From an uncultured Ectothiorhodospiraceae bacterium (lineage in GTDB: Bacteria > Pseudomonadota > Gammaproteobacteria > Nitrococcales > Nitrococcaceae): 64,000 nt of DNA. The translations under genes were made by a program, and so were the position numbers. Under the pieces are notes generated by a model. The model was not told the DNA's origin and did no database searches. It worked only from the letters and a program-made list of their open reading frames with translations. The stretch spans positions 1 to 64,000 of the forward strand of contig CAJXKP010000009.1 in assembly GCA_913055565.1 (NCBI GenBank). Reading direction: 5' to 3'. Positions 1-64,000 of the stretch are shown in pieces (the first letter of the stretch is position 1; every line of letters starts with the position of its first letter).

Positions 1-206
1 CGCAGGCCCAGGCGCCTCGGTGTCGGGTACCAGATCCGGTTGGAGACGTTGCGATAGTGGATCGGGCCACCGTTAGGTGCCTGGAAGACATAGTCTTCCG
101 ATCTATGACCGGTACGCTCGTACTGGCGTGTCAGTGCCTCGACAACTGGTGAGCTCAAATCCACAAACCGCTCGGAGTCGGGCGTCTTCGTGGTGCTTAC
201 GCGGCG
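1..206 (-). pseudogene. Tyrosine recombinase (integrase) C-terminal fragment, runs off the window
   Basis: Reading the minus strand from about 206 to 1 gives an uninterrupted stretch that includes KTPDSERFVDLSSPVVEAL, then YVFQAPNGGPIHYRN and RIWYPTPRRLGLR. This resembles the region before the catalytic HxLRH box of phage-type tyrosine recombinases. The frame continues off the left edge. On its 5' side the similarity stops where the group II intron-like sequence begins, so the N-terminal half is missing here. It is most likely a broken integrase at the edge of a mobile island. The family call is from motif memory; the catalytic residues lie outside the window. Confidence 0.55.
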
Positions 207-475
207 CCTAACAAGGCGCCTGGCCACCCGGAGCGCCGGGATAAGACGGCAAGAGATTGGAGGTGAAAGTCCTCTACCCGGTAGGGCGTAGCGAGCCGCC
301 GGGGCCCCGAGTCATGGGTCGCTGTCCGCGAGGGCCGCGGCTAAGCGTTGACAGGGGAACGTGCAGGCACCGTATAGCCAAAGGAACAAAGACACCCACT
401 ACTTACAATCACTGTTGGAACTACTCTGACAGCGGGGGCGGGGAGCGCAGAAGGATGCCGCCTTATTGGGTGTGA
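193..475 (+). ncRNA. Group II intron 5' (domain I) remnant
   Basis: The block at about 251-400 contains gaggtgaaagtcctc-like pairing sequence, then gagtcatgggtcgctg, ggggaacgtgcaggca and ccaaaggaacaaagacaccc, in the order and spacing typical of domain I of bacterial group II introns. The 5' boundary is uncertain: GTGCT at 193 and the ggcgcc hairpin at 203-220 are both candidates. No reverse-transcriptase ORF or domain V/VI follows; the sequence runs directly into Y1-transposase remnants. The intron is therefore a truncated relic lying antisense to the integrase fragment. Confidence 0.55.
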
Positions 476-607
476 AGTGTGCTTCTCGGGGTTATGAGTG
501 GTGGTGTGTAGGGGGTTGGAAGGCGGCTGCTGGGTCGGTCCGGCTCATTCGGGCGGACGGGTCTTATCGGCTCGAGACGCGAGGATTGACTTGGCGTAAG
601 GGACTGC

Positions 608-1635
608 TTAACCCGCACCGGCGGGGAATAGGGTGTTGGCCTCGCTGATCCCCTTAATGAATCGCTGCCCGAAGTCGTTCGCGGCCTTGCGGAGTCGATG
701 GGCCCGACCGAGGGCGCGGGGGAAGCCCAGGCGAATCCGGCCCATGCGGTCCAGGTAGGCTTGGGATCAATCCCCAGCCGCTGGAGGATCGGGGGTGCCT
801 CGTGTGCGATGACACCGCGCTTGTCGTCGCGGAGCGCTCGCCCGGCCCAATCTACAAGTTGGAGGTAGTCGGCAAACGTGAATGGCAGGTGATCCGGGGC
901 ATCCTTGTGCTCTGGTCCCCGGAATGGGAGGAGCGCTGGCAGCTCGGCTGGTTGATTTCTCTCGGGCGCGTCAGGCTCGTTATCGGTAGGCATGGCGTCA
1001 CTGCCCTCTTCGGTTTCTGCATGCCATGTGCGAATCCGCTGCTGGATGACGGTGTAGTCCGAGGCCTCGGGCGTGGCAGCCACTGCGGCGCGCACGGGAT
1101 TGAGATCCACGTAGCTCATGGCGGTGAGCAGTGCCGCCTCATCAAGCAGCGCCTGGCTCTTGAACCGACCCTCCCAAAAGCGCCCGGTGACACGTCTTCG
1201 GCATTGGCCCACCGGGCGATGGGCTCGTTGAGGCAGCGCATGAACCAGGACAGATCTGACAACCGCTCCCGATAGGTCGCGAGCCACTCGCGCGCCGTCT
1301 CGGCCTCGGCCTCGCTGGCGGATGCCCCATGCCGGTAGCGCTCGACAAGCAGCGGCAGACCGAGCAGCCGGGACCAACGCTCCGCCACTGCCTCGTAGTC
1401 GAAAGCCTCCGCCTGTTCGGCGTTGAGGCCAACCACCACGTGGTGATGATTCGCCATCACCGCGTAGGCGCACACGTCGATACAGAAGACATCGCCGAGC
1501 AGCTGCAGCCGGTCGACGATCCACTGCTTGCGGTGCTCATAGCTGCGGCCTGTGAGTCGGTCCCAGCCGCACAGGAACGCTCGGCGGACACAGCGTGAGA
1601 CGCAGTGGTAATAGGGCGTGGCGCGGGTACGGCAT
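608..1635 (-). pseudogene. REP-associated Y1 (IS200/RAYT-like) transposase, frameshifted copy 1
   Basis: This is a Y1_Tnp-type transposase of the REP-associated class. The first part shows PYYHCVSRCVRRAFLC and the metal-binding motif ANHHHVVV. A frameshift near 1190 moves the frame to TGRFWEGRFKSQALL and SYVDLNPVRA, which are typical of the family. A second frameshift near 710 moves it to LRKAANDFGQRFIKGISE, and the original stop is at 608-610. The 5' end is also damaged: compared with copy 2, a 23-bp segment between two cacgccc repeats is missing just after the ATG at 1635. With three lesions the gene is almost certainly dead. REP-like palindromes occur elsewhere in the window, as expected for this family. 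Confidence 0.8.
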
Positions 1636-1814
1636 ACAGCCTCCGTGCTGGATGTATATCCACAACAAAGGTTAGCCATGGCGTCTGGGGGTGTCAAACA
1701 AGAGCTGGGTGTCTGAACTCGGCCCTAGGGTCACGCCAAGGTGGTGACGGCTACCCCATGCGTCGAAGCTACGTGCGAGCAACGGATGTGTGGCCGCAAG
1801 ATCTGACCCCCAGT

Positions 1815-2036
1815 CGCATGGTGGTGGTTGGCCAGGACCGCGTAGGCGCAGACATCGATGCAAAAGACCTCGCCCAACAACGCTAGGCGCTCGACGATCC
1901 ACTGCTTGCGATGCTCGTAGTTGGCACCGGTAAGCCGGTCACACCCACACAGGAAAGCACGGCGGACACACCGCGAGTCGCAGTGATAATAGGGCGTGGT
2001 TTGGGTCGAGACTTGGGCGTGACGCGGGTACGGCAT
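1815..2036 (-). pseudogene. REP-associated Y1 transposase, truncated copy 2
   Basis: This is a second copy of the N-terminal third of the transposase in copy 1. It has an intact start at 2036, then TTPYYHCDSRCVRRAFLC and YAVLANHHH, and diverges right after the HHH motif near 1815. The sequences flanking both starts are alike (gggtacggcatacagcctcc, then a tggat..atcca dyad), so the arrangement looks like a tandem duplication followed by decay. It retains the segment that copy 1 has lost between the cacgccc repeats and so shows the ancestral 5' end. Confidence 0.75.
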
Positions 2037-2257
2037 ACAGCCTCCGTGCTGGATATTTATCCAGCCAAAAAGCTAGCGCTATGCTGCGCCCTCAGTCAAC
2101 CGCGAAATGGGTGTCCATGCGCCGTGCCTAGATTTGACCCCTATCTCACAAATCGAGAGGGTGCCGGAAAGTGTGCATAGGTCTCCACATGGCGCTTGAC
2201 TAAATAGTGCGGGTTTGGTGCCCTTCCGCCACCAAAAGCAAGACCAAAGTTCCAGGG

Positions 2258-2962
2258 ATGAGCGAATACACGGATATCGTTGGGCCTGACCAAAGCAACA
2301 GCTCGTACGGATTGGTTTATACCAAAAAGTGTGGTTGGATCGACCTAGGTCACGCACAGCCTGATAACGCCAAAAAACTACTTTCGGAGTTTTGTAATAA
2401 AAGAAAACTAAACTGGTGGCAATCATGGAGCACATGGGCTGATTCCAAGAACTACTTCCCGGTTTATTTTTCTGTGCGCCAAACAGCCACGAGTTCTGGT
2501 GGCGGACCTCGAGCTCAATCCGGCGTCAGCGAGACGTACCTAGTAAAAAGAGGCTTTTCGAAAGAGTTTTATGATCGGGTGGCGCTTGCTATATACATGG
2601 GGCTTTCAAAAGGGTTTGAAGAGCATCAGAGTAATTGGTTGGTTAGCTTTGTAACCGACAGTGGTTATAGTGCTGAAGATTTGGTATCAAACCTAATTGG
2701 CTTCTATGGGGCGCTTTATCCGGAGACCGATTTCATCAAGAAGTGCGAGCCGGTCTCCAAAGATTTGGCGCAGAGAATATGGAAACGACACGGATCAGTC
2801 GAGAAAAATAAGAATCGCACTTTTAAGCCATACATATTTCACGACGGTGATGATGTCGCTGACGAGCGAAAGCGACTCAATGAGTTGCCTGCTTTTTTAA
2901 GAAAGATAAAACCTGCGAAAGTTGATCCCGGTCATGGCGACCTTTACGTTTGGGTGTCGTGA
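2258..2962 (+). CDS. Hypothetical protein in AT-rich insert (DUF4056-like?)
   Basis: A 234-residue soluble protein if started at the ATG at 2258; an in-frame upstream start at 2207 is less convincing. Near the N-terminus it has YGLVYTKKCGWIDLGHAQ, then SETYLVKRGF and a later SAEDLVSNLIGFYGAL. These recall the DUF4056 family, but I cannot confirm that. No signal peptide or membrane segment is seen. Base composition and codon choice are clearly more AT-rich than in the surrounding genome (AAA and ATA codons are frequent), which points to recent acquisition. Its stop overlaps the start of the next gene (TGATG), so the two are probably co-expressed. Confidence 0.6.
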   Translation: MSEYTDIVGPDQSNSSYGLVYTKKCGWIDLGHAQPDNAKKLLSEFCNKRKLNWWQSWSTWADSKNYFPVYFSVRQTATSSGGGPRAQSGVSETYLVKRGFSKEFYDRVALAIYMGLSKGFEEHQSNWLVSFVTDSGYSAEDLVSNLIGFYGALYPETDFIKKCEPVSKDLAQRIWKRHGSVEKNKNRTFKPYIFHDGDDVADERKRLNELPAFLRKIKPAKVDPGHGDLYVWVS

Positions 2963-3411
2963 TGCGGTCAGTAAAAGTAAAGCCGTTCACCTTCGTGGTG
3001 GCCGCCTTGGCGTTCGTCGCGATTGTATTGATGGTTTTGATGGGCGCCTACTACATACGTCTTGCGTTCGATGAAAGCCATTATCATGAGAAGGGGAGTA
3101 TTGCGTATACTCTTTTTCAGAATGACGAGATAAAGAACATGCCTACTCCGGGTATTGTTGGAGAAGCGACGTTCTTTACAGGCGCCGGTGACGGTATGAA
3201 GTCACCGAGCCAGGCAATCATCTTCCGTAGTAGTAATAAAAAGAAAAATTTGCGGAAAAGCATTGGTAACCATCTGTTAGGGCTAGGTTATAGGAAGATT
3301 GAAGAGGACTTTTTTAAAAGGGGAAAGATCGAGTACTCAATACGTTTTTCTGCCACGGATAAAGACGCATTACTCAAGGCGCGAGTGACTCGTATTGACG
3401 GCAGGTATTGA
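2962..3411 (+). CDS. Small membrane-anchored hypothetical protein
   Basis: 149 residues. The start chosen is the ATG at 2962, which overlaps the stop of the preceding gene by one base. One strong N-terminal membrane segment (about residues 8-32, FVVAALAFVAIVLMVLMGAYY) is followed by a hydrophilic domain rich in Lys, Asp and Arg. The domain is probably exposed outside the cytoplasmic membrane, as for an anchored periplasmic protein. Composition is AT-rich like its partner, so the two genes form one foreign module. No family was recognised; pairing with the preceding protein is inferred only from the overlap. Confidence 0.6.
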   Translation: MRSVKVKPFTFVVAALAFVAIVLMVLMGAYYIRLAFDESHYHEKGSIAYTLFQNDEIKNMPTPGIVGEATFFTGAGDGMKSPSQAIIFRSSNKKKNLRKSIGNHLLGLGYRKIEEDFFKRGKIEYSIRFSATDKDALLKARVTRIDGRY

Positions 3412-3989
3412 AAATAGCTGGCAAGGAAGAGGCGCATGTGGAGGTTAGGGAACTACTGATTTATTCCGGGGATGGTCCCCCTGCTGGGGTCTGTCGAGCT
3501 AGGGGTCGGATCTCGTCATGAGCATTGGCTATGGGACCCCTGTTCTGGTTGACGAGGAATTGTGGGAAAAGCATCAACTAATGCAGTTACTGGGGCGCTG
3601 TTCAGCGGGGGTTAGGCGTGCCGATTCGGGAAGATCGGTTGGGCAGGTTGCGATGGTCGCGTCGCGCATCTTGGCTTAGTAACGCTGGCAGTGTGATGAC
3701 GACCGGGTATCTAGTGGCGTTTGTTGCAAGTCTCCTGAGCGCTGTCACCTTGGCCAGCAGGGGAACCGTCCTTTGGCCCTATGTTGGCTACCCAGGGGGG
3801 TGACGGCGATCCGGGTCTCGCTTCCCACCGTTGGGGTTCAGCGGTCGAGGTCGTCGTCGCTGGTGTCGCTGGGGACGGCGACGCCTTCCCGTCGCATGGC
3901 TGCGCCTTTACGGAGGTGGGTGTCGGGGACAAAGCCGGCGACGCGGTCGTCTCGCAGGTCGTTGGTTTCAGTTGACCAACGACAACGGC
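3412..3989. other. Intergenic stretch without a recognisable gene
   Basis: About 580 bases between the AT-rich module and the minus-strand orphan genes. GC content returns to high values. Short open frames exist on both strands but none has a convincing start signal or a recognisable domain. A minus-strand reading near 3840-3976 contains RDDRVAGFVPDTHLRK, vaguely like transposase fragments, ending at a TGA at 3838-3840; this was not strong enough to call. Confidence 0.4.
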
Positions 3990-4466
3990 TTAGTTGCCGA
4001 TTAGTCGAACCAACACAAAGCCGGCTATAGCCCCCAGTGGAGCCGCGATGAGGGCGATCTTAATGGCGTTGGAACGTGTTTGAGTCTTAGCGGCCTCAAC
4101 TTCGTCGTTTTCGTTGCTAGCCGGCAAGACCCGGCCATGGGTGCGAATATCTCGCTCAAGTCGGTCCGCGAGACGGCGGAACCGATCTTTCATGAGAAGC
4201 GGCTCAAAGGGAAAGCCCCAGTTGCCCACGTGGATAGTGAGATCCCCGTTAGCGTCGTGTTCCACGATGACCTGCACCTCTAATCCCTCGCTGTCATAGG
4301 CGAATCCGCCAACCTGACTACCGCGCTTGAGGCGGACCCTGTCACTTCCTTTTTGCTTGGCCGTACTAAAGCCGGCCTCATGAAGCGAGTGCACGATCGT
4401 GTCCAAGGCGTTCCCTGGTGGCAGGCTGCGCGTGATCCAGCAACTCACGATGTCTTTCACTGGCAT
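3990..4466 (-). CDS. Hypothetical protein with C-terminal membrane anchor
   Basis: 158 residues with a soluble N-terminal region of about 110 residues (TIVHSLHEAGFSTAKQKGSD; VIVEHDANGDLTIHVGNWGF), then a basic linker and one hydrophobic segment near the C-terminus (about residues 134-155, IKIALIAAPLGAIAGFVLVRL). It looks tail-anchored, or has a single C-terminal helix. Its start overlaps the end of the next upstream gene by 10 bases, suggesting joint expression. No family was recognised. It lies in the accessory region and may be strain-specific. Confidence 0.5.
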   Translation of the reverse strand: MPVKDIVSCWITRSLPPGNALDTIVHSLHEAGFSTAKQKGSDRVRLKRGSQVGGFAYDSEGLEVQVIVEHDANGDLTIHVGNWGFPFEPLLMKDRFRRLADRLERDIRTHGRVLPASNENDEVEAAKTQTRSNAIKIALIAAPLGAIAGFVLVRLIGN

Positions 4467-4801
4467 GGGATAGTCCCTTTAGATAGTGACTTATAGCTTG
4501 GCATTTCGGGCGTGTGGTCATCTATGGATGGGCTATAGCGTTCCGCGCCAAGGGCGCTCGCAAGCTGTACAATTGGAGCGGCGCGGCCGTCATCGCCAGC
4601 CGTGCCCTGCAGTTTCAGATCAACGTCGTTTGTACGGAGTACTTGCCGATCTGGTTGCGTAGCGGTATTCGTCATCAGCGAGACATACCACTGGTAGGTA
4701 GCATTGCCGGCAACGACGATGAAGTCATTAGACGAGCCGCCGTTATGCCAATAAGAGGCTAAGATCTCGGCAATGGTGTTCTCATCGACGCCGAGTGCCA
4801 T
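4457..4801 (-). CDS. Hypothetical small protein
   Basis: 114 residues, soluble, no recognised domain. The N-terminal MALGVDENTIAEILASYWHN reads like a genuine start, followed by a region with NDFIVVAGNATYQWYVSLM. The ribosome-binding site is weak. The gene overlaps the following minus-strand gene by 10 bases. It belongs to a run of small orphan genes on the minus strand between 3.99 and 5.11 kb; function is unknown and the coding call is moderate. Confidence 0.4.
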   Translation of the reverse strand: MALGVDENTIAEILASYWHNGGSSNDFIVVAGNATYQWYVSLMTNTATQPDRQVLRTNDVDLKLQGTAGDDGRAAPIVQLASALGAERYSPSIDDHTPEMPSYKSLSKGTIPCQ

Positions 4802-4881
4802 GACTGAACCGCCGGCCGCCCCTTACACGCTATTCCGAAACGGTTGTCGGAAGAGGGATGGCGGTGATTCGGGAAGGTAAG

Positions 4882-5112
4882 TTACTTCTTGAATCCCGCG
4901 ACGCCCTTGCGCATGCCCGGCACTCTGGAGTGAACCCGCAAATTGCCGCCACCAAAGCGCTGCCGAGCTCGAATTGACTCAGCTTCCCGCTCTTCAGGGG
5001 AGCCGTTTTCACTGACCGCAACGACCCGCTGATAATCGCGCTCTTGGTAATCCCGAAGGGCTTCGAAGCTGTTCAGGTCGCCGCTGGCATTAGCAAAGAG
5101 CTTTTCACTCAT
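4882..5112 (-). CDS. Hypothetical small, charged protein
   Basis: 76 residues, highly charged and without hydrophobic segments. The central part (SFEALRDYQERDYQRVVAVSE) is predicted helical by inspection, and the C-terminus is basic and glycine-rich. It is followed after 80 bases by the 114-residue orphan gene on the same strand. No family was recognised. The coding call rests on amino-acid texture and on its place in a co-directional run. Confidence 0.4.
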   Translation of the reverse strand: MSEKLFANASGDLNSFEALRDYQERDYQRVVAVSENGSPEEREAESIRARQRFGGGNLRVHSRVPGMRKGVAGFKK

Positions 5113-5451
5113 ACTCGTAGACTCGCTGGGCTCGACTGCCGTGTCAACAGCGGTAATTCCCAGCGTTTCGCGTGCTCATGGGGTCGCGGCGCGCGCTATT
5201 CAGTTGCACTAACCAAAAGGAGCCGCCGATCAATAGCCGGACAATGCCGATTACTGTGGCTGCTGTCGGGTGCTCGACCGAGCTGTGACGACACTATAAG
5301 CCGCCGGGAGTGACTCGGCGATCTTTTCCCGGTCTGCGCACTGCGTAGCGGATGCTGATGACGCAGCAGACTTCACTGGCTGGTATTCGTTGGCGATCGA
5401 GGCGATTCGGTTCCATTGTCTATCGCTGAACGCAATACCCCCAGCAGACAC

Positions 5452-5942
5452 CGATTCCCGCGAGGCCCGTGTGAGGTATTGGCTTACCTTGCGGGAAGAG
5501 ACCCGTTGAGACCCCTTAACCCGTTTGTGTCGTGTACCCGAGCCCTAGCCAGCCTCGTTGGGCCAACTAGAACTCAATTCTTGTTTGGCATAGAGGCCGA
5601 TGGCCGTGACAGGGCGTCGTAGGAAGCTCTCGCAGAGGTTACACAGCGCGTAACCTTACGGGTCAAGTTGCGTCATAAGCACGGGTAGCTACATAGCATC
5701 TCTTACATGACAGTATTCGGCGCTTCGGCGCCGGTACGGAGAGCGGGTGCTGCATTGAACGGCGCTGGTGGCGGACCTGGAGAGACCGGCCGCGCGGGTG
5801 CTGAGCCTCGTCCCTGGTAGGCCGACTGTTGACGGTACCCGAGCGGTTGTATGGGGCGGTCATGAGATAGGGCGATCGATGGTTGTTTGAGTAGCTGTCT
5901 TTTGTTCACCATTTGCCCAGAGATCTGGTTAACACGCTCTGA
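5452..5942. other. Intergenic stretch without a recognisable gene
   Basis: Nearly 500 bases with only short, overlapping open frames on both strands and no convincing start signals. No tRNA-like fold, repeat or terminator stood out. A 66-codon minus-strand frame just before it (5251-5451, GTG start) could be coding but has no support beyond being open. Confidence 0.4.
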
Positions 5943-6023
5943 ATGCCGCTCGGGCTATCGGCGGCACCGGGTGATGGATTTCGGTGGCTTGCCGGCTTAT
6001 TCGAGGAGGAGGCGTTGAGGACG

Positions 6024-6548
6024 ATGCGGTATTTGCTTGCAGTCCTGCTGGTAATATCCGGCGCTGCCCATGCCTATCGTTTCGGGGATGGGTCGATCGA
6101 AATCCCCGAGGGATTCGAAGGGCCCGTTAAAGAGAAGATGGGCCGAAACGGGACGATGACGGCGTTCAAGCGACCCCATGAGACTGGTAAGGGGGCCCTT
6201 CTTCAGATAACCGCCTGGGAGCCGGACGAGCAGTTCTCGGATCTGTCGACGCAGCGAAAGAAGAAGCTATCGAAGAGGTATCTACTCCAGTTTCTCGGCG
6301 GCATTGAGCGGCGGCGCGATTCGTTTGAGCGCGATTCCGTGGAATTCGTTCGCATTTCGGGGGAGCCGACGGCGAAAGTAGATTGGCGTGGGGAGGTGCA
6401 GGGCCAGAGCGTCCACGGTGTGATGTATTGCTTGATCGTTAATTCGACGATCTACAGCTTCCAAACACAGGATCTCGCCCGGTTTGACGGTAAGTACACG
6501 GCGAAGGCCGTTGACGCCTTTGAGTCAGTCGAGCTTGATGGTAGGTGA
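6024..6548 (+). CDS. Exported hypothetical protein
   Basis: 174 residues from the ATG at 6024, chosen because a gaggagg ribosome-binding sequence lies at 6003-6009 and because it opens directly with a classical signal peptide (MRYLLAVLLVISGAAHA, cleavage after AHA). The frame is open upstream but that part reads as non-coding. The mature part of about 157 residues begins YRFGDGSIEIPEGFEGPV and is rich in charged residues; it is presumably periplasmic. No family was recognised with confidence. The toxin relic lies immediately downstream. Confidence 0.65.
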   Translation: MRYLLAVLLVISGAAHAYRFGDGSIEIPEGFEGPVKEKMGRNGTMTAFKRPHETGKGALLQITAWEPDEQFSDLSTQRKKKLSKRYLLQFLGGIERRRDSFERDSVEFVRISGEPTAKVDWRGEVQGQSVHGVMYCLIVNSTIYSFQTQDLARFDGKYTAKAVDAFESVELDGR

Positions 6549-6555
6549 TGGTTAA

Positions 6556-6831
6556 GATCACGGGACAGCCGCGGCGTATCCCGACGATGGCGAGTTGATA
6601 CCCTGAACGGGCGGTGCACGGAAGGTTCGGTTTCCGGTGGGCGGCCATGGTAAGAGCGGTGGGCTTCGTGTGATTAGGGCGTACGCTGATTCGTTTATGC
6701 CCGTGTTTTTGCTGACGATGTTTACTAAAGGCGATCAGGTTGATTTGAGTAAAGCGCAGCGCCGCGAGATCAAGGCACTGATTTCGGAAATCGTTCAGGT
6801 CTATCAAGTGGATCAAGGCGCATATAAATGA
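6556..6831 (+). pseudogene. RelE/HigB-type toxin relic with in-frame TGA
   Basis: The C-terminal part reads ARKVRFPVGGHGKSGGLRVI, then FLLTMFTKGDQVDLSKAQ. This is the RelE/HigB-like (PF06296-type) pattern of an RK.RF strand, a GKSGG.RVI block and a K..k.DLs.ae block. Reading upstream in the same frame gives AYPDDGELIP, then a TGA at 6604-6606 where the family normally has Gly, then TGGARKV. Further upstream another stop (TAA, 6553) precedes it and the N-terminal helices are absent. No antitoxin gene is recognisable beside it. It is best read as a decayed type II toxin. Confidence 0.6.
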
Positions 6832-7430
6832 TGGGCGCAGAAGGCGATAGCCTTTTAAGAGGCGCCCGTTGTAGCGCCCTCGAATTCTTGGATACCACCT
6901 CGCACTATCGCCCTCAAGCGGCGAAGGCCGGTTGAAGGGCAGCCTCGCGCGCTTGCCCCGGGAGTCTGGTAACCGTGGCGCGGGAGGATCCAGTACCGGT
7001 TATACCGCTGGCCGATGATTCCGGAGCGCTTGGATCGCTAGGAAATCGTCGCCATTAGATGGGCCTCGAATGGTCCCCGCGGGCAGTTTGCCCGGATAGG
7101 CGTACGCGCTCGCGAAGGTTATGATACTGGGCGCCGCTGCGAGGGCCCGGTTCCTACGGGGTGTAGCGTGGTGGCCCTCAGTTGTAGTACGCCAGTTCAT
7201 TGACCATGGCAGTTCATGAATAGCCGCACGAGTTGGCGAGCGATGACCGTTGGCACGGCGGTTGATTGATGGTTGACCGATCGCCTCGGAGCGGTTGATC
7301 GCTGAGAGGGTTCGGCTCCTACGGGGTTGGAGGTTGTCTCCCGAGGGTGTAGGACGTCAGCCCACTGGCTAATCAGGTCGTTTGGGTTTATCGCGGCGGG
7401 GGCGCCGCTCCTACAGGGTTGGAGGTTGTT
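6832..7430. repeat. Intergenic region with REP-like palindromic elements
   Basis: This 600-base stretch holds three related motifs: cggttcctacgggg near 7149, cggctcctacggggttggaggttg near 7313 and cgctcctacagggttggaggttgt near 7400. Their reverse complements read ccc(t/c)gtaggagcgg, the core of REP-type repeats common in gammaproteobacteria. The last copy abuts the BtuF-like gene. Related copies near 29.95 and 30.08 kb and the RAYT transposase remnants near the left edge support the REP assignment. No gene is seen here. Confidence 0.6.
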
Positions 7431-8210
7431 GTGCCGCATTATCCGCCGCAGCGCATTGTTTGCTTGACTGAGGAGACGGTGGAGACGCTGTATCGGCTCG
7501 GCGAGCAGGAGCGCATCGTCGGGGTGACGGGTTTTGCCGTTCGCCCGCCCGAGGTGCGGCGTGAGAAGCCGCGGGTCGGGGCCTTCACGACGGCGGATGT
7601 GCCCGGCATCGTCGCGCTGGAACCCGATCTGGTCCTGACCTTCTCCGATCTGCAGGCGCCCATCGCGGAGGCCCTGATCCGCGAGGGCATTGCGGTGCAT
7701 GCCTTTAACCAGCGCAGCATCGCCGGCATCCTCGCCATGATCCGCACATTGGGGGCGTTGGTCGGCGCATCGGCCAAGGCTGAGGACTTGGTCGAGGAGC
7801 TTGGTGCCCGGGTTGAGCGGGTGCGCGAGCAACGCCGCTCATCGACGCCGGTGCGGGTGTATTTCGAGGAATGGGATGACCCGATGATCACGGGCATCGG
7901 TTGGGTCTCCGAGCTGATTGGCGTTGCGGGCGGTGTCGATGTCTTTGCCGAGGTGGGCCGCGAGCAGGGCGCCCAGCAACGCCTGGTTACCAGCGAGGCG
8001 GTTATTGAGGCCGCGCCCGAGGTCATCGTCGGCTCGTGGTGTGGCAAGAAGCTCCGCCCCGAGCGCATCGCGGCTCGGGAGGGCTGGGTGACCATCCCCG
8101 CCGTGGCTGCCGATCGCATCCACGAGATCAAGTCGCCGCTGATCCTGCAGCCGGGCCCGGCCGCGCTCACGGACGGGCTGGACGCACTAGTCACCGCGCT
8201 CCACGGCTAG
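7431..8210 (+). CDS. BtuF-like cobalamin-binding protein, no signal peptide
   Basis: About 259 residues of the periplasmic-binding-protein fold of the BtuF/FepB type (PF01497). It opens with PQRIVCLTEETVETLYRLG, then GVTGFAV, then VPGIVALEPDLVLTFSD, as in vitamin B12-binding proteins. A GTG at 7431 is the preferred start because the REP-like repeat runs up to it. No signal peptide or lipobox is visible, so it may be a cytoplasmic homologue rather than a transport subunit; no permease or ATPase genes are adjacent. Ligand specificity is inferred from family resemblance only. Confidence 0.75.
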   Translation: MPHYPPQRIVCLTEETVETLYRLGEQERIVGVTGFAVRPPEVRREKPRVGAFTTADVPGIVALEPDLVLTFSDLQAPIAEALIREGIAVHAFNQRSIAGILAMIRTLGALVGASAKAEDLVEELGARVERVREQRRSSTPVRVYFEEWDDPMITGIGWVSELIGVAGGVDVFAEVGREQGAQQRLVTSEAVIEAAPEVIVGSWCGKKLRPERIAAREGWVTIPAVAADRIHEIKSPLILQPGPAALTDGLDALVTALHG

Positions 8211-8405
8211 GCGTCGCTTTCGGGAGGCATGCCCGAGTCAGGTCAGCGCGGGGATAGTGCGGCCCTTCCGCTGGGGTTGTTGAGACTATCCTCCCTTGTA
8301 CGAATCGCCTCGGCTCCGTCTCGGACCTCGGGCGGGGCCTTTGGGGATGGTTGAGCGGGCTGGCTCCCGTGAGGCTGCCGATTTGGGTGGCGACAATGGT
8401 CCGGG

Positions 8406-8708
8406 TCATGAGAAGTACTGCGTGCCGCAATAGGGGCATGTCTTGGCTTTGCTGATGATCTCGGGAAGGCCGTGTTTGGCAACGGCGCCGGTTAGCCATA
8501 GGCCCAGTAAGCCGGCGGCGACGATACCCCACCACCAGGAGTGGTAAACGACCAGCGCGAGCGTGATCCAGAACGCGGCTTCCGTGGCGGCCGATACGGC
8601 GCATCCCTCAAGCAGCAAGCTATCAACGGGGCGTTTATCATCGCTGGGCTCGCGAGCCTTTGGGCCGCATTCGGGGCAGTCATGGTTGGGGCGTTCGGGT
8701 GAGGCCAT
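8406..8708 (-). CDS. Small membrane protein with two zinc-ribbon-like Cys pairs
   Basis: 100 residues. An N-terminal CPECG motif (residues 11-15) and a C-terminal CPYCG motif (about residues 92-96) flank a hydrophobic core (about 44-74, FWITLALVVYHSWWWGIVAAGLLGLWL) that probably forms one or two membrane helices. The two CxxC pairs could together bind one zinc ion on the cytoplasmic face if the core is a hairpin. No named family was recognised. It sits between the BtuF-like gene and the carotenoid operon, with a 118-base gap to the end of blh. Confidence 0.65.
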   Translation of the reverse strand: MASPERPNHDCPECGPKAREPSDDKRPVDSLLLEGCAVSAATEAAFWITLALVVYHSWWWGIVAAGLLGLWLTGAVAKHGLPEIISKAKTCPYCGTQYFS

Positions 8709-8826
8709 GGTCCAACTATTAACGCGGCTTCTCTAGGGAGACGCTGGCCAATTCGCGCGAGTCTGTGGCCGCTGGCGCCTTGGCTGCTGCCGCGCTGGTA
8801 ATGCGGTCAGCCGGTCCTGGCTGGCG

Positions 8827-9780
8827 TTAATTAGCGGCCGGTTCATTCCGTTGGCCCTTATAGCGAAGGAGCAGCGGTAATAGCACATGGGGCACGGTTA
8901 GCGCGGCCAGGCCGATGAAGACCACCTGGAGGGTGGCCTCGGTGCCGCTGAACGGGCGCTGCAGGATGGTCCATGCCAAGACGCCGCCGGCGATGGTCAG
9001 GCCGGTGAGCAGTAGGGCGCCCCGGACGAACCGCCGTAGCCCGGCAGAGAGGCTGGTGTCGCCCGCGTTGGCGATGACCATGAGGCTGTGGCGGGGGGAG
9101 TGCCAGAGGCAGAAGTAGGCACTGAAGGCCAGCAGCGGCGGTAATACGGCGAAGGCCGCCGTATGGACGGCGATCTCGGCGCCGGTGATCGACTCGCCCT
9201 TGGTGATCGTGACCATGATCCAGACCGCCAGGGCGGCGAAGTAGAGGGGACTCATCAGGGCCATCGTGGCGAGGATGGGGGCGAGTGCGTCCGCCGGCGT
9301 GCCCGGCATCAACGCGGCGAATAGGCCGGCCGTCTCGTTGGGATGGAAGCAGATGGGCAGCAGAACAGGGAGGCTGCCGCGCAGGGCGATGTCCGCGTTG
9401 CGCCCGAGGGGGCCGGCATGGGGTATCGCGGGGCGGGCGGCGACGTCCTCACTGCCGAAGTGGCCGGCCGCGAGCAGTAAGAACCCGGCTAGCAGGAGGG
9501 GCGGCCATGCCATCCATGCCAGCACCACCAGCGCTGTGGCTGCGACGTAACCCGCGCCGAACGCCACGGGCCAGCCGAGCCCCAGGCGGTTCGCTAGCAG
9601 TTCCCGGCCCTGCCAGTGATCGACGGCGCCGTGGGGCAGCCCGAGAACGGCGACGAGGGTTGCCAGTAGCACGAGCTGGGTGGTCAGGGGGAATTCGGCG
9701 ACGGCGAGCCCGCCAACGGCGATGATGGCCGTTGCTGTTAGCGCGAGCCTGGTGTGTTGGAGGAGCCAGTGGTCGATCAT
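8827..9780 (-). CDS. blh: Beta-carotene 15,15'-dioxygenase (Brp/Blh family)
   Basis: 317 residues, starting at the ATG at 9780 that overlaps the crtY stop (TAATG); the frame is open far upstream but that part lies inside crtY. It is an integral membrane protein with about eight helices and the conserved histidines of the family: LGLPHGAVDHWQG near residue 45, AAGHFGSEDV near 105, FCLWHSPRHSL near 232 and TVPHVLLPL near 296. The enzyme cleaves beta-carotene symmetrically into two retinals. It is the last gene of the crtE-I-B-Y-blh operon and supplies chromophore to the rhodopsin encoded just upstream and probably to the second rhodopsin at 40 kb. Confidence 0.93.
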   Translation of the reverse strand: MIDHWLLQHTRLALTATAIIAVGGLAVAEFPLTTQLVLLATLVAVLGLPHGAVDHWQGRELLANRLGLGWPVAFGAGYVAATALVVLAWMAWPPLLLAGFLLLAAGHFGSEDVAARPAIPHAGPLGRNADIALRGSLPVLLPICFHPNETAGLFAALMPGTPADALAPILATMALMSPLYFAALAVWIMVTITKGESITGAEIAVHTAAFAVLPPLLAFSAYFCLWHSPRHSLMVIANAGDTSLSAGLRRFVRGALLLTGLTIAGGVLAWTILQRPFSGTEATLQVVFIGLAALTVPHVLLPLLLRYKGQRNEPAAN

Positions 9781-10952
9781 TAGGTGGCCTGCGGTAGTCG
9801 GCGCCAGGGCCCGACTAGGGCCTCGGTGGCGAAGCGGGTGACCGGCAGGGCGGCCATGACGGCGAGGTGGTCGCGCGCTGTGCCGGTTTCTGTAAGGAAG
9901 CGCACCAGCCGCTCGGCGGGTACCCGTTCGAACAGTGTCTGGAATAGGGCCGGGGCCGCTTCGGGCTCGCGGGTGAGCCGGCGGAGGAAGACGCCGTCGA
10001 GCCAGCGGGTGACTCGCGAGCGCACGGTCGCCGAGGGGTAGCGCCCCGCTGCTAGCTGCTGCGCCAGACATTGCGAGTGGCGCTGGATGGGTAGGAAGGC
10101 GTAGCCGCTGCTCGGCCGCGGCGCCCCGGCGCGGGTGCCGATGGGGATGATACCCGGCTGCTCGGGCGGCGATTGCGGCGCGGTGGTCATGGGGATGCGG
10201 CCACTCTCGCGAGCGGTGACCTGATGGTCGCGACTGCCTAGGCGCGCCGCGAGGACGCGGCGCAGATGGGCGTCGTGATCGGGCTCGGTTGGGGCGTCCG
10301 AGGGCACGAAGGCCGTGGATTCGACCAATGCCTCATGATCGCTCAGCGCTAGGATGTAGGCGAAGCCGATGGCGTTCGGGCTCGGTCGATCACGGAAGTC
10401 CATCAAGTCGACCGCGTCGGGCTGCCAGCTGGGCGCGTCGGTTTGGACGCGCCAGCCGGTGAACGTCTGCCAGAGGAAGGGATGGCCCGCGGTGGCCCAG
10501 TCCTGGGGTGCGGGCGGGCGCGCGTCAAAGGCAAGATCCGCCGCAATGGCGCGGGCGTCGGTGTTGATGCGCAGCGCCGGCCCGTCCTCGGCCACCGATT
10601 GCACGCGCTCGCCGAGGGCGAGTACGACGTTGGAGGCCTCGTTGAGGATGGCGAGCGCCGTCTCGTAGAACGCGGCGCCCGGGAGTCGGCTATACGGGTA
10701 CCGGTTGCAGGCAATACAGGTCTCCCCGGCGTCGGTGGCCACGCGCCACTGGTACCAACGATGGCTGACCGCCTGGCGGTAGGGATGGTCCATGACGTCC
10801 CAGAAGCACCAGGTCCGGTCGTCGCTGTACGCCTGCCTCGGGTCCACGATGGTGATCGAGGCGGCGACGTCGGCGCGAACCAGCTCGGCGGCGAGGCTCA
10901 GTCCGGCCAGCCCGCCGCCGAGGATCGCGATGCGGCGGGGGCATGGCGTCAC
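9780..10952 (-). CDS. crtY: Lycopene beta-cyclase CrtY
   Basis: 390 residues. It has an N-terminal dinucleotide-binding motif (RIAILGGGLAGLSLAAEL), the DDRTWCFWD block typical of CrtY/CrtL cyclases, GFAYILALSDHEALVESTAF mid-protein and a C-terminal ERLVRFLTE block. It converts lycopene to beta-carotene by cyclising both ends. Its start overlaps the crtB stop (ATGA, 10949-10952) and its stop overlaps the blh start, so translation of the cluster is coupled. There is no sign of truncation or internal frameshift. No ketolase or hydroxylase gene follows, so beta-carotene seems to be the end carotenoid of this cluster. Confidence 0.92.
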   Translation of the reverse strand: MTPCPRRIAILGGGLAGLSLAAELVRADVAASITIVDPRQAYSDDRTWCFWDVMDHPYRQAVSHRWYQWRVATDAGETCIACNRYPYSRLPGAAFYETALAILNEASNVVLALGERVQSVAEDGPALRINTDARAIAADLAFDARPPAPQDWATAGHPFLWQTFTGWRVQTDAPSWQPDAVDLMDFRDRPSPNAIGFAYILALSDHEALVESTAFVPSDAPTEPDHDAHLRRVLAARLGSRDHQVTARESGRIPMTTAPQSPPEQPGIIPIGTRAGAPRPSSGYAFLPIQRHSQCLAQQLAAGRYPSATVRSRVTRWLDGVFLRRLTREPEAAPALFQTLFERVPAERLVRFLTETGTARDHLAVMAALPVTRFATEALVGPWRRLPQAT

Positions 10953-11887
10953 GGTCGGGCGGCCTCCGGGTCGCTCCCGGGCCAGCCCGCGATGGGCCCG
11001 TGGAGGCTGGGGTCGTGGGCCGGCATGGCGCTGAACTTGGGTGGCAACCAGTCGGCGACGGCGCCCAGCGTGAGCTGCGCCTTGGCGCCGGGCGAGACGC
11101 TAGCTCGCTGGTGCCAATAGGCCTCCGGGCCCAGTGCCCTTATGCGATGCCCAATAGCGCGGTAGATGCGCGCCGCGGCCAGGATGGCGACGCGCGCGCG
11201 CCGCGGGATGAACGCCAGCCCCTGCTCGGCGCTGGCGTAGTAGCGCTCGGCGAGCTCGAGGGTATTGCTGATGGCGGCGTAGGCCTGATGCCGCAAGACC
11301 GGATCGGGGGCGGTCAGCCGATGGGGATTAACCGGTCCGCCCAGCTGGTCGCTGGGGATGTAGCGGCGCCCGCTCTCGGCGTCCTCGACGACATCGCGGG
11401 CGATATTGGTTAGCTGCATGGCGATGCCGAGATCCACGGCAAACGGCTCCGCTGCCGGATCGTCAATGCCGAGTAGTGGCCGCATCATCAGCCCGACCGT
11501 GCCGGCAACGCGATAGGCGTAGCGGATGAGCTCATCCGTGCTCGCCAGCTCGCAGTGGCTAAGATCGCCGCGCACGCCGTCCACGAGGTCAATGGCTGCC
11601 GTTGGCGGCAGCCCGCTTCGATCGGCTAGTTCCAGCAGGGCGCCGGCTACCGGGTGGTCGGCGTCGTGGTCCTGGAGCGCGTCGCGGATGGCGCTAAGCT
11701 GGGCCTCGCCGGCCTCGGGCTCGCCGCTATCGGCGAGGTCGTCGATGGTGCGGCAAAACGCGTAGAGCTGAGCGGCGTCATCGCGTGTCTGCCGGGGTAG
11801 CAACCGGGCCGCCCATGCGAATGAGCGCGCGTGGTAGCGCAGGATGGCCTGGGCCTCGCTGGTTGTTGGTGCCTCGATCGCGCTCAT
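10949..11887 (-). CDS. crtB: Phytoene synthase CrtB
   Basis: 312 residues of the squalene/phytoene synthase family. It condenses two geranylgeranyl diphosphates into phytoene. The two Asp-rich magnesium-binding motifs are visible: YAFCRTIDDLAD near residue 43-54 and MQLTNIARDVVED near 157-169, followed by GRRYIPSDQL. RVAGTVGLMM is also characteristic. The N-terminal YHARSFAWAARLLP corresponds to the conserved S-F block. It overlaps crtI by four bases upstream and crtY by four downstream. Confidence 0.93.
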   Translation of the reverse strand: MSAIEAPTTSEAQAILRYHARSFAWAARLLPRQTRDDAAQLYAFCRTIDDLADSGEPEAGEAQLSAIRDALQDHDADHPVAGALLELADRSGLPPTAAIDLVDGVRGDLSHCELASTDELIRYAYRVAGTVGLMMRPLLGIDDPAAEPFAVDLGIAMQLTNIARDVVEDAESGRRYIPSDQLGGPVNPHRLTAPDPVLRHQAYAAISNTLELAERYYASAEQGLAFIPRRARVAILAAARIYRAIGHRIRALGPEAYWHQRASVSPGAKAQLTLGAVADWLPPKFSAMPAHDPSLHGPIAGWPGSDPEAARP

Positions 11888-13416
11888 GGGACCACCCCCT
11901 CTGCCACCAGTAGCGATTCCACAACCTTGGCGGACGTCACCACGCCGGGGACGCCGGCCCCTGGATGGGTGCCCGCTCCCACGAAGTATAGACCGTTCAG
12001 CTCCTCAGAGCGGTTATGGAAGCGAAACCAGGCGGATTGGCGGAATAGCGGCTGGATGCTGAAGGCGCTGCCGTGGACGGCGAGGTAATCGCGGCCGAAA
12101 TCCTCCGGCGTAACGTGGAACGCGGTGATCAGGTGCTCGCGCAGATCGGGTAGCAGCGTTGCCGCTAGGCGGTTGATAACGGCTTCCTTGAGACGAGGCG
12201 CCTCGGTGGCCCAGTCGATGTCGGCGGTGAGGTTGGGTACCGCGGCGAGGACGTAGAAGCCGTCACGCCCCTCCGGCGCGGCGGTGGGGTCCGTGGCGGT
12301 GGGGCGGTGGAGATAGAGGCTGGGAACGTCGGCGCGCTCGCCGCGCTTGAAGATGCCGTCGAGCTCGTCGTGGTAGTCCGGCCCCATCTGGATGGTGTGG
12401 TGGGCGACGTCGGGGTAGCGGCAGTCGGTCGCGAAGTAGAGCACGTAGAGACCGATGGCGTAGTGCAGCCGGTCCAGGCGCCTGTCGCTCCAACGCCGCC
12501 GGCGCGTGGTGGCGAGCATGTACTTGTGGACATGGGCTGGGTCGGCGTCGCCGACGACAACGCTGGCCGGGAGGTGCTCGCCATTGGCCAGGGTTACGCC
12601 CGTGGTAGATCCGTCGCTCGCCTCGATCCGCGCCACGGTCTGCCCGGTGCGAACCGTGACGCCGACCTCTCGCAGGAGCTCGTCCAAGGCGTCCACCAGG
12701 GCCCCCGTGCCCCCCTTGGCAAAACAAACCCCGGCCTGGTTCTCCAGCTCATGAATGAGGCTATAGATCGCCGTGGTGGAGCGCGGGTTGCCGCCGATGA
12801 GCAACGGCTGGAGGCTAAAGGCCTGGCGCAGGCGCTCGTCGGCCATGTAGCGAGCCGCTAGGCCGTAGACGGACCGAAAGGCCTGTAGCCAGAGCAGGCG
12901 CGGGCCGTAGCGGAGCAGGGTGGTTAATCGGTGGAACGGCTGCGCCCCGAGGCGTTGGAAGGCGGTGTCGTAGAAGCGGCGCGCGTGCGCTGCGAAGCGG
13001 CGATACCCCGCGAGATCGTCCGGAGCAAGCTGGGCAATCGCCGCCTCGGTCGCTTCTCGATCGGGGCCGTAATCCAGGTGGCTGCCGTCATCGAAGCGAA
13101 TGCGATACCACGGGCTTACCGGCAGAAAGCTAACGCGCTCGGCCCGGGAGCGCCCGAACAGGGCGAAGAGCTCGTCGAACAGCCATGGCGCCGTGATGAC
13201 GGTCGGACCGGCGTCGAAGCGTAAGCCGTCGCGTTCGTAGACCTGGGCGCGTCCGCCGAGTCGGTCGAGGCGCTCGACTAGGGTCACCTCAAGGCCCCGG
13301 GCGCGCAGCCGCAGCGCGGCCGCTATGCCGCCGAAGCCGCCGCCGATGACGACGGCCTGTGAGCTGTTGGTCGTGCCGCCACCAGTGGCGGGGTCGAGCC
13401 CATCGGCTTGGCTCAT
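11884..13416 (-). CDS. crtI: Phytoene desaturase CrtI
   Basis: 510 residues, the usual length for bacterial CrtI. The N-terminus has the FAD motif (VVIGGGFGGIAAALRLRARG, then LDRLGGRAQVYERDG) and FDAGPTVITAP, a CrtI hallmark. The C-terminus has GLYFVGAGTHPGAGVPGVV, the carotenoid-desaturase signature. It converts phytoene to lycopene in four desaturation steps. A VGDADP block mid-protein is also family-typical. The gene overlaps crtE upstream and crtB downstream by four bases each. Confidence 0.93.
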   Translation of the reverse strand: MSQADGLDPATGGGTTNSSQAVVIGGGFGGIAAALRLRARGLEVTLVERLDRLGGRAQVYERDGLRFDAGPTVITAPWLFDELFALFGRSRAERVSFLPVSPWYRIRFDDGSHLDYGPDREATEAAIAQLAPDDLAGYRRFAAHARRFYDTAFQRLGAQPFHRLTTLLRYGPRLLWLQAFRSVYGLAARYMADERLRQAFSLQPLLIGGNPRSTTAIYSLIHELENQAGVCFAKGGTGALVDALDELLREVGVTVRTGQTVARIEASDGSTTGVTLANGEHLPASVVVGDADPAHVHKYMLATTRRRRWSDRRLDRLHYAIGLYVLYFATDCRYPDVAHHTIQMGPDYHDELDGIFKRGERADVPSLYLHRPTATDPTAAPEGRDGFYVLAAVPNLTADIDWATEAPRLKEAVINRLAATLLPDLREHLITAFHVTPEDFGRDYLAVHGSAFSIQPLFRQSAWFRFHNRSEELNGLYFVGAGTHPGAGVPGVVTSAKVVESLLVAEGVVP

Positions 13417-14507
13417 GGGACCGCTGGGCTCGTTTCGACGTCACGAATCCATTCGATGGTTCGTTCCAGCAAGCCACGCCCGCCCTCTGGCAGGCTAACG
13501 GCCGCCGAGCGCGCGTCAGCGATGAGGCGTGCTTGATGGGCCCGGCATGCCTCGGGCGCGGCGCTGTTCAAAAGGCGTTGGCGCCAGGCCGGGATGTCCG
13601 CGCTGGCGTCTGGCGATCCCTCCAGGAAGGTCCTCATGGCGGCCGCGTCGTCGGCATTCGCTTGCGTGAGCCAGTGGACGACGGGCGCACTGAGGCGGCG
13701 TTGCGCGAGATCGGACTGGCGCGAACGCCCTGCTTTCCGTCCCGCTAACTCAGCCAGGTCGTCGCCGATCTGATAGGCGGCGCCCAAGGCATTCCACGCC
13801 CGCTGCGCGGCCTTCACGCGCGTGGCATCCGCGCCGGCCACCAGAGACCCGGCAGCAACCGGCAAGGCCATCAGCGCCCCGGATTTGGCTCGTGCTCGAC
13901 TCTCGTAGTCCGACACGGGGTCATCGATGGTAGCGATGGCGACCTCGTCGGCCTCGCTGGCCTGCCCAGCGGCTGCCTCGCGCACGGCGCTCGCTAGTTC
14001 GCGGACAACGGGCGCTGGGTTATCGATGGCCGCCACCGCATCAAACGCGGCGGCCAGGAAGTGATCGCCGAGCAGCAGGGCCGTGTCGGCGCCATAGGTC
14101 TTCCACGCAGCGGCCTGGCCGCGTCGCTCGCCGTCTTGATCGGTGAGATCATCATGGATCAGTGAGGCCTGATGGATTAGCTCGACCGCGGCGGCTGCTC
14201 GCTGGGCGCTGGGGGAGGGAGCGCCCGCGGTGACGGCGCTAAAGGCGTCCAGGGTGAGCTGCGCGCGCAAGCGCTTACCGCGTATGCCTAGCTGCTCACC
14301 AGCGAGGCGCCCGAGTTCGCCGTCGGTCACGCTTGCCTCGCGCATCACGGCCTCGACCGCGGCCAGGGCCGCTGGCGAGCCGTCGGCCTGGTCGATGGCG
14401 TCGGAGCGCGCGCGATCACGCGGCGCTGCGGCCGACGGGGTCTCGACGGGGCTATGATCAATGGCAGGGGCCGCGTCAACGGGGGATGTCTGTGTTCTTA
14501 TAACCAT
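13413..14507 (-). CDS. crtE: Geranylgeranyl diphosphate synthase-like CrtE
   Basis: 364 residues of the trans-prenyltransferase family, with a low-complexity N-terminal extension of about 50 residues before the domain. The first Asp-rich motif is LIHDDLTDQD and the second is YQIGDDLAE, where the last Asp of the usual DDxxD is Glu. The basic block upstream reads RGKRLRAQ instead of the common GGKRxRP. Position in the operon supports GGPP synthesis for CrtB. The upstream rhodopsin stop is 156 bases away with a hairpin between. The extended N-terminus may mean that the true start is an internal codon. Confidence 0.82.
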   Translation of the reverse strand: MVIRTQTSPVDAAPAIDHSPVETPSAAAPRDRARSDAIDQADGSPAALAAVEAVMREASVTDGELGRLAGEQLGIRGKRLRAQLTLDAFSAVTAGAPSPSAQRAAAAVELIHQASLIHDDLTDQDGERRGQAAAWKTYGADTALLLGDHFLAAAFDAVAAIDNPAPVVRELASAVREAAAGQASEADEVAIATIDDPVSDYESRARAKSGALMALPVAAGSLVAGADATRVKAAQRAWNALGAAYQIGDDLAELAGRKAGRSRQSDLAQRRLSAPVVHWLTQANADDAAAMRTFLEGSPDASADIPAWRQRLLNSAAPEACRAHQARLIADARSAAVSLPEGGRGLLERTIEWIRDVETSPAVP

Positions 14508-14624
14508 AGCGGCCTACCGTCCCTTGACAGCTCATGGGGCTGGCGCCTGCAGGCGTCCAGCGCCTTGGTGATCCGGTCTGCCGGCCGCTGGGGGCGGGTT
14601 ACCGGGTCACCGCCTAATACGGGG

Positions 14625-14645
14625 GACGGGTGCGGTGCACCCGTC
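14625..14645 (-). terminator. Hairpin between rhodopsin and crtE
   Basis: A perfect 9-bp stem (gacgggtgc / gcacccgtc) with a 3-base loop lies 18 bases past the rhodopsin stop. There is no clear U-tract on the minus-strand transcript, so it may act as a partial terminator or RNA-processing site that keeps rhodopsin mRNA more abundant than the crt mRNA, rather than as a full terminator. Confidence 0.5.
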
Positions 14646-14663
14646 CAGGTCGATGAGCTCGCT

Positions 14664-15422
14664 TTACGCGGGCTTGTGGCCTTCTGCCTCCGACTTCCGC
14701 ATGGCGATCATGTAGATCAGCACGCCGAAGACCGCCTTGGCGACGATGTCCGCGATGGTGTAGCCCACCTGCAGGAATGTCTCGGCATTCGGTCCCTCAA
14801 GACCGATCAGCGGGAACAGGTACACCAGCGGGTAGAACAGCCACGCCACGATGGTCAGATAGCGGGCCGCGTTGACCAGCGGCTTGGCCTCTTCCGGCTG
14901 ACGGTCGACGGCCTCGCTGAGTCCGACATAGAGGGTGTAGACGATCACCACGAACGGGATCATCGACAGCACCCAGAAGGCGAACGCCACACCGGTGGCC
15001 TCAGCGATCTCGCCGGGGTAGCCGAGCGCGATCATCAGCGCCGCCAGGCCGGCAAGCCAGGTTGCCTTCTTGATCGTCTCCTCCCGCGACAGGCGCATGA
15101 CCAGGATGAGCTCGATCATGAGCAACGGTACGGTGAGCAGCCAGTCCACGTAGCGGTAGGCGTCGTTAAACGACTTGCCGCCGGCCTGAACACTGCCATC
15201 GACAATGGCGTAGGCCGCTTCCCAGCTCTCGAAGATGCGGAAGTAGTGGTAGAAGGCAATGAAGGTCACGAGGCCGGTTATGGTCATCGCAGCGCGGTAG
15301 GGCGGGGCGACCTGACTGCGCTGGAGCCAGAAGAACAGTGTTGCCGCCGCCATGACGGCGATCGTGAAGGAGAAGAAGTTGGAGACCAGGTTGTACTGGA
15401 AAAGGGACAGCTCGGCTTCCAT
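14664..15422 (-). CDS. Xanthorhodopsin-clade light-driven proton pump (DTE motif)
   Basis: 252 residues and seven membrane helices. Helix C carries Asp93, Thr97 and Glu104 (RYVDWLLTVPLLMIE), the DTE pattern of proton-pumping proteorhodopsins, with the partner His at 59 and the retinal Schiff-base Lys at 229 (YTIADIVAKAVFG). The residue at the proteorhodopsin-105 tuning site is Leu101, predicting green absorption. The sequence aligns without gaps to Gloeobacter-type xanthorhodopsins (FYHYFRIF, GYPGEI, MIPF), but the fenestration Gly that admits a carotenoid antenna is Trp150 here. A ribosome-binding aagaggg precedes the ATG. It is followed by the retinal-synthesis operon on the same strand. 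Confidence 0.93.
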   Translation of the reverse strand: MEAELSLFQYNLVSNFFSFTIAVMAAATLFFWLQRSQVAPPYRAAMTITGLVTFIAFYHYFRIFESWEAAYAIVDGSVQAGGKSFNDAYRYVDWLLTVPLLMIELILVMRLSREETIKKATWLAGLAALMIALGYPGEIAEATGVAFAFWVLSMIPFVVIVYTLYVGLSEAVDRQPEEAKPLVNAARYLTIVAWLFYPLVYLFPLIGLEGPNAETFLQVGYTIADIVAKAVFGVLIYMIAMRKSEAEGHKPA

Positions 15423-15807
15423 AGTAGACCCTCTTGTTGCCGAGTAATGGGGTTAGATTGGCTTGAGACCTTTCACCGTTTCCCTCCCTGGAAAGGCCTT
15501 GCCTAAGGACTCACATCCGACCTTCGTGTACAAGGTTTCACTTGTTGCCGTTCCGTCGGCTGACTTCTAGTCTCGCGCCTCTAGTGCCCACGAGGCAAGC
15601 CTCTAAGCGGCGTTTCTTTTGTGAAGCGGGTCACGTTGTCTCAGGCCTCGCCCCCGCCGCGCGGACTCGGTGTAAAATTCGTGTCGAATGTTGCGGTGCG
15701 GCGGCAGGCTAGAGACAGCCGGCCGTCTCGACTAGCTTGGTTGCTTGAGTTAACGGATGGCTGTATGCATAACGGGACCGTGAGCCGAGCCTGGGCAATG
15801 CCGCGTA
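15423..15807. promoter_or_regulatory. Divergent upstream region of rhodopsin and pqiA
   Basis: 385 bases between two divergent transcription units, without a coding frame. It contains a 10-base direct repeat cttgttgccg at 15433-15442 and 15541-15550, and a small dyad acaag-N6-cttgt around 15530-15545 that overlaps a TGTACA at 15527-15532. No convincing -35/-10 pair could be assigned. These elements could be regulator sites for the rhodopsin promoter, but that is inference. Confidence 0.4.
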
Positions 15808-17112
15808 ATGGCTAACGCCGCGAGGGTCGCATCCGGGCAAGGTCTTCGGGGGGCAAGCGGCCGGCGCCTGCGTGCCTGCCCGGAGTGTGATCGTGTCGTC
15901 AGGCTGCCGCCCTTGAAGCCCCGAGAACGTGCGGAGTGCCCACGCTGCCATTGCGTGCTAGTACGCCGCCATCGCATGCCCGTCCAACGTGGCATGGCAT
16001 ACGCCGTCGCAGCGCTGGCGATGCTGATGACGGCCGTCCTGTTGCCTTTTATTGGGTTTGAGGTGCGCGGCATCGGCAACGCCATCGGGCTGACCCAAAC
16101 GGCGTCGGCCCTGGTGCGCCACGGGGCGCCGCTGGTTGGGGCCATCGTGCTGCTGGGCGTGGTGTTGCTGCCAGGGGTCTATCTGCTGGCCTTCATCGTG
16201 TTGCATATGCGTTTGGCGCGCGAGCGGCGGGCGCACGTCGATCTCACGCTCGCGCGCGTCATCGCCGCCATCGGTCCCTGGATCATGGCCGATGTCTTTG
16301 TCGTGGGCGTGCTCGTGAGCCTAACCAAGATCGCCGGTATGGCACGGCTGGATATCGGCCCGGCGTTCTGGGCCTACTGCGTGTTCGTGGTACTCCTGCT
16401 CAAAACGCGTCTGGCGTTGGATGGCGACTGGCTCTGGTTCCGTCTGGCCGGCGAGCCCAAGGCCCCGGCGGGCACGCGCGCCGGCGCCGATGCCCTGGCG
16501 CAAGGGGTGACCGGCTGCCATGCATGCGGGCTGGTCAATTCGCTAGCCCATTCGGAAGACGGGCGCTGCCGGCGCTGCGGCGACCGGCTACACGCCCGCC
16601 ACCCCTACAGCATCCAGAATACCCTGGCCTTGCTGATCGCGGCGATCGTGCTCTACGTGCCGGCCAATGCGCTGCCCATTACCGAGACGCTGCGTTACGG
16701 CACGAGCGACGCCTCGACCATCATCGGCGGTGTCGTCAGCTTTCTGCGAACCGGCGACATCCCCATTGCAGTGGTGATCTTTACGGCCAGCGTTGTGATA
16801 CCGCTGGCCAAGATGGTCGCTCTGGTGTGGCTGTGTTGGCGGGCGGGCTGCCGGCCCAGCGTGGACAGCCTGCCTGAGACGCGACTCTACCGCAGTATCG
16901 AGTTCATCGGCCGCTGGTCTATGGTTGATGTCTTCGTGGTCGCGCTTCTGGTAGCGCTGATCCAGGCCGGATCGCTCATGGCCTTTAGCCCGGGACCCGC
17001 GGCGCTGGCCTTCGCCGGTATGGTCATTGTCAGTATGATGGCAGCGATGACTTTCGATCCGCGCCTGCTATGGCGTAGTAAACAGGGTACCGCCGGGGTC
17101 CAGCGATTATGA
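15808..17112 (+). CDS. pqiA: Paraquat-inducible protein A, intermembrane transport membrane protein
   Basis: 434 residues with two repeated halves, each opening with a zinc-ribbon-like pair of CxxC motifs (CPECD and CPRCH near residues 24-48; CHACG and CRRCG near 235-258) followed by about four membrane helices. This is the full two-domain PqiA layout. The protein anchors the PqiB periplasmic lipid-transport assembly in the inner membrane. Its stop overlaps pqiB by four bases. The first codons before CPEC are unlike the family and the real start could be slightly downstream. Confidence 0.9.
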   Translation: MANAARVASGQGLRGASGRRLRACPECDRVVRLPPLKPRERAECPRCHCVLVRRHRMPVQRGMAYAVAALAMLMTAVLLPFIGFEVRGIGNAIGLTQTASALVRHGAPLVGAIVLLGVVLLPGVYLLAFIVLHMRLARERRAHVDLTLARVIAAIGPWIMADVFVVGVLVSLTKIAGMARLDIGPAFWAYCVFVVLLLKTRLALDGDWLWFRLAGEPKAPAGTRAGADALAQGVTGCHACGLVNSLAHSEDGRCRRCGDRLHARHPYSIQNTLALLIAAIVLYVPANALPITETLRYGTSDASTIIGGVVSFLRTGDIPIAVVIFTASVVIPLAKMVALVWLCWRAGCRPSVDSLPETRLYRSIEFIGRWSMVDVFVVALLVALIQAGSLMAFSPGPAALAFAGMVIVSMMAAMTFDPRLLWRSKQGTAGVQRL

Positions 17113-18752
17113 GCGAGTCGCAAGACCACGCGGTTCGTCGGCCCCAACTGCGTATCTCGCCGCTTTGGCTCGTGCCGTTGGTGGCGGTACTTATCGGCGC
17201 CTGGATGGGCTATCAGCGCCTCGCCGATCGCGGGCCGACCGCCATCCTGCGCCTGCCCGAGGCCGAGGGCATCGAGGCGGATAAGACGCTGGTTAAGGCC
17301 CGCAATGTCGAGGTGGGGCAGGTCGTCGATGTGCGGCTCTCGGACGACTTGAGCCACACCCTCGTCGAGGTGCGTCTGCGCGCCGGGGCCGGGCGAATGC
17401 TTAACGAGGGGACGGATTTCTGGGTGGTTAAGCCGCGAATCGGCAGCGAAGGGATCAGCGGCCTGAATACGGTGCTCTCAGGCGCCTATATCGCTTTGCG
17501 GCCCGGTCGCAGCGATAAGCCGCAACGTCGCTTCCAGGTCCTCGATAGCCCGCCTGTGACCGGCGCTAGCGATGATGGCCTACGTATTACCGTGGTGAGC
17601 GAGCCGGCGAATGCGCTCGGCGAGGGCGATCCGGTGAACTATCACGGGCGCACGGTGGGGCGTGTGGCCTCGGTGCGGTTCGACGCGGACGCGCGCGAGG
17701 TGACCCATGAGGTCTTCATTCGCCCCGAGTACAAGGGGCTGATTCGGGCGAACACACGGTTCTGGGTCGCTTCAGGGGTGCGTTTGACCTACGAGGCCAA
17801 CGGATTGAACGCCCGGTTCAGTTCGTTGGAGACCCTGATTGGTGGCGGCCTGAGTCTGGATCTACCGTCGGTTGGCGAGGCCGGGCCCAGCGTGGGTGCC
17901 GATCATCGGTTCGCGATCCATGCCAGTCGCGCGGCCGCTCATGACGCCCTGTTCGAGGAGCAGATGGCGTACGTCATCCGCGTCGATGGCAGTGTCGGCG
18001 GTCTGTCAGCAGGCAGTCCCGTGCGCTATCGCGGGATTCGGTTGGGCACCGTCGCCGAGGTGCCGTGGCGTTACGCAGGCCCGGTCGCTGGCGATGCCGG
18101 GTCCCAGTCCATTCCGGTGTTGCTGCATCTGGAGCCCGGCCGCATCGACGGTCCGGATGCGCAACAGGATGCACAGGCCTGGCGCCAGCGGATCGCGAAG
18201 CTCATCGATGAGGGGCTGCGCGCCTCGATTCGCAGCAGTAATCTGATAACGGGGACCAGCTACGTCTCGCTTGAGATGCACGAGGACGCTGAGCCCGCCG
18301 AGGTGTCGGAATATGAAGGCGAGGCCGTTGTGCCTAGCAAACCGGGCGGCGTCGCCCACCTTGAGAAGCAGATCGCGACCTTCACGGAGAAGCTCAACGA
18401 GCTCGAGATCCAGGCGACGCTGGACAAGTTGGGGGCGAGTGCGGTGAGCTCACAGGCGACGTTCGGCAGCGTGACGCGCACCGCGGAGTCGTTGCAGACA
18501 CTGCTGGCCGATCCGACGATGGAGCGGTTGCCTGGGGAGATTAGCGCCACGCTTGAGAAGATGCGCTCGACGCTGGCGGGTATCGATCAGGATTCCGCCC
18601 TGTATCACCAGCTGGACGAGACGCTAAAGCGATTCGAGGCGGTAATGAAGGACGCGGGCCCGCTGGTGCGACTGCTTCGAGAACAGCCCAACGCGCTTAT
18701 ATTCGATAAACGCCAGCGCGACGACCCTGAGCCCAAGGCGCCGAGCCGATAA
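17109..18752 (+). CDS. pqiB: MCE-domain intermembrane transport protein PqiB
   Basis: 547 residues, with one N-terminal membrane segment (ISPLWLVPLVAVLIGAWMGY) and then three MlaD/MCE repeats, each beginning with an ExxLxxGdpVxYrG-like block (for example VSEPANALGEGDPVNYHGRT and VDGSVGGLSAGSPVRYRGIR). A C-terminal coiled-coil region (about 415-540) would form the long needle that bridges the periplasm. It acts with PqiA and PqiC in lipid transport between membranes. It overlaps pqiA by four bases and pqiC by one. Confidence 0.92.
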   Translation: MSESQDHAVRRPQLRISPLWLVPLVAVLIGAWMGYQRLADRGPTAILRLPEAEGIEADKTLVKARNVEVGQVVDVRLSDDLSHTLVEVRLRAGAGRMLNEGTDFWVVKPRIGSEGISGLNTVLSGAYIALRPGRSDKPQRRFQVLDSPPVTGASDDGLRITVVSEPANALGEGDPVNYHGRTVGRVASVRFDADAREVTHEVFIRPEYKGLIRANTRFWVASGVRLTYEANGLNARFSSLETLIGGGLSLDLPSVGEAGPSVGADHRFAIHASRAAAHDALFEEQMAYVIRVDGSVGGLSAGSPVRYRGIRLGTVAEVPWRYAGPVAGDAGSQSIPVLLHLEPGRIDGPDAQQDAQAWRQRIAKLIDEGLRASIRSSNLITGTSYVSLEMHEDAEPAEVSEYEGEAVVPSKPGGVAHLEKQIATFTEKLNELEIQATLDKLGASAVSSQATFGSVTRTAESLQTLLADPTMERLPGEISATLEKMRSTLAGIDQDSALYHQLDETLKRFEAVMKDAGPLVRLLREQPNALIFDKRQRDDPEPKAPSR

Positions 18753-19396
18753 TGGGGTGGATTCAACGAGGTCTGCGCCGGCGCCGCGTCGGGTGCCTAG
18801 CGGCGCTAGTTGCCGGGGCTGCCGTGGCCGGGGGGTGCGCCAGCACATCGGTACCGGAGCCGACTTACTACCTGATGACGACGACGTCTGCCGGTTCCAA
18901 TCAGCAGTTAGCCGCCGAGCACGTCGTGCGCCTTGCGCCGATCGAGCTGGCGGCCTATCTGCGCGGCGATGGGATCGTCGTCCAGACCGGCGAGTCCACG
19001 GTCGAGCAGGCCCGCCAGCATCGGTGGGCCGAGGACTTAGCCAGTCAGATCCAACGGGACCTACGGCGGGGGTTGGCGTCTCAGCTGCCGGGTGTGCGAG
19101 TGGTCCCGCCGAGAGGCACCCTCCCCGAGGCCGGCGCACCGACGCTGAGTGTGACGGTGGCGCGGTTCCAGGGCCGTTTCGATGGCTACGCCGTGGTCGC
19201 CGGCGATTGGCGCCTGTGCGACTCCGAGGGTGTGACCCGGGCGAGCGGGGCCTTCTACCAGGAGGACGCCCTGGGCAGCGATGGCTACCGGGCGCTGGTG
19301 GCTAGCCTTAAGGCCGCCTGGGCGGAGGCGCTCGGTAATATCGCCAGCAGCCTGCGAGCCCAGGGGTGGCGCGGCGGCGCTGGCGACTCAGACTGA
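18752..19396 (+). CDS. pqiC: Outer-membrane lipoprotein PqiC
   Basis: 214 residues with an N-terminal lipoprotein signal ending in VAGGC, placing the lipidated Cys near residue 28. The body shows the ABC-type transport auxiliary lipoprotein pattern (PEPTYYLMTT, VVRLAPIELAAYLRGDGIV and RWAEDLASQIQRDL). It caps the PqiB needle at the outer membrane. Its ATG overlaps the pqiB stop (TAATG). Its end overlaps the end of the convergent methyltransferase gene by a few bases. Confidence 0.88.
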   Translation: MGWIQRGLRRRRVGCLAALVAGAAVAGGCASTSVPEPTYYLMTTTSAGSNQQLAAEHVVRLAPIELAAYLRGDGIVVQTGESTVEQARQHRWAEDLASQIQRDLRRGLASQLPGVRVVPPRGTLPEAGAPTLSVTVARFQGRFDGYAVVAGDWRLCDSEGVTRASGAFYQEDALGSDGYRALVASLKAAWAEALGNIASSLRAQGWRGGAGDSD

Positions 19397-19951
19397 GGGC
19401 TTTTGCCAGCGAAACACCCGGATGGGCGGCAGACTGCGCCATTCCATGGCGACCTCGGCGGGGCCGAATACGGGCTCGCTGAACCGCTTCACGCGGCGGC
19501 TGAGCTGATAGGCAACGAACACCCCGCCCGGTGCAAGGCACCGGTTCACCGTATCCACGATGGCCGCGCCCTGGCGCTGATCGATGCGCGAGAAGGGGAT
19601 GCCGGAGAGGATTACGTCCGCGGCAACTAGCCCATGCTCAACGAGCTGGGTCTCGAGTTCGGTGGCGCTGGCGCAACAGGGGATTAGGCGCTCATCCTCG
19701 ATGCCCCGAAGGCTCTCGACGAAGCGTTCGTTGAGCTCCAAGCTCAGCAACTGACTCGCTTCGGGCATGGCACTGAGCAGGGCGCGCGTCGTGCCGCCCG
19801 TGCCCGGGCCGAGCTCAATGACGACATGGGCATCGGCCAGTGACGCGGCGGCCACGATGCGCCGCTTCAACCATGGTGAGCTTGGCACCATGGAGGCGAC
19901 CTCCGCCGGCCGGCGGAGGAACTCGCCGAGGAACAGGCTCGCACTCCGCAT
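19388..19951 (-). CDS. Class I SAM-dependent methyltransferase (PmtA-like)
   Basis: 187 residues from the ATG at 19951, chosen because the preceding gene stops at 19954. It has the SAM-binding motif HVVIELGPGTGGTTRALL, the acidic LLSLELNERF strand and VILSGIPFSRI, the post-motif pattern of phospholipid N-methyltransferase-like and rRNA adenine methyltransferase-like enzymes. VASMVPSSPWLKRRIV near the N-terminus is shared with bacterial PmtA-like proteins. Substrate is unproven. A second member of the same family lies at 43,981-44,592. It is third in a run after the YdbH-like and DUF1318 genes. Confidence 0.78.
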   Translation of the reverse strand: MRSASLFLGEFLRRPAEVASMVPSSPWLKRRIVAAASLADAHVVIELGPGTGGTTRALLSAMPEASQLLSLELNERFVESLRGIEDERLIPCCASATELETQLVEHGLVAADVILSGIPFSRIDQRQGAAIVDTVNRCLAPGGVFVAYQLSRRVKRFSEPVFGPAEVAMEWRSLPPIRVFRWQKPSV

Positions 19952-19953
19952 GG

Positions 19954-20583
19954 CTACTTCTGTTTCCAATCGCCGCCGCGACGGTGGTACCAGCCCGATG
20001 GCGCCTTCTCGATCCAGCGCTCGGCGAACACCCCGCGAATGTCCGATTCCCACTCGGGGTGGCCGTTGGCCTTGGCGATCTCTTTATACAGGGCGTTGCG
20101 ATCCGCATTCTCCTCCGAGACCAGCTGTTTGATCCGGCTGCGCTTGGGCAGCGGCACGCTGTTGAGGTCGCGCACGGCGACCAGCGCGTCCTCGGTCAAG
20201 CCGATGGCGCCGGCCTCATAGTGGGGCTTGAGCTCGCTGTGCCGCTGCTCCATCGACCGGGTGATGCGCTTAATCGCCGGCGTGTTGATATCGATGTTGG
20301 GCTCAGCGGCCTGTGCGGCTGGGACGAACCAGTCCAACACACGGGCGGTGGCAAGCCCGGCCCAGTTGGTGCCGTCGGGCGCTCGCGACTGGGTTGCCTC
20401 ATCGCCGCTATCGGTGCTCTCGGTGTTGTCCTTCGGGCCCTCGCCGTTTGGGCCCCAGACGTCCTCGATGATGCGGTCGGCCGCCTTCTCGGCGGCAACG
20501 GCGGGGAAGTAGACGTTGATGGTGACGCAGGCCGCCAGTAGTGGTAGCCCGATGATGACGCTTATTAAGGCCAGTGCTCGCAC
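19954..20583 (-). CDS. YdbL-like DUF1318 lipoprotein
   Basis: 209 residues. The N-terminus is a lipoprotein signal (LPLLAACVTINVYFP). After a variable acidic linker, the C-terminal half (IDINTPAIKRITRSMEQR, then RNALYKEIAKANGHPEW and RWIEKAPSGWYHRRGG) matches the DUF1318/YdbL pattern. In E. coli ydbH, ynbE and ydbL form one locus for an envelope-spanning phospholipid transporter; here no separate ynbE is seen and the lipidated N-terminus belongs to the same protein as the YdbL domain. It follows the YdbH-like gene by 69 bases on the same strand. Confidence 0.78.
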   Translation of the reverse strand: MRALALISVIIGLPLLAACVTINVYFPAVAAEKAADRIIEDVWGPNGEGPKDNTESTDSGDEATQSRAPDGTNWAGLATARVLDWFVPAAQAAEPNIDINTPAIKRITRSMEQRHSELKPHYEAGAIGLTEDALVAVRDLNSVPLPKRSRIKQLVSEENADRNALYKEIAKANGHPEWESDIRGVFAERWIEKAPSGWYHRRGGDWKQK

Positions 20584-20652
20584 GATGTTGCCCCCTGTTC
20601 CGCTGTTTTTCTTGGCGGCCGGCTGGTTGTGCCGGCGCTTATCCCGTCTTGC

Positions 20653-22740
20653 TCATCGTACCACCGGCCCGCCGGCAGCGGTGGCACTGCGAATCTGCTC
20701 CACGAGGGTGGGCCAGCTAACGGTGTTAACGTACCCGATAACGTCGACACGCGGTACGCCACTGCCGCGCACGATGTAGTAGCCTTGACCCTTGTCGGCC
20801 AGTCCCCGCATGACACAGACATCCTCGCGTAGCACACAACCCAGGCCGAGATCGCGATAGCCGAAGTCCTCGAAGAAGCGCAAGAACCCCCGCGAGAGGG
20901 CGGCAGCGCCGCCGGCGCCGCCCAGGCTGGCCAGGTTCTCGACCGCGCGTTGGCTGATGCGATGCGGGCGTGGATCGTCCGTGGGGTTCTGGAACCAGGC
21001 GCGAAACGCCGCCGGCTGCCAGCCCAGCAGGCGCAGATCCTCGATGCGCCCGTCCAGGCTGCCTGTGATCCGTCCGAACTCGAAGGTGCCCGTCAAGGTA
21101 TCGAGATCCAGGCCCTCGACGGTGATATCGGCACTGAACTCGGGCAGGTTCGCCAAGGGGTTGCTCAGGCTCACGTCGTTGGCCCTGATGGCACCGCCGA
21201 AGGCGCTGACGCGAAAGGCACCGCCGAGGGTGGCGATACCGTCCTCATAGCTCAGCGATGGTAACTCGCCGGCTAATCGGCCGTTAAAACGCGGCCAGCC
21301 GAGCGCCTGGGTTAGCAACTGCATGCTCACGGGCTCGAGGCGAGCGTCGAGTCGCCCGGAGCGATCGGTGCCGGTGCTGTCCCGAACGGCTAGTTCATCG
21401 ATGACCAGCGCACCGTCCAGGATCGGGATCGCCGCCGGTGCGGTCAGGCGGGCGTTATCGCCGTTCAGTGCCAGCGTCAGCCGCGAGCTGCCCAGCTTGA
21501 TGCCGTAGATCGAGCCGTCTTGCCACGCGATGACGCTGCGGCGCGTCGGCTCGCCGTCCTCGCGGGACCAGGCGATATCGCCCGTGATGCGGCTCAGGGC
21601 AAAGCGCCCCTTGTCATCGCGCATGTCGAGCGCCTTGGGCGTAACCCGGAGCTCGGCTAGGGCCCCATTGCGGATCTCGGCACGAGCGCTGAGTTGGCCC
21701 GCTGTTACCAGATCGCCGGCCGCGGTGCCGCGGAGCAGGGGTTGGGCGTAGGTGGTATAGGCGGCCGGTAGCTCTGCCTTGAGATCCCGCAGCTGGGCGC
21801 GCGCGAGATAGGGGGGCTCGCGCGTGAGCCTGGCATTACCAGCGGCCTCGAGGACGCCGTGTTGCTGTAACTGGAAGCCGAGTAGCTCGACGATGCCCTG
21901 GGCGGGGCGCACCACGGCGTCGCCGGCGAGGCTCAGTGGCCGCGCGCCGAAGTCCGTGAAGATGGGGTCTATGTAGAGCTGGCCCGCGGTCAGGTCGAGC
22001 TCGGCTTGGCCGACCCAGTTACCGGTCTGACGCCGCGCACGCCACTCCAACGAGCCGTCCAGGGCTTCGCCGGCGCGTAACCCCGTGGGGCCGTTAAACG
22101 TCACGGCCTTGGTTTTGAGCGCCGCGATGAGGCGCCGCGGTACGCGATCACGGCCGGCGAGGGTGACCGTTCCGTTGAGCTCGCCGGACGCCTGCCAGCC
22201 CGCCGGCAGTTGGCGCCCCAGCAGCTCGGTTAGCCCATCGAGGCGCAGTCCCTCGCCCTGAACGAAGGCCCGCCAGTCGCCCTGATGCCACTCGGCCTCC
22301 ATCGCCAGGCCGCCCCCGGCCAATTCGAGGCCGTCGATCGAAATGCCCACGGTTTGGCTCGCTGGCTGGTAGCGCAGCATGAGGTCCAGACGCTGTGGGC
22401 CCAGACGCGGGAGGTCGACGCGAGCCGATGGGTCGTGGCAACGGAGGCTATTGTCGTCGGCGCGTAGCTCGGTGCAATCGAGCGCCACGTCGGTTATCGC
22501 CTGGCCCGCCGGAGACTGGATGGCGCCAATGCGCAGGGCCACGGCGAGGGTGTCAGCGCTAGTGCTGTAGTCGAGCTGGATGTCTTCGACGGTCCAGCCG
22601 TTGCGACTGAGCTGGCCGATGTGGATCCCCAGCTCGGCATTCGCTGCCGCATCGGTGATACCTATGACGGCGCCGGCCATCGCCAGCGCGCCATGGCATA
22701 GGAGTCGTTGCATGCGGCGTCGTTGGCCCGAGGCGCTCAT
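20653..22740 (-). CDS. YdbH-family intermembrane phospholipid transport protein
   Basis: 695 residues from the ATG at 22740; a second Met nine codons later opens directly with a signal-like segment (LCHGALAMAGAVIGITDAAANA). The long body is a repetitive beta-rich sequence, and the C-terminal half has LGWPRFNGRLAGELPSLSYE, GLDLDTLTGTFEFGRITGSL and RAVENLASLGG, typical of AsmA-like YdbH (PF11739). Such proteins form a hydrophobic groove bridging the two membranes. The downstream DUF1318 lipoprotein supports the assignment. It is smaller than E. coli YdbH. Confidence 0.8.
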   Translation of the reverse strand: MSASGQRRRMQRLLCHGALAMAGAVIGITDAAANAELGIHIGQLSRNGWTVEDIQLDYSTSADTLAVALRIGAIQSPAGQAITDVALDCTELRADDNSLRCHDPSARVDLPRLGPQRLDLMLRYQPASQTVGISIDGLELAGGGLAMEAEWHQGDWRAFVQGEGLRLDGLTELLGRQLPAGWQASGELNGTVTLAGRDRVPRRLIAALKTKAVTFNGPTGLRAGEALDGSLEWRARRQTGNWVGQAELDLTAGQLYIDPIFTDFGARPLSLAGDAVVRPAQGIVELLGFQLQQHGVLEAAGNARLTREPPYLARAQLRDLKAELPAAYTTYAQPLLRGTAAGDLVTAGQLSARAEIRNGALAELRVTPKALDMRDDKGRFALSRITGDIAWSREDGEPTRRSVIAWQDGSIYGIKLGSSRLTLALNGDNARLTAPAAIPILDGALVIDELAVRDSTGTDRSGRLDARLEPVSMQLLTQALGWPRFNGRLAGELPSLSYEDGIATLGGAFRVSAFGGAIRANDVSLSNPLANLPEFSADITVEGLDLDTLTGTFEFGRITGSLDGRIEDLRLLGWQPAAFRAWFQNPTDDPRPHRISQRAVENLASLGGAGGAAALSRGFLRFFEDFGYRDLGLGCVLREDVCVMRGLADKGQGYYIVRGSGVPRVDVIGYVNTVSWPTLVEQIRSATAAGGPVVR

Positions 22741-22844
22741 GGTCGGGATTGTGCCACGCCGTCGCCGGGCTGCGACCGGGCCCGGCCTCCGTGGCGGAGG
22801 TGGTGTGGTAAACTCGAATCTCACAGCCCGCGAATCGGAGTCTT

Positions 22845-23549
22845 ATGGCGCCGCACGAGCAAGCTGAGTCGACCCCATCGCAGGCCCAGGCCCGCTACAG
22901 CGAGCCGGAGATCGAGGCCGTCTATCGGGCCATCGCCGAGCGCCGCGATATGCGCCACTTCGTGCCGGCGCCGGTTGACCCCGAGACGCTCACGCGCGTG
23001 CTGCGCGCGGCGCATCAGGCGCCGAGCGTCGGGTTGATGCAGCCTTGGCGCTTTATCCGGGTCACGGACCCCGAGCTGCGTAGCGCCATCCATGGCTGCG
23101 TCGACCGCGAGCGCGAGCGCACCGCCGAGGCGCTGGGCGAGCGCGGCAACGAGTTCATGCGTCTCAAGGTCGAGGGTGTCAGGGACTGCGGCGAGCTGCT
23201 CGTCGTCAGTCTGTGCGATGGCCGAGAGCGCTTCGTGTTCGGGCGCCGCACCATGCCCGAGATGGATCTGGCCTCAGCGGCGTGTGCGATCCAGAACCTG
23301 TGGCTCGCAGCGCGCGCCGAGGGCTTGGGCATGGGCTGGGTGTCGTTGTTCGATCCGGCTGAGCTGGTCGATCTACTAGCTATGCCGGCCGAGGCGAGAC
23401 CCATCGCTGTCCTGTGCCTCGGCCATGTCGAGGCGTTCTACGATCGGCCGATGCTGGAGAAAGAGGACTGGGCGCAGAGGGCGCCGCTGGCCGAGCTCGT
23501 GGGCGAGAATGGCTGGCCCAGCTCGGCTAGTTATCCATCAACGCGTTAA
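22845..23549 (+). CDS. bluB: 5,6-dimethylbenzimidazole synthase BluB
   Basis: 234 residues of the flavin nitroreductase fold with BluB-specific blocks: RRDMRHFVPAPVDPETL near residue 33, AAHQAPSVGLMQPWRFI near 55 and MDLASAACAIQNLWLAARAEGLGMGWVS near 140-165. BluB fragments reduced FMN with oxygen to give the lower ligand of vitamin B12. No other cobalamin-biosynthesis gene is adjacent; a BtuF-like protein lies at 7.4 kb. The gene is divergent from the YdbH-like gene and followed after 12 bases by a DUF2452 gene. Confidence 0.9.
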   Translation: MAPHEQAESTPSQAQARYSEPEIEAVYRAIAERRDMRHFVPAPVDPETLTRVLRAAHQAPSVGLMQPWRFIRVTDPELRSAIHGCVDRERERTAEALGERGNEFMRLKVEGVRDCGELLVVSLCDGRERFVFGRRTMPEMDLASAACAIQNLWLAARAEGLGMGWVSLFDPAELVDLLAMPAEARPIAVLCLGHVEAFYDRPMLEKEDWAQRAPLAELVGENGWPSSASYPSTR

Positions 23550-23561
23550 TGCTGGACAACC

Positions 23562-24137
23562 ATGACTGACAATCCCAATCCCCAGGGCAAAGGCCAGGTG
23601 CCCGTGCTGGCGACGCTCGCGGAGACAAGCGCGGGCTCGGTGGAGGTGCCGGCGAAGAACGTCGAGCGCGTGTCCACGGAGCTTTTTACGTCGCTGTTCG
23701 TGCTGGAGAGCGACTTCCAGTTCAAGCCGGTGCAGGGCAAGGCCTATTGGCTCTATCGCAAGAAGGGTCGATTCTGGCTCTCGATGCTCTCGCCGGAGGA
23801 GCTGGGTGCCATCATCTATGGCTCCTACATCGGCAAGGCCCAGCTCCAGCCCGATATGACCTGGACCCTAGAGCTATCCGATGAGGCCGCCCAGGATCAG
23901 GCATTCCTCGACTACCTGGCGGCCAAGCGCGGCGAGCTTGAGGAGCGCCTTGAGAACGCCGAGACGGTCGATGATGCCATGCCCAACTACGAGGAAGGGT
24001 TGGGCTTCTATCAGCGTGCCTTTGCCTTCGCGTTGGCCCACTCCCTGGGCACATCCATGGATTACGCCGGCATCAGCGGTCTGACCTATGAGCAGGCCAA
24101 GGGCCAGATCGGCCACGAGGGCGGAGACAGGGACTAG
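23562..24137 (+). CDS. DUF2452 family protein
   Basis: 191 residues, soluble. It starts with the family's NPNPQGKGQVPVLATL and has FVLESDFQFKPVQGKAYWLY and FWLSMLSPEELG, a pattern I associate with DUF2452. Function is unknown. It lies 12 bases after bluB on the same strand. Its last bases overlap the end of the convergent glutamate-synthase-like gene by four bases. Confidence 0.78.
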   Translation: MTDNPNPQGKGQVPVLATLAETSAGSVEVPAKNVERVSTELFTSLFVLESDFQFKPVQGKAYWLYRKKGRFWLSMLSPEELGAIIYGSYIGKAQLQPDMTWTLELSDEAAQDQAFLDYLAAKRGELEERLENAETVDDAMPNYEEGLGFYQRAFAFALAHSLGTSMDYAGISGLTYEQAKGQIGHEGGDRD

Positions 24138-25789
24138 CGCAGTTTGGTTTGGCGTAGGGCCACTGCGGCCTCGGGTGGCTGGAAGCTATCCGGGCTCGCG
24201 CCGGGCCAGAACTCCTGGAAAACGCCTTGACTGGGGATGTGTGTCTGCAGCTCATCGGGCTGAAGGAACTGGAACAGCGAGGCGTAGGAGCGGACGTCGC
24301 CGGCGCCGACGCGCCGCATGATGTGTTCCGGGCCCAGCTCACTGGGATGATTCAGTCCGGCGGCGGCGAGCATCTCAGCGAGGGCGCGCACTGTGTTGGC
24401 GTGGAAGGCGCGTACCCGCTCGCCCTTATCGGTGACGTCGAGCTTGTTGCCGCGTCGTGGGTCTTGGGTGGCGACGCCACTGGGGCAGTGATCGGTGTGG
24501 CAGGTCAGCGCTTGGATGCAACCCAGCGAGAACATGAAGCCCCGGCCGGCGTTACACCAATCGGCGCCCAGGGCGATGGTGCGCGCGATATGGAACGCCG
24601 AGGTGATCTTGCCCGCTGCGCCGATGCGGATCCGCTGCCGGAGCCCGGCCGCCACCAGCGTGTTGTGAACCAACAGGATGGCGTCATCAAGGGGCGTACC
24701 GAGGCGGTTAATAAACTCCAGCGGTGCCGCGCCGGTTCCGCCTTCGCCGCCATCGACGACGATGAAGTCAGGATGCTCGCCGGTCACCATCATGGCCTTG
24801 ACGATGCCGAACCACTCCCAGGGGTGGCCGAGGGCGAGCTTGATGCCCACCGGTTTGCCGCCCGCCATGTCCCGCAGGTCAGCGATGAATTGCATCAGCT
24901 CGCGCGGCGTGCGAAACGCTGAGTGGGCGGCGGGTGAGACCACATCCTCGCCCTCGGGCACGCCGCGGGCATGTGCGATCTCGGGGGTGACCTTGGCGCC
25001 TGGCAGGATGCCGCCATGCCCCGGCTTGGCGCCCTGGGAGAGCTTGATCTCGATCATGCGGACCTGCTCGATGGCGGCATTGGCCTTGAACTGTTCCGCA
25101 TCGAAGCCGCCGTCCGGGCGCCGGCAGCCGAAATACCCCGAGGCGATCTGCCAGACCAGGTCGCCGCCTCCGCTGCGATGATGACTCGAGATCGAGCCCT
25201 CACCCGTGTCCTGGAAGAAGCCACCGGCAGCAGCCCCCGCGTTGAGGGCGCGGATGGCATTGCCGGATAGGGCGCCGAAACTCAAGGCCGATACGTTGAG
25301 CACGCTGGCGTTATAGGCGTGCCCGCGCTCGCCGCCAATATGTAGGCGAAAGTCGGCGTTGGGGACCGGCGCCGGCGCCAGTGAGGGACTGATCCACTCG
25401 TAGCCCGGGGCGTACATATCCAGTTGCGAGCCGAAGGGCTTCTTGTCGGCGACTTGTTTGGCTCGCTGGTAGACCACGGAGCGCTGCTCGCGTGAGAAGG
25501 GCCGCTCCTCAGTGTCCGACTGGATGAAATACTGGCGAATCTCCGGGCCGATGGATTCCAGGAAGTAGCGCAGGTGGGCAAGGATGGGGTAATTGCGGCT
25601 AACGGTATGTCGGCGCTGGAGCAGATCCCGAGTGCCGAGCGCTGCCAGCGCCGCAAATACCGCGGCGGGCCAGGCCCAGAACGAGCTCAACGGCAGGCAG
25701 AGCAACGACAGCGCGAGCCCAGCGAGGCTGAGACCATACGCCGAATAGCGTGTGGGGATGAGGCGTGAAAGGGGGGCAGTAACAGCCAT
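24134..25789 (-). CDS. FMN-binding glutamate synthase-like protein
   Basis: 551 residues. Two N-terminal hydrophobic segments (about residues 17-55) are followed by the FMN-binding TIM barrel of glutamate synthase large subunits (PF01645): NVSALSFGALSGNAIRALN, DTGEGSISSHHRSGG, EIKLSQGAKPGHGG, FIVVDGGEGGTGAAP and GADWCNAGRGFMFSLGCIQ. The Cys-rich CIQALTCHTDHCPSGV block suits an iron-sulfur centre. Stand-alone barrels of this kind lack the glutaminase domain and their physiological reaction is not settled. The membrane segments suggest attachment to the inner membrane. Confidence 0.85.
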   Translation of the reverse strand: MAVTAPLSRLIPTRYSAYGLSLAGLALSLLCLPLSSFWAWPAAVFAALAALGTRDLLQRRHTVSRNYPILAHLRYFLESIGPEIRQYFIQSDTEERPFSREQRSVVYQRAKQVADKKPFGSQLDMYAPGYEWISPSLAPAPVPNADFRLHIGGERGHAYNASVLNVSALSFGALSGNAIRALNAGAAAGGFFQDTGEGSISSHHRSGGGDLVWQIASGYFGCRRPDGGFDAEQFKANAAIEQVRMIEIKLSQGAKPGHGGILPGAKVTPEIAHARGVPEGEDVVSPAAHSAFRTPRELMQFIADLRDMAGGKPVGIKLALGHPWEWFGIVKAMMVTGEHPDFIVVDGGEGGTGAAPLEFINRLGTPLDDAILLVHNTLVAAGLRQRIRIGAAGKITSAFHIARTIALGADWCNAGRGFMFSLGCIQALTCHTDHCPSGVATQDPRRGNKLDVTDKGERVRAFHANTVRALAEMLAAAGLNHPSELGPEHIMRRVGAGDVRSYASLFQFLQPDELQTHIPSQGVFQEFWPGASPDSFQPPEAAVALRQTKLR

Positions 25790-25899
25790 GCCGGTGTTCT
25801 TAACTCCTCGCGGGTTCGCGAATTGGGGCCGTGGTTACAGCCAGCAGCGCTTGGCTGGCGCTGGCTTGATCAAGCCCCTCGGGGCCGCGCGCCGCTGTA

Positions 25900-26829
25900 T
25901 CACTCGTGGCCGGCGCTCCGGCGTTGCTCGTATTGGCGTGCCGTTGCCGCTACGCGGCCGGGATCGCCGCGACGCAACCAGCGCTTGATACGGCCGGCGT
26001 CGCCAAGGGGGCTGCGTGTTCCGAATGAGTCCAGGAGCACCATGATGACCTGCTGGCCCTCGATGCGCGTCACCATCGCCAGGCAGCGGCCGGCCTCGTC
26101 GAGGTAGCCCGTCTTGGACAAGCTGATGCCCCAGCTGCTGCGCCCCACCAAGGGGTTGGTATTGCCGTAGGCCAGGGCATAGCGCGGCGATCGGAAGTGG
26201 GCGCGGTGATAGCTGTCTGTGGTGTAGCCGCGGATGCGTTCGTGCTCGTGAGCAGCACGCACGAGGCGGACTAGATCGCTCGCGCTAGCCCGGTTGTTGG
26301 ATGAGATGCCGCTGGGGTCGACGAACTCGGATTGGGTCATGCCCAAGCGCTTGGCGGTTCGGTTCATGGCGGCGACAAAGCCCTCGCGGCCCCTCGGGTG
26401 ATGGCTGGCGAGGACGTGGGCGGCCATGTTCTCGGAGGCTATTAGCGCCAGCCGCAGCAGTTCGCCGCGTTGTAGACGCGAGCCGACGCGAATGCGGGTG
26501 TAGGCGTTATTCGGTGGCTCCTTTTGGCGCTCGACAACGGTCAACCACTCGTCCAAAGGCTGCTTCGACTCCATGACCACCAGGGCCGTCATGAGCTTGG
26601 TTACCGAGGCGATGGGTACGCCGACATCGGCGTTCTTGCGATAGATCGGTTGCGAGCCCTCGAGCGGCGCCACGGCCGCGTGCACCGATGCCAGGTTCGG
26701 GCCGTCGTCGGCGGCAGCGGCGATGCCCGTCCCCCAGCTCAGGGCGACCACCAGGCCGGCCAGGAAGTAGGCCCATCGCGCGTGCCAGGGGTGGCCTGCC
26801 ATTGCGTTGTTCTCGGGCGACTGGGTCAT
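25900..26829 (-). CDS. pbpG: D-Ala-D-Ala endopeptidase (PBP7/PbpG-like, S11 family)
   Basis: 309 residues from the ATG at 26829; longer readings lie in the neighbouring gene. A signal segment (YFLAGLVVALSWGTGIAAAA) leads to a periplasmic S11 peptidase domain with all three active-site motifs: ASVTK (SxxK), SEN (SxN) and LSKTG (KTG). SVHAAVAPLEGSQPIYRKN precedes the first motif, as in PBP7. It would cleave D-Ala-mDAP crosslinks in peptidoglycan. The upstream gene on the same strand encodes a PQQ-type sugar dehydrogenase, with a gap of about 50 bases. Confidence 0.85.
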   Translation of the reverse strand: MTQSPENNAMAGHPWHARWAYFLAGLVVALSWGTGIAAAADDGPNLASVHAAVAPLEGSQPIYRKNADVGVPIASVTKLMTALVVMESKQPLDEWLTVVERQKEPPNNAYTRIRVGSRLQRGELLRLALIASENMAAHVLASHHPRGREGFVAAMNRTAKRLGMTQSEFVDPSGISSNNRASASDLVRLVRAAHEHERIRGYTTDSYHRAHFRSPRYALAYGNTNPLVGRSSWGISLSKTGYLDEAGRCLAMVTRIEGQQVIMVLLDSFGTRSPLGDAGRIKRWLRRGDPGRVAATARQYEQRRSAGHE

Positions 26830-26878
26830 GCTCTCAGTGATCCTGATTGATGGGGGTGGGCCAGTGCTAGCGCTTCGT

Positions 26879-27982
26879 TCATGATGCGGGCTTGAGGCGG
26901 AGCATGGGCGCATCGGCGGCATCGACGAGGATGTAGAGGTAGTCGTCGGGCCCCTGCACGACATCGCGGATGCGCCAGCCCTGGTTGGCCAGTAGTTTTT
27001 CCTCGCCGGTTACCGTCGTGCCTTCCAGTGAGATGCGCGCGAGATGGGTCATGGCAAGGGCGCCTACGAATAGGTCCCCCCGCCAGTCCGGGAAGGCATC
27101 GCCGTCGTAGAAGGCCATGCCCGATGGGGCGATGGAGGGGGTCCAGTGGTGGATGGGGTTGACCACTTCCGGCCGGGTGTCAGGGGCGATCTCGGGGCCG
27201 TGGTATTCGCGCCCATAGGTCTGGATGGGCCAGCCAAAGTTCTCACCGGCCCGGGGGATGTTGATCTCATCGCCGCCCCGGGGCCCATGCTCGTGTATCC
27301 AGTAGGCGCCTGTGACCGGGTGGAGCGCCTCGCCCTGCGGGTTGCGGTGGCCGTAGCTGTAGATGGCGTCCTTGGCGTCCTCGCGGTCAACGAAGGGGTT
27401 GTCGTCCGGGATGCTGCCGTCGGGACGGAGCCGAATGACGCTGCCGTTGTGGTCGCTGAGATCCTGGGCCCGCTCGCGCTGCCCTCGCTCGCCGACGGTG
27501 ATGAAGACATAGCCGTCGTTGAAGGTTATGCGGGAGCCGAAGTGCTTGGTGCTGTCAACGTATGGCGTGGCGACAAAGAGGGTCTCGAACGCCTCGAGCT
27601 GCCCGTTGCGGAGCTTGCCGCGGCCCAGGTAAGTGGCATTACCGCCGTCGCCGCGCCCCGACCATGTTAGATAGACCCAGCGATTCGTCGCGAACTCGGG
27701 GTGGAGTGCAACGTCCAGTAGCCCGCCCTGACCGCGCGCATCCACGTCGGGGGTTCCGGTGATGGTCTGATAGGCGCCGGAATCGGTATCGACCCGGTTC
27801 AGTCGGCCCGGGCGCTCGGTCACGAGTGCATCGCCGTTCGGCAAGAATGCCATCGCCCAGGGCTGGTCGAGGCCGTGGGCGACCGTTTCCAGCCGAATAT
27901 CGTGGGCCTTGGCCGTGATCTTTTCCGCGGCCGGCCCCAGCGCGGGCAGCAGTACCAGCAGGGTAAGGCTTAACAAGCGCAT
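26879..27982 (-). CDS. PQQ-dependent aldose sugar dehydrogenase (YliI-like)
   Basis: 367 residues with a short signal peptide (RLLSLTLLVLLPALGPAAE). The beta-propeller shows family landmarks: HGLDQPWAMAFLPNGDALVTER, QGGLLDVALHPEF, SYGHRNPQGEALHP, EHGPRGGDEINIPRAGENFGWP and SIAPSGMAFYDGD. Such periplasmic enzymes oxidise soluble aldoses with PQQ. No PQQ biosynthesis genes are present in this window. It is co-directional with the DUF4124 gene upstream and the PBP7-like gene downstream. Confidence 0.88.
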   Translation of the reverse strand: MRLLSLTLLVLLPALGPAAEKITAKAHDIRLETVAHGLDQPWAMAFLPNGDALVTERPGRLNRVDTDSGAYQTITGTPDVDARGQGGLLDVALHPEFATNRWVYLTWSGRGDGGNATYLGRGKLRNGQLEAFETLFVATPYVDSTKHFGSRITFNDGYVFITVGERGQRERAQDLSDHNGSVIRLRPDGSIPDDNPFVDREDAKDAIYSYGHRNPQGEALHPVTGAYWIHEHGPRGGDEINIPRAGENFGWPIQTYGREYHGPEIAPDTRPEVVNPIHHWTPSIAPSGMAFYDGDAFPDWRGDLFVGALAMTHLARISLEGTTVTGEEKLLANQGWRIRDVVQGPDDYLYILVDAADAPMLRLKPAS

Positions 27983-28009
27983 GGTATGGGCTCCTCTGTG
28001 GTAGCGGTG

Positions 28010-28411
28010 CTACTGGCACCACCGATCGATCTTGCGTTTGGCGCGCGTCTTGGCCGCCTGCCAGCCCGAGGTATCCTCGGGTAGGTCGTCGGCCCCGCGC
28101 AGCTGGGTCAGGGCCCCCTCGAAGTCCTGGCATCGCTGTTGGCGCACGGCCGCCGACACCTGCTCGGAACGCTCGTTACCGCCACCGACCTCGCGGGTCT
28201 CGTAGTCCACGCCGTCGGGAGGCTGTTCGTCGCTAATGTGCGTGACACCTCGCTCGTCCTCCCAGGTATACAGCGTTCCCGCGCGCGCGGCGCCCATGGC
28301 CATCGCGGCCAGGGCCACGAGCAGTATCAGGCGGGCTGGCGATGATGGCCAGGGTTGTCGTCTGCTACGCGCTGGTGCGTTGGCCGTCATGGTTGGATGC
28401 TGGGGCGTCAA
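28010..28411 (-). CDS. DUF4124 exported protein
   Basis: 133 residues; the exact start is uncertain, with another ATG seven codons in. A signal peptide (LILLVALAAMAMGAARA) leads to the DUF4124 pattern TLYTWEDERGVTHISDEQPP. The C-terminal part is a short charged helical region with two Cys (QRCQDF and RWCQ at the end). It is presumably periplasmic. Function unknown. It is followed after 27 bases by the sugar dehydrogenase. Confidence 0.72.
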   Translation of the reverse strand: MTPQHPTMTANAPARSRRQPWPSSPARLILLVALAAMAMGAARAGTLYTWEDERGVTHISDEQPPDGVDYETREVGGGNERSEQVSAAVRQQRCQDFEGALTQLRGADDLPEDTSGWQAAKTRAKRKIDRWCQ

Positions 28412-28483
28412 ACGGCGCTATCCGGTGACTGATCTGGTAGGACTAAACCCCGAGCGACGGGGTCTCGTCAACTGCCTTGGTGG

Positions 28484-29842
28484 CTAAAGGAGGAATAGCG
28501 TCGCCAGGCCCAGGAAACTCAGAAAGCCGACTACGTCGGTCACGGTGGTCAATACCACGGGCCCGGAGATGGCGGGATCAAAACCGAATCGCCCGAGGAC
28601 CAAGGGCACGATGATCCCGGCGATCGCGGCGGCGATCATATTGATGATCAGGGCGATGCCAATAACCACGCCCAGACCGGCGTTGAGGTACCAGAGGCCA
28701 GCGATGCCGCCTACGACCAGGGACCAGAGCACGCCGTTGAGCGCGCCGATACCGACCTCTTTGCCCAACAGCCAGTTGCGGTTGGTCGGTAGGATCTGTC
28801 CCTGGGCCAGGCCGCGGATCGCCAGGGATAATGTCTGCGACCCCGCGATGCCCCCCATGCTGGCAACCACCGGCATGAGGACCGCGAGCGCCACGAGGGC
28901 CTCCAGTGTCGCCTCGAATTGGCCGATGACCGCGGCCGCCAGGAAGGCCGTCCCCAGGTTGATGCCCAGCCAGATCGCGCGCTTGCGGGCGGAGGCGATG
29001 AGCGGGGCGAATAGGTCCGTGTCCTCATCCAGGCCGTCGCGGGCGAGCATGGCGTGCTCGGCGCGATCCTCGACCAGATCCATCACATCGCTGGCGATGA
29101 TGCGGCCGAGGAGATTGCCGTCGGGTGCCACCACGGGGGCGGACAGTAGATCGCGATCCAGGAACAGCCGCATGATCGCGTGCTGATCATGCTCAGGCTC
29201 GATGATGAGGGCCTCGGCGTCCATGACATCGCCTACCGATGCCGTGGGCTCCGCCGTAAAGAGATCGGTCACCGCCAGGACGCCGCGGAAGCGGCCATCC
29301 CGGTCGATGACCATGAGCTGATCGGTGTTGGCGGGCAGGGCTTGCCGTCGCTGGAGATAACGGTGCACGACCGCGATGGCGGCGTCGGCCCGAACGGTGA
29401 CCACGTCGCGATGCATGATGCGCGCCGCCGTGCCCTCATCGTAGGCGAGCAGCGACTCCACCTCTCGGCGGCGGACGATGTCGCAGCGCTCCAACAGGCC
29501 GTGGGCGAGCTCGCCATCCAGGACGTCGGTTAGCTCGGCCAGCTCCGAGGCATTTAGGTCCTGTGCCGCCTCGGCTAGTGCCGGTACGCCCAGTTCCGTG
29601 GCGAGATGGACGGCGGCGTCGCGATTGAGGTAGAGCAGCAGCCGTGCGCTGTCAGTGACCCCGGAGTTCGCCAGAAGGTGGGCGCGCTCGTCGTAGGGGA
29701 ACGTCTCCAGCGCCCGGGCGAGCTCGGGTAGCGCGACGTCGGCGACGTATCTGGCGAAGCGGGCCTCATCGCCCGCGTCGGCTGCCTCATGCAGCGTTTG
29801 TAGCCAATCTTCGCCCGACGAGGGCAACTCGGTGGCCGCCAT
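28484..29842 (-). CDS. mgtE: MgtE-type magnesium transporter (first copy)
   Basis: 452 residues, full MgtE layout. It has an N-terminal superhelical domain (about 1-130), two CBS repeats (about 135-255, MHRDVVTVRADAAIAVVHRYL and VMDAEALIIEPEHDQHAIM) and five membrane helices with the signature MPVVASMGGIAGSQTLSLAIRG and PLVLGRFGFDPAISGPVVLTTVTDVVGF. The Asp in the last motif is the expected ion-binding residue. A second, shorter MgtE-like gene is at 51,875-53,050. It is transcribed toward the DUF4124 gene with a 72-base gap. Confidence 0.93.
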   Translation of the reverse strand: MAATELPSSGEDWLQTLHEAADAGDEARFARYVADVALPELARALETFPYDERAHLLANSGVTDSARLLLYLNRDAAVHLATELGVPALAEAAQDLNASELAELTDVLDGELAHGLLERCDIVRRREVESLLAYDEGTAARIMHRDVVTVRADAAIAVVHRYLQRRQALPANTDQLMVIDRDGRFRGVLAVTDLFTAEPTASVGDVMDAEALIIEPEHDQHAIMRLFLDRDLLSAPVVAPDGNLLGRIIASDVMDLVEDRAEHAMLARDGLDEDTDLFAPLIASARKRAIWLGINLGTAFLAAAVIGQFEATLEALVALAVLMPVVASMGGIAGSQTLSLAIRGLAQGQILPTNRNWLLGKEVGIGALNGVLWSLVVGGIAGLWYLNAGLGVVIGIALIINMIAAAIAGIIVPLVLGRFGFDPAISGPVVLTTVTDVVGFLSFLGLATLFLL

Positions 29843-30139
29843 GTAATACGCTCCGGAAAGGTCGTGACGCAGTGGCTGAGGTCGCGAGGCTAACGATTCA
29901 GCAGCGCCCGCGCCAGTTCTACGGTAGCAGCGCCGCCCCCTGGGCCGTAGGAGCCCATTGACCGTGCCGGCTCGCGACTAGCTCGAATGAGGCAAGGAGC
30001 TATCGCCGTTGCTACGCTCGTTAGTTGACGATTGGGCGATCGTTCCAGAGCGTCGGAATCGCCGACAGGGCTCGGCTCCTTCGGGTGGTACGCCGCGCAA
30101 GCGGGATTGATTCCTGGGGCGTAGTATAGGGCTAAGACC
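29843..30139. repeat. Intergenic region with an inverted pair of REP-like elements
   Basis: It contains gggccgtaggagccc near 29943 and, in the opposite orientation, gggctcggctccttcgggtgg near 30066. The two face each other like a BIME (paired REP) and match the cctacgggg motifs near 7.15-7.42 kb. The region separates divergent mgtE and NlpC/P60 genes, so it must also hold both promoters, but none was resolved. Confidence 0.5.
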
Positions 30140-30154
30140 ATGAGGGGGTGTGCC

Positions 30155-30661
30155 ATGGCGTGGGTGCTATTGGGGCTTGTTGACTGGTTGCGGCTGGTGT
30201 TGGCATCAGCGCCGCTGACGGTGCCCGTAGCGGCAGCATTGGCCGTGGGGCTGACGGCCTGTGCGACGTCACCACCGCCGACGTCAGGTGTCTCGCCGCA
30301 AGCGGGATCGTCGGTCGTTGCGGTGGCGCGCGATATGCTGGGTACGCCGTATCAATACGGCGGGGCCAGTCCGGCGGGGTTCGATTGCAGTGGCCTCGTG
30401 CGCTACGCCTACCAGCGCGTCGGAGACCCTGTGCCGCGCACCGTCGCCCAGCAACTCAGGGCCGTCGAGCGACTGCCGCGCTCGGGCCTGGCACCTGGAG
30501 ACTTGGTGTTCTTCGAGCTCGACGATAAGCCGGCGCATGTCGGGATCTATGTCGGTGATCAGTCGTTTATCCACGCACCGTCGAGCGGTGGCGTGGTGCA
30601 TCGCTCGCGCCTGGATCGCCGCTATTGGCGTGAGCGGTTCATCGTCGGCGGACGGCTCTAG
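30155..30661 (+). CDS. NlpC/P60 family lipoprotein peptidase
   Basis: 168 residues from the ATG at 30155, preferred over 30140 because gaggggg lies 6 bases upstream of it. An N-terminal segment ends in the lipobox LTAC. The NlpC/P60 domain has catalytic Cys in GFDCSGLVRYAYQ and His in AHVGIYVGD, with a following FIHAPSSGG. Such enzymes cut peptide bonds in cell-wall stem peptides and are usually anchored in the outer membrane. It stands alone, convergent with the DUF3581 gene. Confidence 0.87.
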   Translation: MAWVLLGLVDWLRLVLASAPLTVPVAAALAVGLTACATSPPPTSGVSPQAGSSVVAVARDMLGTPYQYGGASPAGFDCSGLVRYAYQRVGDPVPRTVAQQLRAVERLPRSGLAPGDLVFFELDDKPAHVGIYVGDQSFIHAPSSGGVVHRSRLDRRYWRERFIVGGRL

Positions 30662-30706
30662 CATAGGGCCAGTTTCGGCGGTGTGCCGGTGCCCGCGTCG
30701 GGGCAA

Positions 30707-31417
30707 TCAGCCCCCAAGGTGAGCGGCGCGGCGCTCGTGGAAGGCGTTGATGACCTGGTCCATGCGGTCGCGGTCGTAGGGCTGCAGGCCGCTGATGATC
30801 AGTCGCTTGGAGCCGCTGCCGATGCGCTCGTCGCCGTCGTGGATGGCGAACTCAAGCATGGCATCGCCGCGCCGTCCGTTCACCGACAGCGAGGAATCGC
30901 TGAGGCTTACGGCGGGGCGGGCCAACTCGGCATGGCTGAGCTCGAATGCCATCGTGTCGTAGATCACGAAGGGGCGCTGGGGGTTGAACATCACGCCCTC
31001 TGCTTCCATGAGCGGTTGCAGGTAATGCGGGAAGTTGTAGCCGGAGAACGCGACGTACTCGCGGACAAACGCCTCGATGACGGATTGATCCCGAATTGTG
31101 GGTCCGTGTCGCTCGACGGTGAGATAGCTCTGCCCCGACTGATCGCGTAGCTTTAGGGTGTTGGTCTCATCCGGCGGTAGTACTAGCTCCGTGTCGGCAG
31201 CGAGCATACTGTCGAACCGGAATTGCATGGTTTGTGCGAGGCCGTAGTGGCTTAGGACGAGGCCGAAGAGCAGATCACCCGGGACGCAGAAGCGGCGCGC
31301 ATCCGTATCGTGGATGGGATTGAAATCGCCGGCTACCCGCTTGGCGAAGCGGCTCGCCTGCGGGCGCGAGACGCGCACCCTGTCGCTTTCGCGCTCATGA
31401 AAGGGATCTAGGAGCAT
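30707..31417 (-). CDS. DUF3581 family protein
   Basis: 236 residues, soluble. It begins with MLLDPFHERESDRVRVSRPQASRFAKRVAGDFNPIHD, where the FNPIHD stretch resembles MaoC/hot-dog hydratases, consistent with the DUF3581 family of gammaproteobacteria. The middle part holds PGDLLFGLVLSHYGLAQTM. Function is unknown; a role with acyl-CoA or acyl-ACP substrates is only a guess from the fold resemblance. It is convergent with the NlpC/P60 gene. Confidence 0.78.
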   Translation of the reverse strand: MLLDPFHERESDRVRVSRPQASRFAKRVAGDFNPIHDTDARRFCVPGDLLFGLVLSHYGLAQTMQFRFDSMLAADTELVLPPDETNTLKLRDQSGQSYLTVERHGPTIRDQSVIEAFVREYVAFSGYNFPHYLQPLMEAEGVMFNPQRPFVIYDTMAFELSHAELARPAVSLSDSSLSVNGRRGDAMLEFAIHDGDERIGSGSKRLIISGLQPYDRDRMDQVINAFHERRAAHLGG

Positions 31418-31582
31418 GTCGGTCTGTCTCCGGAATGGCCAAGCACACGGAATGCTACGGCATGACGGCCCGTGCTGTCAGGCTGGCGTGGTGGCTAAGC
31501 GGGGCGATAAGCTACCGTCGGCGTCCGGTTAGGATAGCCCAATAACCGCGCCCGCCGTGATGGGCGGCGCGGAGGAGGAACG

Positions 31583-32338
31583 ATGGCGACGCAGACGAAA
31601 CCGCAGCTTAGCCGGCGCGAGCTCTTTGGTGGCGCCGTCCTTATCGCACTCGCGATTATCGGATTCGCGGGCTGGGCCTTTGCCACGGATCGCATCGAGC
31701 GGATGACGGAGGAGCTGGCCGCACAGCGCGGCCAGGCGAGTGAGCGTATCGAGATCCTGAAGGCCCAACGGCTGGATGCCGATGCGCGACGCGCCGGCTT
31801 GGCGTCGCGGGTTGATGCACTGACATTGCGCAACAAGACCCTCAAGGCGCGGCTTATGCTGCGGGACGAACGCTTGGCCGCGGAACGCGAGCGCCGCCAA
31901 GAGGCCGAGGCCAGCGCCAGCCGGCTCCGCTCCCGCCTCCAATCCCTTGAGAGCGAGGCGGCATCGGCCGAGGAGGCGCGTGCCAGCGCCGCCGAGCGTA
32001 TCCAGGCCTTGCAGGACAAGATCGCCTCGTATCGCGAGGTCCGGGGAGAATTGGGCTCGTTGCGCGAGGACTTGGAGGCGCTGCGTTCGGACCGACAGCA
32101 GGCGTTGGCCAAGCTCGAGGCGACCGTCGCGGACGCCCAGAAGGCGCGCCAGCGTCTGAGTCAGCGGCGCTCGCAGCTGGCCGAGGTGACGGCTGAGCTA
32201 GAGGCCGGTCGGGCGGAGCTGGCGCTACTCGATGGCATGCTCAGCCGGATCGAGGATCCACTGACGTGGGGGGCCATCTGGCTGGCGCCCTCCGTAAACG
32301 ACGGCGAAACATCAAAGGGCGAGGAGAGCGATCAATGA
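31583..32338 (+). CDS. Membrane-anchored coiled-coil protein
   Basis: 251 residues. One N-terminal membrane helix (about residues 15-34, LFGGAVLIALAIIGFAGWAFA) is followed by about 180 residues of almost continuous coiled coil rich in Glu, Ala, Arg and Leu, ending in a short region with a DPLTWGAIWLAPS block. It resembles bitopic envelope or division scaffold proteins, but no named family was recognised. A ggaggaac ribosome-binding site precedes the ATG. The stop overlaps the SDR start (ATGA), and the SlyX gene follows the same way. Confidence 0.7.
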   Translation: MATQTKPQLSRRELFGGAVLIALAIIGFAGWAFATDRIERMTEELAAQRGQASERIEILKAQRLDADARRAGLASRVDALTLRNKTLKARLMLRDERLAAERERRQEAEASASRLRSRLQSLESEAASAEEARASAAERIQALQDKIASYREVRGELGSLREDLEALRSDRQQALAKLEATVADAQKARQRLSQRRSQLAEVTAELEAGRAELALLDGMLSRIEDPLTWGAIWLAPSVNDGETSKGEESDQ

Positions 32339-33111
32339 CGCAGCGGCAAATGGTCCCCGGTCTCACAGGGCGCGTTGTGCTGGTGACGGGCGGCGGCAAG
32401 GGCATCGGGGCGGCGGTGGCCCGCGGCTTCGCCGATTCTGGGGCGCGTGTGATGATCCATTGCCATCACAGCCGCGAAGGGGCCGACGAGCTGGCCCAAG
32501 GGATTACCGCCGAGGGCGGCGAGGCGTCGGTGATTCAGGCCGACATCTCGGCCCAGGGCGAGCCCGAGCGCGTCATCGGTGCCTGTGTGGAGCGGTTCGG
32601 GCAGCTCGACGTCCTGGTCAATAATGCCGGTGCCATGGTGGGCCGCCAGCGTCTCGGCGATGTCGACGATGCCTTCATTGACCAAGTGTTCGATCTCAAC
32701 GTGCGCTCGGTTATTCACGCCTGCCGCGCCGCCGAGCCGCATTTGGCGACGACCCAGGGCAGCATCATTAACGTCAGCTCCATCTCCGCGCGCACCGGGG
32801 GCAGTCCAGGGTCGAGCATCTACAGCGCGGCTAAGGGGTTTGTCGCCACGTTCACCAAATCGATGGCGCATGAGCTCGCTGAAAAAGGCATCCGAGTCAA
32901 TGCCGTCTCCCCCGGGACCGTGTATACCGACTTCCATCGGGATTACTCCACGCCCGACAAGCTGGAGCGCACACGTCAGGGCATCCCGCTGAAACGCCTC
33001 GCCGCGGCCGAGGACTGCGCGGGGAGTTTCCTGTATCTGGCCTCCGATACCCTGTCCGGCTACGTCACCGGGCAGGTGGTCGAGGTCAACGGCGGCCAGT
33101 TGTTGGCATGA
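32335..33111 (+). CDS. Short-chain dehydrogenase/reductase
   Basis: 258 residues from the ATG at 32335, which overlaps the previous stop by four bases. Classical SDR features are present: TGGGKGIGAAVARGF (nucleotide binding), QADIS, NNAGAMVG, the catalytic Ser in NVSSISA and YSAAKG (YxxxK), then VNAVSPGTV. The Arg/His-containing region after the first strand (MIHCHHSRE) hints at NADPH preference. It resembles FabG-type 3-oxoacyl reductases, but the substrate is unknown. It is followed by slyX with a four-base overlap. Confidence 0.85.
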   Translation: MTQRQMVPGLTGRVVLVTGGGKGIGAAVARGFADSGARVMIHCHHSREGADELAQGITAEGGEASVIQADISAQGEPERVIGACVERFGQLDVLVNNAGAMVGRQRLGDVDDAFIDQVFDLNVRSVIHACRAAEPHLATTQGSIINVSSISARTGGSPGSSIYSAAKGFVATFTKSMAHELAEKGIRVNAVSPGTVYTDFHRDYSTPDKLERTRQGIPLKRLAAAEDCAGSFLYLASDTLSGYVTGQVVEVNGGQLLA

Positions 33112-33356
33112 CCTTGGCGGCTGAGAATCCATCGCCGGAGGCTGGCGCTGCCGACCGGGTGACCGCGATCGAGGAGAAGCTCGCCCATCTCGAGCATAGC
33201 GTGGGCGATCTGGACGCCACCGTGTATCGCCAGCAGCAGACCATCGAGAATCTGGAACGCTATATCCAGCAACTCGAACATCGCATGCAGCGGCTAACGG
33301 AGAAGCTGGCCGACGATGATGAGGAGGCCGCCCCGGAGCCGCCGCCGCACTACTAG
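33108..33356 (+). CDS. slyX: SlyX family protein
   Basis: 82 residues. A short coiled coil runs from about residue 18 to 68 (AIEEKLAHLEHSVGDLD, then VYRQQQTIENLERYIQQLE and MQRLTEKL) and ends in a Pro-rich PEPPPHY tail, the usual SlyX ending. The function of SlyX is poorly defined. It is translationally coupled to the SDR gene through an ATGA overlap. Confidence 0.87.
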   Translation: MTLAAENPSPEAGAADRVTAIEEKLAHLEHSVGDLDATVYRQQQTIENLERYIQQLEHRMQRLTEKLADDDEEAAPEPPPHY

Positions 33357-33437
33357 CGTTAGTCTGTGGCTGTGGTTGAAAAGTGGCCCATCCGCCATCA
33401 ACACTAGCATACTAATGCGTGTATTGAGGGTGCCCAC

Positions 33438-33902
33438 GTGCCGCTGCTTGTTGCCTTTGTCGTTATCCCGCTGGTTGAACTCTACATCCTCATCGAGGTG
33501 GGTGGCGTCATCGGTGCCCTCCCGACCATCGCGTTGTGCCTTCTAACGGCTATCCTCGGTACCGCGCTGCTCAAGCAACAGGGTCTCCAGACCTTGGCGC
33601 GGGCACGCCATAATATGGATCGTGGTGACGTGCCCGCGGTTGAGCTGTTCGAGGGCGTTGGGCTCGCCATTGGTGGCCTACTGCTATTAACGCCCGGCCT
33701 GGCGACGGATGTCATGGGTTTCGCTTGCCTACTGCCGTGGTCAAGGCGCTGGCTGGTGGCTGTGGCATTGCGGCGTATGCGCTTCTACTACGGGCCACCG
33801 CCGGATGGCGGCGGCACGCCCCCCGAGGGCAGCGCGCGGCGTGGTCGCCGACGCGTTGAGGTCATTAAGCCTGAGGAGCATCGCCGCGGGCCTGATGACT
33901 GA
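33438..33902 (+). CDS. fxsA: FxsA family membrane protein
   Basis: 154 residues from a GTG start. The N-terminal part is highly hydrophobic (LLVAFVVIPLVELYILIEVGGVIGA), with the FxsA blocks LTAILGTALLKQQGLQTL and GLLLLTPGLATDVMGFACLLPW. FxsA homologues are cytoplasmic-membrane proteins linked to suppression of phage F exclusion in E. coli. The C-terminal tail is basic and cytoplasmic. It lies 81 bases after slyX. Confidence 0.88.
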   Translation: MPLLVAFVVIPLVELYILIEVGGVIGALPTIALCLLTAILGTALLKQQGLQTLARARHNMDRGDVPAVELFEGVGLAIGGLLLLTPGLATDVMGFACLLPWSRRWLVAVALRRMRFYYGPPPDGGGTPPEGSARRGRRRVEVIKPEEHRRGPDD

Positions 33903-33959
33903 GGCGTCCCCGTCCCTCGGCCGAATCAATCACTCGACGGATGACAAAGGCGTGAGCTC

Positions 33960-34100
33960 ATGATGCGAACAGTAGTGCGGTTGGTCCTTACGGTAACGAT
34001 GCTAGCCGGGTTGGGCCTGGCTGGCTGTAACACCATGGAGGGCTTTGGCGAGGATATGAAGAAGACCGGGGAGGCCATCGAGGACGAGGCCGAGGGGTAA
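33960..34100 (+). CDS. Entericidin-like small lipoprotein
   Basis: 46 codons with stop excluded. It opens with two adjacent Met codons, then a lipoprotein signal ending in LAGC at about residue 22, then NTMEGFGEDMKKTGEAIED and an acidic tail. This is the EcnA/EcnB (entericidin) pattern of a tiny cell-envelope lipoprotein with an amphipathic helix. An aaagg sequence about ten bases upstream may serve as ribosome-binding site. Confidence 0.8.
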   Translation: MMRTVVRLVLTVTMLAGLGLAGCNTMEGFGEDMKKTGEAIEDEAEG

Positions 34101-34272
34101 TCGCCCAAGGCAAACGTGGAACCATTCGCCCGAGCCTCGGCGGGTGCACTAGAACGGGCCTGTGAGCGGCGCTGAGCTTGTTGTTCTGGCGACGGCCATG
34201 CAGGTTTAAGCGCCGCCGCACCCCAGCGCCGTCGTGGCGCGCCGAGGTCCGCGAGTATTATTCAGCGTCTCC

Positions 34273-34656
34273 CTAGCGGAATCGATGGCCGCTGCTAGCA
34301 GCCGCCGTGGCAACGAAACCGCCCCAGGCGATGTCGGCGGCGGCCAGCCATGCGGGCCAACCGGCGATGAGTGCCAGGTTGGTCAGCTCAAGGGTGGCGT
34401 AGGTTATGGCGCCGAACAGAGCGGCCCGGAGGGCGGCGTAACGGGTTGCCGACGCCGGATACACGGCGAAGACCAGCAGCCCGAGGACGAAGAGCAGATA
34501 GAACCCAATGGCGACTGGCCATAGCGGCTCCGAGCGCATCAGCGGCCCCAGGGCCTCACGGTAGGCCGGGGCGATAATCGCTAGCCAAACGGCATCCAGT
34601 GCCAGGAAGACAGCAGCGGTAACGGCGTAGCAGCGCAGGTATCGCGCGAACGGCAT
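34273..34656 (-). CDS. DUF2177 family membrane protein
   Basis: 127 residues with four predicted membrane helices. Landmarks are FLALDAVWLAIIAPAYREALG, WPVAIGFYLLFVLGLLVFAV and AALFGAITYATLELTNLALI, which together match DUF2177. Function is unknown. It is divergent from the HrpB-like helicase gene 60 bases away. Confidence 0.8.
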   Translation of the reverse strand: MPFARYLRCYAVTAAVFLALDAVWLAIIAPAYREALGPLMRSEPLWPVAIGFYLLFVLGLLVFAVYPASATRYAALRAALFGAITYATLELTNLALIAGWPAWLAAADIAWGGFVATAAASSGHRFR

Positions 34657-34715
34657 GATCGCTATCCACCCTCGATTCGGTTTTAGGACGCTGGTTAGTA
34701 GTTCGTCACCCCAAC

Positions 34716-37070
34716 ATGAGCGAGAACACTAGCACCGCACTCCCCATTGACGCGATCCGCTCGAGCTTCACAGAGGCCCTCGCCGAGGCCGACGTCGTGG
34801 TCACGGCGGCTACGGGTTCCGGGAAGTCAACGCGCTTACCCGTTTGGACGGCGGCCGCTGGCTATCGCGTCCTCGTGATCCAACCGCGCCGGCTGGCAGC
34901 GACCAGCCTAGCGGGCTTCGTGGCCGCGAGCTTGGGCGAGTCGCTGGGCGAGGGCGTTGGCTACGCGGTGCGCTTCGACCAGCGCTACAGTCACCACGAT
35001 GCCATCGTCTTCGTCACCCCCGGTATGGCGCTGCAATGGTTTAGCGCCGATGGTCTGGGCGGCTTCGATGCGGTCGTCCTCGACGAGTTCCATGAGCGCC
35101 GCTGGGACACGGACCTACTCCTCGCCCTGTTGCGCGGTCGGGGCCGGCATCGCCTCGTGCTTACCTCCGCGACCCTGCCGGGACCGGACCTCGCGTATTG
35201 GTTGGACGCGGCGCATCTCGAGGCGCAGGGGCGCGCCTACCCGGTGACCGTCGCCTATGAGGCGGCCGAGCCGCGTACCATGCCGAGCAGCGATCGGCTC
35301 GCCGAGTGCGTCGCCACCGCGGTTGAACGAGGCGAGGGACTGGGTGACGGGCATATCCTCGTGTTCCTGCCCGGGCGTGGCGAGATCCGCGGGGTTGCTG
35401 AGCGCCTCAATACGGGCACGCGTGAGGTGGTTGAGCTGCACGCCAGCGCGTCGGCGTCGCAGCAGCGCCGTGCCCTGCAGGAGGGCGGTGCACGGCGCGT
35501 TATCCTGGCCACTAACGTCGCGGAGACCTCGCTGACGGTGCCCGGCGTCGACGTGGTTATTGATTCGGGGCTGCAGCGGCGCACCGCACGCCGTAATGGT
35601 CGTACCGTGCTCGCCCTGGCGTGCGTGTCCCAGGCCAATGCCGATCAGCGAAAGGGCCGCGCCGGGCGCCTTGCGCCGGGTCATTGCATCCGTTTGTGGG
35701 GTGAGCGAGCGCCCCTGGATCAGGCGAGCCCGCCGGCCATCGAGCGCGAGGACCTCACCGAGCTGGTGCTGGCCGCTGGCGTGGCGGGGCAGCCGGTAAG
35801 GGGTTTGGACTTCCCCGATCCGCCGCCGGCGTCGAGCTTGACGGCCGCCGAGCAGCGTTTGGGGGCCATCGAAGCCATCGATAGCGAGGGCCGCGCGACC
35901 GATCGCGGGGCCCGTCTTTTCCAGCTCCCCATCGATACCTGGCTGGCCCATTTGATCGTCGCCATGCCGGATACCGATACCGCCGGCATGATGGCGGATC
36001 TAGCGGCAGCGCTCCAGCCGGGCGCCTGGGTGACGCCTGCACGGGACGCCGCCGAGCGCGCGGCGCTGGATGACTGGCTCACCCCCGGCTGCGACGCTAG
36101 CCTCCGGGTGGCCGGGTTACGCCTCGGGGCGCTGACGGGCGCGCGTGTGAGCGAAGCCGGTCGCGACGAGGCCCGCCGGTTGGCTGCCCGGTTGCGTGAT
36201 GCCATGGCATTGCCCCTGATGCCCTCGACGTTCCAGGCGGAGACCATGCAGCGTGCCCTGGAAGCGGCCGCCGCGGCCCTACCGGAGGCCGTTTTCGTGC
36301 GCCGGCACAAGCGGCGCCACGCCATGGGCAATGGCCGTACTGAGGTGGTTATCGGCGACGCCAGTCGGTTACGGGGCAGTGACGAGGCCGCCCTCGTGTT
36401 CGACGATCACAGTGTGCCGGGTAAGGGCACCCGAGACACAGTGACTATTGCTACCTGCCTGGCGCGCTTGTCGATGGCGGCCCTGGTGGCTAGCGGGGTG
36501 GCCAGCCCGCGTTTGAGCCAGCCCGCCTGGGACGGGGCGCGATTGACCGCGCAGCGCGTCTACGATTACGCCGGGCGGACCATCGGCGAGCCCGAGACCA
36601 TCGAGCCCGATGGCTCGGCCCTACGCTGGGCGGCCGCGGCATGCATCCTGGACGACGCGCTGTGTGCGCCCGCCGGTACGCGGCTGCGCGATGATCTCGA
36701 CGCCTGGTCGCTGTACGTCGCCCTCAACGGCCTTGATGAGGCCGTTCCCGAGGCGCTCGATTGGCTTACAGGGCGCCTGGCTGAGCTTGGCGTTGAGACC
36801 AGCGAGGACCTGGCGCTCATCGAGCCGACGGATCTGCGATTCCCCGGTATCCCCGAGTGGGAGCGCGAGCGGTTCGATCGCACCTACCCGCGCTGGGTTA
36901 GCCTCACGGACCTGGAGATGGCGGTGCACTATGATGTGCGCCGCCGGACGGTGACCGTGGAGAAGCGCGCGGGCCGGCGGCGGCGCGACCCGCAGCGCTG
37001 GGAGCTCCCGGCCTGGTCCGGTTGGCGGGTGATGTTCCAGAGCGCCTCGCGAGCCGTTGAGCTGCGGTAG
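34716..37070 (+). CDS. hrpB: HrpB-type ATP-dependent DExH helicase
   Basis: 784 residues. Helicase motifs appear in order: motif I AATGSGKSTRLP (about 31-42), Ia IQPRRLAA, II DEFHER (about 124-129), III TSATLPG, V ATNVAETSLTVPGV and VI QRKGRAGRLAPG. A helicase-associated region and the C-terminal HrpB-specific domain follow (ending near WSGWRVMFQSASRAVELR). The length fits HrpB. Family members are RNA helicases of DEAH/DExH type; the physiological role of HrpB is not well established. Motif II has Phe between Glu and His, a variation common in this branch. Confidence 0.82.
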   Translation: MSENTSTALPIDAIRSSFTEALAEADVVVTAATGSGKSTRLPVWTAAAGYRVLVIQPRRLAATSLAGFVAASLGESLGEGVGYAVRFDQRYSHHDAIVFVTPGMALQWFSADGLGGFDAVVLDEFHERRWDTDLLLALLRGRGRHRLVLTSATLPGPDLAYWLDAAHLEAQGRAYPVTVAYEAAEPRTMPSSDRLAECVATAVERGEGLGDGHILVFLPGRGEIRGVAERLNTGTREVVELHASASASQQRRALQEGGARRVILATNVAETSLTVPGVDVVIDSGLQRRTARRNGRTVLALACVSQANADQRKGRAGRLAPGHCIRLWGERAPLDQASPPAIEREDLTELVLAAGVAGQPVRGLDFPDPPPASSLTAAEQRLGAIEAIDSEGRATDRGARLFQLPIDTWLAHLIVAMPDTDTAGMMADLAAALQPGAWVTPARDAAERAALDDWLTPGCDASLRVAGLRLGALTGARVSEAGRDEARRLAARLRDAMALPLMPSTFQAETMQRALEAAAAALPEAVFVRRHKRRHAMGNGRTEVVIGDASRLRGSDEAALVFDDHSVPGKGTRDTVTIATCLARLSMAALVASGVASPRLSQPAWDGARLTAQRVYDYAGRTIGEPETIEPDGSALRWAAAACILDDALCAPAGTRLRDDLDAWSLYVALNGLDEAVPEALDWLTGRLAELGVETSEDLALIEPTDLRFPGIPEWERERFDRTYPRWVSLTDLEMAVHYDVRRRTVTVEKRAGRRRRDPQRWELPAWSGWRVMFQSASRAVELR

Positions 37071-37074
37071 GCGA

Positions 37075-37821
37075 TCACTCCGTGGCCAGGAGTATGGCCC
37101 GCAGGCGTTGCCAGGTGCTGAGCGCCCGAGTGGCGACGCTGAGCTCTCTATCACGGAACCGCTGCCAGACCAGGCCTTGATGCATGCGGCGCTCACCGGC
37201 GTAGTGGATGGCGTGGATCTGGCCGTGGAAGCGGTAGCCAAGCTGTCGGCATGCGCCGTCGGCGGCGGGGGCGACACACTCGAAGGAGCCGAATCGCGCG
37301 TCGTTCCAGCGCCGCCAGGCCTCGAGGCGTTCGCGGATCTGGGCCGGGGCGTCGGTAACGGCGGCGAACAGGCTGTTGGGCTGGGTTTCCCCCTCCCACA
37401 GCCTCGCGATGCGAAGATGCAAGTCGATATGACGGAGCAGCGCGCCGATATTGGCACCGGCCGGACCCAGGGCATCCGCCTGGGCGACCGCCGCCTCGAC
37501 GGCGGCTTCCGCGGGCGCTAGGGGGGCGGGGGCCTGGCCGAGCTGATCCGTCACCCGGCGTAGACTGAAGGTTGCCCGCCCGGCGCCACGGCGCAGCGCC
37601 TGCAGGTCCTCCTCGCGGCATCCCTGGAACCGTCGAAGCGGTGCGACCAGAGCGTCCACGGCGAGCTCGAGCTGGATGCTCTCAGCCGGGCCAAAGACGG
37701 CCTCAAGGCTCGCCCGACCGGGTCGGTCGATGAGGCCGCGGCGCAGTTCATTGTCGATGTGGCGAACGGGCGCGGCCACGGCTCGCTGCGTATTTTCAGT
37801 GGGTGTCTGGGTGTCTTGCAT
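37075..37821 (-). CDS. Hypothetical all-helical protein
   Basis: 248 residues from the ATG at 37821, chosen because ggagg lies eight bases upstream. It is soluble, rich in Ala, Arg and Glu, and probably all helical (IQLELAVDALVAPLRRFQG; AEAAVEAAVAQADALGPAGANIGALLRHIDLHLRIARLWE). The C-terminal part contains GYRFHGQIHAIHYAGERRMHQG. No family was recognised. It is convergent with the HrpB-like gene (5 bases apart) and divergent from the MATE gene. Confidence 0.6.
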   Translation of the reverse strand: MQDTQTPTENTQRAVAAPVRHIDNELRRGLIDRPGRASLEAVFGPAESIQLELAVDALVAPLRRFQGCREEDLQALRRGAGRATFSLRRVTDQLGQAPAPLAPAEAAVEAAVAQADALGPAGANIGALLRHIDLHLRIARLWEGETQPNSLFAAVTDAPAQIRERLEAWRRWNDARFGSFECVAPAADGACRQLGYRFHGQIHAIHYAGERRMHQGLVWQRFRDRELSVATRALSTWQRLRAILLATE

Positions 37822-37952
37822 GGCGCTTGCCTCCGCGTCGTGTTGGTATTGCGAGCCATTAAACGCGGGCGCAAGGACACGCCGCGGGCATGAACGTGAC
37901 CCGTCTGAGGCGGTTTGTGGCATAGCGGTGACGGCCAGGCCCGTACCGGGGC

Positions 37953-39299
37953 ATGGGATCAGGGGGTGTTTTGAATCAATCGGTAGCGCGCGGTAGTGGC
38001 TACCGCGAGCTCGGCGGCGAGCTCTTTCGTATGACCTGGCCGATGTGCTTCGGCGTCGTGGCGTTGCTGGGGTTCCAGCTGGTGGATAGCGCCTTTATCG
38101 CGCGTCTCGGCGTCGAGCCATTGGCCGCCCTCGGCTTCACGGTGCCCGTGATGCAGCTGGTGATCGGCGTCCAGGTGGGCATCGGGATCGCCACGACCGC
38201 GGTCATCGCGCGCGTGATCGGCCGCGGCGAGCCGGAGAGCGCCCATCGGATCGGGGGGCTCGTGGTGGTGGCGGGGAGCCTGGTCATGCTGTTGCTGGTG
38301 ACCACGCTATGGCTGCTGCGCCACCCGCTGACAACGGCCATGGGGGCATCGGACGCCATCGCGCCTCTGATCGACGCCTACTGGGCGCCGTGGCTGGTCA
38401 GTGCCTGGCTCGGGGCAGTGCTGTACATCGGCTATAGCCTCTGCCGGGCCCAGGGTGATACCCGCCTACCCGGCTTGTTCATGCTGATCACCAGCCTGAT
38501 GAATCTCGCCCTCGATCCGATCTTCATCTTCAGCCTCGGCTGGGGGCTGCCGGGGGCGGCGCTTGCCACCATCGTCGCCTTGGGCTCGGGCGCCATCGTC
38601 GTTTATGCCGTGCTTTGGCGGCGGCGCTGGCTGGTGCTGGATCTGGCAGCGGTGCCGGCGGCCCGGACCCTGCAATGGCTCGCGAGCATCGCCGGGCCGG
38701 CCATGGTGAGCCAGCTCCTGCCCCCGGTGACGGCGATGCTCGCGACCGGTCTAGTCGCCCGCTACGGCTCCGACGCCGTCGGCGCGTGGGGACTGGGCTC
38801 GCGTTTGGAGTTCTTCTCCATCGTGGTCGTGCTGGCCCTGACCATGTCGCTGCCGCCCATGATCGCGCGCCTGGTCGGCCAGGGCGATATCGCTCGCATT
38901 CGGGTCCTGGTGCGTCTCGCCATTGGCTTCGTGATCGCGTGGCAGTTGGCGGTAGCGGCGATATGGCTCATCGGCCACCAGGCGTTCGCCGCGTTGCTAG
39001 CCGGCGACGTGGCGGTACGCGCCCATCTCGCGGATTATCTCCTGCGGGTGCCGCTGAGCTACGCCGGCTTGGGCGTGTGCATGCTCGTGGTCTCCGCCTG
39101 TAACGCCCTGGGCTGGCCGCTGCGTGCCCTGCTGGCCTCGGTGCTGCGACTGTTCGTGTGCTTCCTGCCCGCGCTTTGGCTGGGTGCCGCATGGGGCGGC
39201 CTGACGGGGCTGTTTACCGGTGCCTTGGTGGGCAATATCGCCGCCGGTCTCAGCGCGTGGCTGGTCTACGCGCGCGCCATGCGCGGGTGGAGTTACTGA
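37953..39299 (+). CDS. MATE family efflux transporter
   Basis: 448 residues with about twelve membrane helices in two similar halves. Typical MATE blocks are MTWPMCFGVVALLGFQLVDSAFIARLGVEPLAALGF near the N-terminus and LGSRLEFFSIVVVLALTMSLPP in the second half. It would export cationic or toxic compounds against a sodium or proton gradient; the sodium form is plausible in a halophile but not shown. The exact start is unclear (ATG 37953 or GTG 37968). Its end overlaps the convergent HlyU-like gene. Confidence 0.87.
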   Translation: MGSGGVLNQSVARGSGYRELGGELFRMTWPMCFGVVALLGFQLVDSAFIARLGVEPLAALGFTVPVMQLVIGVQVGIGIATTAVIARVIGRGEPESAHRIGGLVVVAGSLVMLLLVTTLWLLRHPLTTAMGASDAIAPLIDAYWAPWLVSAWLGAVLYIGYSLCRAQGDTRLPGLFMLITSLMNLALDPIFIFSLGWGLPGAALATIVALGSGAIVVYAVLWRRRWLVLDLAAVPAARTLQWLASIAGPAMVSQLLPPVTAMLATGLVARYGSDAVGAWGLGSRLEFFSIVVVLALTMSLPPMIARLVGQGDIARIRVLVRLAIGFVIAWQLAVAAIWLIGHQAFAALLAGDVAVRAHLADYLLRVPLSYAGLGVCMLVVSACNALGWPLRALLASVLRLFVCFLPALWLGAAWGGLTGLFTGALVGNIAAGLSAWLVYARAMRGWSY

Positions 39300-39589
39300 C
39301 CTGGGTGGTCGTTGAACAGGTCGGATCCGCGCTCGTCGATGAGCTGGCGTCCCTTGGCCAGCGTCATCGTCGTGGCGTTGTCCGCGCTCGGGAAGCTATC
39401 CGCGCGCACGAAATCGTACTGGAGCACCCCGCTATCGAGGTGCCAGATCACGCGCCCGGCGACTCGCCAGGTGTCGCCCTCCCGTTGGGGCGTGGCCTGG
39501 ATCTCGAAACCGTCGTAATCCTCGCTGGCGGTGACCGGATCGGCCTCGGCGCCGCCACCGAGCCATCGCCTGAGCCAGCTCATTAGCAT
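39293..39589 (-). CDS. HlyU-like protein
   Basis: 98 residues from the ATG at 39589, chosen for the ggagg nine bases upstream. It shows the HlyU family pattern (PF10115): an SWLRRWLGGG start, then YDGFEIQATPQREGDTWRVAG, then YDFVRADSF and KGRQLIDERGSDLF. HlyU of Vibrio is a different, ArsR-type regulator despite the name used for this family, so a regulatory role should not be assumed. It ends overlapping the convergent MATE gene by seven bases. Confidence 0.72.
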   Translation of the reverse strand: MLMSWLRRWLGGGAEADPVTASEDYDGFEIQATPQREGDTWRVAGRVIWHLDSGVLQYDFVRADSFPSADNATTMTLAKGRQLIDERGSDLFNDHPGQ

Positions 39590-39632
39590 GATCCTAACCT
39601 CCGCTGCGTGTGCCGTACGTGCCCCGTGCTTG

Positions 39633-39995
39633 TCACAGGATGCCGTAAAAGGGGGCGAGGACGAGGAACAGAAGCCCGCCGGCGAGTGCCGCCCGTAGCA
39701 AGGCTGATACGGGCTCGCGCCGCAGGCGGCCGATAAATGTCTCGGCCCGGCCCTCCGCCCGTGCCTGGGCCAGTTGCTCGCGCGCTCGCTGCTGGCGACG
39801 GGTCTGATAGTCGGCGAGCAGGGATTGCACCTCGGCGAGCCGCGAGTCATCGCGGAGCCAGATGCCACCCATTGAGATGCCCCAGCGGTGGGGTGGCGTC
39901 TCGTAGTAATCGACGCCGTGATTGTCGAGGAGCTCGCGCACCTCGTCGGCCTCGTCGTCGGGCACCCCGCGTAGGTTCATTAGCATCGTGGCCAT
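39633..39995 (-). CDS. DUF6164 family protein
   Basis: 120 residues from the ATG at 39995; the longer reading frame lacks support. The N-terminal MATMLMNLRGVPDDEADEV and ELLDNHGVDYYETPPHRWGIS match what I know of DUF6164. A C-terminal hydrophobic stretch (LLRAALAGGLLFLVLAPFYGIL) forms one membrane anchor. The soluble part resembles a small putative-signal-transduction domain (LLxxHGIxYYE). It lies on the same strand as the D-T-T rhodopsin downstream of it, with the terminator hairpin in between. Confidence 0.75.
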   Translation of the reverse strand: MATMLMNLRGVPDDEADEVRELLDNHGVDYYETPPHRWGISMGGIWLRDDSRLAEVQSLLADYQTRRQQRAREQLAQARAEGRAETFIGRLRREPVSALLRAALAGGLLFLVLAPFYGIL

Positions 39996-40075
39996 GCGTA
40001 GGACTCGCTGCCGGATCACTAACGACAGTATAGCGTAAGGCCAGGTCACCTCATCGAGGGCTAATCGCATTAATA

Positions 40076-40098
40076 GACCCCGCCTCGCAGGCGGGGTC
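40076..40098 (-). terminator. Rho-independent-type terminator after the D-T-T rhodopsin
   Basis: A perfect 10-bp stem (gaccccgcct / aggcggggtc) with a 3-base loop begins 14 bases past the rhodopsin stop codon. On the minus-strand transcript it is followed by tattaat, a weak U-rich tract. It probably ends the rhodopsin transcript before the DUF6164 gene. Confidence 0.7.
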
Positions 40099-40111
40099 GA
40101 CCCGGAAGCAG

Positions 40112-40855
40112 CTAGAGGTTACGCATCGCCTCCTTGATCTCGGCGTCGCGGGTAATGCTCTTAGCGGTCACGAAGACGACGATGCCGAGGCCTACCTTAT
40201 TGATGATGTCCGCGATGTTATAGACCAGCTCGCGGAGCACCTTGGCAACCTCGGCGTCCGATACCAGGCCGAGGATGAAACCGAGCGGGTAGACCATCCA
40301 GCCGATAACGATGAATAGGACCATGTACTTAAATGCCCGCTTCACCGGTGCGGCCTTATCCTGGGCGGCCTCCCCAAAGAACTGGGTGAGCAGATACAGC
40401 AGCATCAGATACGAGATGAAGGACAGTCCGAACATGGTCCATGCCTCGAACTGCTTGAATTCCATGCCCGAGAAGATCTCGCCGAAGTAACCGAAGACGA
40501 TCATGAGGATGTCGACGGCAACGACGATGCCCAGAAGGCTAAGCCGGCGCTCCTGGAGCTGGAGCAGTAGACCGATGGTGACCAGGATGAGCGGGGTGGT
40601 GACGATCCAGTCGATGTAGCGCACATGCGTCGGCATCGCGAGCAACTGCTCGATGTCGCCGTTGAGGCCTACCGTGAGATGCATCTGCCAATACATGAAC
40701 GCCGCGACGGCGGTGTAGATGCCGGCCACGACGACGGCCGGCCGGAATTCCTGGGCCACGGCGTCGCGTTCCAGCCAGAAATAGGCTGTCCCGCCGGCCA
40801 TGGCGAAGACGCTCGCCAGAAACGTGTATTGGGTAATGAGGACAAGGCCTTCCAT
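40112..40855 (-). CDS. Microbial rhodopsin with atypical D-T-T helix-C motif
   Basis: 247 residues and seven membrane helices. The retinal Lys is at 220 (YNIADIINKVGLG). Helix C reads RYIDWIVTTPLILVT: Asp82 (Schiff-base counter-ion), Thr86, and Thr93 where proton-pumping proteorhodopsins have a Glu donor. The proteorhodopsin His75 site appears to be Gln57 (MYWQM). Helix D has Asp115, at the place I align with Asp115 of bacteriorhodopsin. It is far from the 14.7-kb pump in sequence. The start is set by aaaggag seven bases before the ATG at 40855, not the ATG four bases earlier. It could be a slow-cycling pump or a sensor; function is open. Confidence 0.9.
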   Translation of the reverse strand: MEGLVLITQYTFLASVFAMAGGTAYFWLERDAVAQEFRPAVVVAGIYTAVAAFMYWQMHLTVGLNGDIEQLLAMPTHVRYIDWIVTTPLILVTIGLLLQLQERRLSLLGIVVAVDILMIVFGYFGEIFSGMEFKQFEAWTMFGLSFISYLMLLYLLTQFFGEAAQDKAAPVKRAFKYMVLFIVIGWMVYPLGFILGLVSDAEVAKVLRELVYNIADIINKVGLGIVVFVTAKSITRDAEIKEAMRNL

Positions 40856-40910
40856 TCATGGGCTCCTTTAGAGGTTAATACTAATAACGGTCGCGGTCGT
40901 CCGAGAAACG

Positions 40911-40956
40911 CTGAGCAATGGGCGTCGCCCCGGGGCTCCCGGCGGGCATTGCTCAG
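40911..40956 (-). promoter_or_regulatory. Perfect inverted repeat between the winged-helix-like gene and the rhodopsin
   Basis: Arms ctgagcaatg (40911-40920) and cattgctcag (40947-40956) are perfect 10-bp complements around a GC-rich centre that can pair further. It begins 8 bases past the upstream stop and ends 56 bases before the rhodopsin start. It may be a terminator or attenuator for the upstream gene, an mRNA-processing stem, or a protein-binding palindrome; no clear U-tract follows it. Confidence 0.6.
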
Positions 40957-40963
40957 ACTTGCC

Positions 40964-41548
40964 CTACAGCCATTGCTGGAACTGGCTCGCGAAGCGTTCG
41001 CTCGCGGGTTTGCCGGCGTATAGCTTGATTAGGCCGACGAGCTTATTGATGAGCTGTCTCAGCTCCTCACTATCATTAACCGAGTCCAGTCTCTCAAGGA
41101 CGGTCCGACCTTCGTCACCGAGCAGCCGGTTGATCTCGGGGCGGAGGGCGTTCTTGGCCTTGGCGAGTTCCGGCCCAGCGGTTGTGCTTGCACCCTGAGC
41201 CGATGCCTCGGGGGAACCCGTACCACCGCTCGGCGCCTTGGCCTCCGGGGCCGGGGTACCCGGCCCATCGATCACCTCGCCGAGCTCCGGGTCGACAAGC
41301 TCGATTAGGCCGTCATCGCGCATGCCCTTGATGATGTCCGGGTGCTCGCCGACGGCCGGGATCATCTGGCTGAGGGTCTCCATGGGGCGCTTGCCGTTGG
41401 CGTACAGCAGGACCTTGCGCTGGGCGTCACTGAGCGAGCGCTTTTGGGTGACCAGCTCCTCGCTGCCCGCCCGGGTTCGGCGCACGGTTGGCCCCATGGG
41501 CTCGTCGTTATCATTGCCAGCGGTAGGAAACTGCGTAATTGTCGCCAT
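40964..41548 (-). CDS. Uncharacterised protein with winged-helix-like N-terminal domain, upstream of the D-T-T rhodopsin
   Basis: 194 residues, soluble. After a short polar tail, residues about 34-86 (LSDAQRKVLLYANGKRPMETL, then IIKGMRDDGLIELVDP) read like the winged-helix domain found in several proteobacterial regulators: helix, NGKR turn, helix, then DGLIEL. A Pro/Gly/Ala-rich linker (about 94-126) leads to a helical C-terminal domain (about 130-194, RPEINRLLGDEGRTVLERL and SEELRQLINKLVGLIKLYAG). The upstream region carries a CRP-type site and TGTACA repeats. Its place 109 bases before the rhodopsin on the same strand suggests a regulator or partner, but this is inference. Confidence 0.6.
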   Translation of the reverse strand: MATITQFPTAGNDNDEPMGPTVRRTRAGSEELVTQKRSLSDAQRKVLLYANGKRPMETLSQMIPAVGEHPDIIKGMRDDGLIELVDPELGEVIDGPGTPAPEAKAPSGGTGSPEASAQGASTTAGPELAKAKNALRPEINRLLGDEGRTVLERLDSVNDSEELRQLINKLVGLIKLYAGKPASERFASQFQQWL

Positions 41549-41720
41549 GGGCTCCTCGCATTCTTAGATGGATTTGTCGGAGGAGAGGGCTGTAGCCACA
41601 GCCGCATCGCGGCAACATGTCACGGCGCCGTGTCGACTTGCCACTTCAGCCCACAACTTCTAGAGCAGTGGGCGTCTCCCCATGAAGAGGTAAACCTAGC
41701 CCCCTTCCTACGACTTGCAC

Positions 41721-41737
41721 TGTACAGAGGCTGTACA
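41721..41737. promoter_or_regulatory. Two TGTACA hexamers spaced by one helical turn
   Basis: TGTACA occurs at 41721-41726 and 41732-41737, a period of 11 bp. From memory, TGTACA-type elements are reported for LitR/CarH/PplR light-responsive MerR regulators, and CarH operators use 11-bp repeats. The same sequence is also a dyad, so other regulators are possible. It lies about 175 bases upstream of the winged-helix-like gene that precedes the rhodopsin. Confidence 0.5.
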
Positions 41738-41745
41738 ACCTATTT

Positions 41746-41761
41746 TGTGACAAATATCACA
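41746..41761. promoter_or_regulatory. CRP/FNR-type operator, TGTGA-N6-TCACA
   Basis: Positions 41746-41761 match the E. coli CRP consensus half-sites exactly (TGTGA, six bases, TCACA) within AT-rich sequence unlike its surroundings. It sits 185-213 bases before the minus-strand start at 41548 and beyond the end of the convergently read ABC gene, so it most likely serves the winged-helix/rhodopsin unit. Confidence 0.65.
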
Positions 41762-41816
41762 GTTTTTGGTTTGCCTTTGGTGAGCGGGTTGCGTGCCCGG
41801 GCGGGTGCCCCGGTGG

Positions 41817-43652
41817 TTACTGGTAACCGGCCGCCTGCAGCCGAAACAGCTCCGCATAACGGCCATTTAACGCCATGAGTTCATCGTGGCTGCCATGCTC
41901 GGTCACCTGGCCCGCGTCCAGGACTACGATGCGGTCGGCCATGCGAACGGTGGAGAAGCGATGCGAGATCAGGATGGCGATGCGCCCCTCGGTCATGTGT
42001 CGGAAGTAGCGAAACACCTCGGCCTCCGCCTCGGCATCCATGGCGGCGGTGGGCTCATCCAAGACCAGGACCTCGGCACCACGTCGCATGAAGGCACGGG
42101 CAATGGCGATCTTCTGCCACTGACCACCGGATAGCTCGCGGCCGCCCTGGAACCAGCGCCCGAGCTGGGTCTCATAGCCCTCGGGCAGCTCCTCGATGAA
42201 ATCCGCGGCCAAGCCCTGCTGGGCGGCGTCGCGCCAGGCCTGGGCGTCGTCGAAACGGGCCACGTCCCCGGCGCCGATGTTCTCGCCGACCAGCATCTGA
42301 TAGCGCATGAAGTCCTGGAAGATCACGCCGATACGGCGGCGTAGGGCCTCGGGGTCCCACTCTCGCAGATCGGTGCCGTCCAATAGGATACGCCCGGCCG
42401 TGGGGTCGTAGAGGCGGCCGAGCAGCTTGATGAGCGTGGTCTTGCCGGAGCCGTTACGGCCGACGAAGGCCAGGCTCTCGCCGGGCCTAAGATGGAGATC
42501 GATGCCGGAGAGGGCGGGTGCCTCGTTACCGGGGTAGGTAAAGCTGACGCCCTCAAAGCGTACCCCGTCCCCGGGGTCGCGGCCCGCCGTGGCCTCGCCC
42601 GAGGCCACTCCGACGGGGTGCTCGAGGTACTCGTAGAGATTGGAGAGGTAGAGGTTGTCCTCATACATCCCGCTGATCGCTGTGAGGCTGGCGCTCACGG
42701 CGGTCTGGCCCTGCCGGAACACCGACAGATACATGGTCATCTGACCGAGGCTGATCTGGCCGCGCACCGTCGCCAGGACGACCCACGCATAGGCGCCGTA
42801 GAAGATCAGCGTGCCCACCAGTCCAAGGACGAAGCCCCAGCCTTCCCGGCGGATGGTGAGATCGCGGTCTTCGCGATAGATGCGCTCGAAGATGCGCCGG
42901 TAGCGATCTAGCAGTAGGGGGCCGAGCTGGAACAGCTTGACCTCCTTGGCGCTGTCCTCGCGGGCAAGGACGGTCTCCAGATAGGCCTGGCGCCGGTTGT
43001 CCGGTGATCGCCGCCGGAACAGGCGAAAGGCGTCGCCGGAGAACTTGGCCTCGGCGGCGAACTGCGGCAGACCGCCCGCGATCAGCAGGACCACGGCCCA
43101 CGGCGAGAAGCCGAACAACAGCGCGGCGTAGCTAGCCAACGAGATGCCGTTCTGGATCAGGGTAAACGTCTTATTGACCAGGCCCAGGGGCCGGGTCGAG
43201 GCCTCGCGGCGGGCCCGGGTGAGCTTGTCGTAGAACTCGGAATCCTCGAACTGCGCCAGTTCCAGGGTCAGGGCCTTGTCCAGGATCATGACGTTGACCC
43301 GTTGGCCCAGCAGCCCGCGCAGCAGCGATTGCCCCAGCTGATTGCCGCGCTGGGCGGCGGCGATACCCGCCATGATCGCTCCCTCCAGGGCGACCAGCCA
43401 GAAGATGGGGCCGATGGCGGCATTGCCGTCCATGGCGGCGACCACGCCATCGACGATGAGCTGACCCACCCATGCCGCGGCGGCTGGTAGCAGGCCAGCG
43501 ACCAACGTCGATGCGGCGAGGAGTAGTGTCAGCCGTCGGCTGGTGGTCCAGACCAGCTCCAGCGCACGACGGCTGTATCGGAATACACCCAGCAGGCGCA
43601 TACCTGGCTCGGCCGTCGCTGGGGAGTCGTTAGTTTCAGCGCGCGCCGACAT
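41817..43652 (-). CDS. ABC transporter, fused permease and ATPase
   Basis: 611 residues. Six membrane helices (to about residue 330) precede the nucleotide-binding domain: Walker A AFVGRNGSGKTTLIKLLGRL (about 395-412), Q-loop IFQDF, signature ELSGGQWQK, Walker B EVLVLDEPTAAMD and H-loop ISHRFSTV. The layout is that of a half-size type IV exporter working as a homodimer. GWFVWG-like substrate clues are absent, so the substrate is unknown. It is followed at its end by the regulatory region of the rhodopsin unit. Confidence 0.88.
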   Translation of the reverse strand: MSARAETNDSPATAEPGMRLLGVFRYSRRALELVWTTSRRLTLLLAASTLVAGLLPAAAAWVGQLIVDGVVAAMDGNAAIGPIFWLVALEGAIMAGIAAAQRGNQLGQSLLRGLLGQRVNVMILDKALTLELAQFEDSEFYDKLTRARREASTRPLGLVNKTFTLIQNGISLASYAALLFGFSPWAVVLLIAGGLPQFAAEAKFSGDAFRLFRRRSPDNRRQAYLETVLAREDSAKEVKLFQLGPLLLDRYRRIFERIYREDRDLTIRREGWGFVLGLVGTLIFYGAYAWVVLATVRGQISLGQMTMYLSVFRQGQTAVSASLTAISGMYEDNLYLSNLYEYLEHPVGVASGEATAGRDPGDGVRFEGVSFTYPGNEAPALSGIDLHLRPGESLAFVGRNGSGKTTLIKLLGRLYDPTAGRILLDGTDLREWDPEALRRRIGVIFQDFMRYQMLVGENIGAGDVARFDDAQAWRDAAQQGLAADFIEELPEGYETQLGRWFQGGRELSGGQWQKIAIARAFMRRGAEVLVLDEPTAAMDAEAEAEVFRYFRHMTEGRIAILISHRFSTVRMADRIVVLDAGQVTEHGSHDELMALNGRYAELFRLQAAGYQ

Positions 43653-43743
43653 CGCGCGGAGTATAACCGGCTTGGCCGCCTCCGTGCGCGGCTCTGGTGG
43701 CGCGTTCAGCCATTTTAATCATGTGGTTCCCAGGAGGGCGTGC

Positions 43744-43843
43744 GGTCGCGTTACCCCTGCCGAGGTACGCCATAAACCTTCCCTGGAGGCTCGACGCCGC
43801 CCCTGCCTGGCCGCAGACGCCCTCGGCAGGGGGTAACGCGACC
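43744..43843. repeat. 100-bp palindromic element with 22-bp terminal inverted repeats
   Basis: The left arm (43744-43765, ggtcgcgttacccctgccga plus gg) and right arm (43821-43843) are complementary over 22 bases with a single extra base in the right arm. The inner part contains ccttccctggaggctcg, similar to intergenic palindromes seen in other gammaproteobacteria. It could be a MITE-like or ERIC-like element, or a structured leader, between the divergent ABC exporter and methyltransferase genes. Confidence 0.65.
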
Positions 43844-43980
43844 CCCTGCAAGGCCAAAATGAGAATCGCTGTAGCGCGTCGGCTCGCGGCGCTGCCCTTT
43901 AGGCCCGTAGGCGGTTAGAATACCTACTCCCAACAGGCCGGACGCCAGGGTGGCGACGGCAACGCGCAAGGGGGCGAGAA

Positions 43981-44592
43981 ATGGCAGAGGAGACGAAGGT
44001 CAGCGCCGTGCGAAAGCCCAAGGGCTGGCTGCTGTTCACGGCGAATTTCATCAAGCATCCGGGGATGATTGGGTCGGTAGTGCCAAGCTCCCGGTTCCTC
44101 GTCGAGCGTATGCTGGAACCCATTGACTGGGACACGGCCCGGCACATCGTGGAATACGGGCCGGGGGAGGGCATCTTCACGCGCGAGATCCTCAAGCGCA
44201 TGCGGCATGATGCCGAGCTCGTCCTGATCGAGCTCAATGCCGATCTCGCGGCCTATCTCAAGGGATACGTCACCGATCCCCGCGTCACCGTCATCCATGG
44301 CTCGGCCGCCGATATCAATAAGTTCGCCGCCGAGCGTGGCTGGGATGGCGTTGACTACGCCCTATCGGGCATACCGTTTAGCACCATGCCCGAGGGGTTG
44401 CGGCGTGAGATCCTGAGCGAGACGCGCAGCAGCCTGAATCCAGGCGGTAAGTTCATCGTCTTTCAGTTCTCGAACAAGGTCTTTAGCTACCTCAAGGAGG
44501 TCTTTGAGGCCGTCGACAAGGGCATGGAGTTTCGCAACCTGCCGCCCGCGCACTGCTATCGATGCAGCACCGCGACGCCGGCCGAGGCCTGA
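43981..44592 (+). CDS. Class I SAM-dependent methyltransferase (PmtA-like), second copy
   Basis: 203 residues. SAM-binding motifs are HIVEYGPGEGIFTREIL and AELVLIELNADLAAYL, followed by DYALSGIPFSTM and SLNPGGKFIVFQFSN. MIGSVVPSSRFLVERML near the N-terminus matches the SVVPSS block of bacterial phospholipid N-methyltransferase-like proteins. It is a homologue of the protein at 19,388-19,951 but not a recent duplicate. The role could be phospholipid or other small-molecule methylation; unproven. It is convergent with recQ. Confidence 0.78.
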   Translation: MAEETKVSAVRKPKGWLLFTANFIKHPGMIGSVVPSSRFLVERMLEPIDWDTARHIVEYGPGEGIFTREILKRMRHDAELVLIELNADLAAYLKGYVTDPRVTVIHGSAADINKFAAERGWDGVDYALSGIPFSTMPEGLRREILSETRSSLNPGGKFIVFQFSNKVFSYLKEVFEAVDKGMEFRNLPPAHCYRCSTATPAEA

Positions 44593-44751
44593 GCGCGCTT
44601 CGGGAGCCCCTCGCGGTCCCTCGGCGCGATGCACGATGCGCGTTGTATTTCCGATCGCGGGAGGGTCGCGGCCCAGGCGGCAAGACGGGTGCCGCCGACA
44701 GGCTCAAATGCCGGTGCGTGCGCGCCGACAAGGCCTGAGCGACGCCTTCCG

Positions 44752-46578
44752 TTAGCCGTCGTCGCCAGCGGGGTCGAGTTCGATCTCCTTGAGGGCCGCG
44801 AGGAGCTCGGGGCCGTAGCGCTCGCACTTATAATGGCCAAACCCTGGCACCTCGTTGAGCTCCGCCAGCGTTTGGGGCTGCTGGTTGAGTAGCGCCATCA
44901 GGCTGCGGTCGTGACAGATGATGTAGGGCGCGACGCCCTCGGCGTCGGCGATCTCGCGGCGGCGGCGGCGCAGCTGGTGCCAGGCGGCACTGTCGGGGGG
45001 CGCCTCGGGCTCGGTGGGGCGGCGGCCGCCGCCGGCTGGCCTCTGAGGTTGATCGCGGCGAAGGTAGAGTTGCTGTTCGCCCCGTAGTAGGGGGCGACAG
45101 CTCGGCGATAGCCGCAGCCCTCCGTGGCCGTCGGGGTCGACGTCGATGTGCCCGGCGGCCATGAGCTGGCGCAGGATGGATTGCCAGGTTCCCTTGTCGT
45201 GTTCGTCGCCAACGCCGAATGTCGATAGCTGGTCGTGGCCCAGGCGACTGATGCGCTCGTTGGGGCGCCCGAGCAGCACATCCACGACATGGGCCGCACC
45301 GAAGCGTTGCCCCGTTCGGTAGATGGCCGACAGGGCCTTGCGAGCGGCCTGGGTGGCATCCCAGCGTTGCGGTGGATTCAGGCAATTATCGCAGTGGCCG
45401 CATTCGCCTGGGTGGCTCTCGCCGAAATAGGCCAGCAAGCCGCGGCGCCGGCAATCGGGGGCTTCACAGTAGGCCAGCAGGGATTCCAGGCGCTCGCGCT
45501 CGATGGCCTTGCGCTCGGGCTCGGCATCGGAGTCCGCGATGAATTGCCGTATTCGCGTCACATCCTGGAATCCGAAGACCATCCAGGCATCGGCGGGCAG
45601 GCCGTCGCGGCCGGCACGCCCGGTCTCCTGGTAATAGGCCTCGATGCTCTTCGGCAGGTCCAGGTGCGCAACGAAGCGTACGTCGGGCTTGTCGATACCC
45701 ATACCGAAGGCAACGGTCGCGACCACGACCAGATCCTCCTCGCGCAGGAACCGCTCCTGGCGCTCATCACGGGTCTGGGATTCCAGGCCGGCGTGGTAGG
45801 CGGTAGCGTTGATGCCGTTTTGCGCCAGCCAATCGGCGACGGACTCGGTCCCGCGCCGGCTCATGCAGTACACGATCCCCGATACGTCGGGATGTTCCTG
45901 TCGCAGAAACGCCAGGAGCTGCTGCTTCGGTCGGTCCTTGAGGCCGACGCGATAGCGGATATTGGGCCGATCGAAGCTCGCGATGAAGCGCTCGCAGCCG
46001 TCCGGGAAGAGGTTGGCCGCGATCTCGTCGCGCGTGCGTGCGTCCGCCGTTGCCGTCAGCGCGAGGCGGGGCACATTCGGGTAGCGACGGCGCAGGGCGT
46101 CTAGCCGGAGGTACTCGGGTCGGAAGTCGTGGCCCCATTGGGATACGCAATGGGCCTCGTCGATGGCGATGAGGGCGATGGCTGAGCGATCGAGTTGCCG
46201 CAGCATGCCCTCGGTGAGCAGGCGCTCAGGGGCGACGTACAGGATATCCAGCTCGCCGGATACCAGCTGACCCTCGGTGTTGCGCTGCTCATCGGCCGTT
46301 TGCTGCGAGCTCAGATGGGCAGCGGCGATACCATGCGCACGCAGCGTCGCGACCTGGTCGCGCATGAGCGCGATCAATGGCGATACGACGACGGCCGTAC
46401 CCTGCATGGCGAGCGCCGGGATCTGATAGCACAGCGACTTGCCGCCCCCGGTGGGCATGATGACCAGTGCGTTGCCGCCGCCCAGCACGGTCTCGATGAC
46501 CGCGCGCTGATCGCCGCGGAAGCCGGCGTAACCAAATACCTCCGCTAGCAGGTGCTCGGGCGTGTGGTTGTTCGTCAT
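44752..46578 (-). CDS. recQ: ATP-dependent DNA helicase RecQ
   Basis: 608 residues with the complete RecQ layout: motif 0 and I ([35 protein letters not shown]), motif [23 protein letters not shown] motif III and motif [15 protein letters not shown]. The zinc-binding [17 protein letters not shown] and CGHCDNC, a winged-helix region and a C-terminal HRDC domain (about 540-600, [30 protein letters not shown]) follow. It unwinds DNA in recombination and repair. Confidence 0.95.
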
Positions 46579-46763
46579 GGACCTGGCTCGTGGCGTCGTC
46601 TCAGCGCGGGTGTGTGCCTTGCCGGGGTCGTTGGAACGCCCTCGCGCTGCGCGCCAGTCTGTCGCGCGAGCGGCTGGCGGCCCGATGGTAGGCGGTGGCC
46701 GATACCGACGGGAGCGGGTGGTTGGGCGGGCTACGAAGGCCTTCCATGGCTGCCACGGTGAGG

Positions 46764-47024
46764 CTAGGCGAGTCCGTCGTCGCGAATTCGCTTGACGGCG
46801 GCAATGATCTCATCACGGCTGGCGTCATCGGCCCCGCTGCTGGCGGCGGCGATGTTGGCGCCGTAATTAGCGATAAGGTCATCGGCGGTGGCCTCCGGGT
46901 CGGCAAGCGCTCGACCGACGGCGTCGGTGTCCGAGTCGCCCATGTCGCAGATGTATTCCTCAACGAGCGCTACGACCGCCTCGTCGCGCTCGTCATAAGG
47001 TACGCCATCAACCTCGAAGCTCAT
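46764..47024 (-). CDS. Small acidic hypothetical protein
   Basis: 86 codons from the ATG at 47024, chosen because ggggaggg lies a few bases upstream; the longer reading has no such signal. Highly acidic and Ala-rich, soluble, probably helical ([36 protein letters not shown] at the end). Acidic composition is common for cytoplasmic proteins of halophiles. No family was recognised. Confidence 0.55.
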
Positions 47025-47207
47025 GGTCGATCCCTCCCCCAGTACTGTGCCCCTGTGGCTACCGACCTTGCCAGCTCGGCGCATGGGCGCCTCAATCGGG
47101 TATTGCTTGGGCGTTCCATCCGGCAGCTGCCGATACCGCGCATACGTGATTGGTATCACATCTAGGCTGGCGCTAGGCACCCTAAGCCGTTGTGTCGTGT
47201 CCAGCAC

Positions 47208-47686
47208 ATGCCCTGCGCGTACCTGTACAATGCGGCGTTATGCTGGAACTGGCAACCAGCCAGTCACACGACTGGACGATCGCCACCGGCGCCGTGGTGG
47301 GCATGCCACTAGTCAGCGTCTGGGTCGGGAATACGACGAAACGCCGTCCGATCCGGGTTGGCGGTGGGTAGCACCGCGCCCTTGGGCCAACAGCTGCTGG
47401 AGGGGCGAAGCCGGGGGTAGCTGTTGGGATCGTGGCGAGGTCATTAAAATGGCGCGCAAGGCGCCGGGCTCGGCTTGGCAGCGTAGGTTGTGTCGGCGGT
47501 TAGCAGGACAGCGGTGAAGGCACGGCGAGTGCAATCTGGAATCAGCGCCCGAGCGGGATAGCCAGCGCGCTAACCGCTCGGCGCTGGCACGCCAAGCGTG
47601 TGCTGATCCACTGAGCGCGCCCGGCGCGGCGCTCGTGCGGTAGGCAGGCACTACCAGGCGACAGTAATCACGACGGGAGTCGATTC
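47208..47686. other. Intergenic stretch with one possible 43-codon gene
   Basis: About 480 bases before the NYN-domain gene. A small plus-strand frame at 47240-47371 (MLELATSQSHDWTIATGAVV, then GMPLVSVWVGNTTKRRP) could encode a 43-residue protein with one hydrophobic segment and a basic tail. TACAAT at 47226-47231 resembles a -10 box but is very close to the start and has no -35 partner. Nothing else stands out. Confidence 0.35.
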
Positions 47687-48283
47687 ATGAGGCGCCTCTG
47701 GCTAATAGACGCCAGTTACATCTTTGCCACGTCGCAACAGCTCTACGGGCGCGGCAATTACGTGGATTACCTGCTGCTTCGCAAGCTGGTGGAGGAGCGT
47801 TTCGGCGCGCTATGGCGCGGCTATTACCTCAACGGCGTGAATGCCGGGGGCAACGAGGGCCGCGATCGCTTCCATAATTGGCTCCAGACGGCACGCCCCG
47901 GTGGCCCGCAGCTCATCGTCAAGCTCTACGGGCTGAAGTCCGAGGCGGTTACCGCCGCCTACTGCGTTGAGTGTGAGACCAAGGTAGCGGTGTCCTGCCC
48001 GCACGGGTCCCATCATCAGCTGCATAATCAGCGTCAGAAGGGTGTGGACGTGGGGCTGGCCACCACCGCGCTGCTGCATAAGGAGCGCTTTGATGCCCTG
48101 GTCCTGACATCGGGGGATGGCGATCTGGCCGAGGTCGTGGAGCATCTCTCGGAGCAGGGTAAGCGCATCGAGCTGGCGGTGTTCAGCCAGGGGGTGTCCT
48201 CGGATCTGCAGGCGCGCGCGGATGATTTCCTGTGGATCGACCATCACGAGGAGGCCGTGCACTACGGGGCCGTGGGCGCCTGA
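47687..48283 (+). CDS. NYN-domain (PIN-like) putative ribonuclease
   Basis: 198 residues. The Asp-rich PIN/NYN active-site pattern is visible: LWLIDASYIFATS at the N-terminus, QKGVDVGLATTAL mid-protein and VLTSGDGDLAEVV further on. A Cys/His patch (CVECETKVAVSCPHGSHHQ, about 84-104) may bind metal and is an insertion relative to simple NYN domains. RNA cleavage is the usual activity of the fold, but the target is unknown. It stands alone with no clear operon partner. Confidence 0.78.
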   Translation: MRRLWLIDASYIFATSQQLYGRGNYVDYLLLRKLVEERFGALWRGYYLNGVNAGGNEGRDRFHNWLQTARPGGPQLIVKLYGLKSEAVTAAYCVECETKVAVSCPHGSHHQLHNQRQKGVDVGLATTALLHKERFDALVLTSGDGDLAEVVEHLSEQGKRIELAVFSQGVSSDLQARADDFLWIDHHEEAVHYGAVGA

Positions 48284-48449
48284 GACGCTAACGTCGGCGC
48301 ACTCGATTGAGGCCGGCGCTCGCTGATCGGTTGGCCCGATGATTCGGTTCAGGGCAATTGAGGCGGGCGTCGGCACCCATTAGCTGTTACACTCTTGTGC
48401 GTAATCTGGCCGAGCGTCAGCCTTCCCGCCTGAGTCCAGTCGGTATCCG

Positions 48450-49784
48450 GTGACGTCGGCACGGCAATACCGCCGTAACGTGCCCGTGGGGCACGGTCAC
48501 CGCATACGCCGCCGCTCGGGCGGTCTGGGGCCTATTTTGTCTTTCGATCAGTTCAATCTTCATTCATCGCTGACGCGCGCCATTACTCGGCTCGGCTTCG
48601 ATACGCCGTCGGATATCCAGCAAGAGGCCATACCGCGCGCCATGGCGGGCAAGGATCTCATGGCCTCGGCTCGCACGGGCTCGGGCAAGACGGCTGCCTT
48701 CGTCCTGCCGGCCCTACAGCGCCTGCTGACACCGGCGGAGCGCCCGGGCGTTGGCCCTCGCGTGCTCATCCTGACGCCAACGCGCGAGCTCGCCACCCAG
48801 GTCGCGGAGAGCATCGGCGAGCTCGGCCAGTACACCAAGCTCAGCGGCGGCGCCATCGTCGGCGGCGTGCCGTACCCGCCGCAGGAGAAGCTGCTGCGCA
48901 AGCCGCTGGATCTGCTGGTGGCGACGCCGGGACGCCTGATGGACCACATGTCCAAGGGCCGCGTCGATTTCTCGCGGCTAGAGATGCTCGTCCTCGACGA
49001 GGCGGACCGAATGCTCGACATGGGCTTCGTGGATGCCGTCAACGAGATCGCGGACAAGACGCCGAGTGATCGCCAGACGCTGCTGTTCTCGGCGACCTTC
49101 GAGGGCGCGGTCAAAAAGGTCGCCGACCGGTTGCTTACCAATCCCGAGCGCCTCGATCTGGACCCGGTGAGCCAGGGCCACTCGTCGATCACTCAGCGCG
49201 TGCATCAGGCCGATCACTTCCACCACAAGCATGATCTGCTCGATCGGCTACTCAACGAGGACGGCGATAGCCAGACGCTGGTCTTTACCGCCACCAAGAA
49301 GGGGGCGGACGCGCTGGCCCGTGCCATGAACGACCGCGGTCATGCGAGCACCTCGCTGCATGGCGATATGAGCCAAAACGAGCGTCGGCGGGCGGTGGAT
49401 AAGCTCCGGCGCGGTCGCGCTCGGGTCATGATGGCCACCGATGTTGCCGCCCGTGGCCTGGATATCCGGACCCTAGGGCTGGTCGTGAATTTCGATCTCC
49501 CCAATGCGCCCGAGAGCTACGTCCATCGCATCGGACGAACCGGCCGCGCTGGCGCGACCGGTACAGCGATCTCATTGGTGAGCCGTGATGACTGGCCCAA
49601 GCTCGCGCGCATCGAGAAGATGACGGGCAGCCGTATCGAGCGCAGCGTCCTCCAGGGCTTGGAACCCAAGCAGCCGGAGCCGAGCACGCGCGCCAAGCCC
49701 GGCGGTTCCAAGCCGTCCGGGCGCGGGCGGGGCGGTGCCGGCGCGGGTAACGGCGGCCGGCGCCCGGCCAAGGCACGCGGCTAG
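48450..49784 (+). CDS. DEAD-box RNA helicase (SrmB/RhlE-like)
   Basis: 444 residues from a GTG at 48450; the domain itself begins near a TTG at 48537 (SFDQFNLHSSLTRAITRLGF), which is a likely alternative start. Motifs: Q-motif TPSDIQQEAIP, I ASARTGSGKTAAF, Ia PTRELATQV, II VLDEADRMLDMGF, III SATF, V TDVAARGLDI and VI HRIGRTGRAG. The C-terminal tail is Gly/Arg/Lys-rich, as expected for RNA binding. It is followed after 21 bases by the RIO kinase gene. Confidence 0.88.
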   Translation: MTSARQYRRNVPVGHGHRIRRRSGGLGPILSFDQFNLHSSLTRAITRLGFDTPSDIQQEAIPRAMAGKDLMASARTGSGKTAAFVLPALQRLLTPAERPGVGPRVLILTPTRELATQVAESIGELGQYTKLSGGAIVGGVPYPPQEKLLRKPLDLLVATPGRLMDHMSKGRVDFSRLEMLVLDEADRMLDMGFVDAVNEIADKTPSDRQTLLFSATFEGAVKKVADRLLTNPERLDLDPVSQGHSSITQRVHQADHFHHKHDLLDRLLNEDGDSQTLVFTATKKGADALARAMNDRGHASTSLHGDMSQNERRRAVDKLRRGRARVMMATDVAARGLDIRTLGLVVNFDLPNAPESYVHRIGRTGRAGATGTAISLVSRDDWPKLARIEKMTGSRIERSVLQGLEPKQPEPSTRAKPGGSKPSGRGRGGAGAGNGGRRPAKARG

Positions 49785-49805
49785 CGCGTCGGCGGTCGCG
49801 GCATC

Positions 49806-50684
49806 GTGAGGCCACCGGCAAGGCTCGAACCGCTCATCGCTGACGGCATCATCGATGCCGTCAAGCGGCCACTCCAAAGCGGCAAGGAGGCCGATGTCTA
49901 CGTCGTTGAATGCGGCGTCGAGACCTGCTGCGCCAAGATCTATAAGGCAGCGACGGAACGCAGCTTCCAGAGCCGCGCGGAATATGCCGAGGGACGGCGC
50001 CACAGCAACAGCCGCCGGGCGCGGGCGGTGGCGAAGGGAACGCGCTACGGCAAGCGGGTCGATGAGGATGCCTGGCAACGGACCGAGGTGGACGCGCTGT
50101 ATCGCCTCGCGGCGGCCGGTGTTCGCGTCCCACAGCCCTATCAGTTCGCCGATGGCGTGCTGGTGATGGAGCTGGTCACCGATGCCGCTGGCGAGGCGGC
50201 GCCGCGCCTGGATGGCCTCAGCATTGGGCCGGAGCAGGCGCGGGACTGGCACGGCCAGCTGATTCGCGAGGTCGTGCGGATGCTCTGCGCCGGGCTGATT
50301 CACGGCGACCTGTCGCCGTACAACATCCTCGTGGACGAGTCAGGGCCGATAGTCATCGATTTCCCGCAGGTCGTCGATGCGGCCGGCAATAATAACGCCT
50401 GCCGCATGCTGGTGCGCGACGTGGATCATCTCACCGCCTTTTTCGCCCGGGCGGCGCCCGAGTTGGCGGAAACGGATTACGCGCGCGAGATTTGGGCCCT
50501 CTACGAGACAGCCGATCTGAGCCCGACGACGCCGCTCACCGGCCATTACGAGCCGCCCAGCCATACCCCGGATGTCTACGCCGTGCTGGGTGAGATACAG
50601 GCCGCGCGCGAGGAGGCCGAGGGCCGCGTGCCCTCGGACGAGCAGGAAGACGATCCCGAGGACGACGACGAAGAGGACTGGTAG
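49806..50684 (+). CDS. RIO-type serine protein kinase
   Basis: 292 residues from a GTG start. RIO1-like motifs are present: RPLQSGKEADVYVVECG (nucleotide loop), CCAKIYK (catalytic Lys), GLIHGDLSPYNILVDES (catalytic loop Asp) and IVIDFPQVVD (metal-binding Asp). The C-terminal 30 residues are very acidic (SDEQEDDPEDDDEEDW). It directly follows the DEAD-box helicase gene on the same strand, which suggests a shared link to RNA or ribosome metabolism, in line with the archaeal and eukaryotic role of RIO proteins. Confidence 0.85.
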   Translation: MRPPARLEPLIADGIIDAVKRPLQSGKEADVYVVECGVETCCAKIYKAATERSFQSRAEYAEGRRHSNSRRARAVAKGTRYGKRVDEDAWQRTEVDALYRLAAAGVRVPQPYQFADGVLVMELVTDAAGEAAPRLDGLSIGPEQARDWHGQLIREVVRMLCAGLIHGDLSPYNILVDESGPIVIDFPQVVDAAGNNNACRMLVRDVDHLTAFFARAAPELAETDYAREIWALYETADLSPTTPLTGHYEPPSHTPDVYAVLGEIQAAREEAEGRVPSDEQEDDPEDDDEEDW

Positions 50685-50786
50685 CCCCTGAGTCGGAGGC
50701 TGCCGGGCCAGTGATCGCAGTCTGAGCTAGCGCGTCAGCTGCGGTAGGCCTCACGGCTCCGGGCTCGGGACCGGTTCGGCGTCTCC

Positions 50787-51659
50787 TCAATCGGCCCTGA
50801 TGGGATCATTACGCCCCCGCGCCGTGGCCTCGCGCCGGCGCTGCCAGTACTGACCCAGCACGATGCGATTGATCGCCTGCTCCATCTCCGATGCCTGGCG
50901 GGTAGGGCAGAATAGCGTGACCTCGATGCGCTGATGGCCGATGTCGGTCGTGCGAATGGCGACGCGCGGGGCGATGTCGCTCAAGTCCAGGCGACTCCGA
51001 TGCTGCTGCTAGCTGGCGAATGCCTCGGCGGCCTCGGCGTTACGGGCGTGGAGCTGCTGGATAGCCCGCTCGATGTCGTCCATGGCGGCTAACATGTCCA
51101 CATCGGGCTCCAGGACCACCGCGCTCTCCAGGAAATGCCAGCGCTTGAGGAACTGGTGGTTCGTGATGGCCATGGTCAGCAAGAGGCTATTGGGCACCGT
51201 CAACGTGCGACCGGTGTAGTCGCGTTTGTGGCTGTCTCTGGTGGTTTCCTCGAGGGTGGTGGCGAACATCGTCTCGTCGCTGACTTCCGCCTTGTACTCG
51301 CCGATCGCGATCCAGTCCCCCATCCGAAAGGGCCGGTTAATGGCGCGCAACACCGTCCCCGAGATGCAGAGCAAGAGCTCTTTAGTGGCGACCACCAGGG
51401 CCAGTGCGACGGCGGTTATGGATAGCGCGAAGGTGTGGAGTGCCGGCAGCCAGATAAAGAACAGCCCCGCTATGGCAACGCCCACCGTGAGATTGCGCGT
51501 GCGGGCCAGCCAGGCGCGCCGCACGTCCTCGCTCAACCCCGTGTTGCGCTGGATCAGGCGTTTAATGACGTGGCGCAACGTGATCATCACGAGGATGAGG
51601 ATGAGTGAGCTAACCGACCGGTTGCCGGTGAGCATGGGCCAGAGCGCGTCGAGGGTCAT
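50787..51659 (-). pseudogene. MscS-family mechanosensitive channel gene interrupted by an in-frame amber codon
   Basis: The first 216 residues (51659-51012) contain membrane helices and the MscS pore/beta region (FRMGDWIAIGEYKAEVSDETMF, then GRTLTVPNSLLL). A TAG at 51009-51011 ends this frame. In the same frame the next codons continue (QQHRSRLDLSDIAPRVAIRT) to VTLFCPTRQASEMEQAIN, which is the usual C-terminal alpha/beta domain of such channels, ending at 50787. Apart from the single TAG the gene looks intact. Either it is a recent nonsense mutant (CAG to TAG is one step), or a truncated channel is made, or the codon is read through. Confidence 0.75.
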
Positions 51660-51874
51660 TGCGGCTCCGTTGTCGCCGATGAATTGGCTGAATGGCCTTG
51701 CCTGGTGGGCGCGCCGTTACTGCCGCTGCCGCCGAGCTGGTCGCCGTGGCAACTAGGGCGCAACCCGCTATGACACCACGAAGTCTGCCAGAATCGAGGG
51801 GTTTGCGCTCCCGGCGCTCGCCGGGTGTTATGTTTCTAGCGCTGAATTAGGCGAGGACACAAGGAGCCGCATGC

Positions 51875-53050
51875 ATGACCGATAAGCCCGAGTTGACCGA
51901 GCTGGTCGAATCCATCCGAGACGAGACGCCCGCCCGGGCGGCCGGTCGCCTTGCCGAACTCGGGCCCGACGAGGTGCAGTTCGTGCTGTCGCGTTTGTCG
52001 CACGAGCAGGCCGTGCGCGTGGCGAGTCACCTCGAGGAGGGCGCCGCAGGGGATGCCGGCGGTGACGCCGTGATCAGCGGCGATGAGGAGACCGTTAGCG
52101 AATTGATGACAGAGCCGCCGGCCGTGGTGCCCGCGGATAATACCGTCGCCGAGGCCTTGGCCTATCTCGTCAAGCATGTCGACCTGGCCGATATCCATTA
52201 CCTCGTCGCCACCCAGGATGGTCGTCTCACCGGCGTGGTGGGTATGCGCGATCTCCTCCTGGCCAGCCCGTCGGCCGTCCTGAGCGATATTACCGCGCCC
52301 GATCCCTTTGCCTTCCGCACGGATACCCCGGTTCGCGAGGCGGTTACCGACGCCCTCTATTACCACTACCAGGTCTATCCGGTCGTTGATGCCAATGAGC
52401 GGGTCGTGGGCATCGTGCAGGGCTGGAAGCTCTACGAGCGCATCGCCTCGGAGATCGGCGCCCAAGCGGGGGCCCAATACGGCGTCTCGCGTGACGAGGC
52501 GATCCAGACACCCATCTGGCCGGCGTTTCGCATGCGCCATCCCTGGCTGCAGCTCAACCTGCTAACGGCCTTCCTGGCGGCCTTTGTGGTCGGTAGCTTC
52601 GAGGACACTATTGCCCAGGTGGTGGCCCTGGCGGCGTTCCTGCCGGTCCTGGCGGGCCAATCGGGTAATACCGGCTGTCAGGCCCTGGCGATCACTCTGC
52701 GCGGTATGACCCTCGGGCAGCTGCGCGATTACCCCGTTGTGGGGCTGCTGCGTAAGGAGATACTACTCGGGGGATTGAATGGCGCTCTGGTGGGCGTGCC
52801 GGCGGGCATCGCGATGTATGCCTACGCCGCCGCCACGGGGGCCCAAAGCCCGTTCCTGTTAGGGGTGGTGATCTTGCTGGCGATGATCGGCGCCTGCATC
52901 ACCAGCGGCGTGTTCGGCGTGGTGGTGCCCCTGACCCTCCAGCGACTTGGCGCGGATCCGGCGACGGCCAGCAGCATCTTCCTGACTACGTTCACGGATG
53001 TCATCGGCATGGGCCTGATGCTGTTTCTGGCGACGTTGCTCATCCTCTAA
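51875..53050 (+). CDS. mgtE: MgtE-like magnesium transporter (second, short copy)
   Basis: 391 residues, about 60 fewer than the first copy: the N-terminal superhelical domain is reduced to a short region (about 1-65). Two CBS repeats follow (LMTEPPAVVPADNTVAEALAYL and DPFAFRTDTPVREAV), then five membrane helices with LPVLAGQSGNTGCQALAITLRG and GADPATASSIFLTTFTDVIGMG, the ion-site Asp being retained. The shortened sensor domain suggests different gating from the 452-residue paralogue at 28.5 kb. It is transcribed alone. Confidence 0.9.
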   Translation: MTDKPELTELVESIRDETPARAAGRLAELGPDEVQFVLSRLSHEQAVRVASHLEEGAAGDAGGDAVISGDEETVSELMTEPPAVVPADNTVAEALAYLVKHVDLADIHYLVATQDGRLTGVVGMRDLLLASPSAVLSDITAPDPFAFRTDTPVREAVTDALYYHYQVYPVVDANERVVGIVQGWKLYERIASEIGAQAGAQYGVSRDEAIQTPIWPAFRMRHPWLQLNLLTAFLAAFVVGSFEDTIAQVVALAAFLPVLAGQSGNTGCQALAITLRGMTLGQLRDYPVVGLLRKEILLGGLNGALVGVPAGIAMYAYAAATGAQSPFLLGVVILLAMIGACITSGVFGVVVPLTLQRLGADPATASSIFLTTFTDVIGMGLMLFLATLLIL

Positions 53051-53176
53051 CGTCGCTGGCACTAGCGCCCCGCCAGGGCGTCCCTACCCCGGCATTAGGG
53101 TGATGCGCCGAGTGATCCCGCGCTCTCGACGAAGGTTGCTTGGTCGCCGAGGCGCTCGCAAGCGGTAGGTAATGGC

Positions 53177-53557
53177 TCACGGGATGGGGGTCAGCTCGTT
53201 GGCCTCGATAATGCGGCCGGTCTGTCGACTATAGCGGAACTCGCCCTGCACGCGGACCGTCTCGCCGACGCGATCCGCTATCCGATCCATGCGCCGAATC
53301 TCGACGCGATTGAGGTCGTCGTCCTCAATCCAGTAGTGCTCGGGGTCGGGGTGCGTATTAACCTTGCCGGCGGTGCTTACGCGTTGGCCATCGTAGCGCT
53401 CGGCGAAGCGCACCAGCTCGGCGAGAGGCACGCTGGTTGCACCGTCAGGCGAGCTGCAGGCGGCCATGAGCACGCTCGCCGCGAGCAAGGCCCGGACGGC
53501 GCGGCGGCGCCAGGGACCCGGTCCGATTGGATGTAGCCCGCTGTCATGAGGGCTCAT
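53177..53557 (-). CDS. Small lipoprotein with OB-fold-like domain
   Basis: 126 residues. An N-terminal segment ends in the lipobox LMAAC. The body (PLAELVRFAERYDGQRVSTAGKV, then HYWIEDDDLNRVEIRR and ETVRVQGEFRYSRQTGRIIEANELTPI) has the alternating strand pattern of small OB-fold nucleic-acid-binding-like or DUF-type lipoproteins of the envelope. No specific family was recognised. Confidence 0.65.
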   Translation of the reverse strand: MSPHDSGLHPIGPGPWRRRAVRALLAASVLMAACSSPDGATSVPLAELVRFAERYDGQRVSTAGKVNTHPDPEHYWIEDDDLNRVEIRRMDRIADRVGETVRVQGEFRYSRQTGRIIEANELTPIP

Positions 53558-53772
53558 GATGCCTCCGCGTCATCGTTTAATCCCGCTATGAGACTCGGCC
53601 AGGCCGGCCCCTGTAACGCCTTGTCGAGCGCCGCTCCGCTGTAAGGCTAGCAGAGAATCGTTGCGTCAATTGCTCTGGGTCCAGGCGATCTTCCCTATAG
53701 CAAGGAACCGCCGCCAAAACCATCTATTCGACAAGTTTAACTGGCAAATCGGCGATCGTAAGGAGGCGTGGG

Positions 53773-54132
53773 ATGTGGCGAGTGATAGCGTGCGTGGGAT
53801 TAGCCGGCCTTATGGCGACGGCCGCCCTGGCCGACGAAGCGCGCATCTATACCGACGATGGCGTGGCTATTAGCGGCGCCGAGTGGCATTTCGCTACCGT
53901 CGAGCACCGTGCGATGTTTGCTCGCAACCCAGCGAGTTACGCCCCGAAATACGGGGGCTGGTGCGCCTGGGCCGCAGCGCAGGATCGTGCCACGGCGAGC
54001 TCCCCGCAGGCGTGGCGAGTTCTGGATGGCGAGCTCTATATGAACTACAACCAAGCGATCCAGCGGCGCTGGGAAACGGATATCGAGGGCTTCATCGTCG
54101 AGGCCAACAGGAATTGGCCCGATATCTTCTAG
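53773..54132 (+). CDS. Exported YHS-domain protein
   Basis: 119 residues with a signal peptide (MWRVIACVGLAGLMATAALA). The mature part contains a YHS-type block, WHFATVEHRAMFARNPASYAPKYGGWCAWA, seen in proteins linked to copper or heavy-metal handling. Metal binding here would rest on the Cys and His of that block. An aaggagg ribosome-binding site precedes the ATG. It is presumably periplasmic and is transcribed alone. Confidence 0.8.
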   Translation: MWRVIACVGLAGLMATAALADEARIYTDDGVAISGAEWHFATVEHRAMFARNPASYAPKYGGWCAWAAAQDRATASSPQAWRVLDGELYMNYNQAIQRRWETDIEGFIVEANRNWPDIF

Positions 54133-54277
54133 CCGCCGCGTGGTCGGCGGTGCCCGACGCGCGTGCGTCGGGTTAGCTCTTTCCATGGCGTCATGGTGTT
54201 GGCGCGGCGTTGCTCGAGCTCGGTATAACGGTGCTCGACGGGACCCGCTTACTCCTGCTAGGCGCCCTCTGACTTGC

Positions 54278-54307
54278 TTGACCCAATTTTGTGCAACGCA
54301 CTAGAGT
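54278..54307 (+). promoter_or_regulatory. Possible sigma-70 promoter of the FGGY kinase
   Basis: TTGACC at 54278-54283 and TAGAGT at 54302-54307 are spaced by 18 bases, about 55 bases before the GTG start at 54361. Match quality is moderate and no other candidate in the 228-base gap is better. Confidence 0.35.
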
Positions 54308-54360
54308 CCAGCGTCATAGTGTTGTAAAGATTTTGCCTAAAGTGCCGAGAGAGTGACAGC

Positions 54361-55950
54361 GTGAGCGGCTATAGTATTGGTGTTGAGGTCGGTGCGAAGC
54401 ACGTAACGGCCGGCGTGTTCGATGACGCCGGGCGGCTGATCGGGCGGGCCAGGCGCGAGTTAACGCCGGTCGAGCCAGCTGCCGGTATCGTGGAACAGGC
54501 CGGCGAGGCGGTCTGGGCGGGTACCTGTGGCTGCGTGCGCGCCGCCGTCGCCACCGCTGGCATTGATGCCGAAGGTATCGTGAGTCTGGGGTTTGCCGCG
54601 GTTAGTGCGCTGGTGGCGCTGGACGGCGCGGACGGCCCTTGTTCGGTGTCCGCCAGTGGCGATTCTGATCTGAATATCATCCTCGATCTCGACCGGCGCG
54701 CGACGGCCGAGGCGGATGTTGTGAACGCCACTCAGCACTCGGCGCTCGCCTACAGCGGCGGTAAGGTAACCGCCGGCCATGCGCTGCCGAGGCTCCTTTG
54801 GCTCAAACGCCACTGCCCCGACTCCTATCGGCGGGCGCGCGCCTTTATGGATCTCAGTGAGTATCTCGTCTATCGCGCCTCGGGCGCATTTGTTCGCAGT
54901 CGCTCGGTGATCGCCTGCCAATGGCTGTACTTGAGTCATCGCGGTGAATGGCCCGCCGATCTTTTGCGGTCGCTTGATCTCGGTGACCTGCCTGCCTTGT
55001 CCCGCTTGGGCCAGCGTGTACAAGCCGCTGGGGAACCCGTGGGAGCGCTTACGCCGGAGGCGGCCGACGCGCTCTGTCTGAGCCGGCAAACAGTAGTCGC
55101 GGCGGCGCTGCTCGACGCCGAGGCGGGTGGCGTGGGCCTCGTCGGCGGCGATCCGGCGGGCAAGCTGGCGCTCATCGGCGGTCCCTCGGCGCGCCACGTG
55201 GTGCTCAGTCGCGAGCCGAGGTTCGCGGCTGGTATCGGTGGACCGGTCCAGGGGGCCATGGGCCAGGACTACTGGCTGAGCTATGCGGCCCAGAATGCCT
55301 TTGGTGCCCTGTTGGATAACGTTATTACGGATAGTGCGGGCTATCCCGCGTTGTTGCGCGGTGCCCGAGAGACGGGTCGCGACGTGGGCCAGCTGCTTAC
55401 GGATCGCGTCCAGGAGCTCGAAGCTCGTGAGAGTAGTCCGACCCGGTCGCTGCATGTGCTGGACTATCAGGACGCAGCGCGGTCGCCGCGCTCGGATTTG
55501 GGTCGTCAGCGCGAGGGCAGTGGCGTAAGCCTGGAACAGGATGTCGATGCCCTAGCCAGGCGGTACCTGGCCACTATCCAGGCCCTTTGCTACCGCACCC
55601 GCCATATCGCTGAGGTCATGGCGGGCAGCGGTCATGAGCTCAAGGCCATCCGGGCCTGCGGGCAAATGGCCTATAACCCGCTTTGGTGCCGTGAGCTAGC
55701 CGATGCCACGGGCCTACGGCTGGAGCTGCCGCGCGGTGGTGATCCCATGCTGCTGGGCACGGCCGTGGCAGCGGCTACGGCGGTCGGCGCGTTTAATTCC
55801 CTGGATGAGGGGATGGCCGCCTGGACCCGCGATATCGAGACCATTGAGCCCGGTATGGCGCGGGCACAGCTCCACGAGGCGAAGTATTTCGTCTATCGCC
55901 AGCTCTACGACGATGAGATGGCCCAACGCGAGGTCAGGGCCCGAGCCTAG
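54361..55950 (+). CDS. FGGY-family carbohydrate kinase (pentulose kinase-like)
   Basis: 529 residues from a GTG start. The first FGGY domain opens with YSIGVEVGAKHVTAGVFDDAGRLIGRA (phosphate-1 loop), and LLWLKRHCPDSYRRARAFMDLSEYLVYRASG is shared with ribulokinase/YpCarbK-like members. The second domain carries MGQDYWLSYAAQNAFGALLDNV and the nucleotide-site IRACGQMAYNPLWCRELADATG plus GGDPMLLGTAVAAATAVG. Some active-site residues vary: the expected DHRA motif reads LDRRATAEAD. It is paired with the UPF0303 gene 101 bases downstream. Confidence 0.8.
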   Translation: MSGYSIGVEVGAKHVTAGVFDDAGRLIGRARRELTPVEPAAGIVEQAGEAVWAGTCGCVRAAVATAGIDAEGIVSLGFAAVSALVALDGADGPCSVSASGDSDLNIILDLDRRATAEADVVNATQHSALAYSGGKVTAGHALPRLLWLKRHCPDSYRRARAFMDLSEYLVYRASGAFVRSRSVIACQWLYLSHRGEWPADLLRSLDLGDLPALSRLGQRVQAAGEPVGALTPEAADALCLSRQTVVAAALLDAEAGGVGLVGGDPAGKLALIGGPSARHVVLSREPRFAAGIGGPVQGAMGQDYWLSYAAQNAFGALLDNVITDSAGYPALLRGARETGRDVGQLLTDRVQELEARESSPTRSLHVLDYQDAARSPRSDLGRQREGSGVSLEQDVDALARRYLATIQALCYRTRHIAEVMAGSGHELKAIRACGQMAYNPLWCRELADATGLRLELPRGGDPMLLGTAVAAATAVGAFNSLDEGMAAWTRDIETIEPGMARAQLHEAKYFVYRQLYDDEMAQREVRARA

Positions 55951-56051
55951 ATCGCTCGCTGCGGTCGTCGCAGGAGCGCTGGGCGCAGCCTGGCGCTCGC
56001 TGCCCGTAGAACCCACTATGGTGGCAGGCGGCACGCTTTAGAGGAGACGCC

Positions 56052-56555
56052 ATGAGCATCGAGGCCGACGGTTCCCAGATCGCGCGCCAGGAAGAGCGCT
56101 TGCAATTCGGGCATTTCGATGCCCGCGAGGCCTGGATCGTGGGCGCGCGGATCAAGACCCTTGCCGAGGGCCGGCATCAGCAGGTGGCGATCGAGATCGG
56201 GCTGTTCGGTCAGCGCTTGTTCTTCTACGCCATGCCGGGTACGACGCCCGACAACGCCGAGTGGATCCGCCGTAAGGCCAACGTGGTGGCGCGCTTCCAG
56301 CGCAGCTCCTATGCGATCGGCCGGCGCCTTGAACAGCAAGGCCAGAGTCTGGAGGGCCGCTGGGGTTTGGTCACAGCGGATTACGCCGCCAAGGGCGGCG
56401 CGTTCCCGCTGGTCCTCGCCGGGACGGGCTGTGTCGGATTCATCGGTGTTTCCGGGTTGCCGCAGCGCCAGGACCGCGAGCTGGTCGTTGCGGCGCTGGC
56501 GGAACGCCTTGGTCAGCCCCTCGACGAGCTCGCCTTGCCGGACGAGGCGGTATGA
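56052..56555 (+). CDS. UPF0303 family (heme-degrading-domain-like) protein
   Basis: 167 residues, soluble. It shows the UPF0303 pattern: ERLQFGHFDAREAWIVGARI, then HQQVAIEIGLFGQRLFFYAMPGTTPDNAEWIRRKANVV, and AKGGAFPLVLAGTGCVGFIGVSG. The fold is related to HbpS/GlcG-type heme-binding proteins. A ttagaggagacgcc leader contains a strong ribosome-binding site. Such genes often sit beside carbohydrate kinases or dehydrogenases, as here with the FGGY kinase. Confidence 0.82.
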   Translation: MSIEADGSQIARQEERLQFGHFDAREAWIVGARIKTLAEGRHQQVAIEIGLFGQRLFFYAMPGTTPDNAEWIRRKANVVARFQRSSYAIGRRLEQQGQSLEGRWGLVTADYAAKGGAFPLVLAGTGCVGFIGVSGLPQRQDRELVVAALAERLGQPLDELALPDEAV

Positions 56556-56609
56556 CGGCCTGGCCCACTGATTGATGCATAACCCGCTAACCGACGGGGG
56601 CAAGGCGGC

Positions 56610-57890
56610 ATGCTGCGCTCGCTAGCCACGGGCGGCGGCTGGCTGCCGTGCCGCGAGGGCGAGCTAGCGCCGGCCCTGTGGTCGTTCGTCTATTTCTTCT
56701 TTGTCCTCGGCGCCTACTACGTCGTGCGACCCGTCCGGGACACGATGGGTATTACCGGCGGTGTGGATCAGCTGCAGTGGCTGTTTACGGCCACCTTCCT
56801 GGCCATGACTGGGGCGGTTCCGCTGTATGGCTGGCTTGCCTCACGGGTGCCCCGGCGCACGCTCATCCCGGTAGCCTATGGCTTCTTCATCCTCAATCTT
56901 TTGATCTTCTCGATACTGCTTAGGCAGGGCGTCGCCGAGGTCTGGGTGGCGCGGGTGTTCTATGTCTGGGTCAGCGTGTTCAATCTATTCGTAGTGTCGG
57001 TGTTCTGGACCTTCATGGCCGATATCTATAGCACCGCCCAGGCGCGCCGTCTTTTCGGGTTCATCGCTGCGGGCGGCAGCGCCGGGGCCATTGCCGGTCC
57101 GTTGGTGACGAACCGTTTCGCTGAGGCCATCGGCATGGCCAATCTGCTGATCGTTTCCTCGCTGATGCTGGGATTCGCCCTGATCGCGGTGCTGCGTCTG
57201 CGTACCTGGGCGGCGTCGGGCACGGCACCAGCCGACAATGACCGGATCGCCCTCGGCGGCCACGCGCTAGATGGCGTGCGCCAGCTGTTGAGCTCGCGCT
57301 ATCTCACGGCCATTGGCGCCTTCATCGTCCTCTACACCCTGACCTCGACATTCCTGTATTTCCAGCAGGCGAGTATCGTGGCGACGACCTTTAACGATGA
57401 CGCCGCGCGCACCGAGGCCTTCTCGCTCATCGATCTAGCCACCAACGCGCTAACGGTGGGCTTGCAGTTGCTGGCGACACATCAGCTGATCCGCTATCTC
57501 GGTTTGCCTGTTGCGCTCGCCGGCGTTCCATTGATCGTCGCGGTCGGCTTCGTTGCCCTCGGCTTGATGCCAGTCTTCGCTGTTCTACTGGTCTTCCAGG
57601 TCCTGCGCCGTGCCGGCAATTACGGCCTGACCCGCCCCGCGCGCGAAACCCTGTTCACGACGGTCAGCCGCGGCGAGCGCTACAAGGCCAAGAATGTTAT
57701 CGATACGCTGGTCTACCGGGGTGGTGACGCGGTGGCGGGGTGGATCTACGCTGGACTCGGCGTCCTGGGGTTAGGCATCACGGGCACTGCTGCCGTGGCA
57801 GTCCCCGTGGCTATCGGCTGGGCGGGTTTTGGCTACTGGTTGGGTCGGGTTGGGACGCGCCGGGCAGCCGCCATGGAGGCCGTGCCCTAG
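56610..57890 (+). CDS. MFS-like membrane protein of the nucleotide-transporter type
   Basis: 426 residues with about twelve membrane helices. The N-terminal half has GAYYVVRPVRDTMGITGG and VFWTFMADIYSTAQARRLFGFIAAGGSAGAIAGP, a signature shared by NTP/NDP-exchange (ATP/ADP carrier-like) proteins and related bacterial MFS proteins. Charged residues typical of nucleotide binding could not be checked. Actual substrate is unknown; free-living bacteria keep such proteins for unrelated roles. It is followed 44 bases later by the aldo/keto reductase gene. Confidence 0.75.
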   Translation: MLRSLATGGGWLPCREGELAPALWSFVYFFFVLGAYYVVRPVRDTMGITGGVDQLQWLFTATFLAMTGAVPLYGWLASRVPRRTLIPVAYGFFILNLLIFSILLRQGVAEVWVARVFYVWVSVFNLFVVSVFWTFMADIYSTAQARRLFGFIAAGGSAGAIAGPLVTNRFAEAIGMANLLIVSSLMLGFALIAVLRLRTWAASGTAPADNDRIALGGHALDGVRQLLSSRYLTAIGAFIVLYTLTSTFLYFQQASIVATTFNDDAARTEAFSLIDLATNALTVGLQLLATHQLIRYLGLPVALAGVPLIVAVGFVALGLMPVFAVLLVFQVLRRAGNYGLTRPARETLFTTVSRGERYKAKNVIDTLVYRGGDAVAGWIYAGLGVLGLGITGTAAVAVPVAIGWAGFGYWLGRVGTRRAAAMEAVP

Positions 57891-57934
57891 CCGCCGCCCA
57901 ACCATGGGATGTTAACCGTCGTGGGAGGTGATAG

Positions 57935-58867
57935 ATGGGCACTCGAATCGATCGTCGGGGTTTTATCCAGGGCGCGCTGGCTACCGGCGCGCTGTCGCTG
58001 ATGCCCTGGCCGTTCTCGGCGCCTCGGGCGGCTACGGACGATGTCATTCGGCGCCCCATACCGGCGACGGGCGAACGGGTGCCCGTGGCCGGCATGGGCA
58101 CCTATCGCACCTTCGATATGGATACTGGCGACCCGCAGGCACGCGAGCGGATGCTGACGGTGCTGCGTCGTTTCGTCGACGGCGGCGGCCGGGTCATCGA
58201 TTCCTCGCCTATGTACGGGCGGGCCGAGGCGGTCGTTGGTGAGCTCGCCAAGGGGCTCGGCGTGACGGATCAGCTCTGGATGGCGACCAAGGTTTGGACG
58301 CAAGGGCGCTCGCGGGGTGTCGAGCAGATGGAGCGCTCCCTTGAGCGCATGGGCGTCGCCACCATGGATCTGATGCAGGTCCACAACCTGTTGGACCTCG
58401 AGACCCATCTCGCCACGCTCAAGGCCTGGAAGGACGAGGGGCGGGTGCGCTATATCGGGGCAACGCACTACACGGTGAGCCGCCACAGTGACCTCGCGCG
58501 TCTCATCGAGAGATACCCCCTGGATTTCGTGCAGTTCAATTACAACGTCGGCGAGCGCCACGCCGAACAGCGGCTGCTGCCCGCCTGCCGCGATCAGGGG
58601 GTTGCCACGCTCATCAATGAGCCCTTCGAGCAGGGGCGGCTCTTTGGTCGCGTTGAGGGGCGCGCGGTGCCGGAATGGGCGAGCGAGATCGGCTGCCGGA
58701 CATGGGCCCAGCTATTGTTGAAATTCCTTATCGGCCACCCGGCCGTAACGGCCGTAATCCCGGCGACGAGCGATCCTGAGCACGCGGCCGAGAACGTCGC
58801 CGCCGGCCGAGGCGAGGTGCCGGACGAGGGCATGCGCGAGCGCATCGCCGCTGCTGTGTTGGACTAG
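57935..58867 (+). CDS. Tat-exported aldo/keto reductase
   Basis: 310 residues. The N-terminus is a twin-arginine signal (DRRGFIQGALATGALSLMPWPFSAPRAA). The barrel shows the aldo/keto reductase catalytic set: Asp and Tyr in VIDSSPMYGRAEAVVG, Lys in WMATKVW and His in LMQVHNLLDL. EHAAENVAAGRG at the end lies in the cofactor-binding region. Export of a cofactor-bound reductase through Tat would explain the signal. The start has a gggaggtg site eight bases upstream. Substrate is unknown. Confidence 0.87.
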   Translation: MGTRIDRRGFIQGALATGALSLMPWPFSAPRAATDDVIRRPIPATGERVPVAGMGTYRTFDMDTGDPQARERMLTVLRRFVDGGGRVIDSSPMYGRAEAVVGELAKGLGVTDQLWMATKVWTQGRSRGVEQMERSLERMGVATMDLMQVHNLLDLETHLATLKAWKDEGRVRYIGATHYTVSRHSDLARLIERYPLDFVQFNYNVGERHAEQRLLPACRDQGVATLINEPFEQGRLFGRVEGRAVPEWASEIGCRTWAQLLLKFLIGHPAVTAVIPATSDPEHAAENVAAGRGEVPDEGMRERIAAAVLD

Positions 58868-58964
58868 GTTCGACGCCGGCGTGGGCCATGGTGCTGGGCG
58901 GCATTGCGCCCCCCGACATGGGCGCCCAAACTTTGTGTAAAAGCGTTTTTAGATTGGGCACGCG

Positions 58965-60869
58965 TTGGAAACTGAACTCGTCGATCTGCGCGACCACCTA
59001 GCAGGCCACACCCCCTTCGACGATGTCGCCCTGGATCTGCTGTCCGACATCGTCTCCAATATCGAGGTCGCCTACTTCAAGGCTGGCGAGACGATCCTTG
59101 AGGCCGACCAGACCGTGGACAACCTGTGCTATATCCGTAGTGGAGCCGTCGAGGTCTTCCGGCGGGGCGGCCAGCTCTTCGATCGGCTGGGCGAGGGCGA
59201 TATCTTCGGCTACTACAGCCTGCTCCGGGATCGTCGGGTTCGCTACCCCGCCCAGGCGCTCGAGGACACGCTGATCTACTTCATCGCCGAGGCCGATTTC
59301 CACCGCCTGTGCGAGGCGAGTGCTTCGTTCGCCGACTTCGTGGAAGTCGGCCGGCCGATGCTGGCGGCGACCGTCGAGGCCAAGCGCAAGGGCAACGACA
59401 TGATGGTGACGCGGGTGCGCAAGCTCATCACGCGGCCGCCGTTATTGGTAGAGAGCACGGAAACGGTGCAACGGGTAGCGCAACGCATGACCGAGGCGCG
59501 AGGGGCGAGTGCGTTAATCGTGGACAGCTACACGGATGACCCCCGCTACACCTACGAGGACGACGAGGGTTCGCTGTGGCAGGTGCGGGGCATCGTCTCG
59601 GATTCCGACTTCCGCGCCACCGTCGTCGCGGGCGGTATGCCGCCCGACGCCCTGATCGGCGAGGTTATCGGGCCGCGGCTGTACATGGTCCAGGCCGATG
59701 AGTCGGTCCATGAAGCCATGCTCTGCATGCTGCGTAACAATGTCCATCGCGTGCCGGTCATGGATCGGCGCCGACCCATCGGTATTGTCGAGATCGCCGA
59801 TATCGTGCGCTATGAGACGAGCAGCAGCGTCTACTTGGTGGACAGCATCTTCAGCCGGGACAGCCCGCAGAGCCTAGCGGATCTGCTGCCCGATGTGCGG
59901 GCCTCGTTCATTCGGCTCGTTAGCGACGGCGCCGATTCCCATATGGTGGGTAGCGCGCTATCGACCATCGGCCGAAGCTTTACTCGACGCGTCCTGGAGC
60001 TCGCCGAGATGGAACTGGGGCCACCGCCCGTGCCCTATTGCTTCATGGTCGCCGGCTCGATGGCGCGCAACGAGCAGACCCTGGTCGGTGACCAGGACAA
60101 TGCCCTTGTTATTAGCGACGACTACGATCCGCGGGAACACGGCGCCTACTTCGAGGCCCTGGCCAGGCGTGCCTCGGATGGGCTGGCTACCTGCGGTTAC
60201 GCCTACTGCAGCGGCAACATCATGGCGACCAATCCGCGTTGGCGTCAGCCGCTGGCGGTTTGGCAGCGCTATTTTCGCTATTGGATCGATCAGCCGACAC
60301 CGGAAGGCTTGCTCCATAGCAACGTCTTCTTCGATATCGATAGCGCCTATGGCGACCATACGCTGGTCGAGGCGCTCCAGGAGCTCATCGCGGCGCGCGC
60401 GCCGACTAACGAGCGCTTCCTGGCCGCCATGGCGCGGAACGCATTGAATCGAACGCCGCCGCTGGGCTTTTTCCGCGACTTCGTCATGGAAAAGGACGGT
60501 AAGCACAATAATTCGATCAATCTCAAACGCCGGGGGACGGCGCCGCTATCGGATCTGATACGGGTGCACGCGCTGGCCTGCGGATCGCGCTCGCAGAATT
60601 CGTTCGAACGCTTAGCGGATATCGGCCGCACCCAGCTGCTGGGGCCGGGGGTAGGCGAGCGGTTGGCCTATGCCCTGGAGTTCCTCACTATGACGCGGAT
60701 CCGCCATCAGGCGGAGGACCTGGAGGCGGGACGGGTCCCGGATAATGGGGTCGAGCCCGAGAGCGTGCCCGCCACCGAGCGCCATAACCTCAAGCAGGCA
60801 TTCCAGATCCTGAGCAATGCGCAGAAGTTCCTGGCGTTTCGCTATCCCCTGCCGACGTTCCGGGGCTAA
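58965..60869 (+). CDS. cNMP-binding/CBS/DUF294 nucleotidyltransferase-like protein
   Basis: 634 residues from a TTG start. Domains in order: cyclic-nucleotide-binding-like (about 12-130, FKAGETILEADQTVDNLCYIRSG), a CBS pair (about 155-290), the DUF294 nucleotidyltransferase-like domain (about 340-470, VAGSMARNEQTLVGDQDNALV, the GSxxRxExxxxxDxD pattern) and a DUF294 C-terminal helical domain (about 490-630). Such proteins are thought to sense metabolites and often sit beside solute symporters. It is followed eight bases later by the exonuclease gene, a common pairing. Confidence 0.87.
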   Translation: METELVDLRDHLAGHTPFDDVALDLLSDIVSNIEVAYFKAGETILEADQTVDNLCYIRSGAVEVFRRGGQLFDRLGEGDIFGYYSLLRDRRVRYPAQALEDTLIYFIAEADFHRLCEASASFADFVEVGRPMLAATVEAKRKGNDMMVTRVRKLITRPPLLVESTETVQRVAQRMTEARGASALIVDSYTDDPRYTYEDDEGSLWQVRGIVSDSDFRATVVAGGMPPDALIGEVIGPRLYMVQADESVHEAMLCMLRNNVHRVPVMDRRRPIGIVEIADIVRYETSSSVYLVDSIFSRDSPQSLADLLPDVRASFIRLVSDGADSHMVGSALSTIGRSFTRRVLELAEMELGPPPVPYCFMVAGSMARNEQTLVGDQDNALVISDDYDPREHGAYFEALARRASDGLATCGYAYCSGNIMATNPRWRQPLAVWQRYFRYWIDQPTPEGLLHSNVFFDIDSAYGDHTLVEALQELIAARAPTNERFLAAMARNALNRTPPLGFFRDFVMEKDGKHNNSINLKRRGTAPLSDLIRVHALACGSRSQNSFERLADIGRTQLLGPGVGERLAYALEFLTMTRIRHQAEDLEAGRVPDNGVEPESVPATERHNLKQAFQILSNAQKFLAFRYPLPTFRG

Positions 60870-60877
60870 CCGGCGCG

Positions 60878-61606
60878 ATGCGTTGGTTCTGGCAGCGCAT
60901 TCGCGCCAATACCCAGTCCTGGCCGGGCTATATGGCGTACTGTGCGGCGACGACGAGCTCGGCGCTACTGGCGCGGTTCTACCGGCAGGGCTGTCCGGAC
61001 TCCGCCACGCCCATCCAGGACGTCCCACTGGTGGCGCTGGATATTGAGACCACGGGCCTGGATGCGGCGCAGGATGCCATCGTTAGCATCGCGGCGGTGC
61101 CATTCACCCTGCGGCGTATCCCGCTGGTGGATCGGCGCTATTGGTTGGTGCGGCCACCGTCGGACAGTCTCACCGAGCAATCGGTCGTCATCCATCACAT
61201 CACCCATTCCGCCATTGAGGCGGCGCCCGACCTCATGGTCGTCCTGCCGGAACTCCTGGAGGTGCTGAGTGGCCGTATTGCGGTCGTTCACTACCGCCAT
61301 ATGGAGCGCGCGTTCCTGGATGCGGCCGTGCGTGACGGGCTGGGCGAGAGTCTCTTGTTCCCTGTCGTCGATACCATGGGCCTGGAGGCGGAGCGCCACC
61401 GCTCCTCGCTGCGGGCCCGGCTTGCGGGCTTTATCGGTCGCCGACCGACCTCGATCCGCTTGGCCGACAGTCGACGCCGCTATCGACTGCCTCTGTATCA
61501 GGGCCACCACGCCCTGGGCGATGCGATCGGTACGGCGGAGCTCTTCCAGGCCCAGATCGCCTGGCGCTTCTTCCGACTCACGCCACTCGAGCGGCTCTGG
61601 TCCTGA
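60878..61606 (+). CDS. DnaQ-like 3'-5' exonuclease
   Basis: 242 residues. The DEDD-type active site is visible: LVALDIETTGLD (Exo I), VVHYRHMERAFLDAAV (Exo II) and HHALGDAIGTAELF (Exo III). About 45 residues precede the domain. This class commonly follows cNMP/CBS/DUF294 genes, sometimes with a sodium symporter; here a strong terminator follows and then a BCCT gene on the other strand. The biological substrate is unknown. Confidence 0.87.
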   Translation: MRWFWQRIRANTQSWPGYMAYCAATTSSALLARFYRQGCPDSATPIQDVPLVALDIETTGLDAAQDAIVSIAAVPFTLRRIPLVDRRYWLVRPPSDSLTEQSVVIHHITHSAIEAAPDLMVVLPELLEVLSGRIAVVHYRHMERAFLDAAVRDGLGESLLFPVVDTMGLEAERHRSSLRARLAGFIGRRPTSIRLADSRRRYRLPLYQGHHALGDAIGTAELFQAQIAWRFFRLTPLERLWS

Positions 61607-61618
61607 GACGGCGCTAAC

Positions 61619-61647
61619 AAAGGGGGCGGCCCGTGGCCGCCCCCTTT
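61619..61647. terminator. Strong bidirectional terminator
   Basis: A perfect 13-bp stem (aaagggggcggcc / ggccgccccctttg-type arm, 61619-61631 and 61635-61647) with a 3-base loop lies between the convergent exonuclease and BCCT genes. A/T runs at the stem base give U-tracts in both directions. Confidence 0.88.
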
Positions 61648-61668
61648 GAATCACCAGTCGGCCTGGCC

Positions 61669-63372
61669 CTACTTCGGGCGTGGCTCGTCCATGAGGCCGC
61701 GAATGATGGCGTAGCAGCCGATGAGCAGAACGAGCGCGAAGGGCAGGCCGGTGGATACCGCCATGGCCTGCAAAGCGCTCAGCCCGCCGCCGAGCAACAG
61801 GGCGATCGCGATGGCCCCCTCGATAATCGCCCAGAAGATGCGTTGCGGCTTGGGCGCGTCCACCTTGCCGCCCGCCGTGATGGCATCGATAACCAGCGAT
61901 CCCGAGTCCGAGGACGTGATGAAGAAAACGATGACGAGGGTAATGCCGATTAGCGAGGTAATAGCGGCGAGCGGGAGCTCATTGAGCATAATGAAGAGCT
62001 TGAGCTCCGTTTGGTCCGCGTCCTTGACGGCCGTGATGCCCTGACCCACGAACTGCTCGATGGCGGTACCGCCAAAGGTACTCATCCACAGTACGGAGAT
62101 CACAGTCGGTACCAACAGAACAGCGATCAGGAATTCGCGCACAGTGCGCCCGCGGCTAACGCGGGCGATAAACATGCCCACGAAGGGCGACCAGGAGATC
62201 CACCAGGACCAGTAGAAGGCGGTCCAGCCCCGCATGAACTTGGTGTCTTCACGTCCGAATGGGTTGGACAGGGGAACTACGTTCTTGGTGTAACTCCACA
62301 GGTTCTCGAAGAAGCTCGTGGCGATGAACAGTGTTGGTCCAACGGCGAGCACGAATAAAAGCAGCAGCCCGGCCAGCCCCATGTTGAGCTGTGATAAGCG
62401 TTGCACGCCCTTGTCCACGCCGAGTAGGACCGAACCGAGCGCGAACAGGGTGATGCCTGTTATGAGCAGGACAAGCGTGACGTCGTTATTCGGGATGCCC
62501 GCGAATATATAGGCCAGTCCCGCTCCGGCCTGTTGCGCCCCGATTCCCAAAGAGGTCGCCAGGCCGAACAGGGTCGCGAAAACCGCCAGGATATCGACGA
62601 TATGCCCGGGCCAACCCCAGACGCGCTCCCCCAGGATGGGGTAGAAGATGGAGCGTATCGTCAGCGGCAGGCCCTTGTTGAACGAGAACAGTGCCAGGGC
62701 CAGCGCGACAATGGCGTAAATGGCCCAGGGATGGAGGCCCCAATGGAAGATAGTCGCCGCCATACCGAGTCGTGCTGCGGCCTCCTCGTCAGCGTAGGCA
62801 CCCCCGAGCGGCGCCGAGTCCGAACGCTGGGCATCGGCCGGTATATCCTCGCCGGCCCGGGTATCGGCCTCGATCGAGGTGCCCTGCAATGCGGTATCAA
62901 AGTGACCGATGGGCTCGGCGACGCCGTAGAACATCAAGCCGATGCCCATGCCGGCGGCGAACAGCATGGCGAACCAGCCGCTGTAGCTGAAATCGGGCGT
63001 TGCCTTGACGCCGCCGAGGCGTACTCGTCCCAGCGGTGTAAATATCAGGACAACGGCGAGGACGACGAAGACATTGGCGGCGAGCAGGAAGAACCAGTCG
63101 AATGTGTTCGTTAGAAATGCCCGAATGGTCTCGAAGACCGTTTCGGCAACGTCGGGTAGTGCTAATGTCAGCAGAACGAAGAAGACCACGGATATCGACG
63201 AGATGCTGAAAACCTTGCCGTGGAGGTCGACGTTGACGCCGAATTTGCGCGTGGTGTAATTATCCTGACCTATGACGTAATCGGTATTGATGAGGTTGGC
63301 GCGTCCCTCGGGCGCCGGCACGCCCTCGGAGCCTTGACCAGAGGCGTAATCGTGCTCGGGATCGGTACTCAA
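61669..63372 (-). CDS. BCCT-family transporter (betaine/choline/carnitine type)
   Basis: 567 residues with about twelve membrane helices. The BCCT signature region is GWTAFYWSWWISWSPFVGMFIARVSRGRTVREF, with MGIGLMFYGVAEPIGHF earlier (substrate/sodium site) and SDSGSLVIDAITAGG later. An N-terminal tail of about 50 residues precedes the first helix. BCCT carriers import glycine betaine and related solutes with sodium or protons, fitting osmoprotection in a salty habitat. The insert DIPADAQRSDSAPLGGAYAD between helices is longer than usual. Confidence 0.92.
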   Translation of the reverse strand: MSTDPEHDYASGQGSEGVPAPEGRANLINTDYVIGQDNYTTRKFGVNVDLHGKVFSISSISVVFFVLLTLALPDVAETVFETIRAFLTNTFDWFFLLAANVFVVLAVVLIFTPLGRVRLGGVKATPDFSYSGWFAMLFAAGMGIGLMFYGVAEPIGHFDTALQGTSIEADTRAGEDIPADAQRSDSAPLGGAYADEEAAARLGMAATIFHWGLHPWAIYAIVALALALFSFNKGLPLTIRSIFYPILGERVWGWPGHIVDILAVFATLFGLATSLGIGAQQAGAGLAYIFAGIPNNDVTLVLLITGITLFALGSVLLGVDKGVQRLSQLNMGLAGLLLLFVLAVGPTLFIATSFFENLWSYTKNVVPLSNPFGREDTKFMRGWTAFYWSWWISWSPFVGMFIARVSRGRTVREFLIAVLLVPTVISVLWMSTFGGTAIEQFVGQGITAVKDADQTELKLFIMLNELPLAAITSLIGITLVIVFFITSSDSGSLVIDAITAGGKVDAPKPQRIFWAIIEGAIAIALLLGGGLSALQAMAVSTGLPFALVLLIGCYAIIRGLMDEPRPK

Positions 63373-63425
63373 GGCACTTGCCCTCTTGTTATTCCGGTAC
63401 GTGGGTTGCGAACGCAGTGGTACGA

Positions 63426-63851
63426 TTAATCGCCACGCGAGCGGACAAGGAACACGGAACTGGCCGTGTCGCGCGCAACACGGGCGCCATTGGCGGGCAT
63501 GATGGCATCCAGATGCCCAGGCAGGTGCGTCGCCATGACGACGAGATCGGCACCGTTGTCGCCAATCGCCTCTAAGATACGATCCTCAAGGGCGGCGACT
63601 GGGTCGGAGGCGCTCAGGCATTGGCTGGTCACCGGCTGACCGTGCTGTTTGCCCTCCGCCTCGGCGAATGCCTGTAGCTTATCGGCGTATTCGTCAGGGG
63701 TCCGCGCCACCGACCCTGGTACGGTGCCGGTGACGCTCACATAACAAACGCTAGCGCCATGGTGGCGTGCCAGATCCGCCGCGTTCTGTAGCGCTGGTCG
63801 AAGGGTGTCGAGATGGGCGAGATCGACGGGCACTAGTATTTTGCTAAACAT
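63426..63851 (-). CDS. Universal stress protein (UspA family)
   Basis: 141 residues, single Usp domain. It begins MFSKILVPVDLAHLDTLRPAL and has the family's ADLVVMATHLPGH and ARDTASSVFLVR C-terminal blocks. The usual ATP-binding GxxGxx(9)G(S/T) motif is altered (HLPGHLDAIMPANGARV), so nucleotide binding is uncertain. It lies 53 bases upstream of the BCCT gene on the same strand; Usp and solute-carrier genes are often neighbours in halophiles. Confidence 0.87.
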   Translation of the reverse strand: MFSKILVPVDLAHLDTLRPALQNAADLARHHGASVCYVSVTGTVPGSVARTPDEYADKLQAFAEAEGKQHGQPVTSQCLSASDPVAALEDRILEAIGDNGADLVVMATHLPGHLDAIMPANGARVARDTASSVFLVRSRGD

Positions 63852-64000
63852 CCATTACTCCCTAGTGAAGAGTCAGGCGGGACCTCCGGTCGCTAGGCTC
63901 GTACCAGGCGGCCTTCGGAGCGACCCTGCCGTCGTCGACGTATCAGGGGGCTCAGCTAAGGCGCCTGGGTGCTACCCCAACGCGGCCTAGGCATCTAGTA

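Follow-up and report, generated by a model that had tools for sequence, protein, structure and literature searches.

Soluble partners are known for only a few bacterial rhodopsins. The standard case is ASR/ASRT of Anabaena, in which a rhodopsin and a small soluble protein are encoded side by side (PMC3267196). In genomes with flotillin-associated rhodopsins (FArhodopsins), a second, diverged rhodopsin bearing a DTT or DTL motif accompanies the genome's DTE proteorhodopsin and likewise has a conserved neighbour gene (PMC10308929). The DTT motif is also known from SAR11 rhodopsins, whose role is unknown and one group of which (deep SAR11) bound no retinal when expressed in E. coli (PMC5864233), as well as from some mirror proteorhodopsins (PMC10154332) and from the flotillin-associated rhodopsins themselves (PMC10308929). 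By itself, the motif predicts no function. Exiguobacterium sibiricum rhodopsin (ESR) illustrates what the third residue of the motif can mean for the photocycle: when its donor is disabled (K96Q), decay of the M state becomes rate-limiting, and only faint pumping is expected (PMC8387761). With respect to light-dependent transcription, the operators of CarH follow a tandem nnnnTnnACAn rule (PMC9304148), and LitR sites read TGTACA-N12-TGTACA (PMC9758184).

Here, we detail a locus from a stretch of 64,000 nucleotides (the window), which belongs to a gammaproteobacterial assembly of 2.7 Mb in 84 contigs. Reading along the minus strand, the gene for a 611-residue ABC transporter (41817-43652) comes first. 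After 268 bp of intergenic DNA stands the gene for a 194-residue protein, p194 (40964-41548), and, beyond a gap of 108 bp, the gene for a 247-residue rhodopsin of the ESR family with a D-T-T motif (40112-40855), whose immediate neighbours are p194 and a DUF6164 gene. Both open reading frames are real, p194 with a good Shine-Dalgarno sequence, and the first-pass annotation was correct that the gene of a two-domain protein immediately precedes, on the same strand, that of the rhodopsin. Base composition lends no support to a recent horizontal gain, as GC3 is typical. Separately, positions 266-395 (plus strand), at the edge of the window, match a group II intron domain (Rfam RF02005, 91 bits). 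We propose, with roughly equal measures of confidence and reserve, that p194 and the D-T-T rhodopsin constitute one functional unit, in which p194 would serve as a dedicated partner in the cytoplasm, docked on the rhodopsin's C-terminal tail. The literature that we searched, which comprised open-licence papers, contained no description of a p194-rhodopsin pair.

Conservation of the Gene Pair and of the Rhodopsin Tail

Rhodopsin scans of public genome and viral contigs with a single sequence returned nothing, and a two-row alignment with ESR returned 46 loci. In two of these ESR-like loci, both in public genomes (Polaromonas and Comamonadaceae assemblies), the gene immediately upstream of the rhodopsin is a p194 homologue in the same orientation. 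Two more genomes with this type of rhodopsin came from a search of 301 Burkholderiaceae genomes, and there too the homologue is the immediate upstream gene, such that every Burkholderiaceae genome found to have a tail-bearing rhodopsin (4/4) has a p194-family gene in this position and orientation. The conservation elsewhere that the first-pass annotation had anticipated is accordingly borne out in four genomes, and these share with the window a common rhodopsin tail. When 401 Burkholderiaceae genomes were searched with a p194-type profile, matches at E <1e-89 fell in exactly the four linked genomes; the next-best matches, at E 1e-17, were not beside rhodopsins in the loci fetched. At its locus in Exiguobacterium, ESR has no p194-like neighbour. 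A further candidate pairing, in genome G382, was rejected, as separate contigs carry its p194-family gene and its rhodopsin, and the latter is linked to a flotillin; the rhodopsin is of the DTL type and is followed by an SPFH/Band 7 gene (L117:6514-8020), which makes it a flotillin-associated rhodopsin. The four Burkholderiaceae cases probably represent one inheritance event, so the pairing should be read as occurring in two lineages, not as five independent cases.

The Burkholderiaceae operons are more elaborate than the locus in the window. They begin with genes for two extra proteins, of 114-134 and 204-211 aa, whose N-termini are of the same winged-helix type and which have no counterparts in the window; retinal-synthesis genes (crtI/crtB/crtY/blh-type) come later. 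Extra tandem winged-helix-type genes were noted at L047:4276-5293, L048, L113 and L114, with no Pfam match for those scanned.

The linked rhodopsins also share a structural feature. The window rhodopsin ends in a conserved C-terminal tail, SITRDAEIKEAMRNL (40115-40159, minus strand), predicted to continue helix G, and the corresponding motif R(E/D)xxI(R/K)EAMxxL is present in all five linked rhodopsins and in none of the other 86 among the 91 compared. The window tail aligns to that of Polaromonas with a score of 33, against 13 for the best unlinked rhodopsin, and shuffled tails attain 33 in approximately 1 of 100,000 cases (p ~1e-5). In the structural model of the window rhodopsin, the tail is helical and runs straight on from helix G to residue 246 (pLDDT ~95). 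All five linked rhodopsins fall into a single clade of the ESR family (95/95), which persists when the tail columns are removed (81/85). Taken together, the pairing in four genomes and the matching tail suggest that p194 and the rhodopsin probably work as a unit, and further members could be sought with the short tail motif.

A Rhodopsin of the ESR Family Without the Proton Donor

The product of the downstream gene belongs to the rhodopsins (PF01036, E 4e-42) and has the D-T-T motif given by the first-pass annotation, formed by D82-T86-T93. Its closest solved relative is ESR (PDB 4hyj; E 2e-49, 42% identity over the aligned part), on which its predicted structure (pLDDT 93.7) superimposes with a TM-score of 0.88-0.92 and an rmsd of 1.7. 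The fold is intact, and the counterion Asp82, Asp216 and the Schiff-base Lys220 are all in place; the protein would therefore be expected to bind retinal as its chromophore, against which stands the deep SAR11 group, likewise DTT, that bound none in E. coli. The exception is the donor position, which holds Thr93 where ESR has Lys96, and Met54 occupies the position of ESR His57. A maximum-likelihood tree, from which mirror proteorhodopsins were left out, groups the window rhodopsin with ESR relatives (91/91; 90/88 in a second tree), although its branch is long and its exact placement is for that reason somewhat doubtful. Met at the His position was initially entertained as a hallmark of the linked group but was dropped, as actinobacterial rhodopsins with a DTE motif have Met there too. 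Rhodopsin-like proteins of the Rh-noK type, with Gln, Leu or Arg in place of the Schiff-base lysine, were observed in Burkholderiaceae and in one same-family genome (L104, L105, L107-L109, L020).

The main rival to a signalling pair is a light-driven proton pump of which p194 would be an accessory or regulatory subunit, acting through the tail in assembly, localisation or gating, with the window copy a slow and drifting pump. It owes this standing to the linked Burkholderiaceae relatives, all four of which keep the Lys donor (DTK; one Polaromonas-type group and relatives, with Met or Ile at the His57 position) in operons that also supply the carotenoid and retinal genes described above; the actinobacterial relatives, in turn, keep DTE despite their Met. 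The window copy itself argues against it, having no donor, as does the presence of a separate pump. The window genome encodes two rhodopsins, both within the window, and the other is a DTE proteorhodopsin (14664-15422) 25 kb from the D-T-T gene. We regard a regulated pump as rather unlikely, if well ahead of a far-fetched reading. The DTE gene, an ordinary proteorhodopsin, opens a minus-strand cluster (10949-15422); directly behind it stand crt genes, for polyprenyl synthase, phytoene desaturase and phytoene synthase. The first-pass annotation of the pair makes no mention of this cluster, or of the 19-bp element and the intergenic inverted repeat described below.

p194 and Its Family

An AlphaFold2 model of p194, built from only three sequences and of moderate quality (pLDDT 69.5), predicts a winged helix at residues 20-87, a disordered Pro/Ala/Gly linker at 95-124 and a three-helix domain at 125-194. 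On the minus strand, the modelled winged-helix domain (residues 18-88) maps to 41285-41497 and the C-terminal helical domain (residues 124-194) to 40967-41179. The earlier guess of a winged helix is consistent with this predicted fold. Sequence searches returned no relatives of p194 in Pfam, NCBIfam, PHROGs, the PDB, plasmids or viral contigs. Foldseek likewise returned nothing significant for the model (best E 1.2), and VIA matches of the model are winged helices and helical bundles at the usual background (Z up to 7.4), including protein-protein winged helices such as those of GATOR1 (Z ~7, not significant). The "recognition" helix of p194, HPDIIKGMRDDG (within 41285-41497, minus strand), carries a net charge of -1, and this position is acidic or neutral in every linked homologue as well. 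DNA binding by p194 is consequently doubtful on the model, and protein contacts are favoured.

The wider family is common, with members in 84 of 401 Burkholderiaceae genomes, and all unlinked loci fetched lie away from rhodopsins. By eye, unlinked family genes in Burkholderiaceae (L132-L157) are repeatedly flanked by apparent enoyl-CoA hydratase and M61-like peptidase genes. Within this family, p194 sits on a very long branch. Its distance to the linked Burkholderiaceae proteins is no smaller than that to unlinked members, against which it scores slightly better, and the data neither support nor reject a single clade of p194 and the four linked proteins (p-AU 0.289). The rhodopsin tree suggests that the pair was inherited as a unit, and it is possible that the partner was instead recruited independently from the same family in each lineage.

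Candidate Regulatory Elements of the Locus

Both elements previously reported upstream of p194 are present. A perfect CRP-type palindrome, TGTGACAAATATCACA, lies at 41746-41761; the 2.7 Mb genome contains four such perfect sites and none for a control pattern. Close to it, two tandem 11-bp repeats form TGTACA-N5-TGTACA (TGTACAGCCTC-TGTACAGTGCA; 41721-41737, minus strand), of which 0.03 would be expected in the window with one mismatch allowed. This candidate CarH/LitR-type operator fits the tandem nnnnTnnACAn rule with two repeats only, and no TGTACA repeat occurs upstream of the Burkholderiaceae operons. The DTE rhodopsin has a single TGTACA 105 bp upstream of its start. Elsewhere in the same genome (L129:3584-6856, contig C10), a light-response cluster comprises a photolyase gene, a gene for a CarH/LitR-like MerR protein (L129:5038-5967) and a divergent SDR gene, and the promoter region shared by the latter two contains TATACA-N6-TGTACA. 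The regulator matches CarH over its full length (E 4e-29) but below the cut-off and has no detectable B12-binding domain, and is for these reasons at best class II LitR-like. Since it adjoins a photolyase, light control via TGTACA is plausible, and so, judging from the DNA sequence, is light-induced transcription of the p194-rhodopsin pair.

A 19-bp element, GGGGMGACGCCCAYTGCTC, stands upstream of each gene of the pair. In a count covering the window and the fetched loci, the copies upstream of p194 (GGGGAGACGCCCACTGCTC; 41663-41681, minus strand) and of the rhodopsin (GGGGCGACGCCCATTGCTC; 40913-40931, minus strand) were the only two in the window, where the element is otherwise absent within three mismatches. 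Together with the winged-helix fold, this exact duplication invites the notion that p194 is a DNA-binding autoregulator with the 19-bp element as its operator. We consider that improbable, given the acidic or neutral recognition helices, the protein-protein winged helices among the nearest structural matches and the upstream regions of the Burkholderiaceae operons, which have no element in common.

Between p194 and the rhodopsin gene lies a 46-nt inverted repeat (CTGAGCAATG...CATTGCTCAG; 40911-40956, minus strand), which was rejected as a stable terminator (z -0.25, not unusually stable; no T-tract). Behind the rhodopsin gene, the terminator claimed by the first-pass annotation holds up in part: a strong, GC-rich, terminator-like hairpin is present (40076-40098, minus strand; z -2.2), but its T-tract is poor and a terminator scan made no call there. 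That the two genes are neighbours by chance, with p194 an unrelated housekeeping-type protein, might draw on the breadth of the family and its unlinked members, on the slightly better scores of p194 against these and on the 108-bp gap with its inverted repeat, but has little to recommend it against an order and strand repeated in four genomes with related rhodopsins, a tail confined to linked rhodopsins and, as the one p194-family gene of the window genome adjoins the D-T-T rhodopsin, a chance of adjacency that we estimate from genome size at approximately 1 in 2,600.

A Working Model of a Proposed p194-Rhodopsin Unit

The functional unit that we favour would operate as follows. The rhodopsin would take up retinal and absorb light, and its helix G would extend into the cytoplasm as the conserved helical tail. 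Since only linked rhodopsins have this tail, we infer it to be the docking site of p194, or of the Burkholderiaceae homologue, and light-driven movement on the cytoplasmic side may then alter the binding or activity of the partner. Loss of the donor in the window copy (Lys to Thr) would be expected to slow the photocycle and weaken pumping, a combination that would fit a sensor output better than a pump; sensing is thus the role that we would assign to the window rhodopsin, and the DTE rhodopsin would be the genome's actual proton pump. A CarH/LitR-type repressor bound at TGTACA-N5-TGTACA would probably render transcription of the pair light-induced.

More tentatively, and with somewhat more doubt than belief, we suggest that ESR-type rhodopsins have acquired dedicated transducers from a family of cytoplasmic proteins that combine a winged helix with a helical bundle and dock on the helix-G tail, and that in the window lineage donor loss converted a pump into a sensor. 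If true, this would amount to a new type of signalling unit built on a rhodopsin. With DTT (window) and DTK (Burkholderiaceae) members in one clade, the step from pump to possible sensor is open to study within that clade.

Comparison with Known Systems

The operator candidate resembles those of CarH and LitR in that 11-bp TnnACA repeats stand in tandem ahead of p194 and a LitR-like regulator is encoded in the genome, and differs from them in having only two perfect repeats and a regulator without a detectable B12-binding domain. As with the FArhodopsins, the genome combines a D-T-T rhodopsin, a DTE proteorhodopsin and a conserved neighbour gene. However, no flotillin gene adjoins the window rhodopsin, and a flotillin-linked rhodopsin (L036) falls among other proteorhodopsins in the tree, whereas the window copy belongs to the ESR clade. 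ESR itself is alike in fold and clade, but has a Lys96 donor and His57 in contrast to Thr93 and Met54, and the window rhodopsin is further set apart by its R(E/D)xxI(R/K)EAMxxL tail and adjoining p194 gene. Of the features that define an ESR-type pump, the window rhodopsin therefore has the clade, and lacks both the Lys donor at BR position 96 and His57 with the Asp counterion. ASR has Pro for Asp212, unlike the window rhodopsin, which retains Asp216, and ASRT, compared here by description, is a 125-residue protein, p194 being a predicted winged helix plus helical domain. The likeness to ASR/ASRT is that the p194 gene adjoins that of the rhodopsin on the same strand, and this conserved neighbour, together with the matching tail, presents a directly testable receptor-partner pair.
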